Assembly: GCA_903878285.1 (NCBI GenBank)
Contig: CAIRHB010000044.1
Location: 1-49,683 of the forward strand
Length of the DNA: 49,683 bases
Direction of reading: 5' to 3'
Source: Candidatus Adlerbacteria bacterium
GTDB taxonomy: Bacteria > Patescibacteriota > Minisyncoccia > Phycocordibacterales > SBAW01
Positions 1 to 49,683 of this stretch are shown here, in pieces (the stretch's first letter is position 1; each line of letters begins with the position of its first letter). The position numbers and the translations under genes are program-made. Below the pieces are notes generated by a model, which did not search any database, was not told the origin of the DNA, and saw only the letters and a list, made by a program, of their open reading frames with translations.

Positions 1-168
1 GCCGACACGTTCTACCCAACCGACTCAGGTAGTGCTACATACGCTGATACCTTCTATCCGACCAACTCTGGCAGTGCCACGTACGCCGACACGTTCTACC
101 CAACCGACTCAGGTAGTGCTACATACGCTGATACCTTCTATCCGACCAACTCTGGCAGTGCCACGTAC
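1..168 (+). repeat. Two identical 84-bp tandem repeats inside the surface protein gene
   Basis: Bases 1-84 and 85-168 are identical, and a partial third copy begins at 169. Each 84-bp unit encodes 28 residues made of two similar 14-residue halves. Identity at silent positions points to recent duplication or ongoing homogenisation. The array probably continues left of the window. Confidence 0.95.
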
Positions 169-1278
169 GCCGACACGTTCTACCCAACTACTGGAACAAA
201 CACCACGGTAGCTGCTGGTCAGACAACTGGACCAGGGTGCTGCAGTGTTGCGAACACGACTCCGGGCACTCCGACCACCAGCTACTACTACAACCCAGGA
301 GACGACACGACTGCTAGCTACTACTACAACCCTGGCAGCTCATCTTCTGGTGGCTACTACGGCGGTGGATCATCGTCGAGTGGCGGGTACTATGGTGGTG
401 GTTCGTCGAGCGGCGGATGGTACGGCGGTGGCTACTCTAGTGGTGGATACAGTAGCGGTGGCTCGTCGAGTGGCGGGCACTGGACATATTCCTGCCCGAT
501 CGGCATGACTGGTACCTACCCAAACTGCACTACGCCGACGCATGTCTGCCCGACTGGCTACACAGGCACCTACCCCAACTGCGTCGCGCCGCATTGTCCT
601 GATGGGTATACTGGCACCTACCCCAACTGCGTCGCGCCGCATTGTCCTGATGGGTATACTGGCACCTACCCCAACTGTGTTGCGCCGGTACACTACTGCC
701 CAACTGGGTATACGGGAACCTACCCCAACTGTTATGTGCCAACTCCGACGCAGGTCTGCCCATCGAACATGCTCGGCACCTATCCGAACTGCTACTACCC
801 ATCGCCGACCTACACCTGCCCGTCTGAATATTACGGCACTTATCCGAACTGCTACTACCCATCGCCGACCTACACCTGCCCGTCGGGCTACTATGGGACG
901 TATCCAAACTGCCATGTGCCGCAGCAGGTAGCGACCGTCGTTGGTGCTACGCCATATATCTCGCTGTCAGCGGTGCCGTACACAGGGCTCGACCTTGGGC
1001 CGTACGGGACAGTGATCTACTGGTCGCTGCTGATACTCTGGTGCCTCTTTATCGCCTACCTTGTCGTGATTGTACGGATTCAAAACAAAGTGCTCGGCTG
1101 GTTGTCGGGGTTCTTGTTTGGTGGTTCGACTGCCGATACTCACACGCACGCGACCGTTGCTGATACTGGCGCGCACGCTGCTGCGACTGCACACACCGAG
1201 CATAGTGCTCATGCTGCGCCGCAGAAACATGCAGACGCGCCCGACGAGTTTATCCTCGGGCAGGTGTTCCGCAAATAG
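1..1278 (+). CDS. Repetitive surface protein, C-terminal membrane anchor (5' partial)
   Basis: The frame is open from base 1, so the gene starts left of the window; the first in-frame ATG (505) is internal. The visible 425 residues hold, in order: tandem 14-residue repeats (ADTFYPTDSGSATY and a variant), a Gly/Ser/Tyr-rich stretch (about residues 95-160), eight cysteine repeats of the form CPxGYxGTYPNC (about 165-310), one strong transmembrane segment (about 335-360), and a His/Ala-rich tail ending in VFRK. The TM followed by a short tail suggests an anchor with the repeat region outside the cell. Paired cysteines in each repeat could form disulfides. I do not recognise a named family. Adhesin or surface-layer roles are inference from architecture. 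Confidence 0.8.
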   Translation, partial: ADTFYPTDSGSATYADTFYPTNSGSATYADTFYPTDSGSATYADTFYPTNSGSATYADTFYPTTGTNTTVAAGQTTGPGCCSVANTTPGTPTTSYYYNPGDDTTASYYYNPGSSSSGGYYGGGSSSSGGYYGGGSSSGGWYGGGYSSGGYSSGGSSSGGHWTYSCPIGMTGTYPNCTTPTHVCPTGYTGTYPNCVAPHCPDGYTGTYPNCVAPHCPDGYTGTYPNCVAPVHYCPTGYTGTYPNCYVPTPTQVCPSNMLGTYPNCYYPSPTYTCPSEYYGTYPNCYYPSPTYTCPSGYYGTYPNCHVPQQVATVVGATPYISLSAVPYTGLDLGPYGTVIYWSLLILWCLFIAYLVVIVRIQNKVLGWLSGFLFGGSTADTHTHATVADTGAHAAATAHTEHSAHAAPQKHADAPDEFILGQVFRK

Positions 1279-1306
1279 GCGCAACCCTTTCCTTTTCTGG
1301 ACTCTA

Positions 1307-1335
1307 TTGCATAATATATTTATGCGTGCTATAGT
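1307..1335 (+). promoter_or_regulatory. Sigma70-type promoter for the 1382 gene
   Basis: TTGCAT at 1307-1312 and TATAGT at 1330-1335 are separated by 17 bp, close to consensus. Transcription would begin near 1342, giving a leader of about 40 nt that carries a purine-rich ribosome site (AGAAAGGAT) before the ATG at 1382. Confidence 0.6.
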
Positions 1336-1381
1336 GTAGCTCGAAAGATCTCACAAAAAAAACAGACAGAAAGGATAAAAA

Positions 1382-1846
1382 ATGAGAACGTTGCTTGCGG
1401 GCATCGTGCTCGCGTTGCTGCTGACATGTGGCGGTATCGCCCATGCGCAGCGTGTTTGGGATCATATGGGAGCGAATCCCTACGGCGGAACACCCGAGTT
1501 TGCGCTTGAGCATTCTGGCTGGCCGGTCGAAGTCCAGCAGGGGTTGCTGTGGTATGTGCATCGATGGCCAGGCGCAGAGGTCGTCATTGACATGTACGGT
1601 CGACGGTTTGATTTCGTCTCGTTCGGCGGGACACTGCCTGGGACGAGGCCGACTGTGTATCGAAACATGGTGGCGCGACTGCCGGCTGACCAACGCTCGC
1701 AACCTGCCGAGCAGTGGTGGCTACAGTGGGGTGGGGTTACCTATTATCTCCTACGTTTCCATGTGTGCCACAACTTCGCTGGGCTGCATGAGGAAGCTCT
1801 CCGTACGGAATTACCTCCTGTTGATGACTGCGAGCGTTGCTGCTGA
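1382..1846 (+). CDS. Small secreted protein of unknown function
   Basis: 154 residues. The N-terminus is a clear signal peptide: basic start, a hydrophobic Leu-rich core, and likely cleavage after AHA near residue 22. The mature part is Trp/Tyr-rich, with three cysteines near the C-terminus ending in CERCC, and has no family motif I recognise. Unlike most genes here it has a leader with a Shine-Dalgarno-like site. It is followed after 19 bp by another small secreted protein and probably shares its transcript. Export is well supported; function is not. Confidence 0.7.
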   Translation: MRTLLAGIVLALLLTCGGIAHAQRVWDHMGANPYGGTPEFALEHSGWPVEVQQGLLWYVHRWPGAEVVIDMYGRRFDFVSFGGTLPGTRPTVYRNMVARLPADQRSQPAEQWWLQWGGVTYYLLRFHVCHNFAGLHEEALRTELPPVDDCERCC

Positions 1847-1865
1847 TAGGGAAAGGAAAAATCCG

Positions 1866-2378
1866 ATGCGCGTTCTTTGCTTGCTGCTTGCCATGTTTGG
1901 AGTGTTCGTGTGCAGCACGGATGCTCGCGCTTGTGCGAGCGGCATCCCTGGCTGCGTCATCATCCCCGTAGCGGATGTGTTCGATGGTGGCGTCGCCTAT
2001 GCTGGTCAGGTGCGAGGCATTGTGTGCTTCTACGGCATCAACACAGGTTCGGTTGCTGTGTCCGATGCTGACGGCGGAGACCATGCTCTCGTGCCGATGA
2101 GCGACCAGAGCATCACATGCCCGGTGATCCGTGGGCGCGAACGAGCGCAAGCGTTCGCGCTCAGTCGTGTCGGTGGTAGTACTGCAACGGTTTCGTTCCA
2201 AAGCAGTGCAGCTTCGGCAGGTGCGTGGACAATCTTCTGTCTGCAGCGGGGATATCGCACAACCTTCCCCGGCACAGACAAGGCGGTGTGGGTGCCGGTG
2301 AACAATCTCCGACGGCGCCCAGAGTTGGCAATCGGCAGTGTTACTGCCGAGTTGATACAGTTCACTCACGTGAAATGA
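1866..2378 (+). CDS. Small secreted cysteine-containing protein
   Basis: 170 residues from the ATG at 1866, chosen because it begins a signal peptide (MRVLCLLLAMFGVFVCS, likely cleavage near ARA) and follows a purine-rich GGGAAAGGAAAAA stretch. The frame is open further upstream, but that part overlaps the 1382 gene and reads as a shadow. The mature protein has about five cysteines and looks beta-rich. I do not recognise the family. It probably forms a two-gene unit with 1382-1846, ending at the terminator at 2395. Confidence 0.7.
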   Translation: MRVLCLLLAMFGVFVCSTDARACASGIPGCVIIPVADVFDGGVAYAGQVRGIVCFYGINTGSVAVSDADGGDHALVPMSDQSITCPVIRGRERAQAFALSRVGGSTATVSFQSSAASAGAWTIFCLQRGYRTTFPGTDKAVWVPVNNLRRRPELAIGSVTAELIQFTHVK

Positions 2379-2394
2379 AAGGAGGTATGACTTG

Positions 2395-2431
2395 CCGCGC
2401 TTGGACCCTTCGGGGTCTAGGCGCGGTTTTT
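2395..2431 (+). terminator. Rho-independent terminator overlapping the thrS 3' end
   Basis: A 14-bp stem (two G-U pairs) around a TTCG tetraloop, arms 2395-2408 and 2413-2426, is followed by five T residues. It ends the plus-strand secreted-protein unit. The 3' arm contains the last codons and the TAG stop (2417-2419) of the opposing thrS gene. On the minus strand the hairpin has no U-run, so it works in one direction. Confidence 0.85.
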
Positions 2432-4216
2432 GATTTCGGTGGAGAGTTTGGTGGCGATGTCGGCGATAGAAAGTGCGCCGATTTTTCCTTGGTCGCGGCT
2501 TTCGAGGGTCGCGGTCTGTGACGCAACTTCGGCATCGCCGATGACGAGCGTGTAGGGGACTTTCTCCATCTTTGCGGTGCGGATTTTCTTACCTAGCGAC
2601 TCGCTGCTGTCGTCGAGCTCGGCACGAATGCCCGCGTCTTTCAACGCAGTGAGCACTTTTGTTGCATACGCCACATGCGCGTCGCTAATCGGCAAGATCT
2701 TTGCCTGGACAGGCGAGAGCCACAGGGGGAATGCGCCCGCATAGTGCTCTATCATGACGCTCATAAAGCGCTCGAGAGAGCCGGAGATGGCGCGATGAAT
2801 AACAACAGGACGTTCCTTCTCACCTTTCTCGTTGGTGAAGGCGAGGTCGAATCGCTCGGGGAGATTGAAGTCACACTGGATGGTGGCAAGTTGGCGCTCG
2901 CGACCGAGGGCGTCCTTGAACATAAAGTCGAGCTTCGGTCCGTAGAACGCAGCCTCGCCCTCGACGCGTCGGTAGTTGAGCTTGTTTGCTTTGGCTGCCG
3001 TTTCGAGCGCAGACTCAGCGATCTCCCACACAGCATCGGTGCCCAGATAGTTGCTGCGATCTTCGCCTCGCACAGAGAGTGAGACCCAGTATCCCTCAAG
3101 CATGCCGAAGACGGTATAGAACGAATTGATGATACCTACGATGGTCGAGACTTCCTGCTCTATCTGAGATATGCGACAGAAGAGGTGTCCATCGTCTTGT
3201 GTGATCGCACGTACGCGCGAGAGCCCGCCGAGCTGACCCGACTTTTCATCGCGGTAAACCGTCGCCGGTTCGAAGTAGCGCACCGGCATGTCGCGATAGG
3301 AGAATTGGTTGTCGGCGAATATCTGCATATGGTGCGGGCAGTTCATCGGCTTCATGATGAATTTTTCTTCTTTGCCGGAGACGCGGAAGAGTTCGTCGCC
3401 AAACTTCGCGGCGTGACCCGAGACGACATACAGCTCTTCCTTTGCGATATGTGGAGTCCATACGCGGCTGTACCCCTTGTTCTTGTGGAGTTCCCACAAG
3501 AAGCTCTCGATCTCTGAGCGGATGATCATACCCTTCGGCTTCATAAGGGGGAGTCCGGCACCGATGAGATCGGAGTTGGTAAACAGGTCGAGCTCTTTGC
3601 CAAGTCTTCGATGGTCGCGCTTTGCTGCTTCTTCGCGCTGGGTGAGGTAGGCGTCCAACTCCGCTTTTGTATCAAACGCAAGGCCGTAGATGCGGGTGAG
3701 CATCGGGCGCTTCTCATCGCCGCGCCAGTACGCGCCCGCGACGCGCTCGAGCTTGAAGGAGTCAGGCGCAATCTCTTTGTTTGGGTGCTCGCAGTGGCCA
3801 CCGCGGCACAGATCGGTAAACCCGCCACAGGTGTAGAAGGTGATCGTCTCGCCCGCTTTTTCGAGGTCGTTGATGAGCTCGAGTTTGTACTCGTTGTTGG
3901 TGAAGTGTGTTCGCGCCTCGTCGGCGGTGACCACTGCGTGGGTAAAGGTACTCCACGCGGGCAGGAGCGCGCACATCTTTGACTCGATCGCGACGAGCGC
4001 ATCGTCGCCCGATGGCTTTGCTGCGCCGAAGTCGAAGTCGTAATAAAAACCGTGTTCGATTGCGGGGCCGATGGTCGGCTTTGCTTCGGGGTAGAGGTCG
4101 CCGATCGCTGCTGCTAAAACGTGTGCGAGCGTGTGTCGCTTGTGTTCGAGGTTTGCCATACCCACCAAGGGTACAACGCCCGCGCCTTCTCGGCAACTCT
4201 TTGTCCGTCCAATCAT
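2417..4216 (-). CDS. thrS: Threonine-tRNA ligase (ThrRS)
   Basis: Charges tRNA-Thr in the cytoplasm. From the 4216 start (599 aa): an editing (SAD) domain with HTLAH at 28-32 and CRGGH at 137-141, then a class II catalytic core with the zinc Cys in MNCPHH (291-296), the motif 2 arginine in YRDEKSG (321-327), a motif 3 region with RAISGSLERF, and a C-terminal anticodon-binding domain. No recognisable TGS domain precedes the editing domain. Two starts are possible: ATG 4216, with GGAG 8 nt upstream, or ATG 4159 (580 aa), where family similarity begins with MANLEHKRHTLAH. The SD favours 4216; conservation favours 4159. The leader hairpin at 4227-4252 overlaps the SD. Confidence 0.95.
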   Translation of the reverse strand: MIGRTKSCREGAGVVPLVGMANLEHKRHTLAHVLAAAIGDLYPEAKPTIGPAIEHGFYYDFDFGAAKPSGDDALVAIESKMCALLPAWSTFTHAVVTADEARTHFTNNEYKLELINDLEKAGETITFYTCGGFTDLCRGGHCEHPNKEIAPDSFKLERVAGAYWRGDEKRPMLTRIYGLAFDTKAELDAYLTQREEAAKRDHRRLGKELDLFTNSDLIGAGLPLMKPKGMIIRSEIESFLWELHKNKGYSRVWTPHIAKEELYVVSGHAAKFGDELFRVSGKEEKFIMKPMNCPHHMQIFADNQFSYRDMPVRYFEPATVYRDEKSGQLGGLSRVRAITQDDGHLFCRISQIEQEVSTIVGIINSFYTVFGMLEGYWVSLSVRGEDRSNYLGTDAVWEIAESALETAAKANKLNYRRVEGEAAFYGPKLDFMFKDALGRERQLATIQCDFNLPERFDLAFTNEKGEKERPVVIHRAISGSLERFMSVMIEHYAGAFPLWLSPVQAKILPISDAHVAYATKVLTALKDAGIRAELDDSSESLGKKIRTAKMEKVPYTLVIGDAEVASQTATLESRDQGKIGALSIADIATKLSTEIKNRA

Positions 4217-4226
4217 AAAAATAGCT

Positions 4227-4252
4227 CCGCCCGATCAATCACGATCGGGCGG
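4227..4252 (-). promoter_or_regulatory. Leader hairpin overlapping the thrS ribosome-binding site
   Basis: A perfect 10-bp stem (4227-4236 with 4243-4252) and 6-nt loop lie just upstream of the thrS ATG at 4216. On the thrS strand the 3' arm ends in GG, which forms half of the GGAG Shine-Dalgarno site. It is followed by AGCTATTTTT and the ATG. Folding could hide the SD, or together with the T-run act as an attenuator. Confidence 0.5.
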
Positions 4253-4356
4253 TTTCTCTTCGTCGTCATCAATGCTGCAAATAATAGGTTCCTCCTGCTT
4301 CAATTCTTTGCGAGTCCAAAGACGCCGCACTTCTCCCTTGTTTGGGTTGATACGTG

Positions 4357-4393
4357 ATGCGCCACCTTGGGGCAGGTGGCGGCGCATGTAGCG
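4357..4393. repeat. Hairpin repeat, copy 1
   Basis: An imperfect inverted repeat built on CCACCT and AGGTGG around TGGGGC, flanked by ATGCGCC and GGCGCAT. A near-identical 23-bp core recurs at 4662-4684, each followed by a GTAGC. The two copies bracket the small ORF at 4397-4588. No T-run on either side supports a terminator. Confidence 0.6.
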
Positions 4394-4396
4394 AGC

Positions 4397-4588
4397 TCAA
4401 AAATATGAAACAGGATGTAGCGGCACTCCAGCCATCTGCTGAGCTTCAGTCAGTTCCGCCAAATATTTGTTGTTGAGTATTGCAATCTGTGCTTCTATTT
4501 CAAACCTTTCGTGGTCGTCTCCTCCGAGCCATTGCAGTTGTGCCTGCAACTCATTTATTTTGCGGAGAGTGTTGAACGGATCAGGCAT
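4397..4588 (-). CDS. Small coiled-coil-like hypothetical protein
   Basis: 63 residues from ATG 4588 (MPDPFNTLRK...). An upstream extension to 4621 lacks supporting signals. The composition is Leu/Glu/Gln-rich with heptad-like spacing, suggesting a helical hairpin or coiled coil. A weak AGGG site lies about 9 nt before the start. It stands alone between thrS and the MBL-fold gene, flanked by two copies of a hairpin repeat. I do not recognise it; coding status rests on protein-like composition. Confidence 0.45.
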   Translation of the reverse strand: MPDPFNTLRKINELQAQLQWLGGDDHERFEIEAQIAILNNKYLAELTEAQQMAGVPLHPVSYF

Positions 4589-4661
4589 GGCACAAACCCT
4601 TTTTGTTCTAGCCACCACCACTCTACAACGCTTTTATTTTTTCGGCAACTGGGAAAACGAA

Positions 4662-4694
4662 ATGCGCCACCTTGGGGCAGGTGGTGCACGTAGC
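4662..4694. repeat. Hairpin repeat, copy 2
   Basis: Second copy of the ATGCGCCACCTTGGGGCAGG element seen at 4357, in the same orientation, with a diverged right flank (GTGCACGTAGC). The rest of 4622-4827 holds no gene I can support. Confidence 0.6.
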
Positions 4695-4827
4695 AAATCA
4701 TTGATAGTACATCCGCAAAAGATTGGTAGACGTTTTTTTTGTCCGACATGGCACACTTTTGATGAAAGAGAGTGAGATAGGTGTCAACGGTGGGCAAGGG
4801 GAGGAGGATGCGGTATGATAGAGATAT

Positions 4828-5475
4828 ATGGTAATCAGCTATCTCGGCGGTGAGTGTTTTAAAATTACCCAAGGTGATTTGACTATCGCGATCAATCCGC
4901 CCTCTAAGGACTCGGCGCTAAAGAGCGCCAAGTTTGGCGCGGATATCACGCTTGTCTCGCAGGATCATCCTGATTTCAACGGCGTCGAGAGCAACATTTT
5001 CGGCGAGCGTGAGCCGTTTGTGGTGCGCGGCCCCGGCGAGTACGAGGTGCGCGGCGTCGCGATCCGCGGCTTTGCTTCTGAATCACGGTATGGTTTTTCT
5101 GCTGGTCGGGCGGGGGCAGTGGAGGAATCTCATGTAAATACTATATATAGTATTGTATTAGAGGGTATGAATCTCTGTTTCCTCGGTGCGCTCGGCTCCG
5201 CCTCGCTACCAACCGCGGCTAAGCAGGAACTTGATGATATTGATATACTATTTTTGCCGATTGGCGGGAGCGGCGTGCTCGACCATGCCGAGGCGTACAA
5301 GTTGGCGGTGCAGCTGGAGCCGCGGGCGATTATCCCGATGCATTACACTCCCGAGACGCTCAAAGCGTTTTTAAAGGAAGCAGCTGTTGACAAAGCTGAG
5401 CCGCAGGACAAACTCACCGTAAAGAAGAAAGATCTCGAAGGGAAGGAAAATGAGATTATCGTGCTTGCATCATAA
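4828..5475 (+). CDS. MBL-fold metal-dependent hydrolase-like protein
   Basis: 215 residues resembling the UlaG-like branch of the metallo-beta-lactamase fold. It opens with VISYLGGECFKI, continues with TLVSQDHPDFNGV, where the usual metal-binding HxHxDH is reduced to QDHPD, and ends with IIPMHYTPETLKAF. The loss of most metal ligands in the first motif suggests altered or no hydrolysis. A TATGAT -10 box ends 8 nt before the ATG, consistent with a leaderless mRNA. A small membrane protein gene follows after 27 bp. Fold assignment is fairly sure; substrate unknown. Confidence 0.75.
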   Translation: MVISYLGGECFKITQGDLTIAINPPSKDSALKSAKFGADITLVSQDHPDFNGVESNIFGEREPFVVRGPGEYEVRGVAIRGFASESRYGFSAGRAGAVEESHVNTIYSIVLEGMNLCFLGALGSASLPTAAKQELDDIDILFLPIGGSGVLDHAEAYKLAVQLEPRAIIPMHYTPETLKAFLKEAAVDKAEPQDKLTVKKKDLEGKENEIIVLAS

Positions 5476-5502
5476 ATTACTTGTAGTGAGCGAAGTCGAA
5501 CT

Positions 5503-5817
5503 ATGAAAAATTACTATCACCATGTAAAATCGAAGTCGACCCACGAGCGCCGCGAGCATGCGATGCGGATTGCTGGTATTGTTACGGTGGCGGTGTTTGT
5601 TGGCTGGGTCGGCACGCTCGGGGTGCGGCTGGCAAGTAACAATCCGTCGATTGCATCCAGTGCCAACAGTGCAACCGCGAGCAACTCTGACACCTCGGGT
5701 GCAGATCAAACGCAGGTGGCAGGTGTTGGTGCGGCGGATCAGTCTGCTACCCAGACGAGTATTGATCCGAACGCGAACACCTTGCAGGTCTCGACCTCGA
5801 GCGTTCTGACACAGTGA
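5503..5817 (+). CDS. Single-pass membrane protein of unknown function
   Basis: 104 residues: a basic N-terminus, one transmembrane helix (about 22-42) and a Ser/Thr/Ala/Asn/Asp-rich, probably disordered tail of about 60 residues. This is an N-in, tail-out arrangement. It lies between the MBL-fold gene and gyrA on the same strand. No family recognised. The low-complexity tail is shared with other exported proteins in this window, so an extracytoplasmic role is likely. Confidence 0.6.
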   Translation: MKNYYHHVKSKSTHERREHAMRIAGIVTVAVFVGWVGTLGVRLASNNPSIASSANSATASNSDTSGADQTQVAGVGAADQSATQTSIDPNANTLQVSTSSVLTQ

Positions 5818-5851
5818 TGTCCCGCATCACTTTTGTATACTGTAAATCTGT

Positions 5852-8464
5852 ATGGCTGATACACACAAGAAAAAGATAGAGAGCGCTGAGCTAGCACCCG
5901 AGCGCGTGAACGTGATAGATCGCAACATCTCGACCGAGATGCGCGAGGCGTACCTCGACTACGCGATGTCGGTCATTACCTCGCGTGCTTTGCCAGATGT
6001 GCGCGATGGGCTCAAGCCCGTGCACCGTCGCATCCTCTATGCCATGCACCGCATGGGGCTTACCCCCGGCGCGCGCTTTCGCAAATCGGCGGCAGTGGTC
6101 GGTGATGTGCTGGGTAAGTACCATCCGCACGGCGACTCGTCGGTGTACGATGCGATGGTAAAGATGGCGCAGGATTTTGCGATGCGCTACCCGCTGGTCT
6201 TGGGTCAAGGCAACTTTGGCTCAATCGACGGCGACTCTGCCGCCGCGATGCGCTACACCGAGGCAAAGATGTCATCGATGGCGTCACTACTTTTGAATGA
6301 TCTCGAGAAGGAGACGGTCGACTGGCGACCCAACTACGACGGCACGCTCAAGGAGCCCGAGGTGCTTCCGGCCGCTGTGCCAAACATCTTGCTCAACGGT
6401 ACGCTCGGCATCGCCGTCGGTATGGCGACCTCTATCCCGCCGCACAACCTCACCGAACTCACGAACGCACTCACTCATCTTATCGAGCACCCCGACGCGA
6501 CGGTGGAGGATTTGATGGAGCATGTCTCGGGCCCCGACTTCCCAACTGGTGCGGTCGCGTTTAATAAAAAGGACTTGCTACATGCCTACACGACCGGCAA
6601 GGGCGGCGTCGTGGTGCGCGGGCAGGCGGAGATTATCGAAGACAAAAAAGGCAACTTTCAGATCGTTATCACGTCGATCCCATACCGCGTCAACAAATCT
6701 GATCTCATCGTGCGCATCGCCGACTTGGTGCGCGATAAAAAGATCGAGGGCATCCGCGGGCTGCGTGATGAATCGACGCGCGACATCCGCATCGTCGTCG
6801 ACCTCAAGGTCGGTGCGCATCCGCAAAAGGTGCTCAACTTTCTCTACAAGCACACCGCGATCGAAGACACCTTCCATTTCAACATGGTGGTGCTTGTCGA
6901 CGGTGTGCCGCAGACGCTGTCGCTGAAAGGGATTTTGCAAGAGTTTATCAAACACCGCAAGGTGATCGTCAAACGCCGCACCGAGTACGATTTGCGAAAG
7001 GCGCAGGAGCGCGAGCATATCCTCCTCGGTCTCACCAAAGCACTCGACCATATCGACGAGGTGATTAAGACGATCCGCGCGTCGAGGGATGTGCCGGACG
7101 CAGCAGCCAACCTCATCAAAAAGTTTAAGTTCTCTGACTTGCAAGCAGCAGCGATCCTTGAGATGCGCCTGTCGCGCCTCGCCAACCTCGAGCGCAAGAA
7201 GGTCGAAGACGAGCTGGCAGAGGTGCAGGCGATGATTGCCGAGTGGACAGCGCTCTTGGGGAGCGAGAAGAAGATGCTCGGCGTCGTCAAGACCGAGATC
7301 ATCGCCGCGGGGGATAAGTTTGGCGACGATCGCAATACAAAAGTCATTAAAGGCGCCGCAGGTATCATCAACGTCGAGGACTTGGTGCCCGAGGAGGAGC
7401 AGGTGCTCGTGCTTACCTCTGGTGGCTATGTCAAACGCACTAATCCCGAGGAGTACAAACGCCAAAAGCGCGGTGGCGTCGGCGTGATTGATCTTGATAC
7501 GAAAGAAGAAGATTTTGTCACCACGTTCCTCACCACCTCCAGCCACAGCGACCTGCTCTTCTTTACCGACCTCGGCAAAGCGTATCAGATCAAGATGTAC
7601 GAGCTACCCGAGGGTAAGCGCTCGACCAAGGGCAAGGCGATCGTCAACTTCTTGTCGATTGGCGATAATGAAAAGGTTACAAGTGTGCTGCCGATGCGGC
7701 TGTCGGCACAGTCGGGCAAAGGCAAAAAATCTGCCAAGGCGGATGGTGCGTCTGGAGCGTCGGGCAAAGACGATGCTGCCGAGGGGTCGCAGTCGCTCTA
7801 TATGATCACCAAGCTTGGCGAGGCAAAGAAAGTTGATGCGACCGCGTTCCACGACGTGCGCCGCTCGGGGCTCATCGCGATGCGGCTCGACCAAGGCGAC
7901 CAACTGATCGCGGCGCTCCTTGTAGAAAAAGGCGACGACATCATCCTCACCTCGCAGAAGGGGCAGGCGATCCGCTTTAAAGAAAGCGACATCCGCTCGA
8001 TGGGTCGGACAGCTGGCGGCGTGCGCGGCATGAAGCTCGATAAAGGCGACAGTATCGTCGGCGCCGACGTGGTGCGCCACGGCGACAAGGCGGCAGAGAT
8101 CCTTGTCGTTACCAAAAACGGCTATGGCAAGACAACGCCCGCGAAGGAATATAAAACACAAAACCGCGGCGGCTCGGGCATCAAGACGGTCAAGGTGACA
8201 CCCAAGACCGGCCAGCTAATCGCTGTACGCGTCGTCTCGAAAGTTGGTGGCAATGCAAAACCGAGCGGTGGCGCAACATCGTCCGGCAGCGATACTGGTG
8301 TTGAAAACCCTAACGACATGAGCGAGCTGGTCGTCGTCTCGCAAAAAGGCCAAGTGATCCGCACCGAGCTCTCCGAGATCCCGTCCCTCTCGCGCGACAC
8401 CCAAGGCGTCCGCATCATGAAACTCCGCGACGGCGACGCAATTGCAAGTTTTGTTTGTTTGTAA
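5852..8464 (+). CDS. gyrA: DNA gyrase subunit A
   Basis: 870 residues. Cleaves and rejoins DNA during gyrase-driven negative supercoiling, with GyrB. The winged-helix region is intact, with catalytic Tyr135 in [11 protein letters not shown]. The quinolone-determining region keeps Ser96 and Asp100 ([10 protein letters not shown]), equivalent to the sensitive E. coli Ser83/Asp87. The tower and coiled coil follow, then a C-terminal beta-pinwheel with the GyrA box QKRGGVG near 538, which distinguishes it from ParC. Two low-complexity insertions (near 615-640 and 795-815) lie in pinwheel loops. TATACT ends 10 nt before the ATG. gyrB is not in the window. Confidence 0.97.
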
Positions 8465-8473
8465 AATTGAAGT

Positions 8474-8827
8474 ATGAGTGAAACTCCAGAGTTTGATAAT
8501 TGGAAGGAAATTGAGCATCTGCTAGACACTAATGGTGGTAGTAATAACCGTGAAATAGCGATAGTGAAAGCACTGCAAAATATTACTATCGGAGTAGTTA
8601 ATAGCAGACATGTGACAAGTGCACTCCGTGATACTCTAGCGGTTGTTGGTCAGCGAATAGAAGAATTGAACACGAATATTAAAACGTATTCAGATTCTTC
8701 AGAGAATCTCACGAAAGCAATTAAAAATGCAACATGGGCGGCGGCGATTATTGCAGGTCTTGGTGTTATTGTGGCTGCACTGAGTCTTTGTTGGGAAATC
8801 TACAAGACGCTTTGCTTGCGAGTATAA
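8474..8827 (+). CDS. Orphan helical protein with one C-terminal TM segment
   Basis: 117 residues: an acidic N-terminus, a helical middle with coiled-coil character (about 45-85) and one transmembrane helix (about 90-110) near the C-terminus. Clearly more AT-rich than gyrA upstream, suggesting acquired DNA. A TAAAAT box made partly from the gyrA stop codon ends exactly 6 nt before the ATG. Its last 28 bp overlap the 3' end of the convergent gene 8800-9258. Function unknown. Confidence 0.6.
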   Translation: MSETPEFDNWKEIEHLLDTNGGSNNREIAIVKALQNITIGVVNSRHVTSALRDTLAVVGQRIEELNTNIKTYSDSSENLTKAIKNATWAAAIIAGLGVIVAALSLCWEIYKTLCLRV

Positions 8828-9258
8828 TCATTTTCTTCGGAATCGTAGTATTTCCATAAAACAGGCAAGAGTTCTCTAAATGAAGATATGTCCATATCAA
8901 TATGAGAAAGAATACTCGCCCTGTTTTGGGTTGATATAAATTCCGGAGAGAGTGCTTTTATAGCAAGTAAATGCAAGATAATGTGATGAATGAAATGGGA
9001 GTATAAAAATAAATTCTGTTTACGAGAATTTACGCCCAATGAGAGAGTATCTATTTTCTCGTACATAGCTGGAATGGTTGGTGTGAACGACGCCTCAAAA
9101 TCTACATCTGTAGCTATTCTTGCAAGCGTCAATCCCGTTGCAGCTTTCTGGACGTTATTGGTTTCGTCCAAATTCTCCATTAAGTTAAGAATCCCCGCTG
9201 CCTCGTTGCAACGCTTAATCAGCTCCCTCTTTCTTTTATTGAAATCCCAAAATGCCAT
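8800..9258 (-). CDS. Orphan helical protein
   Basis: 152 residues, mostly helical, no signal peptide or membrane segment; starts MAFWDFNKRKREL. AT-rich like its convergent partner at 8474, with which it overlaps by 28 bp. GGATAAT lies directly before the ATG. I recognise no domain. The pair could be a small acquired module, for example a defence or toxin pair, but nothing in the sequence shows that. Confidence 0.55.
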   Translation of the reverse strand: MAFWDFNKRKRELIKRCNEAAGILNLMENLDETNNVQKAATGLTLARIATDVDFEASFTPTIPAMYEKIDTLSLGVNSRKQNLFLYSHFIHHIILHLLAIKALSPEFISTQNRASILSHIDMDISSFRELLPVLWKYYDSEENDYTRKQSVL

Positions 9259-9327
9259 ATTATCCCGATGTTAATGCAAAACACGTGTATCTGCAAATAT
9301 AAACCCACCGAAATGGGTGTCTGAAAC

Positions 9328-9350
9328 CCGCCGAGGTTAAACCTCGGCGG
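9328..9350. repeat. GGTTAAACC palindrome, copy 1
   Basis: A perfect 23-bp palindrome, CCGCCGAGGTT-A-AACCTCGGCGG, with 11-bp arms. It is part of a roughly 74-bp direct repeat (from CTGAAACCC at 9321) that recurs at 9395. Confidence 0.8.
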
Positions 9351-9401
9351 AGGGTGGAAAGGAGAAGGGAGTGTGCAAACTGTGCATAGTGCAACTGAAA
9401 C

Positions 9402-9424
9402 CCGCCGAGGTTTAACCTAGGCGG
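9402..9424. repeat. GGTTAAACC palindrome, copy 2 (diverged)
   Basis: CCGCCGAGGTTTAACCTAGGCGG, a near-palindrome in the second copy of the roughly 74-bp repeat, followed again by a GGGAGTGTGCAAA tract. The 9259-9513 stretch otherwise contains only these repeats and an 11-bp hairpin (9465-9491) upstream of the RhuM-like fragment. Confidence 0.75.
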
Positions 9425-9513
9425 AAGTAGGGTGGGGAAGGGAGTGTGCAAAAGGTGCACATTCCAACTGGTGCAAAAAATGCACTAGTTGAAACTCTGA
9501 TATACTTTTGGGT

Positions 9514-9798
9514 ATGAAGCTGAAGAAGAAAACAGGCGGGGTGGTGCTGTATCAGGCAAAGAACGGAGCGATCGAGCTGCGTGGTGATGCCTCGCGCGAA
9601 ACGATTTGGGCGAACCGTATGCAGATGGCAGAAATCTTCGGCGTTAATCCACAGGCGATAACCAAGCATATCCAGCATATCTATGAGGAAAAAGAGTTGG
9701 ATCGAAAGGCAACTAGTTCCAAATTGGAACTAGTTCAAAACGAGTATCTAAAACCGCAGGTTAAACCTGCGGTTGGGTTGAGTTGGTGTGTGTGGTAG
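9514..9798 (+). pseudogene. N-terminal fragment of a RhuM-family protein
   Basis: Residues 1-70 resemble the N-terminus of the RhuM family (GAIELRGDASRETIWANR, then a helix-turn-helix-like MAEIFGVNPQAITKHI and ATSSKLELVQNE). Full-length members are roughly 300 residues or more. Here similarity stops at LVQNE and the frame runs into a palindromic repeat (9752-9774) that encodes LKPQVKPAVG, then a stop. The gene therefore appears truncated by repeat insertion or deletion. TATACT ends 7 nt before the ATG, so it may still be transcribed. The remainder is not found downstream. Confidence 0.6.
9752..9774. repeat. GGTTAAACC palindrome, copy 3
   Basis: A perfect 23-bp palindrome (AACCGCAGGTT-A-AACCTGCGGTT) with 11-bp arms, lying in frame in the 3' end of the RhuM fragment. 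The same core occurs after dprA at 40004. A 10-bp hairpin lies just upstream (9711-9720 with 9726-9735). Confidence 0.8.
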
Positions 9799-9852
9799 CT
9801 GTGTGCACAGACGCACAGGGTTGTTTTGCGGTTTTGGTTGTACAATGGAGGT

Positions 9853-10410
9853 ATGGACGACAGCACTTTTTTAGAACCTGCCGCAGCGCTTGCTGCTGCG
9901 GGGGTGAGCGAGGGGATGCGCGTTGCCGACTTCGCCACGGGTAGCGGGTTTTTTACCCGTGCTGCGGCGCACGCAGTTGGTGAGAGTGGCGTGGTGTGGG
10001 CGGTTGATATCCATCGCGAGATGCTGTCGCGAGTGAAGAATCTTGCGGCGGCAGAGTGCTTGCACAATGTTGAAGTAGTGCGTGGCGATATCGAGCAGCA
10101 GGGCGGCAGCAACTTGCCCGAGGGTCAGTTTGACCTGGTGATCGCTGCAAACGTCTTCTTTACACTTGAGCATCCCGAAGGCTTCGTGGCGGAGGCAGCG
10201 CGCGTGCTTGCCCCAGGCGGCGCTGCGCTGGTGGTAGATTGGAAGGACTCGTTCGGCGGCTTGGGGCCGCACCCGTCCCACGTGGTCACGCGCGAAGCAA
10301 TTGAGCAGCTGTTTCTTGGTGCGGGGTTTGTCGATCCAGTAGACATCCTGTGTGGTGCGTACCACTGGGGATTTCTTATTCGCAAAAATGTGACAGAGGG
10401 CGCACACTAG
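9853..10410 (+). CDS. Class I SAM-dependent methyltransferase
   Basis: 185 residues. A Rossmann-type methyltransferase: motif I VADFATGSGFFT (about residues 24-35) binds S-adenosylmethionine, VWAVDIHREML supplies the acidic residue for the ribose, and FDLVIAANVFF and LAPGGAALVVDW are motifs IV and V. Closest to the UbiE/Methyltransf_11 type; the substrate cannot be read from sequence. Start chosen at ATG 9853, because TACAAT ends exactly 6 nt upstream. The TTG at 9826 lies upstream of that -10 box. It precedes the solute-binding protein gene by 21 bp, but the latter has its own -10 box. Confidence 0.8.
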   Translation: MDDSTFLEPAAALAAAGVSEGMRVADFATGSGFFTRAAAHAVGESGVVWAVDIHREMLSRVKNLAAAECLHNVEVVRGDIEQQGGSNLPEGQFDLVIAANVFFTLEHPEGFVAEAARVLAPGGAALVVDWKDSFGGLGPHPSHVVTREAIEQLFLGAGFVDPVDILCGAYHWGFLIRKNVTEGAH

Positions 10411-10431
10411 TAGTATGATAAGACGCACTAT

Positions 10432-11745
10432 ATGAAGTGGACACCATTTCAACTCATCGTCACCGCTGTGTTTGGACTCTTTTTGCTGTTTGGTATCGCT
10501 ATGTTCGCGTTGTATGGTGGTGCTGGCACCAACGGCGGCGTGGGGACGGTGGTGATCTGGGGTACGCTCGACACAATAGAGATAAACCATGTGCTCGACC
10601 ATCTGCGCCAGCAGGACAAATCGTTTCAGAACGTGAGCTATGTACAAAAAGATGCGAGCACCTACGAGCAGACGCTTACCGATGCGATGGCGAGCGGCAG
10701 TGGCCCAGACCTCTTCTTTGTCTCACAGGATCAGGTCAGCTTTTTTGCAAACAAGATTACGTCTATCCCATATGCAACATTGTCGCAGTCGTCGTTTTCC
10801 AATGCGTACTTGGACGAGGGGCAGCTCTTTCTCACCTCGACAGGAGCGCTCGCGCTGCCGATCGCCATCGACCCGTTGGTGCTGTACTGGAACCAAGATT
10901 TGTTCGCGAGTGCGGGTGTGCCGCAGCCGCCGCAGTACTGGAGTGATGTGCTCAACACTGCTGCGCGCCTCACCTCGCTTGACGGAAACTCTAACGTAGT
11001 GCGCAGTGCCATCGCGCTTGGTGTCTGGACTAATGTCACTCACGCAAAGGAGATCCTCACCGCGCTGTTCTTGCAGGCGGGGGATACGATACTCTCAACC
11101 AGTCAGGGCGGCACGACTATCGTCTCGTTTGGTACGACGCCAATGGGTGCGACAGAAAACCCCGCCGCGTCTGCGCTCGATTTCTACACCGAATTCTCTA
11201 ACCCGACCAAGCTCAGCTACACCTGGAACCGTTCGCTCCCACAGTCGATCGACGCGTTTACCGGTGGGACGCTCGCGATGTATATCGGCCTTGCCAGCGA
11301 CTATCCTGGGCTCGCTGCGCGTAATCCAAACATCCACTTTGCTGTGGCGCCGCTACCACAGGTGCAGGGGAGCAATACACGCCTCACCTTTGGTGAGATG
11401 ACTGGTGTCGCGATCGCGCGTACGTCGCAGAATCAAAAAGGCGCGCTCGCTATCGCGCAAAAATTGGCAAGTGTACAGGGTATCTCCGCGATGGTGACGC
11501 AAACCGCGCTGCCGTCGACGCGACGCGACGTGACCGAGGATACCTCTGCAAGCGCTGCGCAGACCGTTTTTACACAGTCGGCATTGATCTCGCGTGCGTG
11601 GCTTGACCCAGATCCTGCCGCAACCACGGGCATCTTCCAAACTATGGTAGAATCAGTATTAAGCGGCGCATCGCAGCCGATTACCGCAGTGGGTGACGCG
11701 CAGCAGGGGTTGCAGCTATTGCTTACGACCGGGGCCGTACACTAA
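10432..11745 (+). CDS. Membrane-anchored extracellular solute-binding protein
   Basis: 437 residues. The N-terminal hydrophobic helix (about 8-30) lacks a lipobox Cys and probably stays as an anchor. The rest resembles family 1 ABC solute-binding proteins: VVIWGTLDT, SGPDLFFVSQDQV, LPIAIDPLVLYWNQDLFASAGV, TGGTLAMYIG and LTFGEMTGVAIAR. Such proteins capture sugars or oligosaccharides for an ABC importer, but no permease or ATPase gene lies nearby. The four pilin-like genes follow immediately (12 bp gap), so it may act with that surface apparatus. Ligand unknown. Confidence 0.75.
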   Translation: MKWTPFQLIVTAVFGLFLLFGIAMFALYGGAGTNGGVGTVVIWGTLDTIEINHVLDHLRQQDKSFQNVSYVQKDASTYEQTLTDAMASGSGPDLFFVSQDQVSFFANKITSIPYATLSQSSFSNAYLDEGQLFLTSTGALALPIAIDPLVLYWNQDLFASAGVPQPPQYWSDVLNTAARLTSLDGNSNVVRSAIALGVWTNVTHAKEILTALFLQAGDTILSTSQGGTTIVSFGTTPMGATENPAASALDFYTEFSNPTKLSYTWNRSLPQSIDAFTGGTLAMYIGLASDYPGLAARNPNIHFAVAPLPQVQGSNTRLTFGEMTGVAIARTSQNQKGALAIAQKLASVQGISAMVTQTALPSTRRDVTEDTSASAAQTVFTQSALISRAWLDPDPAATTGIFQTMVESVLSGASQPITAVGDAQQGLQLLLTTGAVH

Positions 11746-11757
11746 CCAAAAAGCCGT

Positions 11758-12159
11758 ATGTCACCACTATCCTATCGAACGAGCAGTACCCTCCGCCGCG
11801 TCGCAGTCGGATATGCGGTACTGCTGTCTCCCTTGGTTGCTTTTGCTGCCGATACTTGCACCGGGACGAGCTGTACGCTGCAAAACCCGCTCAACGTTAC
11901 CAGTATCTGTGGTCTGTTACAGGCGATACTCTCTGCGATACTCACCATTGGTACGCCGGTCGCGGTACTCTTTTTAATCTACGCAGGATTTAAGTTCGTT
12001 ACCGCGCGCGGCAACTCCGAGGCGCTAGTAAAGGCAAGAGAGAATCTGCTCTATGTCTGTATCGGGATCGCGTTGTTTATCGGCGCGTGGGTGCTCGGTC
12101 AGATTATTGCCAACACGCTCAACCAGCTCGGCGTGCCGCTCATCGGGAATTGTCACTAA
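11758..12159 (+). CDS. T4SS pilin-like (TrbC/VirB2-type) membrane protein 1
   Basis: 133 residues: a signal peptide (cleavage near AFA, residue 29), a Cys-containing segment, then two transmembrane helices around a short basic turn, FKFVTARGNSEALVKAREN. This turn and spacing are typical of the T4SS_pilin family seen in CPR genomes and related in topology to TrbC/VirB2 pilins. First of four tandem paralogues. No VirB4, VirD4 or other secretion ATPase lies in the window, so a filament or pore role is inferred. Confidence 0.75.
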   Translation: MSPLSYRTSSTLRRVAVGYAVLLSPLVAFAADTCTGTSCTLQNPLNVTSICGLLQAILSAILTIGTPVAVLFLIYAGFKFVTARGNSEALVKARENLLYVCIGIALFIGAWVLGQIIANTLNQLGVPLIGNCH

Positions 12160-12171
12160 CTCTTTCCATTT

Positions 12172-12444
12172 ATGAACTTTCACTCCACATCTGCCACGCT
12201 TGCCAGCACGATCAACCTCTTGCTTGATCTGATTAATACTAGCATCCGGGCACTCTCAATCATCGCCTTATTGATCTTTATGTTGGGGGGTGTCCGCTAT
12301 ATCTGGGGTAGCTCCAACAAAGAAGGGCACGGCGCCGATAAAAAGTTGCTCATTTGGGGCGTGGTATCTATGTTCGTACTCTTTTCGCTGGGTGGATTGG
12401 TGCGACTGATCGAGATCGCGTTCCTAGGAGGTGCGCTCAACTAG
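12172..12444 (+). CDS. T4SS pilin-like membrane protein 2
   Basis: 90 residues with two transmembrane helices (about 27-45 and 62-82) around the polar turn GSSNKEGHGADKK. Shorter than its neighbours, with no clear cleavable signal peptide. Starts 12 bp after the previous gene and is probably co-transcribed. Family placement comes from the shared topology and the LLIFMLGGVRYIWG/KKLLIWGVVSMFV pattern. Confidence 0.65.
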   Translation: MNFHSTSATLASTINLLLDLINTSIRALSIIALLIFMLGGVRYIWGSSNKEGHGADKKLLIWGVVSMFVLFSLGGLVRLIEIAFLGGALN

Positions 12445-12523
12445 CCATTAATATTATCCACACCCGCCACTTGTGTCTCCCGGTATGCTTGCTACAATCA
12501 ACCTATAATCCTTAATTTGAGCT

Positions 12524-12865
12524 ATGAAAAAAACAGCACTTGTCAGCGCAGCACTTCTCGCTCTTCCGTTCGTCGTGTCCGCACAGGGTAACCTCTCAAA
12601 TATTGGTACGCTCGTTGGATCGTTCGGGACGATAGCAAACATGGCTATCCCGATTATGATCACGGTAGCGCTTCTCTTCTTCTTCTGGGGCTTAATCACG
12701 TACGTCAGGGGTGCTGGTGAGGACAAAGGAGAAGGTAAGAAGATTATGCTCGGTGGTATTGCCGCCCTCTTTATCATGGTTTCTATCTGGGGTATTGTCG
12801 GGTTTGCACAGTCGGCACTCGGTATCAACAATGTCCAGACTGTTACCTCTCCACGCGTTCAGTAA
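12524..12865 (+). CDS. T4SS pilin-like membrane protein 3
   Basis: 113 residues: a signal peptide (MKKTALVSAALLALPFVVSA), then two transmembrane helices around GAGEDKGEGKK and a short polar tail. Mature size and topology fit a VirB2-like pilin. TATAAT at 12504-12509 sits 14 nt before the ATG, so this gene may have its own promoter within the cluster. Confidence 0.7.
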   Translation: MKKTALVSAALLALPFVVSAQGNLSNIGTLVGSFGTIANMAIPIMITVALLFFFWGLITYVRGAGEDKGEGKKIMLGGIAALFIMVSIWGIVGFAQSALGINNVQTVTSPRVQ

Positions 12866-12898
12866 TATACGCGCTGTTGAGATACGCTCTCGCTTGCT

Positions 12899-13159
12899 AT
12901 GTCCACCGCCACTCTGAGTCCCGCAGCACTCGCCAGCAAGGTGGCGAGTGTCATCATCCAGCCGCTAGTGATCCTGTTGGTCGGGATCGCAGTGCTGGTG
13001 TTTGTCTGGGGTGTTATCGAGTTCCTGATAGATCTAAACAGCGGCGCTGAGATACAGAAAGGGAAGGATCACATGATCTGGGGTGTTGTCGGCATCTTCG
13101 TAATGGTCTCCGCGGTCGCTATCTTTCAGATCATCCAAAATACCATCAACTCGTTTTAG
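12899..13159 (+). CDS. T4SS pilin-like membrane protein 4
   Basis: 86 residues, two transmembrane helices around NSGAEIQKGKDH, no cleavable signal. The VFVWGVIEFL/HMIWGVVGIFVMV pattern repeats that of the preceding paralogue. Last of the cluster; a tRNA-Leu gene follows about 60 bp downstream on the same strand. Confidence 0.7.
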   Translation: MSTATLSPAALASKVASVIIQPLVILLVGIAVLVFVWGVIEFLIDLNSGAEIQKGKDHMIWGVVGIFVMVSAVAIFQIIQNTINSF

Positions 13160-13221
13160 GTTTCCCTCGCACGTACGTTTTCGAAGACAAAAAACGGTTT
13201 TCAGAGTACAATGGCGAGCAT

Positions 13222-13303
13222 GCCCTCGTGGCGGAATTGGTATACGCGCGTGGCTTAGGACCACGTCCCGAAAGGGTTAGAGGTTCGAGTCCTCTCGGGG
13301 GCA
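13222..13303 (+). tRNA. tRNA-Leu (anticodon TAG)
   Basis: An 82-nt cloverleaf: acceptor GCCCTCG/CGGGGGC, anticodon stem CGTGG/CCACG with loop CTTAGGA (anticodon TAG), a class II long variable arm, and T loop TTCGAGT. CCA is not encoded. Confidence 0.95.
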
Positions 13304-13312
13304 CAAAACGAA

Positions 13313-13340
13313 GGAGCTGGATGCGAGCGTGTCCAGCTCC
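13313..13340 (-). terminator. Probable terminator of the RND operon
   Basis: A 9-bp stem (GGAGCTGGA/TCCAGCTCC) with a 10-nt loop lies between the tRNA-Leu and the stop codon of the RND gene. On the minus strand it is followed by TTCGTTTTG, a weak U-tract. It may also stop tRNA read-through. Confidence 0.55.
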
Positions 13341-13349
13341 GTTGTTGCC

Positions 13350-16300
13350 CTATCTTTTCTTCTGATTCGCCCGATAGAACAGGGTTGGGGTGAGGACGAG
13401 GGTGAGGACAATCGCGAAAGTGAGGCCAAACATCACGGCGAAGGCGAGCGGTCCCCACATCCCGCCTGCGCCTGCGAGTGGGATCATGCCGATCACCGTG
13501 GTTACTGTAGTGAGGAATATCGGGCGCAGGCGCGTCGCTGCCGAGTCGACGACAATATCGAGGATCGGCTTGTTTGGTGTCTCGTGCAGATGATGGATCA
13601 TCGAGTCCATCAGGATAATCGCGTGGTTGATGATGACACCGCCAAGTGCGATAAAGCCCAGCAGCGAGGGAAAGGAGATCGGCTGTCCAGTGAGCGCTAA
13701 GCCGTCGAGCACACCGATAAGCGACAGTGGCACGATCATTAGGAGGTACAGTGTGTAACGCACCGAGTTAAACGAGATAATCAGTATCATAAACATCAAG
13801 ACCAGTCCCGCGACCAGCGCGAGCAACATTTCTTGAAACGACGTGTTGACGTCCTGGCTCTCGCCGCCGTAGGAGACGGTTACGCCTGCGGGCAGATGTA
13901 GTTCGCCAATGCGCTTTTGGAACGCGGCGACCACTGCTGCGGTGGTTGTTTTATCATCGGGGTAGGCGGAAAGTGTTTCGATGCGCTTTTTATCTTTATG
14001 TGCGATGCTCGTATTGCTAAGTGCGAGCGAGTCTTGGAGGACAGATCCGAGCAGCACCGACTGTGTCGCGCCTTGGATGCTGATATTTTTAACGGTGTCG
14101 ATTGAGGTCTCGGCGGTCTTCGACGGGTCGGTCGAGTTGGGGTTGAGCTGCATCTTGACCACGACGTCGATGGTCTGTGTTGGTTGCGTGATCGTCGTCG
14201 CTTTGGTGCCATTAATCGCGGCGCGCAAGGTTTGCGCAACCTGTGCCGTCGAGAGCCCAGCCGCCGCCGCCTTGGCGCGGTCGATAGCGAGGTCAAACTC
14301 GGTGCCGTTGCTCTTGGTGGTCGAGTCGATATTGGTCACATGTGGGATTGTCGAGAGCAGCTGTTTGCCCGCGTCGGTTGCGGTGACCAGCTGCTGTAGA
14401 TTGTCGCCCGTAAACTGGATTTGGATCGGCGCGCCGGATGATGGCCCGTTGTTTGGCTGGAGCACCTGCACGGTGGCGTCGGTGATGACCGCGAGCTTTT
14501 GTTGCAGCTCGGCGACCACCTGCGTGCTCGTCTCGGGGTGCCCGACTGGTAGGTTGACGGTGATGTTTGCCTCGTTGCTGCCGGAGGCGGAGCTCCCGCT
14601 GAGCGCTGAGCTTTGGCCAACCGTGGTGACAAACGACGAGATATTTTTGTCCGTGTAGAGAATCTCCTCGACCTCGCGCACGACAAGGTCGGTCTGTTCC
14701 AGCATCGTGCCCTGCGGCTTCTCGATGTTGATATACACGTAGTCGACGCTGCTCTGGGGGAAGAAGATCGCCTGCACGAGCCCGCTCACTGGCAAGAGGA
14801 GCGACAAGACAAACAGTCCCGCGAGTGTGCGGATAAATATCCGCTGCCACTTGGTGTTGAGGAGTAGTGCGCGCAGTTTCTCTTTATACCAAAGCGTCGC
14901 TCGTTCGGTGTATTCCTCCTGCTTTTTCTCCAGCTTGTTTGGCTCTGTCTTGGTAAAGAGCACCGCAATGACGGGCACGATGCCGAGCGCCACGACGATC
15001 GATGCGAGCAGCACAAAGATCAATGTGTAGGGGATTCCGGCGATAAATTTGCCGATGATGCCGGTGATAAAAAAGAGTGGTGCAAACACGGCAACGGTCG
15101 CCATGGTGCCAGCGATGAGTGGCCATGCATAATCCTTAAGCGTCGCTCGAGCCGCCGAAAGTGCGTCACCGTAGGTGGACGTGCGCGCATGGATTGCCTC
15201 GGTGATTACGATGCCCGAGTCGACGAGGATACCGACCGCGAGGATCAGCGAAAAGAGGCTGATAAAGTTGAGTGTATTGCCCGTGAGGTACAATCCGATA
15301 AACGCGATCAGGAAGGAAATGGGGATTGACAACGCTGCGATGATCGACTCACGCCAGCCAATGGTAAAGAGGAGTACGATGATGACGAGTGCAACCGTCT
15401 CGAGCCCCGTCTTGGAGAGGTCGCCGAGCTGCTTGCCGACCTGCACGCCCTGGTCGGTCGAGGGCGATATCAGCACGCTGAGCCCCGCAAGGGACGTACC
15501 CTGGAGCGTCGCCACTTCTTGTTTGACAGCCGTCGATACTCCTTGGATGCTCGCGCCGGTCTGCTTGTATACGAGCAAGGTGATCGCGTTGCTGCTCGGC
15601 TTGTCACTGACGCTCACGCGCGAGTAGGTGGTCGCGGGCGCGAGACCGTTTGAGACGTTTGCGATGTCGCGCAGGTAGACCGGCACGCCACCGCGGCTCC
15701 CGACCGCGATGCCTGCAATCTCGGCTGGGTCGGTGATACCGCCTTTAAAGTTGACTGCATACTTGACGCCGTCCATCGAGATGCTGCCGGCGGGCGACGC
15801 CGCGTTTGCTGCACCGATAGCAGAGACAACGTCAGTGATCCGCAGCCCATACTGAGCGAGATGGTCTTTGTTGATGATCACGTCGACCTCGGGGTCGGGA
15901 ACGCCAGCAACGCTCACACTCGACACGCCGTGGATCGTCTTTAAATCATCCGAAAGTGTTTTACCAAGCGCAGAGAACTCGGTTGCTGTGCGGTCGCCCG
16001 CGACCGAGATTGTGATGATCGGCTGGTCGTTAAAACTGAGCTTGGTCACCTGAGGGGTCATCGCGTCGCTGGGTAGATCAGGTTCTGCCTTCGCGACCGC
16101 GTCGCGCAGGTCTTGGATCGACTGGTTGACGTCCGCATTCGCATCAAACTGCACGACGATCGACGAGATGCCGCTGCCAGAGGATGAGGTGACGGTGTCG
16201 AGATTATCAAGATTCTCTATTTTGTCCTCGAGCTTGTCGGTCACTAAAGTCTCGGTGTCTTCGGCAGAGGCGCCGGGGAAGGTAGTCGTGACGATCCCGT

Positions 16301-16433
16301 AGGGGATCACAATCGACGGCGAGTTTTCCTTGGGGATCTGCAGCACCGCAAACGCGCCCACGATAACGAGCGTTACGATACAGACGTAACTAAATTGGCG
16401 CTTATCGAGAAAAAAGTTCCATACGGGTAGCAT
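13350..16433 (-). CDS. RND-type (HAE1/AcrB-like) transporter permease
   Basis: 1027 residues, about the length of AcrB, with the RND pattern: TM1, a large extracytoplasmic loop, TM2-6, TM7, a second loop and TM8-12. Landmarks include NFFLDKRQFSYV at the start, LILAVGILVDSGIVITEAI in TM4 and ALGGVIINHAIILMDSM in TM10. By eye the first Asp of the AcrB Asp407-Asp408 pair is kept, the second is Ser, and the TM10 Lys940 position is Asn, so proton coupling may differ. It follows the adaptor gene after 17 bp in one operon. No TolC-like gene is present. Substrate unknown. Confidence 0.88.
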   Translation of the reverse strand: MLPVWNFFLDKRQFSYVCIVTLVIVGAFAVLQIPKENSPSIVIPYGIVTTTFPGASAEDTETLVTDKLEDKIENLDNLDTVTSSSGSGISSIVVQFDANADVNQSIQDLRDAVAKAEPDLPSDAMTPQVTKLSFNDQPIITISVAGDRTATEFSALGKTLSDDLKTIHGVSSVSVAGVPDPEVDVIINKDHLAQYGLRITDVVSAIGAANAASPAGSISMDGVKYAVNFKGGITDPAEIAGIAVGSRGGVPVYLRDIANVSNGLAPATTYSRVSVSDKPSSNAITLLVYKQTGASIQGVSTAVKQEVATLQGTSLAGLSVLISPSTDQGVQVGKQLGDLSKTGLETVALVIIVLLFTIGWRESIIAALSIPISFLIAFIGLYLTGNTLNFISLFSLILAVGILVDSGIVITEAIHARTSTYGDALSAARATLKDYAWPLIAGTMATVAVFAPLFFITGIIGKFIAGIPYTLIFVLLASIVVALGIVPVIAVLFTKTEPNKLEKKQEEYTERATLWYKEKLRALLLNTKWQRIFIRTLAGLFVLSLLLPVSGLVQAIFFPQSSVDYVYINIEKPQGTMLEQTDLVVREVEEILYTDKNISSFVTTVGQSSALSGSSASGSNEANITVNLPVGHPETSTQVVAELQQKLAVITDATVQVLQPNNGPSSGAPIQIQFTGDNLQQLVTATDAGKQLLSTIPHVTNIDSTTKSNGTEFDLAIDRAKAAAAGLSTAQVAQTLRAAINGTKATTITQPTQTIDVVVKMQLNPNSTDPSKTAETSIDTVKNISIQGATQSVLLGSVLQDSLALSNTSIAHKDKKRIETLSAYPDDKTTTAAVVAAFQKRIGELHLPAGVTVSYGGESQDVNTSFQEMLLALVAGLVLMFMILIISFNSVRYTLYLLMIVPLSLIGVLDGLALTGQPISFPSLLGFIALGGVIINHAIILMDSMIHHLHETPNKPILDIVVDSAATRLRPIFLTTVTTVIGMIPLAGAGGMWGPLAFAVMFGLTFAIVLTLVLTPTLFYRANQKKR

Positions 16434-16450
16434 ATATGTTTTCGGTGGTG

Positions 16451-18073
16451 CTATTGCGTGTCGACGACGACGGTGTCGCCGTTGCTGAGGCCTCGCGCGT
16501 CGGTGACGATGTCGGTATCAGCGGTGACTCCCGACAGGACGGTCACTTGGTCGCCCACCACGGGGCCAATGGTAATCGCTTGCGCAGCGAGCGTGCTGCT
16601 CGCAACCGTAAAGACCACCGGACCCTGCGGCGTGATCTTGACCGACGCGAGAGGGATCAGGACTGTCTTTGCGGCAGCAATAGTCGAGGTCGCTGCGGTT
16701 GTTTTGATCGCGCGGTCGAGCGAGACGGTCACATCCTCGCCGTCGGTGAGCGAGCTCTGATCGCCCGTGATGCCGACTTTTATCTCAATTTTATTTGTCG
16801 TCGGGTCGAGGGCTGGCGCAATAGAGACGATCGTCCCTGCGACCGCACCCTCGATCGTCACCTTGCCGCCGACCGCGAGCGTCTTGGCGTCCTCGGGTGT
16901 GACGTACGTCTTAACCTCAAGCGCGCTCGGGTTAGAGACCACCGCGACTTGCGACGACATCGAGACAAAGTCGCCCTGCGATACTGGCAGGCTGATAATG
17001 GTGCCAGAGATAGGGCTGCGCACAAGGGTTTTTTCCAAGTTTGCTTTCGCTGCATTGAGCGCACCAAGCGCCTGCTTGACGTTTGCGGTTGCGGCTGCGA
17101 GGTCGGCGCCCTGCCCAGTGGTGCCGCCGGTCGCGTACTGCTGGTTGGCAATCGCGCCGCCAGAAACGGCTGCATCGTAGGCGGTCTTTGACCCTGCGAG
17201 CGACGACACGGAACCGATTACCGCCGAGCGCCCCGCAGATACCGACGCCTGTGATGCACTAATCGTACTTGCAGAGACGCCTGTAGTGGGGATTGCTTTC
17301 GTGAGCGCGGTGCCAATATTGTTAAGCAGCGTCTCGACTGTACCTGCGTCAGTGACAAGTGTGGTGATATTGCTGTCGATGTCTGATGTTGTGCCAAGTG
17401 CTGCGACTAGTGCTGCATCATTTGCCAAAAGTATTTCGACCTGCGCACGCTCGGATTGGACGGTGACGACAAGTTGCGAGTCGGTGGTAGTGAGGTTGAA
17501 GAGTGGCGAGCTGCCACGCGGGTTGGTAAAGAGTGCGTCTGCCTTGTTGTGTATCGCATCATCCATCACCGCGTAGGCGCTTTGCATCGTGCTGATTGCG
17601 GTCAGGTGCGCGTTGATAACGCTCTGTGTTGCTTGGTCTTGCGAGAGGTTGGCGATGCTGGTGCCGCTGCCGCTCGCCTTGGCGAGTGCCGCCTGTGCCG
17701 CCTCGTATGCACCTTCGGCCTGCTGGACAGCCGCATGCTGAGAGCTGTTTTCAAACGTGGCGATCACTTCGCCTGCGCCCACATGGTCGCCGAGCGACAC
17801 GGCAAGTGATGTGGTCTCGCCCGAGGTCTGCGCGAGGATGGTCGCTTCGCTGAGCGACGTCACGATGCCAGTCGTCGAGAGTGGCTCAGACGGCGCAGAG
17901 AGCCCCGCGACCGATGATACCTGCACGTGCGTCACGGCGGCGGGTGTGCTCGCGGTCGTCGCCGAGCGAGTCAGCACCTGCACTCCAACCACTACAGCCA
18001 CCACCAACACCACCGCGCCGCCAATACTCCACACTTTCGGCAACCGTCGAATCTTGTTCCAGATGTTCCGCAT
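16451..18073 (-). CDS. RND periplasmic-adaptor (membrane fusion, HlyD/AcrA-like) protein
   Basis: 540 residues. One N-terminal transmembrane helix (about 16-35), a first lipoyl half (TSLAVSLGDHVGAGEVIATF), a long Ala/Ser-rich helical hairpin (about 115-330, longer than in AcrA), a second lipoyl half (VRSPISGTIISLPVSQGDFV), then beta-barrel and membrane-proximal domains ending GLSNGDTVVVDTQ. It would couple the RND permease to the outside. In AcrAB-type pumps the hairpin docks on an outer-membrane channel; none is encoded here. TACACT ends 7 nt before the ATG, with AGGAG in between. Confidence 0.85.
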   Translation of the reverse strand: MRNIWNKIRRLPKVWSIGGAVVLVVAVVVGVQVLTRSATTASTPAAVTHVQVSSVAGLSAPSEPLSTTGIVTSLSEATILAQTSGETTSLAVSLGDHVGAGEVIATFENSSQHAAVQQAEGAYEAAQAALAKASGSGTSIANLSQDQATQSVINAHLTAISTMQSAYAVMDDAIHNKADALFTNPRGSSPLFNLTTTDSQLVVTVQSERAQVEILLANDAALVAALGTTSDIDSNITTLVTDAGTVETLLNNIGTALTKAIPTTGVSASTISASQASVSAGRSAVIGSVSSLAGSKTAYDAAVSGGAIANQQYATGGTTGQGADLAAATANVKQALGALNAAKANLEKTLVRSPISGTIISLPVSQGDFVSMSSQVAVVSNPSALEVKTYVTPEDAKTLAVGGKVTIEGAVAGTIVSIAPALDPTTNKIEIKVGITGDQSSLTDGEDVTVSLDRAIKTTAATSTIAAAKTVLIPLASVKITPQGPVVFTVASSTLAAQAITIGPVVGDQVTVLSGVTADTDIVTDARGLSNGDTVVVDTQ

Positions 18074-18124
18074 ATCTCCTAGTGTACAATATTTAGGCTT
18101 TTATAACTACATATACGCTGAGTC

Positions 18125-18292
18125 TTGCCTCTTGGGTTCTACAATATTGGATATGAATCTGCTGGAGTACTAAAAGATAGTGCTAGACATGGAGAAGACA
18201 CTCCTGCCGATGAAATCACCTGCTTCTGGGGTCAGAGCCGTTCATGCGCGGCTCGAACCTATAAAAGATACGATGACACAAAGCGATTTTGA
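18125..18292 (+). other. Possible 55-codon reading frame, doubtful
   Basis: The 18074-18320 gap contains a frame from TTG 18125 to TGA 18290 with protein-like composition (GYESAGVLKD, DEITCFWGQSRS). No ATG, SD or family match supports it. A hairpin (GAGCCG/CGGCTC) lies within it. It may be a relic of a gene or chance. Confidence 0.2.
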
Positions 18293-18320
18293 GGAAATCT
18301 ACACCAAGAATACTGCTCTG

Positions 18321-18393
18321 TCCGCCCACCAGGGCTCGAACCTGGGACCATCTCCTTAAGAGGGAGTTGCTCTACCAACTGAGCTATGGGCGG
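18321..18393 (-). tRNA. tRNA-Lys (anticodon CTT)
   Basis: A 73-nt cloverleaf on the minus strand: acceptor CCGCCCA/TGGGCGG, anticodon loop CTCTTAA giving CTT, T arm CCAGG-TTCGAGC-CCTGG. CCA is not encoded. Confidence 0.93.
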
Positions 18394-18428
18394 ATTACTA
18401 TGGGCACAGAGAACATCACTAAAATACT

Positions 18429-18461
18429 ACAGAAACGCAATACTCACAAGAACGTTTCTGT
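18429..18461 (-). terminator. Hairpin between tRNA-Leu and tRNA-Lys
   Basis: A 9-bp stem (ACAGAAACG/CGTTTCTGT) with a 15-nt loop directly downstream of tRNA-Leu(TAA) on the minus strand, followed by AGTATTTTA. It may be a weak terminator or a processing signal. Confidence 0.4.
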
Positions 18462-18463
18462 AC

Positions 18464-18550
18464 TGGTGCCGGGGGTGGGACTTGAACCCACAAGAGCAAA
18501 TGCTCACAACATTTTAAGTGTCGCGCGTTTACCGATTTCGCCACCTCGGC
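18464..18550 (-). tRNA. tRNA-Leu (anticodon TAA), CCA encoded
   Basis: Minus-strand cloverleaf: acceptor GCCGAGG/CCCCGGC (one A-C mismatch), anticodon stem CGACA/TGTTG with loop CTTAAAA (TAA), long variable arm, T arm GTGGG-TTCAAGT-CCCAC, and encoded CCA. The first 47 nt overlap the 3' end of the HNH endonuclease ORF. Confidence 0.93.
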
Positions 18551-18917
18551 GTCTAATGTTTCTACCACGATGCGTTGGTTGTAGACTGTGGCAATTCGGA
18601 CAGAGGATTTGCAAGTTCTCTAAACGATTGTCGTGTCGGTCACCATTGATATGGTCTAGCTCCACTGGTACTCTACCGTCTTTTGATACTTCTGCCCAGC
18701 CACACTGCTCACATTTTGGTTCTTCAGTTCCTGTTGAGAATAAACGAAGTTTAAGTTTATAGCTTTGAAAAGTGCTATTTTGCAGGAGTATCTCCTCGAT
18801 TGGTATAACAGGTTCTCTCGGAATAATTGTTCCTTTGCGCCATCCCATTCCAGTGAAATGGGATGTGTCGAGTTTCACATGAATAAGTGCGTTCTCGTCC
18901 CACCTTTTCTTCCTCAT
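18504..18917 (-). CDS. HNH endonuclease-like protein running into tRNA-Leu
   Basis: 137 residues. A zinc-ribbon/HNH core: CEQCGW (about 69-74), then LDHINGDRHDNRLENLQILCPNCHS, where DH, the Asn and the second CxxC form the metal-binding catalytic site. Cleaves DNA in known family members. TAGAAT ends exactly 6 nt before the ATG. The last 15 or so codons, after HRGRN, are read from the 5' half of tRNA-Leu(TAA) and are unlikely to be conserved. Single HNH genes next to tRNA genes suggest a homing-type element. Confidence 0.75.
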   Translation of the reverse strand: MRKKRWDENALIHVKLDTSHFTGMGWRKGTIIPREPVIPIEEILLQNSTFQSYKLKLRLFSTGTEEPKCEQCGWAEVSKDGRVPVELDHINGDRHDNRLENLQILCPNCHSLQPTHRGRNIRRRGGEIGKRATLKML

Positions 18918-19049
18918 GCAAACATTCTACCAATCGGTAGACTCGCGGGCTGTAGTTATCAGCATGGCTACCATTACATCACCCCAGCGCATCATAGTTT
19001 TACCACGATGCAACGATAGAGGGAATCGGTCACCGGTTCGCTTCCCGAC

Positions 19050-19075
19050 ACGCAGAGCGCGCAGGCGCTGTGCGT
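19050..19075. other. 11-bp hairpin downstream of tRNA-Cys
   Basis: Arms 19050-19060 and 19065-19075, with one mismatch and a GCAG loop, lie just 3' of tRNA-Cys on the minus strand. No U-run follows. A second small hairpin (TCTACC/GGTAGA) lies near 18928-18943. The 18918-19078 interval otherwise holds nothing I can name. Confidence 0.45.
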
Positions 19076-19078
19076 CTG

Positions 19079-19153
19079 TGGAGGCCACGGCGGGAATCGA
19101 ACCCGCGTATAAAGGTTTTGCAGACCCACGCCTTACCACTTGGCTACGTGGCC
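19079..19153 (-). tRNA. tRNA-Cys (anticodon GCA), CCA encoded
   Basis: A 75-nt minus-strand cloverleaf including CCA: acceptor GGCCACG/CGTGGCC with discriminator T, anticodon loop CTGCAAA (GCA), T loop TTCGATT. Confidence 0.95.
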
Positions 19154-19240
19154 TTCGTAGCTCTGCGGCCTCGCAGAGCGAAGGAGGCCGTGGCCGGAGC
19201 TACATCAGGCACCTGTACACTCTACCGCGAAACGGTGCTC

Positions 19241-19567
19241 TTAGGAATGGTCGCTGGTTAACTCGTCGAGGCGCTGGCGGTTTTTCTCGCCACGGTCGAT
19301 CATAAACTCGATATGCGGAGGGAAGGCGCCGCGCACCCGCTTGCGAAAGAAGTCGGCGAACTCGCGGCGATTACGATTGGCAAACGAGAGCGCCTGCGCC
19401 TCGGCAGAGTCGGGGAATGCGGTAAAGTAGATGCTGCCGCTCTTGGCGTCGTCGGAAACATGCGCGTTGGTCACCGTGATCAGCGTCTGCCGCCCCGCTT
19501 CGCGGGCAAAAAACTCGCCGGCGACGTCCTGCAGCGCCGCGCGTATTTTTTCGTTTCTGATTGACAT
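19241..19567 (-). CDS. rbfA: Ribosome-binding factor A
   Basis: 108 residues with the KH-like fold of RbfA: an N-terminal helix SIRNEKIRAALQDVAGEFF, ITVTNAHVSDDAKSGSIYFT with the family's typical V(S/T)xD stretch, and a C-terminal RRVRGAFPPHIEFMID-like segment. It helps 30S maturation by acting on the 5' helix of 16S rRNA. Third gene of the DUF4446-infB-rbfA unit, 36 bp after infB, the usual order of infB then rbfA. Confidence 0.9.
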   Translation of the reverse strand: MSIRNEKIRAALQDVAGEFFAREAGRQTLITVTNAHVSDDAKSGSIYFTAFPDSAEAQALSFANRNRREFADFFRKRVRGAFPPHIEFMIDRGEKNRQRLDELTSDHS

Positions 19568-19603
19568 AGTATGTGTAAAAAGGGTGAGAACGTGTCGCTT
19601 TGA

Positions 19604-21172
19604 TTACTTGAAGACGACCTCAAACGCGACCAAGTAATCGCCTGCGGCTGGCTCGACCTGCGTGCGCAGCATCGCACCGAACTCGGCTCCTGCCTCGACC
19701 TTTTTTGCCGCCGCTTTTTGGCTCTGCAGGCTGATGATGGCACCGCGCCCGAGCTCGAGGTCGCGCCGCATGAGTTTAATCTCTGCACCGTCGGCAATGA
19801 GACCCTCCTCGACCTTGCCGCCCACCACAACACGCCCCTTTGTTGCGCTAAAGATCTTGAGGATCTTCGCCGAGCCGGTGGTCTCCTCGCCATGCTCGCG
19901 CGGTCGCCGAGCCGCCACCTCTGCCGCGAGCCACTCGGTCAACTGGTAGATGATCTCAAACACCATGATAGTCACGCCGAGGCGCTCTGCCACGTCGCGC
20001 GCCTCCTTCTCGACCTTGACGTTAAAGCCGACGACGATGCCGCCGAGCTTGCCGCCCGCCACGAGCTTGACATCATTCTCCGAGATTGTGCCCACCCCGC
20101 GACTGACGACACGCACCTCGAGCCGCTCGTCCTTGGGCATCGCGTCGATTTCATGCACCACCGCGTCGCCCGTGCCCAAGAAGTCGGTTTTAATGACGAT
20201 GGGTAGCGTGACGGGCTGCTTTTCTTCGCCTGGAGAGGCAACGGTGCCGCGAGCATTCGTCCGCTGTGCTGCGGTGCTGAGTCGTTCTGCACGTGCTTCG
20301 GCAACATCTTGCTCCGCCTGTTTTTTTGTTTCGACGACGCGCCAGGTGGCACCAACCGCGGGGAGCGATGAGAAGCCGACCACTCGCACGGGGCTGCCGG
20401 GTAGTGCCTCTTTACTATTCTTGCCGAGGTAGTTCTCCATAATGCGCACCGGCGCCAGGCTCTCGCCGGAGACAATATACTCGCCGCTCTCGATACTACC
20501 GTTTTGGACGATAAGTGTCGCGGTGTTCCCGCGCTTTGGGTCGACATGTGCCTCGATGACTAGCCCCTCGCCAGGGCAAGACGGGTCGGCGGAAAGTCCC
20601 TCGAGCTCGGCTGCCAGGAGAATCAGGTCGAGCAGCTCGGGGATACCCTCGCCGGTCTTGCTGGAGATCGCGACAAACGGCACGTCTCCACCAAGCCCTT
20701 CGAGGTAGACGCCGTGCTCAAGCAGTGACATCTTTGCTTTCTCAATGTGTGCTGCAGGTTTGTCGATTTTGGTGAGCGCGACGATATAGGGTTTCTTTGT
20801 CTCTTGGATCAACTTCAATGCTTCGATTGTCTGCTGTTTAACGCCGTCCTCGGCAGAGACAATAAGAATCGCGACGTCAGCGACCTCGAGCCCGCGCGAG
20901 CGCATCGCCTCAAATGCGGCGTGCCCTGGGGTATCCAAAAAGGTGATGCGATAGGATTGCTTGTTCTCGGTCGACACATGCTCCGCCTCGTAGGCAGAAA
21001 GATGCTGCGTGATGCCGCCCGCCTCGCCCGCGACGGTGTTGCTCTTGCGGATATAATCAAGCAGCGTCGATTTGCCGTGGTCGATATGCCCCACCACTGC
21101 CACAATGGGTGGTCGCGTCTGTTGTCCGATAGAAGGGGTGCGCCCCTCGTGTGTAGGGTTGGTGGTAGTCAT
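19604..21172 (-). CDS. infB: Translation initiation factor IF-2 (short form)
   Basis: 522 residues. A GTPase that positions fMet-tRNA on the 30S subunit. G1 is GHIDHGKST (28-36), G3 DTPGHAAF, G4 TKID; domains II to IV follow, with the C-terminal EIIYQLTEW region. The long N-terminal extension of E. coli IF-2 (890 aa) is absent, and the protein starts about 20 residues before the G domain. Lies 21 bp after the DUF4446 gene and 36 bp before rbfA. Confidence 0.95.
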   Translation of the reverse strand: MTTTNPTHEGRTPSIGQQTRPPIVAVVGHIDHGKSTLLDYIRKSNTVAGEAGGITQHLSAYEAEHVSTENKQSYRITFLDTPGHAAFEAMRSRGLEVADVAILIVSAEDGVKQQTIEALKLIQETKKPYIVALTKIDKPAAHIEKAKMSLLEHGVYLEGLGGDVPFVAISSKTGEGIPELLDLILLAAELEGLSADPSCPGEGLVIEAHVDPKRGNTATLIVQNGSIESGEYIVSGESLAPVRIMENYLGKNSKEALPGSPVRVVGFSSLPAVGATWRVVETKKQAEQDVAEARAERLSTAAQRTNARGTVASPGEEKQPVTLPIVIKTDFLGTGDAVVHEIDAMPKDERLEVRVVSRGVGTISENDVKLVAGGKLGGIVVGFNVKVEKEARDVAERLGVTIMVFEIIYQLTEWLAAEVAARRPREHGEETTGSAKILKIFSATKGRVVVGGKVEEGLIADGAEIKLMRRDLELGRGAIISLQSQKAAAKKVEAGAEFGAMLRTQVEPAAGDYLVAFEVVFK

Positions 21173-21193
21173 GGTGTGGTTGGAATAGATGCA

Positions 21194-21748
21194 TCATGCG
21201 GTTTTCCGCGGTTTGTGTTCGATTTTATGCTCGGCGATGGATTGCCTTGCCTTTTCTATCGCGGCGTTCTCCTCCTTCGTGAGTTCGTAGGTAGAGATGC
21301 TGTTTTCGATAGGCTTAGCGTAGACGCCGACTCGGTCGCGTGCGTACAGCGTTGAAAGTACCACGCCGCTGTGCCCCTCGTCAAGAAAGGCGATCGCGAA
21401 GCTCTGGTTCCCGCTGCCGCCACTCTCGGCGAAGGGGTTAAATCGCACCATCCCGTAGCCCTGGAGGCTGCCGCGCAGGCGCAACTCGGCGTATTTGAGA
21501 TACTGCTCCAGCTCGGTACGGAAGGTCTGCAGCTCTTTCATGTCGCGCGCAAGGATGGTCACGCTCTCCTCTATAGAACCGTTGCGCCCCAGTGCCAGCC
21601 GCATAAAGCGCCACCGAATCGCGAGCAACAAAAACACCGCGACGATACTCAGTACAAGCGCCGCAAGTGCCACATAGGGCGCTGCAAGAATAATCCACAC
21701 ATGCGCGCGCTCAAGCAGCGGTGACTGAGCGATAGATGCAAAGTCCAT
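21194..21748 (-). CDS. DUF4446-family membrane protein
   Basis: 184 residues: one N-terminal transmembrane helix (about 22-45), a helical linker, then the DUF4446-type core with VRFNPFAESGGSGNQSFAIA, HSGVVLSTLYARDRVGVYAK and a C-terminal LTKEENAAIEKAR helix. Function of the family is unknown. First gene of the infB operon. Its -10 box (AGTATA read on the minus strand) ends 7 nt before the ATG and lies in a palindromic AGTATATACT that once also faced the cysteine desulfurase gene. Confidence 0.8.
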   Translation of the reverse strand: MDFASIAQSPLLERAHVWIILAAPYVALAALVLSIVAVFLLLAIRWRFMRLALGRNGSIEESVTILARDMKELQTFRTELEQYLKYAELRLRGSLQGYGMVRFNPFAESGGSGNQSFAIAFLDEGHSGVVLSTLYARDRVGVYAKPIENSISTYELTKEENAAIEKARQSIAEHKIEHKPRKTA

Positions 21749-21755
21749 GCCATCC

Positions 21756-21765
21756 AGTATATACT
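21756..21765. promoter_or_regulatory. Palindromic divergent -10 element
   Basis: AGTATATACT reads TATACT on both strands. It gives the minus gene (ATG 21748) a 7-nt gap and would give a plus gene (ATG 21771) a 6-nt gap. The plus side now leads only to a duplicated five-codon stub of the cysteine desulfurase gene. Confidence 0.6.
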
Positions 21766-21785
21766 GAAGGAATGCTGAAAGCGAA
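21757..21785 (+). repeat. 29-bp direct repeat, left copy
   Basis: Identical to 23109-23137. It holds the TATACT box, GAAGGA, the ATG and the first five codons of the cysteine desulfurase gene. Here the coding sequence is cut off and runs into REP-like DNA. Confidence 0.9.
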
Positions 21786-21800
21786 CGAAAAAAGAAAAAA

Positions 21801-21849
21801 GGTGTCAGGTACCTTTTTCTGATAAAAAGTAAAAGGTACCTGACACCTT
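21801..21849. repeat. REP-like repeats A and B (inverted pair)
   Basis: GGTGTCAGGTACCTTTT (21801-21817) and its inverted partner AAAAGGTACCTGACACCTT (21831-21849) form a 17-bp stem around a 13-nt loop. Each copy alone can also fold through AAAGGT/ACCTTT. Confidence 0.9.
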
Positions 21850-21858
21850 AAAATATTT

Positions 21859-22362
21859 ATGAACATTCCTATACAAGAATTTGGCATCACGAGAGCGAAT
21901 GAAGAGCGGCGTGATGGCGGCTGCGCCGTTGTGTACGACCCTGTTGCACAGCGTTACGCGGTTGGGTTGCGCGAGGATGGTCTGTATATTTTGTTTTCAG
22001 GGGGAGTTGCTGATGGCGAGGATATGACCGAGGGTATTTTGCGCGAGGTCCGTGAGGAAAGCGGGCTCCACGACTTTGCACATGTTGAAAAAGTGGCCGA
22101 TGCTATCGCGCACTATTATCACAAGAGTAAGAATGTGAATCGCGTCGCACACGCAACCTGCCTGTTCGTGGTGTTGTAGAGTGCTGATCTTGTTCCGACA
22201 CAGCTTGAGGCGCATGAACGTTTTACTCTTGCATGGGCGACGGCTGACGAGCTCGTTGCTAATTGGCATGCGCACAACGTCGAGCATGGCCTAGATCACT
22301 GGTTGTATTTCTTCGACCTTGCACGAGTTCGTGTCTCTGCGCTTGAAGAAAAAGGTACCTGA
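21859..22362 (+). pseudogene. NUDIX hydrolase with an in-frame amber codon
   Basis: The NUDIX box is perfect: GX5EX7REVREESGL in residues about 49-70, the Mg-binding site that hydrolyses nucleoside-diphosphate derivatives. Translation from ATG 21859 stops at TAG 22177-22179 after 106 residues. The same frame continues without another stop for 60 codons of protein-like sequence (LEAHERFTLAWATADELV, LDHWLYFFDLARV) to a TGA at 22360-22362, which lies inside REP copy C. The intact gene would have about 167 codons. This is most simply a nonsense mutation or sequencing error. The short product would lack the C-terminal helix. Confidence 0.7.
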
Positions 22363-22396
22363 CACCTTTTCCCAAATAAAGGTGTCAGGTACCTTT
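22350..22396. repeat. REP-like repeats C and D (inverted pair)
   Basis: AAAAGGTACCTGACACCTTTT (22350-22370) and its inverted partner (22378-22396) sit back to back between the NUDIX and transposase genes. Copy C provides the Gly-Thr-stop that ends the NUDIX frame. Copy D lies upstream of the transposase -10 box. Confidence 0.9.
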
Positions 22397-22417
22397 ATTG
22401 TGATATACTATATCTGT

Positions 22418-23092
22418 ATGGGCAGAGCGCTGCGCACCGATGTTGGTGGTCAAGTCTATCACGTACTTAATCGTGCGAACGCACGTGCAACTATTTTTGC
22501 AAAGAAGGCAGATTATGAATCGTTTGAAGCGATTCTTGAGGAAGCAAAAGAGAAGGCTGGTATGCGAATACTTTCATACTGTGTTATGCCCAACCATTGG
22601 CATTTGGTGCTGTATCCAAGACAGGATGGTGACCTTGCGAAGTTTGTAAACTGGCTCACGTTGACGCATACACAGCGTTGGCACGCGGCGCATGATACTG
22701 TCGGGCAAGGACATGTGTATCAGGGGCGGTACAAATCTTTCTTGTGCGAAGAGGATGCGCATTTTATACAACTCGTGCGATATGTTGAGCGAAACCCCTT
22801 GCGTGCGAGGTTAGTTGCGCGTGCGGAAGATTGGCAGTGGGGGAGTCTGTGGCGACGTTTGCACGGGACGCCTGCACAGAAAAAGCTGCTCGATGAGTGG
22901 CCAGTACCCATGCCGAAGGGATATGTGCAGTTGGTACATGAACCGCAGTCGTCGGATGAGGTGGATGCGATGCGTGCATCTATCAATCGAGGTAGTCCAT
23001 ACGGTTCGGATGGGTGGCGGAGTAATGCTATACAGAAGTTTAACCTTGAGGCGACATTGCGACCGCGCGGAAGACCGAAAAAAGGTACCTGA
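22418..23092 (+). CDS. REP-associated tyrosine transposase (RAYT, Y1 family)
   Basis: 224 residues. The HUH motif is NHWHLV in MPNHWHLVLYPRQDG; the candidate nucleophile Tyr lies in HVYQGRYKSF; RYVERNPLRARLV follows, as in IS200-like REP transposases. Such enzymes nick single-stranded hairpin repeats. TATACT ends 8 nt before the ATG. REP copy D lies upstream and copy E overlaps the 3' end, so the last residues (KGT) and the TGA are read from the repeat. The whole unit lies between 29-bp direct repeats. It looks intact. Confidence 0.88.
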   Translation: MGRALRTDVGGQVYHVLNRANARATIFAKKADYESFEAILEEAKEKAGMRILSYCVMPNHWHLVLYPRQDGDLAKFVNWLTLTHTQRWHAAHDTVGQGHVYQGRYKSFLCEEDAHFIQLVRYVERNPLRARLVARAEDWQWGSLWRRLHGTPAQKKLLDEWPVPMPKGYVQLVHEPQSSDEVDAMRASINRGSPYGSDGWRSNAIQKFNLEATLRPRGRPKKGT

Positions 23093-23100
23093 CACCTTTT
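23080..23100. repeat. REP-like repeat E
   Basis: AAAAGGTACCTGACACCTTTT, same orientation as copies B and C, containing the TGA stop (23090-23092) of the transposase gene. Confidence 0.9.
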
Positions 23101-23108
23101 ATCAAGTG

Positions 23109-23137
23109 GTATATACTGAAGGAATGCTGAAAGCGAA
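23109..23137 (+). repeat. 29-bp direct repeat, right copy
   Basis: Identical to 21757-21785. This copy is the working promoter and start of the cysteine desulfurase gene: TATACT at 23112-23117, a 6-nt gap, then ATG 23124. Confidence 0.9.
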
Positions 23138-24320
23138 GCGATTGTACCTTGATGCGGCGGCGGCTACGCCGATTTCGACGCGGGCAAAAAAAGAGTTGGT
23201 ACGCTTGCTTGATGTCTATGGCAACGCGGGTGCGCTCCACCATGAGGCGATCGAGGCAAAGCGAGAGCTCGAGGCAGCGCGCGCAGCGATTGCCGAGGCG
23301 ATTGGTGCGCATCCCGACGAGATTATTTTTACTGCGAGCGGGACTGAAGGGAACAATCTGGCTATCGAGGGCATTCTGCGACCACTGTTGATTGAACATG
23401 GTGAGCTGCATGCGGTCACGACCGCAATCGAACATATGTCGGTCATCGAGCCGCTGCGCGCGCTCGACTACGCGGGGTTGTACACCACCGAGTTGCCCGT
23501 CGACCACGAGGGACGCATCTCGACCAAAGCGCTCGAAGAGGCGATTAACGACGAAACAGTGTTCGTGTCAGTGCAGTTGGTTAATAGCGAGATAGGCACT
23601 GTGCAGCCGCTGCGCGACATTGCGAAAGTAATTCGCCGCGTACGAAAAAATCGAGGCGAGACCTCGAACCAATTGCCTTTGTATATACATTGCGATGCGT
23701 CGCAGGCACCGCTGTGGCTGCCGCTCGCAGTCGACTCGCTTGGCATTGACCTGCTCACGCTCGACGCGCAAAAAGTTGGTGGCCCAAAGGGGATTGGTGC
23801 GCTGTATGTGCGCCGAAAGACGAGCATCGAGCCCGTCATTCGCGGCGGTGTGCAGGAGTTTGGGCTGCGGGGTGGGACACCAAACGTACCGCTCGCAGGC
23901 GCGTTTGCGGTGGCGCTTACCGATGCGGCAAAGGGAGTCGAAGCGCGCGCGGTAAAGGTGGCGAAGATTCGTGACGCGCTGTGGTGTGCTATCCAACGCG
24001 CGGTGCCCGATGCGGTGCTCAATGGTCCCGAACTCGGTGATCGTCGGGTCGCAAACAATTTAAATATTTCTATACCAGGGCTGGAGGCAGAGATGGGTGT
24101 CTTGGCGCTTGATGCGATGGGCATTGCCGCCTCGACACGCTCGGCCTGCAAGACCGACGACATCGAGCCGTCGCATGTGATCGCCGCCCTCGGCACACCA
24201 AAAGAACTCGCCCAGACTGCTATCCGTTTTGCGTTGCTGCCAGAGGCGAAAAGTGCCGATATGCCCCGCGTCGCGACCGCTCTTGCTGAAATTGCAAAAA
24301 GGTATCGAAACGTTGTATAA
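23124..24320 (+). CDS. Cysteine desulfurase (NifS/IscS-like, PLP class V)
   Basis: 398 residues. Transfers sulfur from cysteine for Fe-S clusters or tRNA thiolation. Fold-type I markers: YLDAAAATPIS at the start, TASGTEGNNLAIEG, VSVQLVNSEIGTVQPL, HCDASQAP for the PLP ring, Schiff-base Lys in DAQKVGGPKGIGALYV, and the active Cys loop STRSACKTDD. The usual His before the PLP Lys is Gln here. Start taken at ATG 23124, which follows TATACT by 6 nt; the longer open frame upstream overlaps the transposase and is spurious. No iscU or thiI neighbour is visible. Confidence 0.9.
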   Translation: MLKAKRLYLDAAAATPISTRAKKELVRLLDVYGNAGALHHEAIEAKRELEAARAAIAEAIGAHPDEIIFTASGTEGNNLAIEGILRPLLIEHGELHAVTTAIEHMSVIEPLRALDYAGLYTTELPVDHEGRISTKALEEAINDETVFVSVQLVNSEIGTVQPLRDIAKVIRRVRKNRGETSNQLPLYIHCDASQAPLWLPLAVDSLGIDLLTLDAQKVGGPKGIGALYVRRKTSIEPVIRGGVQEFGLRGGTPNVPLAGAFAVALTDAAKGVEARAVKVAKIRDALWCAIQRAVPDAVLNGPELGDRRVANNLNISIPGLEAEMGVLALDAMGIAASTRSACKTDDIEPSHVIAALGTPKELAQTAIRFALLPEAKSADMPRVATALAEIAKRYRNVV

Positions 24321-24328
24321 TAAGCCCA

Positions 24329-25135
24329 ATGGATCTTGAGCAACTCACTAAACATCAGATAACACTTCTCATGCTCTTGGTGAGCTTTGTGACATCCATT
24401 GTGACTGCGATCGTTGTTGTGTCCTTGATGAGCAAAGCACCCACCTCGGTCACCCGTACGATCAACCAAATCGTCGAGCGTACCGTCCAGACCGTTGCGC
24501 CAAGCCAGAACCAAGGGGCAACAGTCGTCACGACTGAGAAAACAGTCGTTGTCAATAGCGACGACCTTGCCGCAAAGTCGATTGCACAGGTGCAAAAGAG
24601 CATCATTCGCGTCGTAGTACGCGGCGGGAAGACACTGATCACGCGCGGAGTGCTCGTTGACGGGAAGGGGACTGGGATCACCGACGCTGGCGTGCTCGAT
24701 GTGTCGGGTGCAGATATGTTTGACGCGATTCTCCCCGATGGGACACGAGTGCCTTTGACGGTGCGCACCGCTGTCGGTACCTCGACCCCGCTTGCCGTTG
24801 TCGACGTCGCGGTTGGTACCTCGACCGGCTGGGCGCCTGCGAAGCTTGCTGATGCGTCAAAACTGCAGCTTGGTCAAAGTGTCATTCGTATCGACGGTGT
24901 CGGAGGCGATTCTGTCGCCGAGGGGGTTGTCTCGACGCTTCCCACGAGAGATACGCAAAGCGAGATAGAATCGACGGTGTTGTCGATGACTCCTGGAGCG
25001 GTACTGTTTACTCTGTTTGGTGAGGTGATCGGCATCGCGACCGACACGCTCGCTGCAAGTCCCAACCAGTACACCGTCATCACGCTACCCACCACAAGTA
25101 CTGCAACCAGCAGCATATCAAAACCATCAAACTAA
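24329..25135 (+). CDS. Membrane-anchored HtrA/trypsin-like pseudoprotease
   Basis: 268 residues: one N-terminal transmembrane helix (about 10-33), a linker, then a chymotrypsin-like pattern (ITRGVLVDGKGTGITDAGVL, PLAVVDVAVGTSTG, LQLGQSVIRIDGVGG, VAEGVVSTLP, GEVIGIATDT). At the three catalytic places the usual residues are absent: Gly for His in TDAxVL, Pro for Asp in DLAV, and no GNSGG serine motif (TPGAVLF). It is therefore probably inactive and may be structural or binding. TATAAT ends 7 nt before the ATG, which lies just after the cysteine desulfurase stop. Confidence 0.7.
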   Translation: MDLEQLTKHQITLLMLLVSFVTSIVTAIVVVSLMSKAPTSVTRTINQIVERTVQTVAPSQNQGATVVTTEKTVVVNSDDLAAKSIAQVQKSIIRVVVRGGKTLITRGVLVDGKGTGITDAGVLDVSGADMFDAILPDGTRVPLTVRTAVGTSTPLAVVDVAVGTSTGWAPAKLADASKLQLGQSVIRIDGVGGDSVAEGVVSTLPTRDTQSEIESTVLSMTPGAVLFTLFGEVIGIATDTLAASPNQYTVITLPTTSTATSSISKPSN

Positions 25136-25156
25136 CAGCAGCTAACCAGTATCTGT

Positions 25157-27895
25157 ATGCCACCATTCAATCACTTCACCACTAAAGCAAAAGAGGCAGT
25201 TCGCCGCGCGCACGAGCTGGCGGTTGAACGTGGGCAAAATCAGGTGAGCCCGACGCATCTGCTCTGCGCGTTGCTCCTGCAGGAGGAGAGCTTGGTCGCC
25301 TCGGTGCTCGACAAGCTCGAGATCGACAGTCTGCTGCTCACGGATACCATTCTTGAAACGCTCGAGGGGACGCCGGGCGGCTCGGTACTATCGCCGTCCT
25401 ATCAGCTGTACCTCACGCCAGAATTGGTGCAGGCGCTAGAGCGCTCGGCAAAGGTGGCGACCGAGCTGCACGACGAGTTTGTCTCGACCGAGCATTTGTT
25501 TATTGCACTGCTCGACGTGCCAGGGAGTGCGCGTGACACGCTCAACCGCTTTCGCATCACGCGCGAGTCGGTGCTGCGTGCGCTCAGTGAGCTGAAGAAC
25601 GCCAAGCACACGCCATCGGCGGATGTCAAAAAGTTTCGTGCACTGGCAAAGTACACACGCTCGCTCACCAAGCTTGCCGCCGAGGGCAAGCTCGACCCAG
25701 TCATCGGCCGCGACGAGGAGATCCAGCGCGTCATCCAGATCCTCTCGCGCCGCACCAAAAATAATCCGATTTTGATCGGCGAGGCAGGTGTCGGCAAGAC
25801 CGCGATCGCCGAAGGGCTCGCAGCGCGTATCGCCACCGGCGACGTGCCCGAGTCGCTCAAGGATAAAGACCTCGTGTCGCTCGACTTGGGTGCCTTGATT
25901 GCTGGCACCAAGTACCGCGGCGAGTTCGAGGAGCGGCTCAAGGCGATCATGAAAGAGATCGAGCGCTCCGAGGGCAAGGTGCTGCTCTTTATCGACGAGA
26001 TTCACACGATGATCGGCGCTGGCGGCGCCGAGGGTTCGATGGATGCGAGCAATATGCTCAAACCCGCCCTCGCCCGCGGCGACCTGCATGTGATCGGCGC
26101 GACCACGCTGCGCGAGTATCAAAAGCACATCGAGCGCGACCCTGCGTTCCAACGCCGCTTCCAGCCGGTGCATGTGCTCGAACCTGCGATCGACGATGCG
26201 GTCGCCATTATGCGCGGGCTCAAAGAAAAGTACGAGCTCTTCCACGGCGTGCATATCACCGACGACGCGCTTATCGCCTCGGTGCAACTCTCGTCCCGCT
26301 ACATACCCGACCGCTTTTTGCCCGACAAAGCAATCGATTTGATTGACGAAGCATCATCGGCGCTGCGCATCTCGCTCGAGAACAAGCCCCCAGCGCTGGA
26401 GGATGCCCATCGCAAAATCATGCGCCTCGAAGTCGAACGCGAGGCATTGAAAAAAGAAGCTGCCGAGCCAATCCAAAACGGCGTCGAGACCTCCGCCTAC
26501 AAGCGCACGAAGGAAATCGAGCGCGAGATTGCCGAGCTCAAAGAGAAGACCAGCGAGCTGGAGCTCAAGTGGAAGAACGAGAAGCAAACACTGCTCGACA
26601 TTAAAAATATTAAAAAAGAGCTGGAGGGGCTGCGCATGGAGGCGGATGCTGCCGAAAGCTCTGTCGACCTCGCGCGCGCGGCAGAGATCCGCTATGGCGA
26701 GATCCCCATGCTCGAGAGCGATCTCGACACCAAAACCAAGCGATTGAAAAAGCTGCAGAGCACGCGCCGTATCTTGCGGGAAGAAATCGCCGAGACCGAC
26801 ATCGCCTCGATTGTGTCCAAATGGACAGGCATCCCTGTCTCGCGAATGCTCGAGGAGGAGGCAGAAAAACTTTCGCGCATCGAAGAGGTGTTGCAGTCGC
26901 GCGTGGTGGGGCAACACGAGGCGGTGCAAAAAGTTGCCGACGCGGTCAAACGCTCGCGCGCAGGCATCGCCGACCCCAACCGCCCCATTGCATCCTTTAT
27001 GTTCCTGGGGCCAACCGGCGTCGGCAAGACCGAGCTCACGAAAGCGCTTGCCGAGTTTATGTTTAACGACGACAAGTCGCTCATCCGCGTCGATATGTCA
27101 GAGTATATGGAGAAGCACTCGGTGTCGAAGATTATCGGCGCGCCGCCAGGGTACGTCGGGCACGAGGAGGGTGGCGCGCTCACCGAGCTGGTGAGGCATC
27201 GCCCCTACTCGGTGCTGCTCTTCGACGAGATCGAGAAGGCGCACCCAGAGGTGTTTAACATCCTGCTCCAGGTGCTCGATAACGGTACGCTCACCGACGC
27301 CAAAGGTCGCCGCGTCAACTTCCGCAACACGATTATCGTGATGACCAGCAACATCGGCGCGCAGTACATCGACAAGATGGAGCAACTCGGCTTCTCGGTC
27401 GGAGGCACGAGCGATACGCACAATTACCAGATGGCGAAGGAGCGCGTGCAACAGTCTCTCAAGGAGCACTTCCGCCCCGAGTTCCTCAACCGCATCGACG
27501 AAATCATCATCTTTAACATCCTTTCGCACGAGGCGATTAAAGAGATTGTCGGCATCCAGGTCAAGGAGGTGGTCAAGCGCTTGGCGCAGAAAGATATCAC
27601 GCTCAACCTCACCCCCGCGGTGTACGACTACCTCGCCAAGCAGGGCTACGACCCACACTATGGCGCGCGCCCGCTACGCCGGCTGATCCAAGACAAGATC
27701 CTCACCAAAGTAGCGAGCTTGATGGTCGGCCGCGGCGTGCTCTCGGGCGGCATGGTCACGGTGGATATCAAACCATCCCGACCAAACGACGCGACAGCAA
27801 AAGAAAATACTCCTGTCGAGTTTACCTTCGATGTACGCAAAAGCGCGGCACGCACGCGCGTCAAATCCCCGCTGCAGGACGTTGTGGTAGGGTAG
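25157..27895 (+). CDS. Clp/Hsp100 AAA+ ATPase with ClpB-type middle domain
   Basis: 912 residues. N-domain (two Clp_N repeats, 1-145), AAA1 with Walker A GEAGVGKT near 208 and Walker B FIDEIH, a long coiled-coil middle domain (about 410-545) whose [14 protein letters not shown] and WTGIPVSRM match the ClpB disaggregase type, and AAA2 with GPTGVGKT near 618. In AAA2 an LGF tripeptide (near 743) sits where ClpC and ClpA carry the ClpP-binding loop, which ClpB lacks. It could be a disaggregase, a ClpP partner or both. No clpP in the window. Confidence 0.92.
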
Positions 27896-27935
27896 GAGAC
27901 CGTTCTCTAACTCGCTCCGGTGCTATACTAGCTCT

Positions 27936-28310
27936 ATGCGTGGACGTCTGTTTCGCACTATTTTTCCAGCAATCATAATCGCTGCATTTTTGTTGTGCAG
28001 TGTCGGGCACGCGGTGATTTCTGGTATGTTTATGTCCGACATGCCGATGCACGAGCATCAAGACTCTGGACAGTCTGGAGGGATGACGTATCAGGATCAT
28101 TACGCACAGATGACCAGCGTGCCGCGGTGGGCGCTCGTGCTTTCAATGCTCGCGCTCGTATTGCTGTTTGTATTACTCTTTTTAACTAAGTCCACACCCG
28201 GCTTCGCGATTTCGAGAGGGTTCGTGTCGTGGCTCTACGCTCGCCCGCCAGACCTTGTCCGTTGGTTAGCACGTAACGCCCTTAGTCCGCCTTGGCGAGT
28301 AGTCCTCTAG
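27936..28310 (+). CDS. Membrane protein with Met/His-rich loop
   Basis: 124 residues: two transmembrane helices (about 8-28 and 65-85) joined by a loop rich in Met, His and acidic residues (MFMSDMPMHEHQDSG, then YQDHYAQM). Such clusters often bind copper or other soft metals; here that is inference. TATACT ends 6 nt before the ATG. A multi-pass membrane gene follows after 28 bp, and the pair share the terminator at 28882. Confidence 0.65.
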   Translation: MRGRLFRTIFPAIIIAAFLLCSVGHAVISGMFMSDMPMHEHQDSGQSGGMTYQDHYAQMTSVPRWALVLSMLALVLLFVLLFLTKSTPGFAISRGFVSWLYARPPDLVRWLARNALSPPWRVVL

Positions 28311-28338
28311 ATTACTCATCTATTCTTCGCATCATCTC

Positions 28339-28851
28339 ATGACAATGACTCACTATATGGAGCTGCTTGCCACCGCACAGCCGTGGCACTTGCTCTTGTT
28401 TATGGCAGTTCCGGTTATCCTTGCAGAAACAATCGCGATCAGTGAGCTGTACTTGCTGTTTACGCGCAACTTCTCTGGTGCGGTCGCACATCTGAGCCAC
28501 TACTGTGGCATATTTGCTGGCGCGTACTTCTTGGGCGTGTTCGTGTATCTACTGCTCAACGCGGTGTTGCCGCTTACCACGGGCGGCGGGTGGCGCGGCC
28601 CTGCCGACATAATCGCCGTACTCTTCTATCTTGCGGGCGTTGTCCCGCTCGGCGGCATCGCGCTCTTGGAGGTTGGTGTGTTGGGAAAAGGTCGTGACGC
28701 CGAAGGTCGCCTCAAACTGCACGCGACCTTTGTTGCACTGTTTCTCGTCGTCGCGCACGTGGCGATGATCTTCGGCATGCTCAATCCCGAGATACTTGGT
28801 TGGACACCGCTCCCTGCACTGCCTGTGCAAGCAGCACCAATGCAGATGTAG
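28339..28851 (+). CDS. Multi-pass membrane protein (DUF6803-like)
   Basis: 170 residues with four to five transmembrane helices. The start MTMTHYMELLATAQPWHLLL and FMAVPVILAETIAISELYLL resemble an uncharacterised membrane family that I believe is DUF6803. A Met-rich C-terminus ends QAAPMQM. Probably works with the Met/His-rich protein encoded just upstream. Start could also be the ATG two codons further on. Function unknown. Confidence 0.65.
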   Translation: MTMTHYMELLATAQPWHLLLFMAVPVILAETIAISELYLLFTRNFSGAVAHLSHYCGIFAGAYFLGVFVYLLLNAVLPLTTGGGWRGPADIIAVLFYLAGVVPLGGIALLEVGVLGKGRDAEGRLKLHATFVALFLVVAHVAMIFGMLNPEILGWTPLPALPVQAAPMQM

Positions 28852-28881
28852 TTCACTCGGGAGAGATTCCTCAAACAACTT

Positions 28882-28921
28882 GTTGCCGCCAAGTACCGAA
28901 AGGGAAAGGCGGCAACTTTTT
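28882..28921 (+). terminator. Rho-independent terminator
   Basis: A 9-bp stem (GTTGCCGCC/GGCGGCAAC), a 17-nt loop and five T residues. Ends the 27936-28851 unit, just before the convergent gene whose stop is at 28924. Confidence 0.85.
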
Positions 28922-28923
28922 GT

Positions 28924-29712
28924 CTAGAACGTGCTTATCTCCGCCTCGTGCTCTTGCGCCTCCTTCCACAAAACGCGCATTACGTCAGCAAAATCAGTAT
29001 GGGCTGCAACAGCGTCTTCGTACACTCTCTTGAAATACTCAGTCATGCTAACATCACCAACTTTGATAGCAGCAAACGAGCTGTAGCCCCATTTGGTCGG
29101 ATGTATTAACTCGTGCAACATTGGGTGACATTGCAAAATAATCTGCACGATAATTTCGCTCAGTCGCCACACCAGATGCGAGTTACCATAGGTTTCTGGT
29201 CCCATCTCGGGGAACACTTCGCTCCATTTCTTAAACCAGAGAAAATGCAAAATTTCGTGCGCAGAGTTTTCTATCAACTGCGGCATATTCTTGTAGCCGA
29301 CGCAAAATGAGTAGGTATCTAAATATCGTGGAAAGACCGGCTGTACACAGATATATCCAACAATGGTCGGATGTTCGGTTGGCCACTCGGTTTGAAAGTG
29401 TTCAGACAGAGCGCGCAAATAGTCCGAGCTGATTTTGTCCCATTCTTGCGGCAAATTTTGCAGACACCGCTCCATCTCGTCTTTGTTCCATGCGTGGAGC
29501 TTGCTTGCAAACTCGCGACATTTTGCATGAGCATCTGCTTCGTCTTTTGCTTCTGCCACCAAGGGCAACAGTTCTGGGTACACACGGTTGAGTAGATTGT
29601 GCCAACGCGCTCGGTCGCCTTGCAGAAAGTAGGCAAACAGGTCGGCTTCTCGATCGAGTGAGGATATCTCAAACCGCACTTGGGGTATAAAAGGCATGGT
29701 CATCGTTTCCAT
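28924..29712 (-). CDS. Putative HEXXH metalloprotease-like protein
   Basis: 262 residues, cytoplasmic by sequence. The only motif I can name is HEILH in NSAHEILHFLWFKKW (about 171-185), the HEXXH zinc-peptidase signature in a helix; a third ligand is not obvious. The gene overlaps the end of the upstream gene: its start is ATG 29712 or ATG 29703, the latter overlapping the upstream TGA as ATGA, which favours translational coupling. AT-richer than neighbours. Function unknown beyond the possible peptidase site. Confidence 0.6.
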   Translation of the reverse strand: METMTMPFIPQVRFEISSLDREADLFAYFLQGDRARWHNLLNRVYPELLPLVAEAKDEADAHAKCREFASKLHAWNKDEMERCLQNLPQEWDKISSDYLRALSEHFQTEWPTEHPTIVGYICVQPVFPRYLDTYSFCVGYKNMPQLIENSAHEILHFLWFKKWSEVFPEMGPETYGNSHLVWRLSEIIVQIILQCHPMLHELIHPTKWGYSSFAAIKVGDVSMTEYFKRVYEDAVAAHTDFADVMRVLWKEAQEHEAEISTF

Positions 29713-30092
29713 TCGGTCAGGTGCGGTGAGAAGTCTACTTGATAGTCGGGAATGCCAAGCGAGATGCCATATGCGGTTGCAGCATCATACTGCACCTTGT
29801 CGGAGCGGTCGGTGATATGGAACACTTTGTTGGTGTAGATAATATAATGCTCGGTGTCTGTCTTGAAATCTGCATACCAGTTGTGCTCGCGGTCGAGTGC
29901 GGCAGCGATGCTGTTGGCAATAGTAGCTGTGTTTGCTGCAGGAACGCGCACCGTATGCATTGTCCACTGCGTGATCCATGGTGTCTTGTGTTCTTCGGTC
30001 ACTGGCTCAGCCGTGGTGGAGATAGTTTCCACATCTGTGAGCACCGACGTATCCGCCAAGCTTTCTTCGATAATGATGCCCTCAAAATCCAT
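29700..30092 (-). CDS. Hypothetical protein coupled to the HEXXH gene
   Basis: 130 residues from ATG 30092, chosen because TATACT (read on the minus strand) ends exactly 6 nt upstream; a GTG two codons earlier is less likely. The N-terminal third is acidic and Thr/Ser-rich, the rest looks like a small alpha/beta domain (IIYTNKVFHITDRSDKVQY). No family recognised. Overlaps the next gene's start, so the two are probably one operon. Confidence 0.55.
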   Translation of the reverse strand: MDFEGIIIEESLADTSVLTDVETISTTAEPVTEEHKTPWITQWTMHTVRVPAANTATIANSIAAALDREHNWYADFKTDTEHYIIYTNKVFHITDRSDKVQYDAATAYGISLGIPDYQVDFSPHLTEWKR

Positions 30093-30253
30093 GCTCACAG
30101 TATACCAGAAAGAGTGGGCACTGGGATTCGGTCAAGCGCTCGAAGTTGCGCCGTCGCGCAGCTTCTCCGCTCGACCCTGCTCGCGCGACCCGTCGTGCTC
30201 GACGGGTGCCCCGCGCTCGCTTTCGAATCCCTCCCGTCCGCTACACACGGCAA

Positions 30254-30280
30254 CAACGCCAGAGACATGCTCTGGCGTTG
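30254..30280 (-). other. 11-bp hairpin downstream of tRNA-Tyr
   Basis: Perfect arms CAACGCCAGAG and CTCTGGCGTTG around a 5-nt loop, just 3' of tRNA-Tyr on the minus strand. There is no U-run, so terminator status is uncertain. The 30099-30289 stretch otherwise has no gene I can support. Confidence 0.5.
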
Positions 30281-30289
30281 GCCGATGTG

Positions 30290-30372
30290 TGCGCCGGGAG
30301 GGATTCGAACCCCCGAAGGCCGAAGCCGCTTGGTTTACAGCCAAGTGTAATTGACCACTCTACCACCGACGC
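30290..30372 (-). tRNA. tRNA-Tyr (anticodon GTA)
   Basis: An 83-nt class II cloverleaf: acceptor GCGTCGG/CCGGCGC, anticodon stem CTTGG/CCAAG with loop CTGTAAA (GTA), long variable arm GCGGCTTCGGCCTTCG, T loop TTCGAAT. CCA is not encoded. Confidence 0.95.
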
Positions 30373-30448
30373 ATCGCCTACCAAGATACACTTTTTTCTG
30401 TGTATTGTCGATTGCTACTTTTTGTACATCTGGTGCTACAATATGCTC

Positions 30449-32047
30449 ATGCAATCGACAGGGAAGCGAGCGAGTCGCCTTTCGGCACTATCCGCCCTAT
30501 TTTTTTTGTTCGCGGCAGTGCTGTGGTATGGCGGCTTTGCTGTGCCAGCACTCCTTGCCACCCCCGCCCACGCCCAAACCACCTCAGCTACAGCATCTGC
30601 TACCACGACAGCCACTACCACTCCTGCCAAGCCCACGTGCACCATGTTGCGCAACGTCAACAATGGCAGCATCACCATCACCTGGTCGAGCAAGGACGCC
30701 ACTACTGCCTACATCACCCACGCAGGGAGCGTTGCGCTCTCGGGAGTGATTAATCTAGTGCTCCCACTCTCTACGGCGACCACCTATGTCGGGACGTTCA
30801 CTGGCCCGGGCGGCACCGCAACCTGCAGCGTTTCAGCGCCTGCAGGATCAAGCAGCAGCGGGAGTGGTGGCTCTGGTAGTAGTGGTACCACCGATACCTC
30901 AAATACCACTGGCACCACAGGTAGTACTAATACCAGTAGCGGCGGCACCTCCAACACCAGTAGTAGTGGTACCACCGATACCTCAAATACCACTGGCACC
31001 ACAGGTAGTACTAATACCAGTAGCACCGGCACCTCCAACACCAGTAGCGGTGCTGCAACCAATGGCCTCGTGCCCTGTGGGCTCTCCTCAGACATCACTG
31101 TAGCCACTGCCTGCAGCCTGTGCGATTTCGTCAAACTGATCCAAAACATCATCAACTTCCTCCTCGGCATCTCGACCGTCATCGCTGTTGCACTCTTTGC
31201 CTACGCGGGCGTACTCTTCTTCACCAGCAACGGCAATACCGAGAGTCTCTCCAAGGCAAAGAGTATCTTCAAAGACGTCTTCATCGGCTTTATCATCGCC
31301 CTGTCTGGCTACTTCGTGGTGCAGACGATGCTGAGTGTGGTGCTTAACCAAAACTTCTTCTCGGGTGCGGGTGGTAGCTGGATGAGTCTCGGGTCGTGTA
31401 CTGACCCACGTCCGCGAGACAAGAAGATCTCCGAACTCTTCGGCGCGCTTACGAGCAACAATGCGGGAGGTACCAGTGGGAGTGGGGTGACGGTGGGTGG
31501 GGGAAGTTCTTCATCGTCAGGCACCCCATCACCGGGGACTGCAGGACAAGTAAACCTGTCTTGCAATACGACGTATACTCCAGGCATAAATGCGAATCCT
31601 AATGGTGCGGATGCTGTCTCGTATGGGAGTCAATCTGCTTGTGATGTGAGTGCGAGGACTGCATATACTGCTTCTAATGGTAGAACCGATTATACAACCC
31701 TTACCGTTGCTGATTATATAAAGTCTTGCGGACAAACTCCAATTGATGTTGCTCTGGATTCAAGTCTCTACACTACAAATGGTGGGTCGATAGCTCCTGG
31801 TACAAAGATTACGTTCCAGCCAACTAAACAGACAGTACTGACTAATTATATCGCCTCAAAGTGGACTGCGGCGGGTTGTTCAGGCACTTTTGATCCAAAC
31901 ACTGTACAATTCCAAGCCTGTGATACTTGCCCTGCGTGTGCTGGTAGTGGACAAGAACACATAGACGTTGCAACATGCGCTTCTCATGATGGCAGTTGTT
32001 CTGCTTATTCTGATTTCCCCAGCAACAATTCAACCTGCACTCAATAA
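30449..32047 (+). CDS. Large surface protein: Ig-like domain, linker, pilin-like domain, Cys-rich tail
   Basis: 532 residues from ATG 30449 (TACAAT ends 6 nt upstream). Signal peptide or TM (about 10-40), an Ig-like beta domain with two Cys (about 60-130), a Ser/Thr/Gly linker of 28-residue repeats, a T4SS-pilin-like double helix (about 225-300; turn SNGNTESLSKAKS) as in the 11758-13159 cluster, another Ser/Gly linker, and a C-terminal domain with about ten Cys (ACDTCPACAGSG). From about 31560 the DNA becomes AT-richer, suggesting a domain joined later. Likely a pilus-associated or adhesive surface protein; role inferred. Confidence 0.75.
   Translation: MQSTGKRASRLSALSALFFLFAAVLWYGGFAVPALLATPAHAQTTSATASATTTATTTPAKPTCTMLRNVNNGSITITWSSKDATTAYITHAGSVALSGVINLVLPLSTATTYVGTFTGPGGTATCSVSAPAGSSSSGSGGSGSSGTTDTSNTTGTTGSTNTSSGGTSNTSSSGTTDTSNTTGTTGSTNTSSTGTSNTSSGAATNGLVPCGLSSDITVATACSLCDFVKLIQNIINFLLGISTVIAVALFAYAGVLFFTSNGNTESLSKAKSIFKDVFIGFIIALSGYFVVQTMLSVVLNQNFFSGAGGSWMSLGSCTDPRPRDKKISELFGALTSNNAGGTSGSGVTVGGGSSSSSGTPSPGTAGQVNLSCNTTYTPGINANPNGADAVSYGSQSACDVSARTAYTASNGRTDYTTLTVADYIKSCGQTPIDVALDSSLYTTNGGSIAPGTKITFQPTKQTVLTNYIASKWTAAGCSGTFDPNTVQFQACDTCPACAGSGQEHIDVATCASHDGSCSAYSDFPSNNSTCTQ
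30878..31045 (+). repeat. Tandem 84-bp repeat in the surface protein linker
   Basis: Two copies (30878-30961, 30962-31045) beginning AGTAGTGGTACCACCGATAC, near-identical and encoding 28 residues each. The unit length equals that of the repeat at 1-168, though the sequences are unrelated. Confidence 0.85.
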
Positions 32048-32099
32048 CCAGTATTGAATACCTTTTGACCCGAAAGGCAACATCTGCTATAGTATCCGT

Positions 32100-32258
32100 A
32101 TGTCACAAGACCGCCTGATCAAGCTCGCCTGCACGAAGTGTAAGCGCATTAACTACTGGTCATCCAAGAACAAGAAGCTCGTGGAGCGTAAAATCGAGCT
32201 GAAGAAGTTTTGTAAATGGTGCAAGAAGCAGACCGTTCATAAGGAGGCTAAGAAATAA
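32100..32258 (+). CDS. rpmG: 50S ribosomal protein L33
   Basis: 52 residues, MSQDRLIKLACTKCKR at the start, with two CxxC zinc motifs (CTKC and CKWC) and the basic C-terminus of L33; part of the large ribosomal subunit near the E site. The zinc-binding (C+) form. TATAGT ends exactly 6 nt before the ATG. A terminator follows at 32276 and tRNA-Trp lies just beyond. Confidence 0.9.
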   Translation: MSQDRLIKLACTKCKRINYWSSKNKKLVERKIELKKFCKWCKKQTVHKEAKK

Positions 32259-32275
32259 GACTAAAAGGAAAGACC

Positions 32276-32299
32276 GCCGCGAAAAGCGGCTTTTCTTTT
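32276..32299 (+). terminator. Rho-independent terminator of rpmG
   Basis: Stem GCCGC/GCGGC with loop GAAAA, followed by TTTTCTTTT. Confidence 0.85.
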
Positions 32300-32329
32300 G
32301 CCCATTTTTCAGGTATTCTACAGGAGTTC

Positions 32330-32400
32330 GGGCCTATAGTTCAGTGGTAGAATAGCGGTCTCCAAAACCGTTGACCGAGGTTCGAATCCTCGTGGGCCCG
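32330..32400 (+). tRNA. tRNA-Trp (anticodon CCA)
   Basis: A 71-nt cloverleaf: acceptor GGGCCTA/TGGGCCC with discriminator G, anticodon stem CGGTC... with loop containing CCA, T arm CGAGG-TTCGAAT-CCTCG. The 3' CCA is not encoded. Confidence 0.95.
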
Positions 32401-32415
32401 CTGAGTGCTTTTGTG

Positions 32416-33429
32416 CTATAGCAAATAGTATGCGAGGAATATCCTCGCCAACCGTGCTGCCTCGGCGAGGCTGGCGGCGCTTTGTGGCGAGTGCGCGAGC
32501 CAGTGGATGCTTGTGTTGCGTCGAAACCAGCGCAGTTGGCGGCGGGCGTACTCGTTGATTGCGCGCTCCAGCTGCTCGGTCATCTCTGCCTTCGACAGTG
32601 TGCCCTGCAGATAGTCGGCGAGGTAGCGGTACTCGAGCCCGAGCTCGCGCATCCGCTTGTAGGAAAGTCCAATCCCTTTTGGTGAGGGGGAATGCAGGCG
32701 CCTTGCCTCTGTAATCATATTTTTGCTGCTGCGGGGTGTGCTTGCTGTTGTGCTTGATTGCTCACCGTTGATACGCGCCAGTAGTCGGTCGTGGATGCGC
32801 TGTTTAAGCGTCTTTTCGGCGGGGGAGATGCCAATCCAAAGTACGTCGTAGGGCTCGCTTGCCTGCTTGGGCGGATTTTTGCCCAGCGCTTCGGCGATTT
32901 CGAGCGCGCGGATAAGTCGGCGCTTGTGGTCTGGCTCGATAGTCGCGGCGCGTTCGGGGTCTTTCTGCGCGAGCATCGCAAATAGTTCTTCGGCCGTTTT
33001 TTTCTCCAGCTTCGCGCGCAGTGGTTCGTTGGGTGGCACGTCGGGGAGCACCACGCGGCCAAGTAGCGCGTCGACATAGAGCCCCGTGCCGCCGACGATA
33101 ACTGGCACGTTGCCGCGCGCGAGTATCTCGTCGATCGCAGTGCGCCCGAGCCGCACAAAATCGCTCGCACTAAACTGCCGCTTGGGCGAGCAGACGTCAA
33201 GCAGATGATGCGGCACGCCCACCATCTCCTGTTTCGTCACCTTGCCTGTCCCAATGTCGAGTCCACGATACACCTGCCGCGAGTCGGCAGAAATGATTTC
33301 ACCCCGCCGTCCTGCGGGCAAGCTCCCAATTTTTTGTGCCAAACATATCCCGAGCGCTGTCTTGCCCGACGCGGTGGGCCCCACAATCGCGATAATCTTT
33401 GGTCTTTTCTGTGTCCCAACCTCTGTCAT
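32416..33429 (-). CDS. miaA: tRNA dimethylallyltransferase
   Basis: 337 residues. Adds an isopentenyl group to A37 of tRNAs reading UNN codons. P-loop VGPTASGKTALG (about 16-27), SADSRQVYRGLDIGTGK substrate motif, VGGTGLYVDALL, and a C-terminal QLRWFRR-type helix. Between the P-loop helix and GEIISADS there is an extra SLPAGRRG, absent from typical MiaA and encoded by a GC-rich hairpin. TAGGGT ends 6 nt before the ATG on the minus strand. Confidence 0.95.
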   Translation of the reverse strand: MTEVGTQKRPKIIAIVGPTASGKTALGICLAQKIGSLPAGRRGEIISADSRQVYRGLDIGTGKVTKQEMVGVPHHLLDVCSPKRQFSASDFVRLGRTAIDEILARGNVPVIVGGTGLYVDALLGRVVLPDVPPNEPLRAKLEKKTAEELFAMLAQKDPERAATIEPDHKRRLIRALEIAEALGKNPPKQASEPYDVLWIGISPAEKTLKQRIHDRLLARINGEQSSTTASTPRSSKNMITEARRLHSPSPKGIGLSYKRMRELGLEYRYLADYLQGTLSKAEMTEQLERAINEYARRQLRWFRRNTSIHWLAHSPQSAASLAEAARLARIFLAYYLL

Positions 33430-33451
33430 ATAAAAACCCTACACCGTCTCG

Positions 33452-33488
33452 CATAAAAAAGAAATGCGGCGACCCGTCGGGTCGCCGC
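33452..33488 (-). terminator. Rho-independent terminator of the zinc-ribbon gene
   Basis: A perfect 10-bp stem (GCGGCGACCC/GGGTCGCCGC, 33466-33488) with a 3-nt loop; on the minus strand it is followed by ATTTCTTTTTT. It lies just after the stop of 33492-33941. Confidence 0.85.
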
Positions 33489-33491
33489 GAT

Positions 33492-33941
33492 TTATGCGCC
33501 ACCATTGCCTCGCCGTTCGCTTACTCCATGCATATGTCGTGGGCGGTCTATTTCTATAAGATGTGTGCGCGGCTCCTTCTCGTGTCCCGAAGCAGTAAAA
33601 TATTCACGCACTGGGCATTCTCCATCAAACGTATTCTTTGCATACTCTTCCACACACGGCATCGAACAGAATGCGAGTTCTTCATGTGGATTACCGCGCC
33701 GTTCGATTTTGTACGTAATCCGTACTATTGGTTGGCCACAATGTGAGCAAATACAACCGACTCTGTTGCTGATTGGTTTGTTTGTAGTTGCTGGAGCTTG
33801 TGCGCTGTTGTTACACCAATTAACAATCAGGCGAAACAATTCAATAGGATATTGTACGACTGGTCCACCACACCCCATTCGTACAATAACCCATTTTCCA
33901 TCTGGAGTGCGTTCGAACTCAAAGTCTGCCACTACAGGCAT
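33492..33941 (-). CDS. Zinc-ribbon-like hypothetical protein
   Basis: 149 residues from ATG 33941, chosen for the AGGAG site 7 nt upstream; the longer frame overlaps tRNA-Leu. Cys pairs CSHCGQP and CSMPC (about 85-120) suggest one treble-clef or zinc-ribbon site. The N-terminal part is beta-rich (DFEFERTPDGKWVIVRMG). AT-rich, with SD-led translation, unlike most genes here. No family recognised. Confidence 0.6.
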   Translation of the reverse strand: MPVVADFEFERTPDGKWVIVRMGCGGPVVQYPIELFRLIVNWCNNSAQAPATTNKPISNRVGCICSHCGQPIVRITYKIERRGNPHEELAFCSMPCVEEYAKNTFDGECPVREYFTASGHEKEPRTHLIEIDRPRHMHGVSERRGNGGA

Positions 33942-34005
33942 GGGTATCTCCTCTCGCGTTGCTTTCAGGACTATTTTTACGAACCCACTGATACAATACC
34001 ACAAC

Positions 34006-34089
34006 TGGTGCCGGAGGAGGGACTTGAACCCTCAAGCCTTGCGGCATGCGATTTTGAGTCGCACGTGTATACCATTCCACCACTCCGGC
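34006..34089 (-). tRNA. tRNA-Leu (anticodon CAA), CCA encoded
   Basis: Minus-strand class II cloverleaf: acceptor GCCGGAG/CTCCGGC, anticodon stem TGCGA/TCGCA with loop CTCAAAA (CAA), long variable arm, T loop TTCAAGT, encoded CCA. Third leucine isoacceptor in this window. Confidence 0.95.
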
Positions 34090-34110
34090 GTACTGTGCTA
34101 GTATATCCGT

Positions 34111-35082
34111 ATGTCGGAGTTTTACAATAACGCGATTTTTTGGGTCGAGGTGGAGAAGATTAAGCCCAACCCCTACCAACCCCGCCGCGAGTTCGACGAA
34201 GCGAAGCTAAACGACCTCGCGAAGTCGATCCGCCAGTATGGCGTGATCCAGCCGCTCACGGTGACACGTCGTGAGTTTGAGAAAACCGATGGCGGCATCG
34301 CGACCGAGTACGAGCTCATCGCCGGCGAGCGCCGCCTGCGCGCCTCCAAGATCGCTGGCGTCGCACAGGTGCCGGTTATCATCCGCGCCGACTACGACGA
34401 CGACAAGACCAAGCTCGAGGTCGCCATCATCGAGAACTTGCAGCGCGAGGATTTGAATCCTATCGACCGTGCACACGCCTTCCAGCGGCTCGTCGCGGAG
34501 TTTAACTTTAAGCATGTGCAGGTCGCAGAGAAGGTCGGCAAGAGTCGCGAGTATGTGTCCAACACCATCCGCCTCCTGACGCTCACTTCCGAGATGCAGC
34601 AGGCGTTGTCGGAGGGCAAGATATCAGAAGGGCACACGCGACCGCTGCTGATGCTTATTGACCGTGTCGAGGAGCAGCGCGTGCTCTTTCGCGAGATTAT
34701 GCAAAAGCGGCTCACGGTGCGCGACGCAGAGTCAATCGCTCGGCGCATCGCGTTCGACAAGGTTCGCAAGAAAGAATATATTTATGCGCCAGAGATTTTG
34801 GAGATGGAGCGCGAGCTGACCGAGGCGCTCGGCACACGGGTCGCGATTGAGCCAAAAGAGCATGGCGGCAAGCTCACTATCGACTTCTTCTCCGAAGATG
34901 ACCTCCAGACGCTCTTTGCTGCGCTCGCGTCGCGTATTGCTGCAACACGCGCTGCTGCTCAGGCAAAACTAACCGAACCCGTTGCTCTTGTGCAAGAAGA
35001 TGTTGTAGAGCTTGACGACCGCTCGCAAGAAGAAAAAGAGATAGACGAAAACGCATTCGACCCGAGCAGCTTCTCGCTCTAA
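34111..35082 (+). CDS. parB: ParB/Spo0J chromosome-partition protein
   Basis: 323 residues. A CTP-dependent DNA clamp that loads at parS and works with ParA. N-terminal ParB/Srx domain with GERRLRAS (72-79) and ENLQRED (about 109-115), the CTP-binding motifs; a central helix-turn-helix (VAEKVGKSREYVSNTIRLL) for parS; a C-terminal dimerisation part with an acidic tail. TAGTAT ends 6 nt before the ATG. parA is not in the window and I saw no parS-like 16-mer. Its TAA overlaps the TAG of the convergent rel gene. Confidence 0.93.
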   Translation: MSEFYNNAIFWVEVEKIKPNPYQPRREFDEAKLNDLAKSIRQYGVIQPLTVTRREFEKTDGGIATEYELIAGERRLRASKIAGVAQVPVIIRADYDDDKTKLEVAIIENLQREDLNPIDRAHAFQRLVAEFNFKHVQVAEKVGKSREYVSNTIRLLTLTSEMQQALSEGKISEGHTRPLLMLIDRVEEQRVLFREIMQKRLTVRDAESIARRIAFDKVRKKEYIYAPEILEMERELTEALGTRVAIEPKEHGGKLTIDFFSEDDLQTLFAALASRIAATRAAAQAKLTEPVALVQEDVVELDDRSQEEKEIDENAFDPSSFSL

Positions 35083-36758
35083 CTATTTTTCTTCTCGCGC
35101 TCAAGGGCGTTGCGGATATGTCGCCGCGCGAGCGCTGTCTTTACAAAACCAAGCCACTTTTGTTTGGGATACGCGGTCTTTTTGGTTTGGATCTCGACGA
35201 TGTCGCCATTTTTGAGCGTGCTATCGAGTGACACCATCTTGCCGTTGATTTTGGCGCCAGCGGTATGCTCGCCGATGTTGGAGTGTATCGCGTAGGCGAA
35301 GTCGATCGGGCTCGAGTTGAGCGGCAGGTCGACCGCATCGCCCTTGGGGGTAAAAACGAAGATGCGATGCGTAAAGACGTCTGTCTTGATAGTTGTCTCA
35401 AAGTCGGGGTTGTTTGTTTCGCCTTCGAGGTCGGAGAGCCACTCGGGTGTTTCGGCGGGGATATAGCGCGCGCGGCGGATTTTCGGCTTGCTTTTTTGTG
35501 GGGTGCTGGCGGGCGGTGCGGCAGTGTCTGTCTCGTTTGCTACCGTAGGTGTCTGTTCTTTGTCAGTTGTAGCAATTTCTGTGCTCGGTGGCGTCTCACT
35601 CACATCACTACGAAATGAGGGGATCAAGCTGCGGATCCACTCGAAGCTCGACGAGCCGCGGTTGGTCGGCGGCGGAGCAACTTTGCGATTAAACTGCGCA
35701 CCATCGTCCTCGGTGCTCACGCTCGCGCCCTCTTTGTAGAGCACATGCGCGGCGATGCCGTACTGCGCCTCTTGGTGCATCGCCTCGGTGCGGATCTGGA
35801 TCTCGACCACGCCGCCGTCGCCGGTAAAGACGGTGGTGTGGAGCCCTTGGTAGCCGTTTGGCTTGGGGAAGGCGATGTAATCTTTGATTTTGTTCGGCAG
35901 CGGCTGCCACAGCGCGTGTGCGATGCCGAGCGTGCGGTAGCAGTCTGTGAGGTCGGGGACGATCACGCGCAGTGCGGATATGTCATAGATGCTGTCGATG
36001 TCGCCGCCTTTGCGCTTGAGCTTTTGCCACAGGCTCCACAGCCCTTTGACGCGGTAGTCGATATGGAACTTGGTGATCCCGTTCTCGACGAGCGAGGTCT
36101 TGAGCGCGCGCGACATCTTCTCGAGCCGGACGTCCGCCTCTTTTGTCCGCTCGGTCAAAAGTTTTTTTGCTTGTTGAAACTCTTCGGGGTAGGCGTACTC
36201 AAACGCGCCGTCCTCCAGCTCGCGGCGCACGAGCCCCATGCCGAGCCGGTGTGCGATAGCTGCGTAGATCTCCAGCGTCTCCAGCGCGATGCGCTGCTGC
36301 TTCTCCTTGGGGACATATTTGAGCGTGCGGATATTGTGCAGCCGGTCCATCAGCTTGATGATCAGCACCCGCGCGTCCTTGCCGGTCGCCACGAGCAGTT
36401 TGCGCAAGCTCTCGCGATGTCGCTCTGCACCGCGATATTTAAAATGTCCAAGCTTGGTCACGCCTTCGACCAAGAAGACGAGCTCTTTGCAAAATTTTTC
36501 TTCCAGCACCTCGGGCTTGACACCAGCGTCCTCGATACAGTCGTGCAAGAGTCCTGCCGCGATGGTGATTGGGCTCATGCCGAGCCCCGCCAAACCTTTG
36601 GCTGTCTCGACCAGGTGCACCAAGTATGGCTCACCTGAGAAGCGTTTTAAATCTTTGTGCGCCTCGGCGGCGAAGTGGTATGCGCGCGTAATAAAATCCT
36701 TCTCCTTCTCGGTCGGGCCATTCATCAAATCCAAGATTTCCTTGAGTCCCTGCTCCAT
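35079..36758 (-). CDS. rel: (p)ppGpp synthetase/hydrolase, RelA/SpoT family
   Basis: 559 residues from ATG 36758 (TATACT-GGAGGG-ATG, 6-nt gap). An HD hydrolase domain with H48 and LLHDCIEDAG (70-79), a synthetase domain with ISALRVIVP, FPKPNGYQGLHTTVF and VEIQIRTEAMHQEAQYGIAAH, then a Pro/Thr-rich insert of roughly 90 residues and a TGS domain (IFVFTPKGDAVDLPLNSSP). The C-terminal zinc-finger and ACT domains of full-length Rel are missing. Probably bifunctional, controlling the stringent response. Confidence 0.93.
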   Translation of the reverse strand: MEQGLKEILDLMNGPTEKEKDFITRAYHFAAEAHKDLKRFSGEPYLVHLVETAKGLAGLGMSPITIAAGLLHDCIEDAGVKPEVLEEKFCKELVFLVEGVTKLGHFKYRGAERHRESLRKLLVATGKDARVLIIKLMDRLHNIRTLKYVPKEKQQRIALETLEIYAAIAHRLGMGLVRRELEDGAFEYAYPEEFQQAKKLLTERTKEADVRLEKMSRALKTSLVENGITKFHIDYRVKGLWSLWQKLKRKGGDIDSIYDISALRVIVPDLTDCYRTLGIAHALWQPLPNKIKDYIAFPKPNGYQGLHTTVFTGDGGVVEIQIRTEAMHQEAQYGIAAHVLYKEGASVSTEDDGAQFNRKVAPPPTNRGSSSFEWIRSLIPSFRSDVSETPPSTEIATTDKEQTPTVANETDTAAPPASTPQKSKPKIRRARYIPAETPEWLSDLEGETNNPDFETTIKTDVFTHRIFVFTPKGDAVDLPLNSSPIDFAYAIHSNIGEHTAGAKINGKMVSLDSTLKNGDIVEIQTKKTAYPKQKWLGFVKTALARRHIRNALEREKKNS

Positions 36759-36783
36759 CCCTCCAGTATAGCGCACTCGGGCA

Positions 36784-36844
36784 TATAAAAAAGAAAGCCG
36801 TCCGGGAGCTGGGCGGGAAGTACTCCCGAACTGCTCTCGGACGG
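36784..36844 (-). terminator. Rho-independent terminator
   Basis: A long hairpin (outer arms CCGTCCG 36798-36804 and CGGACGG 36838-36844, with an inner CGGGAAGTACTCCCG hairpin), followed on the minus strand by CTTTCTTTTTTATA. Ends the secreted-protein gene. Confidence 0.85.
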
Positions 36845-36845
36845 A

Positions 36846-37208
36846 TTATTGCGGCGGCACATACTGCCTCGCCCACTCGGCGGCCGTCTGCGACCACCGT
36901 GCATCATTCGGAGTGATGATGGTCACGGTCACTCCGCGCGACTGGGAAAAATAGGCCAAAAGCACATGCGCGGGAATGGTGTACGGTTCCCTCCGGTCAT
37001 CCCCGAAATGAGTGATTCGATCAAGTGTGAATCCGGTGTTATCCGGGCCACTGATGTAGGCGAATCCGCCGACGCAACGGTTGTCTCCGCACGTCTTGTG
37101 GTACCAGTCCGCGGTCATCACCGTCTCGGTGGTCTGCGCATTTTGCGCAAACGCCGCGGTGTTGCCGATGAAGGCCACGAACAAGGCAGCCAGAATCAGC
37201 TTATGCAT
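36846..37208 (-). CDS. Small secreted protein
   Basis: 120 residues from ATG 37208 (GGAGAAG about 6 nt upstream). Signal peptide MHKLILAALFVAFIG, likely cleaved after AFA near residue 21. The mature domain of about 100 residues has two close cysteines (CGDNRC) and reads as beta-rich. Monocistronic, with its own SD and terminator, as for the small secreted proteins at 1382 and 1866. Family unknown. Confidence 0.7.
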   Translation of the reverse strand: MHKLILAALFVAFIGNTAAFAQNAQTTETVMTADWYHKTCGDNRCVGGFAYISGPDNTGFTLDRITHFGDDRREPYTIPAHVLLAYFSQSRGVTVTIITPNDARWSQTAAEWARQYVPPQ

Positions 37209-37291
37209 GGGTTTCTTCTCCACATTTTGCCCCGACCGATTCGGGACAAGCTGTCTATACTCTACACAATATGTAAATTATATCAACCCCT

Positions 37292-39628
37292 TTACGCCGC
37301 TTTCTTTCGTGGTACGAAGCCGCGTTTCTTTTTGGGCTCGGCGAGGATCTCGAGCGCGCGGGCGAGAGTGATTTTATAGACGTCGTCGGTCTTCAGCGAG
37401 CGGAAGTCTTTTTGATGAACGATGTACGGGCCAAAGCGCCCGATGTTGGCAGAAATCGGCTCGCCTGTGTCGGGGTGGTTGCCGAGCACGCGCGGCAGCG
37501 AAAGGTAGTGCACTGCGTCGGCAATGGTCACCGTCTTCGGGTCTTTTTCTTTGGGGATACTTGCTCGCTTAGGCTTCGCGGCTTTCTTGCTGCGTTTTGG
37601 TTTAGTTTTTGCCGCGCCCCGCGAAGCTGTAGGCGAAGTGGGGGAATATTCGGTAGACGAAGCAGGGACGTCAATCCCGCCCAGCTGCACATACGGGCCA
37701 AAGCGGCCAGACAAGACGTAGATATTCTCGCCCGTGTCGGGATGTGTGCCAATTGGCTTGGACGGCTCGTTGGAGATTACTTCGCCCGTTTCTGTCCGCG
37801 CGCCGGTGCAGTCGGGGAAGCGGCTGCAGCTCATGAACTTCCCTTGGCGCGACAACTTGTAGACCATCGCGCTCTCGCAGATGGGGCAGACAAACTCCGC
37901 AGGCGCGGGCCCTAAGTCGGTAATCTTGCCCGCCTCTTTGTCCTTCTTTTTTACTTCTGCTTGGAAGGGGGTATAAAAATCCTTCAAGGTCTTCGCATAC
38001 TCGCGCGTGCCGTTTGCGATGTCGTCGAGCTCGTCCTCCATCTCGGCGGTAAAGGTGTCGCTGATGTAGGTGGGGAAGTTGTCTTCGAGGAAGGTCGATA
38101 CGACGTCGCCGGTGTCGGTCGGCTTCAGCGACCTGCCGTCCTTCTCGACATAGCCGCGCTCGTCGAGCGTCTTCATGATGCTGGCGTAGGTCGACGGGCG
38201 GCCGATGCCACGCTTCTCCAACTCCTTAATCAACCCCGCTTCGCTGTATCGCGCGGGCGGCGTTGTTTGTTTTTCCTCGGCGTCAACCTGCTCCACCTTG
38301 AGCGGATCTTTCGCGGCGACTTCTGGCAGCTCGACGTCCTCGCCACGCGCGCGCGGGTCTGCCTTGAGCCACCCATCAAACACCACGCGCGAGCCGTTTG
38401 CGGTAAACTGCGGCGTTCTGTTTGCTTCCGACAATTTCTCCTGCCCTGGCACCTCTGCCACCACCTTTGTTTTGAGCAATTTCGCATCCGCCATCTGCGA
38501 GGCGACGGTGCGCTCCCAAATCAATTCGTACAACTTTTTCTGATCAGGCGTCGCGCCGAGCGACTCTTTCTCAATATGTGTGGGTCGGATTGCCTCGTGC
38601 GCTTCTTGCGCGTTCTTGGACTTGGTGGCAAAGGTGTGAGGCGCGGCGTACTGTGTGCCATACTTTTTCTCCACCTGTGCCAAGATCGCCGCTTGTGCTG
38701 GCTTGCCGAGGTTCGTCGAGTCGGTGCGCATGTAGGTGATATGCCCCGCCTCGTACAGCTTCTGCGCGATGCGCATGGTGTTGGCAGGCGAGTAGCCAAG
38801 GCGCGAGCTGGCAGCCTGCTGCAGGGTCGAGGTCGTAAACGGCGCACGTGGGGAGCGCTTCATCTCGCTTTCGTTGACATCAACCACAACCAAGCCATCT
38901 TTTTTAACAGCTGCTATGATTTCATCGGCTTTCAGTCGGCCTTCACTGCCTTTGGCAGAATCTTTCGGCTCTTCGACGCAGGTCAGTACCAACGCCTCCT
39001 TTTTCGGTGTCTTGGTGTGCGCCGTGATCACATAAAAAGTCTCGGGGATAAACGCGCGGATCTCGCGCTCGCGCTCCATGATGATGCGCAGTGCTGGCGA
39101 CTGCACGCGCCCAGCGGATAACCCGTAGCGCACCTTCTTCCATATCAACCCAGACAAATCGTAGCCGACCAAGCGGTCGAGCACGCGACGCGCCTCTTGG
39201 GCATAGCGCAGGTTCTCGTCGATCAGCCGCGGGTGGGCGAGCGCGTCAGCAATTGCCTCTTTGGTGATCTCATGAAAGACGATGCGCGCGGGCTTTTTCA
39301 ATCCCAACTCCTCCTTTATATGCCACGCAATCGCCTCACCCTCGCGGTCGGGGTCTGTCGCGAGGATCACCTCGGTCGCCTTCTTCGCGAGCGCTTTCAA
39401 ATCCGCAATAACCTGCTGTTTGCCGGCGACGACCTCGTAATGCGGGACAAAGCCCGCAGGGATGTCGATCGCTTGCTTGTTGCTCTTGGGTAAATCGCGC
39501 ACATGTCCTACCGACGCGCGCACGGTAAACCCGCCCGCAGGCGACGTGCCGCTCGCTTTCCCGATATCAGAAAGATACTTCTCAATAGTTTTCGCCTTAG
39601 CGGGCGACTCAACGATGACGAGTTTCAT
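37292..39628 (-). CDS. topA: DNA topoisomerase I (type IA)
   Basis: 778 residues. Relaxes negative supercoils, opposing gyrase. Toprim domain with VIVESPAKAKTIEKYL and ATDPDREGEAIAWH, catalytic Tyr in HITYMRTDS (about 300), one C-terminal zinc finger (CPICESAM...CSRFPDC) and two topoisomerase C-terminal repeats (GRFGPYVQLGG, GRFGPYIVHQK) with a basic Lys-rich linker and tail. Near residue 23 an extra KASGTSPAGG sits where most TopA have a two- or three-residue turn; its DNA resembles the miaA insertion. Starts at ATG 39628. Confidence 0.96.
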   Translation of the reverse strand: MKLVIVESPAKAKTIEKYLSDIGKASGTSPAGGFTVRASVGHVRDLPKSNKQAIDIPAGFVPHYEVVAGKQQVIADLKALAKKATEVILATDPDREGEAIAWHIKEELGLKKPARIVFHEITKEAIADALAHPRLIDENLRYAQEARRVLDRLVGYDLSGLIWKKVRYGLSAGRVQSPALRIIMEREREIRAFIPETFYVITAHTKTPKKEALVLTCVEEPKDSAKGSEGRLKADEIIAAVKKDGLVVVDVNESEMKRSPRAPFTTSTLQQAASSRLGYSPANTMRIAQKLYEAGHITYMRTDSTNLGKPAQAAILAQVEKKYGTQYAAPHTFATKSKNAQEAHEAIRPTHIEKESLGATPDQKKLYELIWERTVASQMADAKLLKTKVVAEVPGQEKLSEANRTPQFTANGSRVVFDGWLKADPRARGEDVELPEVAAKDPLKVEQVDAEEKQTTPPARYSEAGLIKELEKRGIGRPSTYASIMKTLDERGYVEKDGRSLKPTDTGDVVSTFLEDNFPTYISDTFTAEMEDELDDIANGTREYAKTLKDFYTPFQAEVKKKDKEAGKITDLGPAPAEFVCPICESAMVYKLSRQGKFMSCSRFPDCTGARTETGEVISNEPSKPIGTHPDTGENIYVLSGRFGPYVQLGGIDVPASSTEYSPTSPTASRGAAKTKPKRSKKAAKPKRASIPKEKDPKTVTIADAVHYLSLPRVLGNHPDTGEPISANIGRFGPYIVHQKDFRSLKTDDVYKITLARALEILAEPKKKRGFVPRKKAA

Positions 39629-39720
39629 ATAGTAGTGTTGTATCTAGTAATACAACGGATACGCAAATGGCGCAAAGGATAGCAAATTTGTACGGCAGTC
39701 TGACTGCGTTAGTTTGATAA

Positions 39721-39760
39721 AATAAAGTCGAACCCCGCCGCGGCATTGCCGGGCGGGGTT
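39721..39760 (-). terminator. Rho-independent terminator
   Basis: Stem AACCCCGCC/GGCGGGGTT with an inner CGGCA/TGCCG stem; on the minus strand followed by CGACTTTATTTTAT. Ends the small gene 39764-39940, upstream of topA. Confidence 0.75.
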
Positions 39761-39763
39761 GCT

Positions 39764-39940
39764 CTAGTGGAGCAGGTGGTAGAGGGGGATGAGAAATAGA
39801 GAAAGAAAAAAAAGAATCACCAAGCCCATCCGCAGGTAATATCCTGCGTCTCGACGGACAGCTAATGCATTTTCTACATTTCTTTTTAGTTTATTTCTCC
39901 ACACTTGCTCTTGTTCTGGAGGAAGATAGTTTCCGTACAT
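39764..39940 (-). CDS. Small single-pass membrane protein
   Basis: 58 residues from ATG 39940, chosen because AGGAG lies 7 nt upstream. Polar, basic first half (PPEQEQVWRNKLKRN) and one C-terminal transmembrane helix (about 36-55). No family recognised. Lies alone between dprA and topA with its own terminator. Confidence 0.6.
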   Translation of the reverse strand: MYGNYLPPEQEQVWRNKLKRNVENALAVRRDAGYYLRMGLVILFFLSLFLIPLYHLLH

Positions 39941-40003
39941 TGTGCGCTCCTTTGTGTGCCGAACCACAAAATAACACAAGTATATCTAGATAGCAAACAC
40001 GAT

Positions 40004-40020
40004 CGCAGGTTAAACCTGCG
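40004..40020. repeat. GGTTAAACC palindrome, copy 4
   Basis: CGCAGGTT-A-AACCTGCG, 17 bp, same core as 9752-9774, located 2 bp beyond the dprA stop codon. It may act as a 3'-end hairpin; no clear U-run follows. Confidence 0.75.
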
Positions 40021-40022
40021 GT

Positions 40023-40886
40023 TTATGTGCGCTCAACCTTGCCAAGTCGCTCGACGAGGAGGCCGCGGATTTGGAGGGAGGAGAGCGCGATGTTGGCGTC
40101 TTGGGCGGAGAGGAGGGAGGCGTCGATAAGATCGTCTTTGAACATCGGCTCGACAAGTGCGGTGAGGATTGCCGCCTCGGCGGGGGTGAGGTCGGTCGGG
40201 AGCGTTGGCTGCGTCGGCTTGTCGCTTGGCTTGATGCCAAGCACTTGCAAAATGTCGTCGCTGTCGCGGATAAGTGTCGCGCCCTCGCGCAGTAGGCGAT
40301 TGACGCCCATCCCGCCCTCGCGGTCGAGCTCATGCGGGATGCCCATCACGTCGCGGTTGTAGTCCAGCGCAAGCCGCGCGGTAATGAGTGTGCCCGACTT
40401 CTCGCCCGCTTCGGTGATGAGTGTCGCATGTGAGAGCCCTGCCATCAGCCGGTCGCGTGCAGGAAAGCCGTACAGCTGCGCCTTAAACGGCGCGGGATAT
40501 TCTGAAATAAGTCCGCCGCCACGTGCCAAGATTCGTTGCGCGAGCGCGCGGTTGCTCGACGGATAAATACTCGCCTCGTCGACCGAGGAGGGCAAGACGG
40601 CGAGTGTGGGCAGCCCGACATCGAGCGCCGCCTTGTGCGCCTCGGAGTCGAGCCCGAGTGCAAGTCCTGAAATGATGGCGATGGGATAATTTGCCAACCC
40701 TGCGATCAACTTCGCCGTCTGCCGCCTGCCATACGGCGAGCAGGCACGCGAGCCGACGACGCAGAGCCACTTCAACTCCTCGGGCGGCATCTCGCCGCGC
40801 AGGTAGAGCGCTTTTGGACAGTCAGGGATTTCCTGTAACAGTCGCGGAAAGGCGCGCCGGTCAAGTTGTCGTATCGGATAGGGCAT
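40023..40886 (-). CDS. dprA: DNA-processing protein DprA
   Basis: 287 residues. Loads RecA on incoming single-stranded DNA during natural transformation. Rossmann-like core: LCVVGSRACSPYG (about 41-53), ISGLALGLDSEAHKAAL, LPSSVDEASIYP, FPARDRLMAGLS, TEAGEKSGTLITARLALD, and a C-terminal winged-helix-like domain. The N-terminal SAM domain is short or missing. Supports DNA uptake competence, common in CPR. TATAGT lies 12 nt before the ATG. Confidence 0.94.
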   Translation of the reverse strand: MPYPIRQLDRRAFPRLLQEIPDCPKALYLRGEMPPEELKWLCVVGSRACSPYGRRQTAKLIAGLANYPIAIISGLALGLDSEAHKAALDVGLPTLAVLPSSVDEASIYPSSNRALAQRILARGGGLISEYPAPFKAQLYGFPARDRLMAGLSHATLITEAGEKSGTLITARLALDYNRDVMGIPHELDREGGMGVNRLLREGATLIRDSDDILQVLGIKPSDKPTQPTLPTDLTPAEAAILTALVEPMFKDDLIDASLLSAQDANIALSSLQIRGLLVERLGKVERT

Positions 40887-40965
40887 TGTATGCTATGCAC
40901 TATAGTGTAACCTATAATTATTCTGTCTACGTAGCTTGTCACTATCAGTAATCCTAATCTTTTTT

Positions 40966-42237
40966 ATGCTAGATATTAAATTTATTCGGGAGAATGTGGA
41001 TATCGTTAAAGCGGGTGCTAAAAAGAAGCATATCGACGTCGATTTGGATGCGCTCATTACGGTTGATGAGAAGCGCCGCGCGCTGATGCAGGAAGTGGAG
41101 GGCATGCGCGCCAAGCAAAACGAGACATCAAACGCGATTGTCTCTGCCGACGCTGCAGCAAAAGAGCAGCTGCTCGCCGAGATGCGCACGCTCAAGGAGA
41201 CGCTCCAAGCAAAAGAGAAAGAGCTGCAGGAAGTCGAGCACGAGTGGCAGCTTTTGATGGTGCAGGTGCCGAATGTGCCCGACCTTTCTGTCCCCGAGGG
41301 CGACTCTGATGCTGATAATGTCGAGACACGAGTATGGGGGACTAAGCCGAACTTTACATTTACTCCCAAGAGCCACGTCGAGCTGATGCAAAACCTCGAC
41401 ATGGCGGACTTCGAGCGCGGCACCAAGGTCGCTGGCTTTCGCGGCTATATGCTCAAAGGTGATGGCGCGCTGCTCAATTGGGCGGTGTGGCAGTTTGTGC
41501 AAAATCATTTTATCGAAAAGGGCGGGTTTATGCCGCTTCTTGTGCCGTCGCTGGTCAAGCGCGTCGCGTTTCTCGGCACAGGATACCTCCCACAGGGCGA
41601 GGAGGATTTGTATAAGACGCAAGACGGCGACTTTTTGGCAGGCACCGCCGAGGTTGGTACGATGGCGTACTACATGAGCGAGGTCTTGCCGCGCGAGCAG
41701 CTGCCGCTCAAGTTTATCTCATTTTCGCCGTGCTTCCGCCGCGAGGCTGGCAGCCACGGCAAGGACACCAAGGGTTTGATGCGCGTGCACGAGTTCTTTA
41801 AGTTCGAGCAGGTGGTGCTCTGCGAGGCGAGCCACGAGGAATCGGTGCGTCTCCACGAGGAGCTGACGCAGAATGCCGAAGGGCTGCTGCAGCGGCTCAA
41901 CATCCCGTACCATGTCGTCGTCAACTGTGGTGGCGACCTCGGGCTCGGGCAGGTCAAAAAGTACGACATCGAGTCGTGGGTCCCATCCGAGAGCAAGTAT
42001 CGCGAGACGCACTCGTCGTCCTACTTCCACGACTTCCAGACGCGTCGGCTCAATATCCGCTACCGCGACCAAGACGGCACGATGCAGTATGCCCACTCGC
42101 TCAACAACACCGCGCTCGCTACCCCGCGTATCCTTATCTCAATCATCGAAAACAACCAAAACGAAGACGGTTCGATAACTATCCCCGAAGCTCTGCGTCC
42201 CTACATGGGTGGGAGGGAGAAGATTGAGAAGAAGTAG
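40966..42237 (+). CDS. serS: Serine-tRNA ligase (SerRS)
   Basis: 423 residues from ATG 40966 (MLDIKFIREN, the family's usual start). An N-terminal long coiled-coil arm (about 25-110) that grips the tRNA-Ser variable arm, then the class II core: motif 2 SPCFRREAGSHGKDTKGLMR and motif 3 around HSLNNTALATPRILISIIEN. TAEV, as in TAEVGTMAYYM, marks the serine/ATP pocket. Charges tRNA-Ser, and tRNA-Sec where present. Confidence 0.96.
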   Translation: MLDIKFIRENVDIVKAGAKKKHIDVDLDALITVDEKRRALMQEVEGMRAKQNETSNAIVSADAAAKEQLLAEMRTLKETLQAKEKELQEVEHEWQLLMVQVPNVPDLSVPEGDSDADNVETRVWGTKPNFTFTPKSHVELMQNLDMADFERGTKVAGFRGYMLKGDGALLNWAVWQFVQNHFIEKGGFMPLLVPSLVKRVAFLGTGYLPQGEEDLYKTQDGDFLAGTAEVGTMAYYMSEVLPREQLPLKFISFSPCFRREAGSHGKDTKGLMRVHEFFKFEQVVLCEASHEESVRLHEELTQNAEGLLQRLNIPYHVVVNCGGDLGLGQVKKYDIESWVPSESKYRETHSSSYFHDFQTRRLNIRYRDQDGTMQYAHSLNNTALATPRILISIIENNQNEDGSITIPEALRPYMGGREKIEKK

Positions 42238-42250
42238 TGGAAGAATATAT

Positions 42251-42973
42251 ATGGCAAACAAAAAAGCTTCGAACGCTGCCTCTGGCTCGATAGATTTTTC
42301 GATTGTAACAGCAGCTTCTCTTGCCGAAGCAGTTCGTACCGTCGGAACATTCAAGCCTAAATTTAACCCAAAAGAAGGAAAAGTATTTTCTGACGAGCTA
42401 GAAGTTAAGGGTACAGCTTTTTGGTTAAAAGATTTAGGAGTGCTTGTTACTTGTGCGCATGTGGTTCAAGAGATTCTAAGTTTGCCACTCGAACTCGCAG
42501 GGCTTCTTGTTGTGGGTAATCATGGTGCACACCAACGGGCGATTGTAAGTCTGGTAGATTATCAGCATGATCTAGCAATTCTCACGCTAGTGGATGCAAA
42601 CACTGGGATTGCCCTAGAAGGTAATGTTATTCAAGCAGAGATAGATAAAGGACTTCTTGTTGTTGCTAAATATGCCGATGTTGGTTCGCGTGTTGCTTGG
42701 TCAGGATATCCTCATGGAGTACAACTGCTTAATCAAAAACACGATCCGACTTATTCTGAAGGTGTAGTTGGTGTTCAGATGCGAGACAGTAAGAGTAAGA
42801 AAGAAATACAGATTTCTGGTGTTGTTGTTGGTGGGTATAGTGGGTCGCCTGTAGTAAATAAAGATGACGGCAGGGTTATAGGTGTTGTTGCTAATGGACC
42901 TCAAAATTCTGGAATCTTCATGGCGATTTCATGGGAGCATATTGTCGCCATAGCCAGACTTGCAAAATCATAG
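42251..42973 (+). CDS. Trypsin-like serine protease
   Basis: 240 residues from ATG 42251; the frame upstream overlaps serS and reads as a shadow. A full triad is visible: His in VTCAHVV, Asp in QHDLAIL, Ser in GGYSGSPVV. No signal peptide or transmembrane helix is evident, so it may be cytoplasmic. Markedly AT-richer than serS, pointing to recent acquisition. It resembles the S1/Trypsin_2 fold but lacks a PDZ domain. Followed 12 bp later by a hydrolase gene. Confidence 0.75.
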   Translation: MANKKASNAASGSIDFSIVTAASLAEAVRTVGTFKPKFNPKEGKVFSDELEVKGTAFWLKDLGVLVTCAHVVQEILSLPLELAGLLVVGNHGAHQRAIVSLVDYQHDLAILTLVDANTGIALEGNVIQAEIDKGLLVVAKYADVGSRVAWSGYPHGVQLLNQKHDPTYSEGVVGVQMRDSKSKKEIQISGVVVGGYSGSPVVNKDDGRVIGVVANGPQNSGIFMAISWEHIVAIARLAKS

Positions 42974-42985
42974 TTTACAAAAAAT

Positions 42986-43666
42986 ATGCAAACAACTTAC
43001 GAAATCCCACAAAGTACAGCAAAAGTGTTGATAGATGCGCCTGGGGAGGCGACAGAGACGGCTGTGTTGGTATTGCCTGGGATTAGCGGCGGCGTGTTTT
43101 CGGACAGGTATCAACCGCTAGTGGATGCAGTGGTGGCGAGCGGGTTTGCGATCGCTCGGCTGAATATCTGGGACAGCGAGGAGCAGGTGCTTGGGATGAG
43201 TATCGACCACATCCAGCAGGAGATCGACCGCGCCGTTGCGTTTTTGCAGGGACTTGGATACACACATGTTGCTGCGGTAGGGAAGAGTTTTGGTGGCGGC
43301 ATGGTGTTCGCGAATACGAACGCAGCTATTGTTGCAAAGGTGTTGTGGGCACCGGCGATTGGCGTTGTTGATACAGATGGGACACTCGGCGAGCTTCGCA
43401 CGCAGAAGTTGCAAGAGTTGCGCGGGTCGCTGTTGGATATCACGCTCGACCGCGCGTACCTTGCGGCATATCACGGCGCAGTGTGTTTGATCCACGGTAC
43501 AGCCGACAACTCAATCCCGTTTGAAAACTCGCAGAAGTTGCAGGCAGCTATCCCCGGTTCTGTCTTGGTGCCAATTGACGGTGCCGACCACTCCTATCGC
43601 GACAAAGCGCACGAGGCGCAGGTAATCGAGCACACTGTGGCGTTTATTCACTCAAACGTACGCTAG
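42986..43666 (+). CDS. Alpha/beta hydrolase (dienelactone hydrolase-like)
   Basis: 226 residues. Nucleophile elbow GKSFGGG (about 92-98), oxyanion region VLPGISGG (about 31-38), acid residue in HGTADNSIPF and catalytic His in GADHSY complete an alpha/beta-hydrolase triad. The natural substrate cannot be read; a small ester or peptide-like substrate is likely. On the same strand as the protease upstream but closer in base composition to the core genes. Confidence 0.8.
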   Translation: MQTTYEIPQSTAKVLIDAPGEATETAVLVLPGISGGVFSDRYQPLVDAVVASGFAIARLNIWDSEEQVLGMSIDHIQQEIDRAVAFLQGLGYTHVAAVGKSFGGGMVFANTNAAIVAKVLWAPAIGVVDTDGTLGELRTQKLQELRGSLLDITLDRAYLAAYHGAVCLIHGTADNSIPFENSQKLQAAIPGSVLVPIDGADHSYRDKAHEAQVIEHTVAFIHSNVR

Positions 43667-43712
43667 ACGTCGGATGTCCTATTTTTCACTACGTGCGGTA
43701 TACTACCCGCAT

Positions 43713-44024
43713 ATGCAGCAACAAGATATTGAGATACTAGCCGTGGGTGGGATAGAAGAAGATGAGGAGGACGAAGGAGTAGAGGATATTGGAGCGGATA
43801 AAAGGGACACGATTATCGAGGAGTTGGAAAAGTTGAACGCGCAGATGGCGCGGCAGGGGTCTTTTGGGCGCGTGTTCTTGGTGGGGATTGTGTATGGCGT
43901 CGGGTTCGTGGTTGGCTCGGCAATTTTGGCGACTATCTTGCTTGGCACGCTTGGCCCCGTTGTTGGTAGCCACAGCTCGTGGGTGCGCAACACCTTCCAA
44001 ACCGGGCAGGAGCTGAAGCGATAG
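43713..44024 (+). CDS. Small membrane protein (DUF5665-like)
   Basis: 103 residues from ATG 43713, placed by TATACT ending 8 nt upstream; the open frame 13 codons earlier includes the promoter. Very acidic N-terminus (EEDEEDEGVEDIG), an amphipathic helix, then one or two closely packed transmembrane helices (GRVFLVGIVYGVGFVVGSAI). The pattern resembles DUF5665; this assignment is tentative. Confidence 0.55.
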   Translation: MQQQDIEILAVGGIEEDEEDEGVEDIGADKRDTIIEELEKLNAQMARQGSFGRVFLVGIVYGVGFVVGSAILATILLGTLGPVVGSHSSWVRNTFQTGQELKR

Positions 44025-44059
44025 TTCGGCATACGGCATATTTCTTGTAGAATGCGAGG

Positions 44060-44431
44060 ATGCTCAAATTTTTCTCCATGCGGCGGAATCGTCGGCAGTA
44101 TGTGGCGTTGCGCGAGGAGGCGCGGGCGCTCGTGCACGCGCGGCTGGCGCACTTTGCTCCGATGTATGGTGTGGAGTTGAGAAAAGTGTTCATCAAAAAT
44201 CACAAATCGCGCTGGGGCAGCTGCTCGACGAAAGGCAATTTAAATTTTAATTATAAGATCGTGCTGTTGCCGCCCGAGGTTGCCGACTATATTATCGTGC
44301 ACGAGCTGTGCCACCTGCGCGAGTTCAATCACTCGGCGCGCTTTTGGGCATTGGTAGCAGAGATGGTGCCTAATTATGTTGCGGTGCGTCGCCGCTTGCG
44401 GGAGATGGAGCGCGGTGTGCTCCAAAGATAG
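44060..44431 (+). CDS. YgjP/DUF45-type metallopeptidase
   Basis: 123 residues. Zinc site HELCH (about 84-88) with downstream NHSARFW supplying the third ligand, and the family signature SRWGSCSTKGNLNFNY before it. Family members are predicted M48-like proteases. Shorter than E. coli YgjP (about 167), lacking most of the N-terminal part. TAGAAT ends exactly 6 nt before the ATG. ftsQ follows after 14 bp. Confidence 0.85.
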   Translation: MLKFFSMRRNRRQYVALREEARALVHARLAHFAPMYGVELRKVFIKNHKSRWGSCSTKGNLNFNYKIVLLPPEVADYIIVHELCHLREFNHSARFWALVAEMVPNYVAVRRRLREMERGVLQR

Positions 44432-44445
44432 GGTAGAATGTCTAC

Positions 44446-45279
44446 ATGGTAGCGCGGATTGCACTGGGAGAGTCGAGAGCACGTGCCCGACGCAGGAAGC
44501 GTCGCTTGGTTGCGTTGGGGCTCATTGTCGCAGCAGTGCTCGCGCTGTTCGGCGGCGTTGTGTGGTTGGTCGACGCGCCGTTTTGGCAAATCACGTCGGT
44601 CGACGTTGTTGGTGCGAGCGATGCGGATGCGGCGATGATACAACAGGTGGGGGCAGACACTCTTGCGCATCCATATCTACACCTCTTTTCTAAACGAAAT
44701 ATTTTATTGTATCCCAAACAAGCAATCACCGCGGCGCTGTTGGTGCAAATTCCAACACTCTCTCGTGTTGAGGTGCATGCAACCAGTCTGCATACGCTCG
44801 CGGTGGCGGTGGTCGAGCAGCAGCCGGTCGCGCTGTGGTGTGGCGACGCGAGCACGGTCTTTGCCGCCTCGTGCCACTACCTCGACGTGCATGGTGTGGC
44901 GTATGTGCCCGCGCCAACGTCGACGCCGAGCGCGTTTGTCACCTACTACGGCGCGCTCGCGACGAGTAGTAACCAATTTTTGACGCCAGAGCAGTTTTCG
45001 ACACTCACCGCACTGGTGGCGGCGCTTGGGAAGCAGGGTGACACGAGCGGTGTTGTGGGTGTTGCTGTTGATACGAATGATGATGTGCGCCTCACCTATG
45101 CAGACGGTTTCTCACTCTTGTTTGCGAGGAGTGCCGACGGCAGCGATGTGCTGAAACGATACGCGCTGGCGCTCACCGCGAGCCCTTTTGTTGGGCAACC
45201 GATCGCCAACGTTTCCTACCTCGACCTGCGCTTCGGCGACAAGCTGTACTACAAACTCAAAAACACCAGTCCTAAATAG
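44446..45279 (+). CDS. ftsQ: FtsQ/DivIB-like cell-division protein
   Basis: 277 residues: a basic cytoplasmic N-terminus, one transmembrane helix (about 22-42), a POTRA domain (ITSVDVVGASDADAAMIQQV) and the FtsQ beta domain with VVEQQPVALWCGD and HYLDVHGVAYVP. FtsQ links FtsB/FtsL to the divisome. Two Cys in the beta domain might form a disulfide. TAGAAT ends 6 nt before the ATG. Isolated from other dcw genes in this window. Confidence 0.8.
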   Translation: MVARIALGESRARARRRKRRLVALGLIVAAVLALFGGVVWLVDAPFWQITSVDVVGASDADAAMIQQVGADTLAHPYLHLFSKRNILLYPKQAITAALLVQIPTLSRVEVHATSLHTLAVAVVEQQPVALWCGDASTVFAASCHYLDVHGVAYVPAPTSTPSAFVTYYGALATSSNQFLTPEQFSTLTALVAALGKQGDTSGVVGVAVDTNDDVRLTYADGFSLLFARSADGSDVLKRYALALTASPFVGQPIANVSYLDLRFGDKLYYKLKNTSPK

Positions 45280-45303
45280 ACATAGGTCAGTCCACCGTCA
45301 ATA

Positions 45304-45331
45304 TTGACATAATCCATATAGTGTGTATACT
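45304..45331 (+). promoter_or_regulatory. Strong sigma70-type promoter of the structured RNA
   Basis: TTGACA (45304-45309), a 16-bp spacer and TATACT (45326-45331), the best promoter match I noticed in the window. Transcription would start near 45338. Confidence 0.75.
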
Positions 45332-45351
45332 GTCTTTACCACTCTCAACTG

Positions 45352-45378
45352 TAGGAGGTGAGAATGACGTGGTGGTAG
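45352..45378 (+). other. Perfect Shine-Dalgarno plus four-codon ORF at the 5' end of the RNA
   Basis: TAGGAGGTGA (45352-45361) is fully complementary to the usual 16S 3' end. It precedes ATG 45364 by a good distance, opening the frame ATG ACG TGG TGG TAG (Met-Thr-Trp-Trp). It may be a tiny leader peptide or a ribosome-binding element; translation is unproven. Confidence 0.4.
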
Positions 45379-45803
45379 CTTTAGTGCCCGATGACGTCAA
45401 GGTCAAGGGCGTATAGGGCACTAGGAATGTAAAACACACACACGACGACAATCCGGGCAGGTGTCGTCAGCGGTAGTCGGATACCAGAACATCCTCTCGG
45501 GCAACCAATAGCCATTTGAAACGAGAGGGACGGTAACGGTTCTGGGGGTAGCCCGGGCTCATCCTGCCGCGCCCACAGGTTTTGACCCTTTTCTCCACTA
45601 ACTGACCTGTGAGAGTTAGTACGAGTGAATCAAACCAAGTGGAGAGGTTTGATAAACACTCGTAATCGGAGGATGTTTGTGTGTTGCGTATGACGACCTT
45701 GGTCTACCTGGATGCTCCGGGCCACCATCCGCTCATGCCCTTCGCACGTTCTCCCAACAAGTCCTTCGGGATAGCCTAAAAACTAAGCAGTACTATCTGC
45801 TCC

Positions 45804-45839
45804 GCCGCACCCTAAGTAGGGTGCGGCGCTTTTCTTTTC
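45804..45839 (+). terminator. Rho-independent terminator of the structured RNA
   Basis: A perfect 10-bp stem GCCGCACCCT/AGGGTGCGGC with loop AAGT, followed by GCTTTTCTTTTCT. Confidence 0.9.
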
Positions 45840-45907
45840 TATATGGCGAAGGCTTGGTGAGTGTCACTACACTATGCGAGAAGTGAAAATAACGGTAGGG
45901 TAGACAT

Positions 45908-46948
45908 ATGTCGGATGAGAGTAGTAATTTCTGGGCAACGTTGCCAAAGCCGTTTTTTGTGCTCGCGCCGATGGCGAACGTGACCGACGCGGCGTTTCGA
46001 CGAATGATCGCGAAGTATAGCAAGTCTACCCGACCAGAGTATCGGGGTGGGCCGGACGTCACGTGGACCGAGTTTGTCTCGGCAGATGGGCTCGTGCTCG
46101 CGACCGAGGAGGGCAAGCAAAAGCTCTTGCGCGACCTCATCTACACCGAGGCAGAGCGACCTATTGTCGCGCAGCTGTTTACGGCAAACCCCGATACGAT
46201 GGAAAAGGCTGCGGCGATCGTGGCTGGTCTTGGCTTCGATGGAATTGATATCAACATGGGCTGCCCCGACAAGACGATCGAGAAGCAGGGTGCGGGCGCT
46301 AAGTTGATGTTGAAGCCGGATCTCGCGGTCGAGCTCATCCGCGCAGCAAAGCGCGGCGTCCTGCGGAGCGCCACTGCTGCAGGGCAACAACCGATTCCTA
46401 TTTCAGTCAAGACGCGGCTTGGATACAACAAAGATGTATTAGATAGTTGGCTGCCTGTTTTGTTGGCAGAAGAGCCAGCAGCGATTACTATCCATGCGCG
46501 CACGCGCAAGGAGATGTCAAAAGTGCCCGCGCGTTGGGAGCGGGTCAAACGCGCGGTTGAGATTCGTACTGAATTGAAGAGTAATACACTGATCATCGGC
46601 AATGGCGATGTGCAGGATATGCAGGACGCGCAGCAAAAAGCAGAGATGTCCAGCGCCGACGGCGTCATGATTGGTCGCGCTGTCTTCGGCACGCCGTGGC
46701 TTTTTTCAGATACACCTGCGGAGGAATATTTGGTTCCCGAGCGCCTGCGTATTGCGGTTGAGCATACGAAATTGTTTGAGGATCTGCTCGGGGACGTGAA
46801 GAGTTTTGCGGTGATGAAAAAGCACTTTAAGGCGTACGTCGAGGGCTTCTCCGGCGCCAAGGAGCTCCGTGTACATCTGATGGAGACCAAAACCGCTGCA
46901 GAAGTGGACACCATCATTGAACGTTTCTTGCAGGAGGGAGTATACTAG
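45908..46948 (+). CDS. dus: tRNA-dihydrouridine synthase
   Basis: 346 residues. An FMN-dependent TIM barrel that reduces uridines in tRNA. LAPMANVTDAAFRR at the N-terminus, PIVAQLFTANP, catalytic Cys in DINMGCPDK (about 119), SVKTRLGYN, ITIHARTRKEM and IIGNGDVQ, then a C-terminal helical tRNA-binding domain. TAGGGT ends 6 nt before the ATG. Which Dus subclass cannot be decided by eye. Follows the structured RNA's terminator by about 70 bp. Confidence 0.93.
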   Translation: MSDESSNFWATLPKPFFVLAPMANVTDAAFRRMIAKYSKSTRPEYRGGPDVTWTEFVSADGLVLATEEGKQKLLRDLIYTEAERPIVAQLFTANPDTMEKAAAIVAGLGFDGIDINMGCPDKTIEKQGAGAKLMLKPDLAVELIRAAKRGVLRSATAAGQQPIPISVKTRLGYNKDVLDSWLPVLLAEEPAAITIHARTRKEMSKVPARWERVKRAVEIRTELKSNTLIIGNGDVQDMQDAQQKAEMSSADGVMIGRAVFGTPWLFSDTPAEEYLVPERLRIAVEHTKLFEDLLGDVKSFAVMKKHFKAYVEGFSGAKELRVHLMETKTAAEVDTIIERFLQEGVY

Positions 46949-46952
46949 TGGT

Positions 46953-47189
46953 ATGACCGAACTAGCGCATGCGGATATATTTTTTATCGTCACGACGGTT
47001 GCGGTCGTTCTGTTAACGGTGTTTTGGGCAGTGTTTTTGTATTACGTGATCGGTATCGTGCGCGATATCCGGGCGATTGTCTCGGAGGTGCGCAGTGCGA
47101 GCGATACGGTCGCCAGCAGCGTCGAGCGAGTGTGGCACAAGGTGAGCGGGCGAGGTCGTGGCACAAAGAAGTCGCAGGACGCTGAGTAA
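46953..47189 (+). CDS. Small membrane protein with cytoplasmic helix
   Basis: 78 residues from ATG 46953, placed by TATACT ending exactly 6 nt upstream; that box overlaps the end of dus. One transmembrane helix (about 8-32), then an amphipathic helix and a basic, charged tail. Resembles DUF948-like small proteins in layout only. Followed by another small membrane-associated gene and dnaX on the same strand. Confidence 0.6.
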   Translation: MTELAHADIFFIVTTVAVVLLTVFWAVFLYYVIGIVRDIRAIVSEVRSASDTVASSVERVWHKVSGRGRGTKKSQDAE

Positions 47190-47221
47190 CTATTATACGG
47201 GTGCATAACAGAAAGAACGAT

Positions 47222-47641
47222 ATGGCAATAAAGAAAGTGGGGAATGGGGCAGCGGTCGGTATCGCGGCAGCGGCAGTGATTAGCGCAGCTACCGCAGCAG
47301 GAGCATACTGGTTTTATGGCGCAGAGCATGCGTCGAAGAATCGTAAGCAGATTAAAAGCTGGATGCTCAAGGCGCGTGCCGAGGTGCTCGAGCAGGTAGA
47401 GAAGATCAGCGACATCGACAAGAAGGCGTATCTGCAGCTCGTCGACCAGGTGTCACAGCGCTATGCCAACGTCGACGGTGCTACGTCGGCAGATCTGGCG
47501 CATGTCCAGCGCGACCTTAAGTCCGCATGGCAGCATGTCCAGCGTGTGCGCACCGAGGCAAAGGCAGCGCTCGCAAAGAAGGTTGCTGCAAAAGCCGCCA
47601 AGAAGCCTGCTAAAAAAGGCGCATCGCGCAAGGGTCGATAA
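47222..47641 (+). CDS. Membrane-anchored helical protein with Lys/Ala-rich tail
   Basis: 139 residues from ATG 47222; a GTG at 47201 is an alternative. An Ala/Gly-rich transmembrane segment (about 10-28), a helical coiled-coil-like body (about 35-115), and a Lys/Ala-rich histone-H1-like tail (KAAKKPAKKGASRKGR), which could bind nucleic acid or the membrane. Immediately upstream of dnaX. No named family recognised. Confidence 0.65.
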   Translation: MAIKKVGNGAAVGIAAAAVISAATAAGAYWFYGAEHASKNRKQIKSWMLKARAEVLEQVEKISDIDKKAYLQLVDQVSQRYANVDGATSADLAHVQRDLKSAWQHVQRVRTEAKAALAKKVAAKAAKKPAKKGASRKGR

Positions 47642-47658
47642 CATACTATACTGGTGGC

Positions 47659-48717
47659 ATGAGTAGTGCTGTCGATGAACAACGCGCACACACCGCGCTC
47701 TACCGCAAGTACCGCCCGGGCGTCTTTGAAGAGGTTCGCGGGCAGGAGTCGGTAGTCGCGGTGCTTCGTGCTGCGGTCGAGCAGGGCACGATCGCGCATG
47801 CGTACCTCTTCGCGGGTGGGCGTGGCACGGGCAAGACGTCGATGGCGCGCATCTTGGCGCGCGCGGTTGGTACGTCTGACAAAGACATCTACGAGATGGA
47901 CGCCGCGAGCAACCGTGGCATCGACGAGATCCGCGAGCTGCGCGATGGTGTCTCGACGCTCCCGTTCGAATCAGTCTACAAGTTTTATATCATCGACGAG
48001 GCGCACGCGCTGACCCCGCAGGCGTGGCAAGCATTGTTAAAGACTCTCGAAGAGCCGCCGTCGCATGTCGTCTTTGTGCTCGCAACGACCGAGCTCGACC
48101 GCGTGCCAGACACCATCCTCTCGCGCTGCCAGACTTTCCGCTTTAGCAAGCCATCGCAGGAGACGCTAGTTGAGCTGGTGCTCGATGTTGCCAAGCAAGA
48201 AGGAGTTGCTGTTTCGCGCCCAGGGGCGGAGATTGTTGCGCTTATGGGCGATGGCTCGTTTCGCGATACTCTCGGTATTTTGCAAAAAGTACTGACGCTC
48301 TCGATCGACAAAAAGCTTTCCGAGGAGGAGATTGCTCGTGTTGTCGGCGCGCCCACGAGCACCACGGTCAACAGCCTGCTGCACGCGCTCGCCGCAAAAG
48401 ATCTGACACAAGCGCTGGTGCTACTTGCTGCTGCGACAAAAAACGGCGTTGATCCAAAAGTCTTTGTGATGCTCTTGGTTGCCAAAGTACGCGCGGTGTT
48501 GCTGCTTCGCTTCGCACCACGACTTAGAGCACAGCTCGCCGGGCAGTATAGCGACACCGACCTCTCAGTGCTCGTTGAACTCTCGGGAGCAAAAGGCGCC
48601 GCGATCAACTCGCAGCTCTTGGCAGAGCTCATCACCGCACTTCTCGAAATTAACCGCGCGCCGCTGCCAACTGTCCCACTTGAACTCGCGTTGTACCGCG
48701 TGTTTGGTACTGTATAA
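47659..48717 (+). CDS. dnaX: DNA polymerase III gamma/tau subunit, zinc-module-less
   Basis: 352 residues. Clamp-loader ATPase. Walker A GGRGTGKT (53-60), Walker B YIIDEAHALT, sensor 1 ATTELDRVPDTILSRC with SRC arginine finger, lid and collar domains. The four-Cys zinc module that usually sits between LARAL and DAASNRG is deleted: the sequence runs ILARAVGTSDKDIYEMDAAS. The tau C-terminal extension is also absent, so only a gamma-like form exists. TATACT ends exactly 6 nt before the ATG. Confidence 0.93.
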   Translation: MSSAVDEQRAHTALYRKYRPGVFEEVRGQESVVAVLRAAVEQGTIAHAYLFAGGRGTGKTSMARILARAVGTSDKDIYEMDAASNRGIDEIRELRDGVSTLPFESVYKFYIIDEAHALTPQAWQALLKTLEEPPSHVVFVLATTELDRVPDTILSRCQTFRFSKPSQETLVELVLDVAKQEGVAVSRPGAEIVALMGDGSFRDTLGILQKVLTLSIDKKLSEEEIARVVGAPTSTTVNSLLHALAAKDLTQALVLLAAATKNGVDPKVFVMLLVAKVRAVLLLRFAPRLRAQLAGQYSDTDLSVLVELSGAKGAAINSQLLAELITALLEINRAPLPTVPLELALYRVFGTV

Positions 48718-48812
48718 TAAAAAATTGTGTGGACAGTGCGCTGACGGTGCGCGTATATGTAGTGGTATACTAATCGTGTCGTATCTAATCATCTAACCAA
48801 TAGAAAATTTCT

Positions 48813-49157
48813 ATGGCAACTGAAAAAAATAGCGAGGGCGAGAAGGGTGGGGCACATACGCACACATGTTCGTGCTTGTTGTGTAAAGACTTTGGTGTTG
48901 GCTGCAATATGCACTGGATGCATTGGGCGCTGCGCTTGGCGATTATCCTCTTTGTCTTTTGGGCGGGTATCGAGTTTGGCAAGTTAGAGGCGTTTGTGCA
49001 GGAAAATGGCGGTGGCTATGGCTACCATTCGCAGATGCGCGGCTATTATGGCGGATATGATAACGGTCAATACGCGCAGCCGATGATGGTGCAGTACCGC
49101 GCAGTCCCCGCAACCGACTCGGCAGCACCAGCAGCATCCACCACTCCGCGCCGCTAA
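48813..49157 (+). CDS. Small membrane protein with Cys/His N-terminus
   Basis: 114 residues. The N-terminal cytoplasmic part has a Cys/His cluster (HTHTCSCLLCKDFGVGC, HWMHW) that could bind a metal, followed by one transmembrane helix (about 40-58) and a Gly/Tyr-rich low-complexity tail (GGGYGYHSQMRGYYGGY). A TATACT at 48765-48770 implies a leader of about 40 nt. No family recognised. Confidence 0.6.
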   Translation: MATEKNSEGEKGGAHTHTCSCLLCKDFGVGCNMHWMHWALRLAIILFVFWAGIEFGKLEAFVQENGGGYGYHSQMRGYYGGYDNGQYAQPMMVQYRAVPATDSAAPAASTTPRR

Positions 49158-49202
49158 CCTAGCGTCGTTTCGGTATCGTTTGGTTGAGTATAAGAAGTCG
49201 AA

Positions 49203-49269
49203 GGCCCCAGAGAGGATGTAGTGTCAGAGATATGATCAATCTCTTATCCTACCCTTTCTGGGGTCTTTT
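49203..49269 (+). terminator. Terminator-like long hairpin
   Basis: A 13-bp outer stem (49203-49215 with 49253-49265, two G-U pairs), an inner AGAGAT/ATCTCT hairpin, then TTTT. Probably ends the 48813 gene. Confidence 0.65.
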
Positions 49270-49275
49270 GAGTCA

Positions 49276-49384
49276 GCCTGGCTTCGGCAGGTTCCGAAGT
49301 CAGACCGCTCAGGCGGTCAGCGGCACGAAGGGGGAAGTAACCTGCCCGGTTCTCCCTCTCTGTCGCTAACCGCCGAGGCCAGGT
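49276..49384. other. Nested inverted repeats, possible structured RNA or element end
   Basis: Three concentric helices: CCTGGC/GCCAGG (49277/49378), GGCAGGTT/AACCTGCC (49286/49339) and GACCGC/GCGGTC (49303/49313, TCAG loop). There is no convincing coding frame. It lies between the terminator and a transposase gene. Confidence 0.45.
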
Positions 49385-49470
49385 CAGGCCACGGTGGCGC
49401 CGCCGTTGAAGAAGGTTTCCATTTCTTTGCACAAAAGGGTCTCGTGACCCCACGGCGGATGCTTATGCAT
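49384..49470 (-). CDS. Possible 28-residue peptide
   Basis: ATG 49470, preceded by an AAAGGAG site with 8-nt spacing, opens a frame of 28 codons ending TGA at 49384 (MHKHPPWGHETLL at the start). Support is only the ribosome site; family unknown. It could equally be chance. Confidence 0.25.
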   Translation of the reverse strand: MHKHPPWGHETLLCKEMETFFNGGATVA

Positions 49471-49543
49471 CGTACGTGCTCCTTTTAACGTGCCCAATGT
49501 TTTCGGAAGAGCTTCTCCGAGTGTGCGGGCACAAAACCACGCT

Positions 49544-49567
49544 GGCAAATTCTGTTTTGAAGTTGCC
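49544..49567. mobile_element. Candidate left end of the IS30-like element
   Basis: GGCAA and TTGCC bracket an AT-rich centre about 25-50 bp before the transposase start, in the position expected of a terminal inverted repeat. The right end is outside the window, so this cannot be confirmed. Confidence 0.3.
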
Positions 49568-49592
49568 CACCCTTCAGTAACAATGAAGGAAT

Positions 49593-49683
49593 ATGAAAAA
49601 GAAAAAGCAGGACACGGTGCATCCGCAGCTGTCGTTTGAAACGAGAGTCAAGATAGAAACACTTTTGGGCGAAGGAAGAAGTA
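49593..49683 (+). CDS. IS30-family transposase, N-terminal part (cut by window end)
   Basis: Thirty codons are visible: a Lys-rich start and then LSFETRVKIETLLGEGRS, matching the first helix of the IS30-type HTH region that begins L(S/T)xxERxxIExLLxxGxS. IS30 transposases are DDE enzymes of about 300-400 residues. A CCTTCA/TGAAGG hairpin lies just before the start (49571-49589), and a GGCAAATTCTGTTTTGAAGTTGCC-like inverted repeat around 49544-49567 might include the left end; neither is proven. Confidence 0.65.
   Translation, partial: MKKKKQDTVHPQLSFETRVKIETLLGEGRS

Follow-up and report, generated by a model that had tools for sequence, protein, structure and literature searches.

A TIRYT-like island inserted with a 29-bp target duplication into a divergent promoter, and similar duplications at insertions without terminal inverted repeats

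To our knowledge, known Y1 enzymes insert single strands without duplicating the target. How, then, did an island encoding such a transposase come to lie between two identical copies of a promoter segment in the stretch of DNA analyzed here (49,683 nucleotides, hereafter the window)? Exact repeat comparison confirmed the 29-bp direct repeat claimed by the first-pass annotation: positions 21757-21785 and 23109-23137 both read GTATATACTGAAGGAATGCTGAAAGCGAA, with 1323 bp between them. The landing site is composed of the following features.

21194..21748, minus strand: DUF4446 gene, left neighbour and first gene before infB (PF14584, E 1.6e-29)
21757..21785, no strand: left copy of the target duplication (exact repeat; single copy at the empty site in the closest relative, G005/L012)
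21786..23108, no strand: inserted island, 1323 bp (same site without the island in 24 relatives with adjacent DUF4446)
23109..23137, no strand: right copy of the target duplication (exact repeat; single copy in relatives)
23124..24320, plus strand: cysteine desulfurase gene (NifS/IscS-like), right neighbour (PF00266, E 2.5e-49)

The right copy provides the cysteine desulfurase gene with its -10 box, its ATG and its opening codons, and the left copy retains the -10 region of the DUF4446-infB operon together with a decapitated cysteine desulfurase start. Because 29 bp of promoter were copied to both sides of the island, both divergent genes retained their starts. The palindromic AGTATATACT at this divergent promoter, previously described as common to both genes, is real and is kept as AGTATA(TA)CT across most of the genus.

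The cysteine desulfurase gene was sought in 60 relatives, and 29 loci were kept, all belonging to the same genus or family. In 24 of these 29 loci, the DUF4446 frame lies directly upstream in divergent orientation, a single promoter separates the two genes and the island is absent. In G005, the closest relative, 23 bp around one AGTATATACTGA separate the start codons, a spacing close to the roughly 22 bp proposed for the window without its island. Comparison of the whole stretch with G005 revealed 1323 bp extra in the window, and the flanks of this segment overlap by 29 bp in G005; the G005 sequence differs inside these 29 bp, whereas the two copies in the window are identical to each other. 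Since the genes are adjacent and one 29-bp copy is present in relatives, the island must have been inserted, duplicating its 29-bp target. The comparison that the first-pass annotation had proposed thus returned an empty site in a common divergent promoter, and neither genes that had never been adjacent nor a repeat independent of the island. Many relatives fix the polarity of this insertion in the window.

The ends of the island are defined by terminal inverted repeats (TIRs), and its content is as follows.

21797..21818, plus strand: TIR 1, left end of the island
21830..21849, minus strand: TIR 2, hairpin partner of TIR 1 (z -9.8)
21859..22179, plus strand: NUDIX-domain cargo (PF00293), cut by an in-frame TAG at codon 107
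22349..22369, minus strand: TIR 3, closing the NUDIX module on the right and overlapping the end of its frame
22378..22397, plus strand: TIR 4, opening the transposase module on the left
22418..23092, plus strand: Y1 (HUH) tyrosine transposase of TIRYT type, 224 aa (PF01797, E 2.1e-18)
23080..23101, minus strand: TIR 5, right end of the island

The five copies of GGTGTCAGGTACC alternate in orientation, and the 19-bp hairpins formed by the TIR pairs of the window have z scores of -9.8 and -7.9. They had been annotated as five REP-like repeats; five copies are indeed present, but they are terminal inverted repeats of a TIRYT element and not REPs. A genome-wide search for further copies, also proposed earlier, found ten exact matches to GGTGTCAGGTACC: the island holds five of them, and the other five are solo TIRs outside it. 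A reversed control pattern gave none, and several GGAACC-variant sites occur elsewhere in the genome besides the solo TIRs. A promoter scan identified GTGTCA in TIR 4 as a -35-like box of a transposase promoter at 22382-22409, with the TATACT of the transposase 16 nt further on, and CTGACA in TIR 5 as a -35-like box 17 nt ahead of the cysteine desulfurase TATACT, the second hexamer of the duplicated promoter; a TIR may therefore serve as the -35 box on both sides. The NUDIX gene, previously taken as whole, carries TAG at codon 107 of about 167, and its homology runs on to about codon 160 (near 22362); because the homology extends beyond the stop, the cargo is a broken gene. Intact NUDIX relatives (56-59% identity) have no flanking TIRs. 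The transposase frame, on the other hand, is intact, as had been annotated; its TGA stop falls within TIR 5, it is the sole close copy in the genome, and H60 and H62 of the HUH motif and the catalytic tyrosine Y122 are invariant in 24 aligned sequences.

Several known systems resemble this element to different degrees. TIRYT/TIRtron elements are described in passages of Di Nocera et al. (2013; PMC3733652) as having inverted ends that share GGGGWSAS, and TnpA_Y1 subclass 2.1 was defined by Quentin et al. (2018), in passages of PMC6006769. Like the TIRYT/TIRtron elements, the island has a gene for a Y1 HUH transposase between inverted repeats whose core resembles GGGGWSAS (GGGGTCAG exactly in many relatives, and GGTGTCAG, one base off, in the window), solo copies that make up a moderate family in the genome, and a patchy distribution; an empty site and a target duplication, which those passages do not report, are seen here, as is a cargo gene inside the unit. 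Subclass 2.1 is marked by a Y motif of Y[IV]ELNP or Y[IV]HLNP and by a C-terminal HTH domain; the Y motif here reads YVERNP, and a conserved C-terminal extension has a GRPKKG tail. REP/RAYT systems (REPtrons) share with the island a Y1 transposase and dispersed short palindromes that likewise form inverted pairs, but the window repeat, AAAAGGTGTCAGGTACCTTTT, has no GT[AG]G (GTAG) tag at the hairpin foot, and the transposase scores 71.5 with NF047646, under the curated cut-off of 80. The likeness to IS200/IS605 lies in the Y1_Tnp family domain, whereas the NF033573 score (19.1 bits) is far under the cut-off of 55, there is no tnpB, and the 29-bp duplication is, as the first-pass annotation held, not ordinary IS200 behaviour. 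Judged from its sequence, the element fits the description of TIRYT/TIRtron and probably that of TnpA_Y1 subclass 2.1, not that of the GTAG-tagged REPs.

Relatives of the transposase, at E values up to 1e-60, were found in 39 of 397 genomes of the order. The two nearest are each 75% identical to it, one in another genome of the same genus and one in a different family, which looks like the pattern of horizontal spread. Short repeats in an inverted pair accompany the transposase gene at nearly every locus examined, and about 30 related genes have matching inverted ends; the upstream TIR lies about 20-50 nt before the ATG, and the downstream TIR includes the TGA stop in most of the closer relatives. 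The TIR sequence varies together with the transposase gene (GGTGTCAGGTACC, GGTGTCAGGAACC, GGGGTCAGCCACC and GGGGACAGCCACC). Beside some elements, tandem partial copies of the TIR and the transposase 3' end are piled up (L100:1636 and 2854, L102:2237 and 2396, and the upstream regions of L078 and L074), as if the end had been re-copied repeatedly.

Is the duplication a property of such elements? Islands with like ends, which had been suggested as a search target, do occur with duplications in other phyla. We screened 136 TIRYT loci for exact repeats of 24 bp or longer, one copy of which had to lie no more than 75 bp from the end of the gene. In the raw count, 10 loci have such a repeat; for random placements within these loci, the figure is 9 of 2362. 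Once own-end repeats, an rhs duplication and a transposase tip present in duplicate had been removed, five of the ten were clean, with one copy just outside the right end of the island; the other 126 loci, most of which may be old, have no long repeat near the gene's end. The clean islands are those of the window (29 bp), L158 (53 bp), L192 (53 bp), L082 (about 46 bp) and L151 (26 bp; Planctomycetota), and in all except L082 no more than about 25 bp separates either duplicated copy from a TIR. In L158 (Moranbacteria), the duplication consists of the last 17 codons and stop of ftsA (FtsA domain by Pfam), and the order of TIR, membrane-protein-like cargo frame, TIR, transposase and TIR resembles that of the window. 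L192 (Thiotrichales) carries a duplication of the uvrB 3' end (UvrB domain by Pfam), and a 20-bp remnant further upstream in uvrB suggests an original duplication of about 154 bp, shortened by deletion between short matches. In L082, the cargo is a broken nucleotidyltransferase-like gene and no TIR adjoins the left copy; the search for its empty site found none, because the adjoining pheS is an extra pheS copy.

Several other repeats were rejected: a 38-bp duplication at the G042 element (L101/L076), which is a natural rhs core duplication; an 80-bp repeat at L159, a duplicated transposase 3' end; repeats of 57 bp at L174 and 28 bp at L232, which contain the element's own ends; and a 23-bp palindrome at L132. 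A 49-bp direct repeat at L097:1941-1989 and 3026-3074 (G212 contig C49) includes a TIR and was set aside; it flanks about 1 kb with an aspartyl-protease-like frame.

A control for the role of the transposase is provided by insertions without TIRs. About 730 kb of the window's genome was compared with 763 kb of G005, at 80% nucleotide identity. The list of about 50 indel calls, in which some calls overlap, includes six TIR-less insertions with target duplications of 45-84 bp. Three-way alignment confirmed these six, and their polarity is read solely from the comparison of these two genomes.

C23 of the window's genome: NYN-domain gene, 46 bp
G005 C17 (L122:4520-5430): NYN-domain gene, 52 bp
G000 contig C37 (L281:2639-3960): PemK/MazF-type gene and a second frame, 56 bp
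C3 of the window's genome: PemK-type gene, 45 bp
G005 contig C32 (L260:6840-8800): HicAB-like pair and AIPR gene, 46 bp
G005 C6: 84 bp

The names HicAB, dnaE and ftsA come from reading translations, and AIPR, PemK, NYN, FtsA and UvrB have Pfam support. The 56-bp duplication at C37 comprises the dnaE promoter and first codons, including a TATACT box and the ATG, and is present as one copy in G005, like that of the window. Duplication lengths in the genome pair are thus 29, 45, 46, 46, 52, 56 and 84 bp, and six of these seven insertions have no TIRs. Because the same genome pair has duplications at TIR-less insertions, the duplication is not peculiar to the TIRYT element: long target duplication is a general feature of gene insertion in these two genomes and not a signature of this transposase, and the control is decisive for the mechanism. 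A 99-bp duplication at C17 (L301) was rejected as two ABC-transporter paralogues. At C37, the first dnaE codons of the left copy are in frame with the PemK-type gene, which may therefore be expressed from the copied promoter. The three of the six insertions that are listed above without a locus lie at L267:8080-8800, L287:17200-17820 and L113:5870-6750.

The original account of insertion with long target duplication concerns restriction-modification genes of Helicobacter pylori (Nobusato et al. 2000, Gene 259:99, according to passages of PMC3031569, PMC1643837 and PMC4978471). The duplications of the genome pair match that type: the gene is absent from relatives, the target duplication is long and variable, long direct repeats at both ends of the window island correspond to a single copy at the empty site, and toxin- or defence-type genes are inserted in the same genomes. 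The differences are that the lineage here appears to be Patescibacteria and that one unit has its own transposase and ends. The earlier suggestion that the duplication calls for another mechanism holds in part: the duplication is of a known, if unexplained, kind of insertion that this genome has used repeatedly.

Taken with the control, these data make it probable that the island is a compound TIRYT element whose ends are set by TIRs and which landed by a generic long-target-duplication route that also serves TIR-less islands. The unit would consist, in order, of a TIR pair, the broken NUDIX cargo, a TIR pair, the tyrosine transposase and a TIR, and the TIRs, thought to be recognised by this transposase family, would define the mobile unit. 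From the family of the enzyme, we infer that it excised or copied the TIR-bounded single strand, which would then be joined at a break with distant nicks or via a template switch running back over 26-53 bp of the target. The bidirectional promoter has been split in two, each copy keeping a full -10 box and start codon and serving one gene; insertions that duplicate a gene edge would survive in a dense genome because each neighbour keeps its promoter or end. Counting against this explanation are the 126 of 136 TIRYT loci without a long repeat and the solo TIR at C2:61035 in the window's genome, which is absent from G005 and shows no duplication.

It is rather unlikely that long, variable target duplications are the work of the tyrosine transposase, through strand nicks tens of bases apart or through copying of the target while a single-stranded intermediate is inserted. 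The position of both copies within about 25 bp of the element's ends in four islands from several phylum-level groups speaks for it, as does the excess of repeats of at least 24 bp at TIRYT loci, about 20 times commoner than at random, or about 10 times for clean cases only. Evidence against it comes from duplications of equal size where the insertion, in this same genome pair, has neither TIRs nor any transposase, from the variable lengths (26-53 bp, and in L192 perhaps about 154 bp until a later deletion) and from the insertion without duplication generally known for Y1 enzymes. Equally doubtful is the broader claim that insertion by HUH transposases of the TIRYT type entails long, variable duplications (26-53 bp or more) and that these enzymes can take along neighbouring genes lying between the inverted ends. 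Natural uptake of a donor fragment that already contained part of the promoter, with homologous joining on one side and illegitimate joining on the other, is improbable: a ComEC competence gene is present and single-gene insertions with duplicated target ends are common in the genome pair, but uptake leaves unexplained why both ends lie at TIRs, and the two copies match each other exactly while G005 departs from them inside these 29 bp. An ancestral island lost from relatives by recombination between its repeats would leave exactly the observed empty site, but is very improbable, as at least 24 diverse relatives with adjacent genes would need many independent precise losses and the 29-bp copies are still identical in a genus strongly diverged at the site.

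TIRYT elements were described from their ends alone; PMC3733652 and PMC6006769 go no further than to propose their mobility, and the passages there on TIRYT and subclass 2.1 report no empty site or target duplication. New here are a filled and an empty TIRYT site, cargo between the ends, and duplications at TIRYT islands in other phyla; the pair of filled and empty sites ties the landing of a TIRYT island to a target-duplicating route. Were the duplication made by the TIRYT transposase, this would be an outcome not known for single-tyrosine HUH enzymes. Since duplications also flank single toxin-type or nuclease genes in the same genomes, the route appears to be a general one of gene gain in compact genomes, in which neighbours are not broken by the insertion because the duplicated stretch restores a promoter or gene end. 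The puzzle of long target duplication thereby becomes testable in a new lineage.

Minor observations concern TIRs outside the window. At some sites shared by both species, the solo TIRs have GGTACC in one species but GGAACC/GGTTCC in its counterpart, or stand single against paired (L001:1501 vs L094:1558, L003:1501 vs L095:1495, and L088:1557 vs L093:1577); these TIRs seem to have been converted or replaced in place. A presumed solo repeat at G005 C35:12712 was rejected as a chance match within a coding region conserved in the window. A C39-like peptidase gene lies between two GGTACC TIRs of the same orientation, without a transposase (L048:1497-2300, G005 contig C14), and is possibly a cassette moved in trans. 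Two TIRs at L089:1534 and 3677 (G000 contig C30) bound a 2.1-kb block that maps to one G005 contig, its outer flanks mapping together to another, possibly through TIR-bounded transfer. Finally, a TIRYT element is inserted in an orphan rhs core segment at L101:1544-2272 (G042 contig C13).

Follow-up and report, generated by a model that had tools for sequence, protein, structure and literature searches.

Upstream of dus in the tiny genome of a member of the Patescibacteria lies a gene for a large structured RNA which, on comparative sequence evidence, is a real new family outside Rfam, mobile and rare, with a core supported by covariation. The window analysed here is the whole 49,683-nucleotide stretch of DNA that holds the gene, which is encoded on the plus strand and flanked by two ordinary genes, dus and an FtsQ-like gene (so called from its general look and gene order only, with no meaningful Pfam match). 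The account that we consider the more probable, with moderate confidence, is that the RNA is non-coding, large and structured, of a non-Rfam family, and is specified by a stand-alone gene that has both a promoter and a terminator to itself; the gene was recently inserted at this site and moves sporadically, and its product would act as the folded RNA itself, as OLE, ROOL and GOLLD do. Bacteria have few large structured RNAs whose function is unknown, and recent work has shown that three of these assemble from RNA alone. That ultra-small bacteria with reduced genomes evidently gain and newly insert a member of a new family raises the question of what makes an RNA of ~450 nt worth carrying; with the covariance model and the loops named below, the family is directly testable.

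The RNA gene and its homologues

A sequence-only reading of this stretch had proposed a near-consensus promoter and a strong terminator around a gene-free region, and both were located (Table 1). Because shuffles are expected to give about one such promoter and about one such terminator by chance, their concordant position and strand weigh more than either signal singly. The proposed extent, 45304-45839, holds as a promoter-terminator frame, but the conserved core is narrower (45336-45754); the size of the RNA is estimated at ~450-500 nt, and that of its complete homologue at ~565-600 nt. The minimum free energy for 45338-45839 is -187.6 kcal/mol, against -163.3 +/- 6.5 in shuffles (z = -3.8; 0 of 100 shuffles as low). 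In place of the 8-bp closing stem that had been drawn, the minimum free energy structure shows a 7-bp ACUCUCA/UGAGAGU helix. This rivals the conserved P1 and P8, and the two homologues do not both clearly retain it.

The further proposal that the RNA belongs to no known class was upheld for the window RNA and for either homologue. Rfam at gathering thresholds returned only tRNAs over the full window, and Rfam 15 at E<=10 returned only chance matches for the window RNA region and both homologues (best SNORD26, 20.2 bits, and GadY, 17.4 bits), a negative that extends to ROOL, GOLLD and OLE only if that Rfam 15 library includes them. No description of this RNA family turned up among the papers searched.

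When 397 genomes of the order were searched at the DNA level, two homologues emerged. They belong to other families within the order, and each has two blocks in the correct order and on the correct strand: a complete copy in UBA3530 (G160) and a copy cut by a contig end in HKST-UBA34 (G252). No homologue came from a DNA search that covered 24 congeners plus 16 further genomes of the order. Conserved blocks (GGAGGTGAGAATGACGTGG; AGCGGTAGNNGGATACCAGAACANCNTCTCGGGC; TTGACCCNTNTCTCCAC; CCAAGTGGAGAGG; GGAGGATGTT; CGTTCTCCCAANNAGTCCTT) run along the whole RNA, and the full-length local alignment of the window RNA with the G160 copy scores 222, against 82 +/- 9.6 in shuffles. A covariance model made from G160 and G252 alone, in which the missing end of G252 was replaced by that of G160, scores the window RNA at 111.7 bits (E 1.9e-33), with no other match within the window. 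Loops of unequal length leave P8 unformed in the register of this model on the window RNA; on inspection, each sequence plainly shows the P8 hairpin. In the two homologues, too, a TTGACA stands 47-52 nt before the GGAGG block, so that all three copies have their own promoter, and both complete copies have a terminator. Neither of these two, the window and G160 copies, contains a long open frame.

The G160 and G252 copies are ~92% identical, with similarity far greater from the GGAGG block on than in the promoter. The near-identity starts abruptly at that block, while the promoter and the 5' strand of P1 differ and P1 pairing is kept. Assemblies break where a sequence occurs in several contexts, and the G252 contig does so within the RNA, which may hint at further copies in the community. 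Downstream of the G160 copy, L107:4041-4337 is GC-rich and foreign-looking, and its 98-aa ORF has no Pfam match. The second-best DNA matches (G380, G283, G345, G139, G039 and G000:C4) were rejected as short, within unrelated sequence and lacking the other blocks; likewise, a scan of GTDB contigs with block B gave 13 matches, of which the real ones were just the two known homologues.

Table 1. Features of the RNA gene, its insertion site and its homologues (window coordinates unless another locus is named)
Feature	Position	Strand	Remarks
Left direct repeat copy TAGACATA	45277..45284		8 bp, contains stop codon TAG of upstream gene; putative target-site duplication
Inserted unit	45285..45900	+	616 bp; missing from same junction in relatives
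Promoter TTGACA-16-TATACT	45304..45331	+	sigma-70-like, 11/12 consensus matches
Helix P1	45336-45342 with 45369-45375 (span 45336..45375)	+	7 bp; invariant loop GGAGGUGAGAAUGAC; all cells paired
Shine-Dalgarno and 4-codon ORF	AGGAGGTGA 45353-45361; ATG ACG TGG TGG TAG 45364-45378	+	perfect Shine-Dalgarno
Hairpin P2	45382-45389 with 45416-45423	+	8 bp; variable among homologues
Helix P4	GCGG 45470-45473 with CCGC 45567-45570; GGAU 45479-45482 with AUCC 45561-45564	+	invariant, paired 3/3
Helix P5	CCAGAAC 45484-45490 with GUUCUGG 45539-45545	+	invariant
Helix P6	UCCUCUCG 45492-45499 with CGAGAGGG 45522-45529	+	loop with conserved GGCNACCAANAGC; 2 pairs changed on both sides
Helix P8	CACAGG 45574-45579 with CCUGUG 45606-45611	+	loop with conserved UUGACCCNUNUCUCCAC; 2 pairs changed on both sides
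Kissing partner 1, UCUCCACU	45592-45599	+	P8 loop; UCUCCAC common to all three RNAs
Helix P9	45621-45627 with 45657-45663 (7 bp); 45629-45636 with 45646-45653 (8 bp)	+	9-nt loop; 7 pairs changed on both sides
Kissing partner 2, AGUGGAGA	45638-45645	+	in invariant 9-nt P9 loop AAGUGGAGA 45637-45645
Helix P10	GGAGGAUG 45668-45675 with CGUUCUCC 45747-45754	+	closes 3' domain; invariant between two complete members, so no covariation test
Intrinsic terminator	45803..45838	+	11 bp stem, T-rich tail
Right direct repeat copy TAGACATA	45901..45908		runs into dus start codon
G160 copy	L107:4372-5037		contig DFOX01000011.1, Patescibacteria UBA3530
G252 copy	L108:16596-17074		contig JAGQME010000017.1, Candidatus Kaiserbacteria HKST-UBA34; contig ends inside RNA (G252:C8:17074)

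Covariation and the two conserved loops

Covariation establishes, at the level of comparative analysis, that the fold is real. In a hand-built alignment of 210 columns, from which the extra hairpins of G160 and G252 were trimmed, 142 of 142 counted cells for 50 named core pairs are standard pairs across the three RNAs, and changes on both sides occur in 11 core pairs, all in P6, P8 and P9. The pairing support is matched in none of 500 shuffles, and only 36-47% of cells pair when the partner strand is slid. This alignment was built with the fold in mind, and it was for that reason that the second covariance model was made from the two homologues alone. As the family has three members only, two of them near-identical, the support amounts in effect to that of two independent sequences. 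P4, P5, P10 and the kissing pair are invariant, so that they count as conserved and covariation is uninformative on them. P1 is paired in all three copies, with one pair changed on both sides, a weak signal alone; its region includes an invariant 19-nt block, GGAGGUGAGAAUGACGUGG. The compensatory changes for which a check had been suggested are thus present, with no broken pair in the named core, and together with the Rfam negatives they support the earlier proposal of a new large structured RNA: it is long, encodes no protein and contains many helices that covary, as is typical of the ornate large kind. It is also tentatively suggested that the P2 loop pairs with the 3' domain (CAAGGUC/GACCUUG in the window, CGGCGU/ACGCCG in G160). 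A 5-bp pairing of a P1 loop strand with the P8/P9 joint (CUCUC/GAGAG in the window, CACAG/CUGUG in G160) would be compensatory, but it fails in G252 and was rejected.

The complement between two hairpin loops noted in the sequence-only reading was borne out and proved slightly longer than stated there, at 8 bp in the window RNA, its second strand lying in a loop of 9 nt; it is 7 bp in each homologue. Both loops are nearly invariant. Six counted kissing pairs (7-8 bp by reading) are kept in all three RNAs; the complementarity is therefore conserved and a contact could form throughout, but since every pair is invariant there is no proof by covariation. Two nearly invariant complementary loops suggest, by analogy with OLE, ROOL and GOLLD, a loop-loop contact, either within the molecule or between copies; in those RNAs such contacts occur within one molecule or between copies (PMC12286853).

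The P1 loop presents, in order, AGGAGGUGA, two bases and AUG. The 9-mer AGGAGGTGA is unique within the window, both strands counted, and Shine-Dalgarno-like sequence is rare before the long ORFs of the window (12 of 39 by a loose test). We take AGGAGGUGA to be complementary to the 3' end of bacterial 16S rRNA, the reference being bacterial 16S in general and not that of this genome. In the homologues the tiny ORF reads ATG ACG TGG CGA AGT ACC AYC TAA, and the predicted peptide varies among copies (MTWW, MTWRSTI, MTWRSTT). It is a reasonable guess from these features that the P1 loop plays a part in ribosome docking or encodes a tiny peptide.

Insertion, spread and competing origins

The gap between the FtsQ-like gene and dus is 628 nt here, but 3 nt in the closest sibling, L012 (whose Dus is 88% identical), and mostly -4 to +43 nt in other relatives. 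Since these neighbours abut in relatives, this lineage gained the 616-bp unit by a recent insertion. The 8-bp repeat TAGACATA stands at both joints (p 0.004 by shuffling of junction-sized stretches and 0.02 by shuffling of wider ones), and the insertion probably made a target-site duplication. By inspection, there are no terminal inverted repeats at the ends of the unit; no transposase was seen, and the RNA contains no long ORF. The search for a repeat drew a blank at the G160 copy, where the tRNA cluster is rearranged in congeners, so that the empty site is unreadable. Another species of the genus, L027 (G007:C54), carries at the same FtsQ-like/dus junction an unrelated 485-nt insert, which apparently holds a small reverse-strand membrane-protein ORF.

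The covariance model finds the RNA in 3 of 397 genomes of the order (the window genome, G160 and G252), in a different place each time; in 380 genomes of the phylum it finds only the window genome, and within the family of G252 only G252, while a DNA search of the family of G160 finds G160 alone, although searches spanning >40 genomes use strict filters, which divergent members may escape. Homologues had been expected upstream of dus, but there are none there, as follows if the gene is a recent insertion at that site: the G160 copy has a tRNA pair on each side, the G252 copy comes after tRNA-Trp, and dus lacks the RNA in the relatives examined. Genes of the dus region that could be aligned between G160 and G252 share 65-74% DNA identity, against ~92% for the RNA copies, which points to horizontal transfer. 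So sporadic an occurrence, at a new place each time, likewise means that the gene was probably acquired horizontally; the distribution shows, on sequence grounds, a sporadic spread of the RNA gene among Patescibacteria.

Sporadic spread and insertion would also be expected if the non-coding RNA were part of the cargo or satellite of some mobile element, phage or other, serving the cycle of the element and not the host. The tRNA settings of the G160 and G252 copies accord with this, given that in phages ROOL and GOLLD are found close to tRNA islands (PMC12286853). Phage and plasmid collections, however, gave no real match, pattern scans of IMG/VR gave chance matches only, and no phage-like gene was recognised, in an unsystematic look, beside the window or G160 copy, so that this explanation is unlikely. 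The IMG/VR single-block matches, including L104/L105 and L140 (E 0.013), have only the scanned block in common with the RNA.

That all three known members come from one order could mean instead that the RNA is ancestral to the order, was lost nearly everywhere and was relocated in the three genomes that keep it. This is improbable: very many losses would be required, the copies in two families are ~92% identical, and the sibling junction is empty and tight. Its position directly upstream of dus, and the perfect Shine-Dalgarno and tiny Trp-containing ORF at its 5' end, might mark the RNA as a cis-acting leader (attenuator) whose leader peptide (MTWW) controls dus; this was rejected on genomic context and is very improbable, as the RNA has its own terminator ~70 nt before dus, its homologues lie near tRNA genes and not upstream of dus, and dus occurs without it in all relatives examined. 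That the RNA is a group I or II intron, RNase P RNA, tmRNA, SRP or 6S RNA too divergent for Rfam can hardly be credited in spite of similar size and complexity, for no such match appeared at E<=10 for any of the three RNAs, genuine RNase P RNA (G000:C7:25910) and tmRNA (G000:C2:54716) sit elsewhere in the same genome, the covariance models of these two do not match the window RNA, and it lies between genes and interrupts none.

Possible action and comparison with known RNAs

From the absence of an encoded protein, the gene's own promoter, the terminator of the complete copies and the differing neighbours, we infer that the product is the RNA itself; our best guess, by analogy, is that it acts unaided, as the ornate RNAs OLE, ROOL and GOLLD do. 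A helix of 7-8 bp between the P8 and P9 loops would lock the core, or else join two or more copies, and the exposed P1 loop, with its perfect Shine-Dalgarno followed by AUG, would dock a ribosome or 16S rRNA, or start a tiny peptide (MTW...). It is tempting to go further and imagine an RNA gene, complete in itself and with no protein of its own, that passes between Patescibacteria as a promoter-RNA-terminator unit and whose product builds a multi-copy RNA assembly, engaging ribosomes via the exposed Shine-Dalgarno hairpin, although this fuller picture is distinctly doubtful.

Among known systems, tmRNA resembles the window RNA in combining a structured RNA with a short ORF, but tRNA-like ends were not seen in the window RNA and the real tmRNA is elsewhere in the genome. 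OLE is, similarly, a large structured bacterial non-coding RNA with long invariant stretches; the window RNA differs in having no Rfam match, different hosts and no protein partner found. GOLLD is also large and stand-alone, with kissing loops such as those proposed here, and is tRNA-adjacent in phages, but it is often >800 nt. The window RNA differs from both GOLLD and ROOL in lacking an Rfam match and in that a phage context was not found, and from ROOL also in being known from sequence and not as an oligomer. Yet it shares with ROOL its size class, its many helices, a loop-loop complement, a stand-alone gene and sporadic occurrence, and two of the three copies of the window family adjoin tRNA genes.
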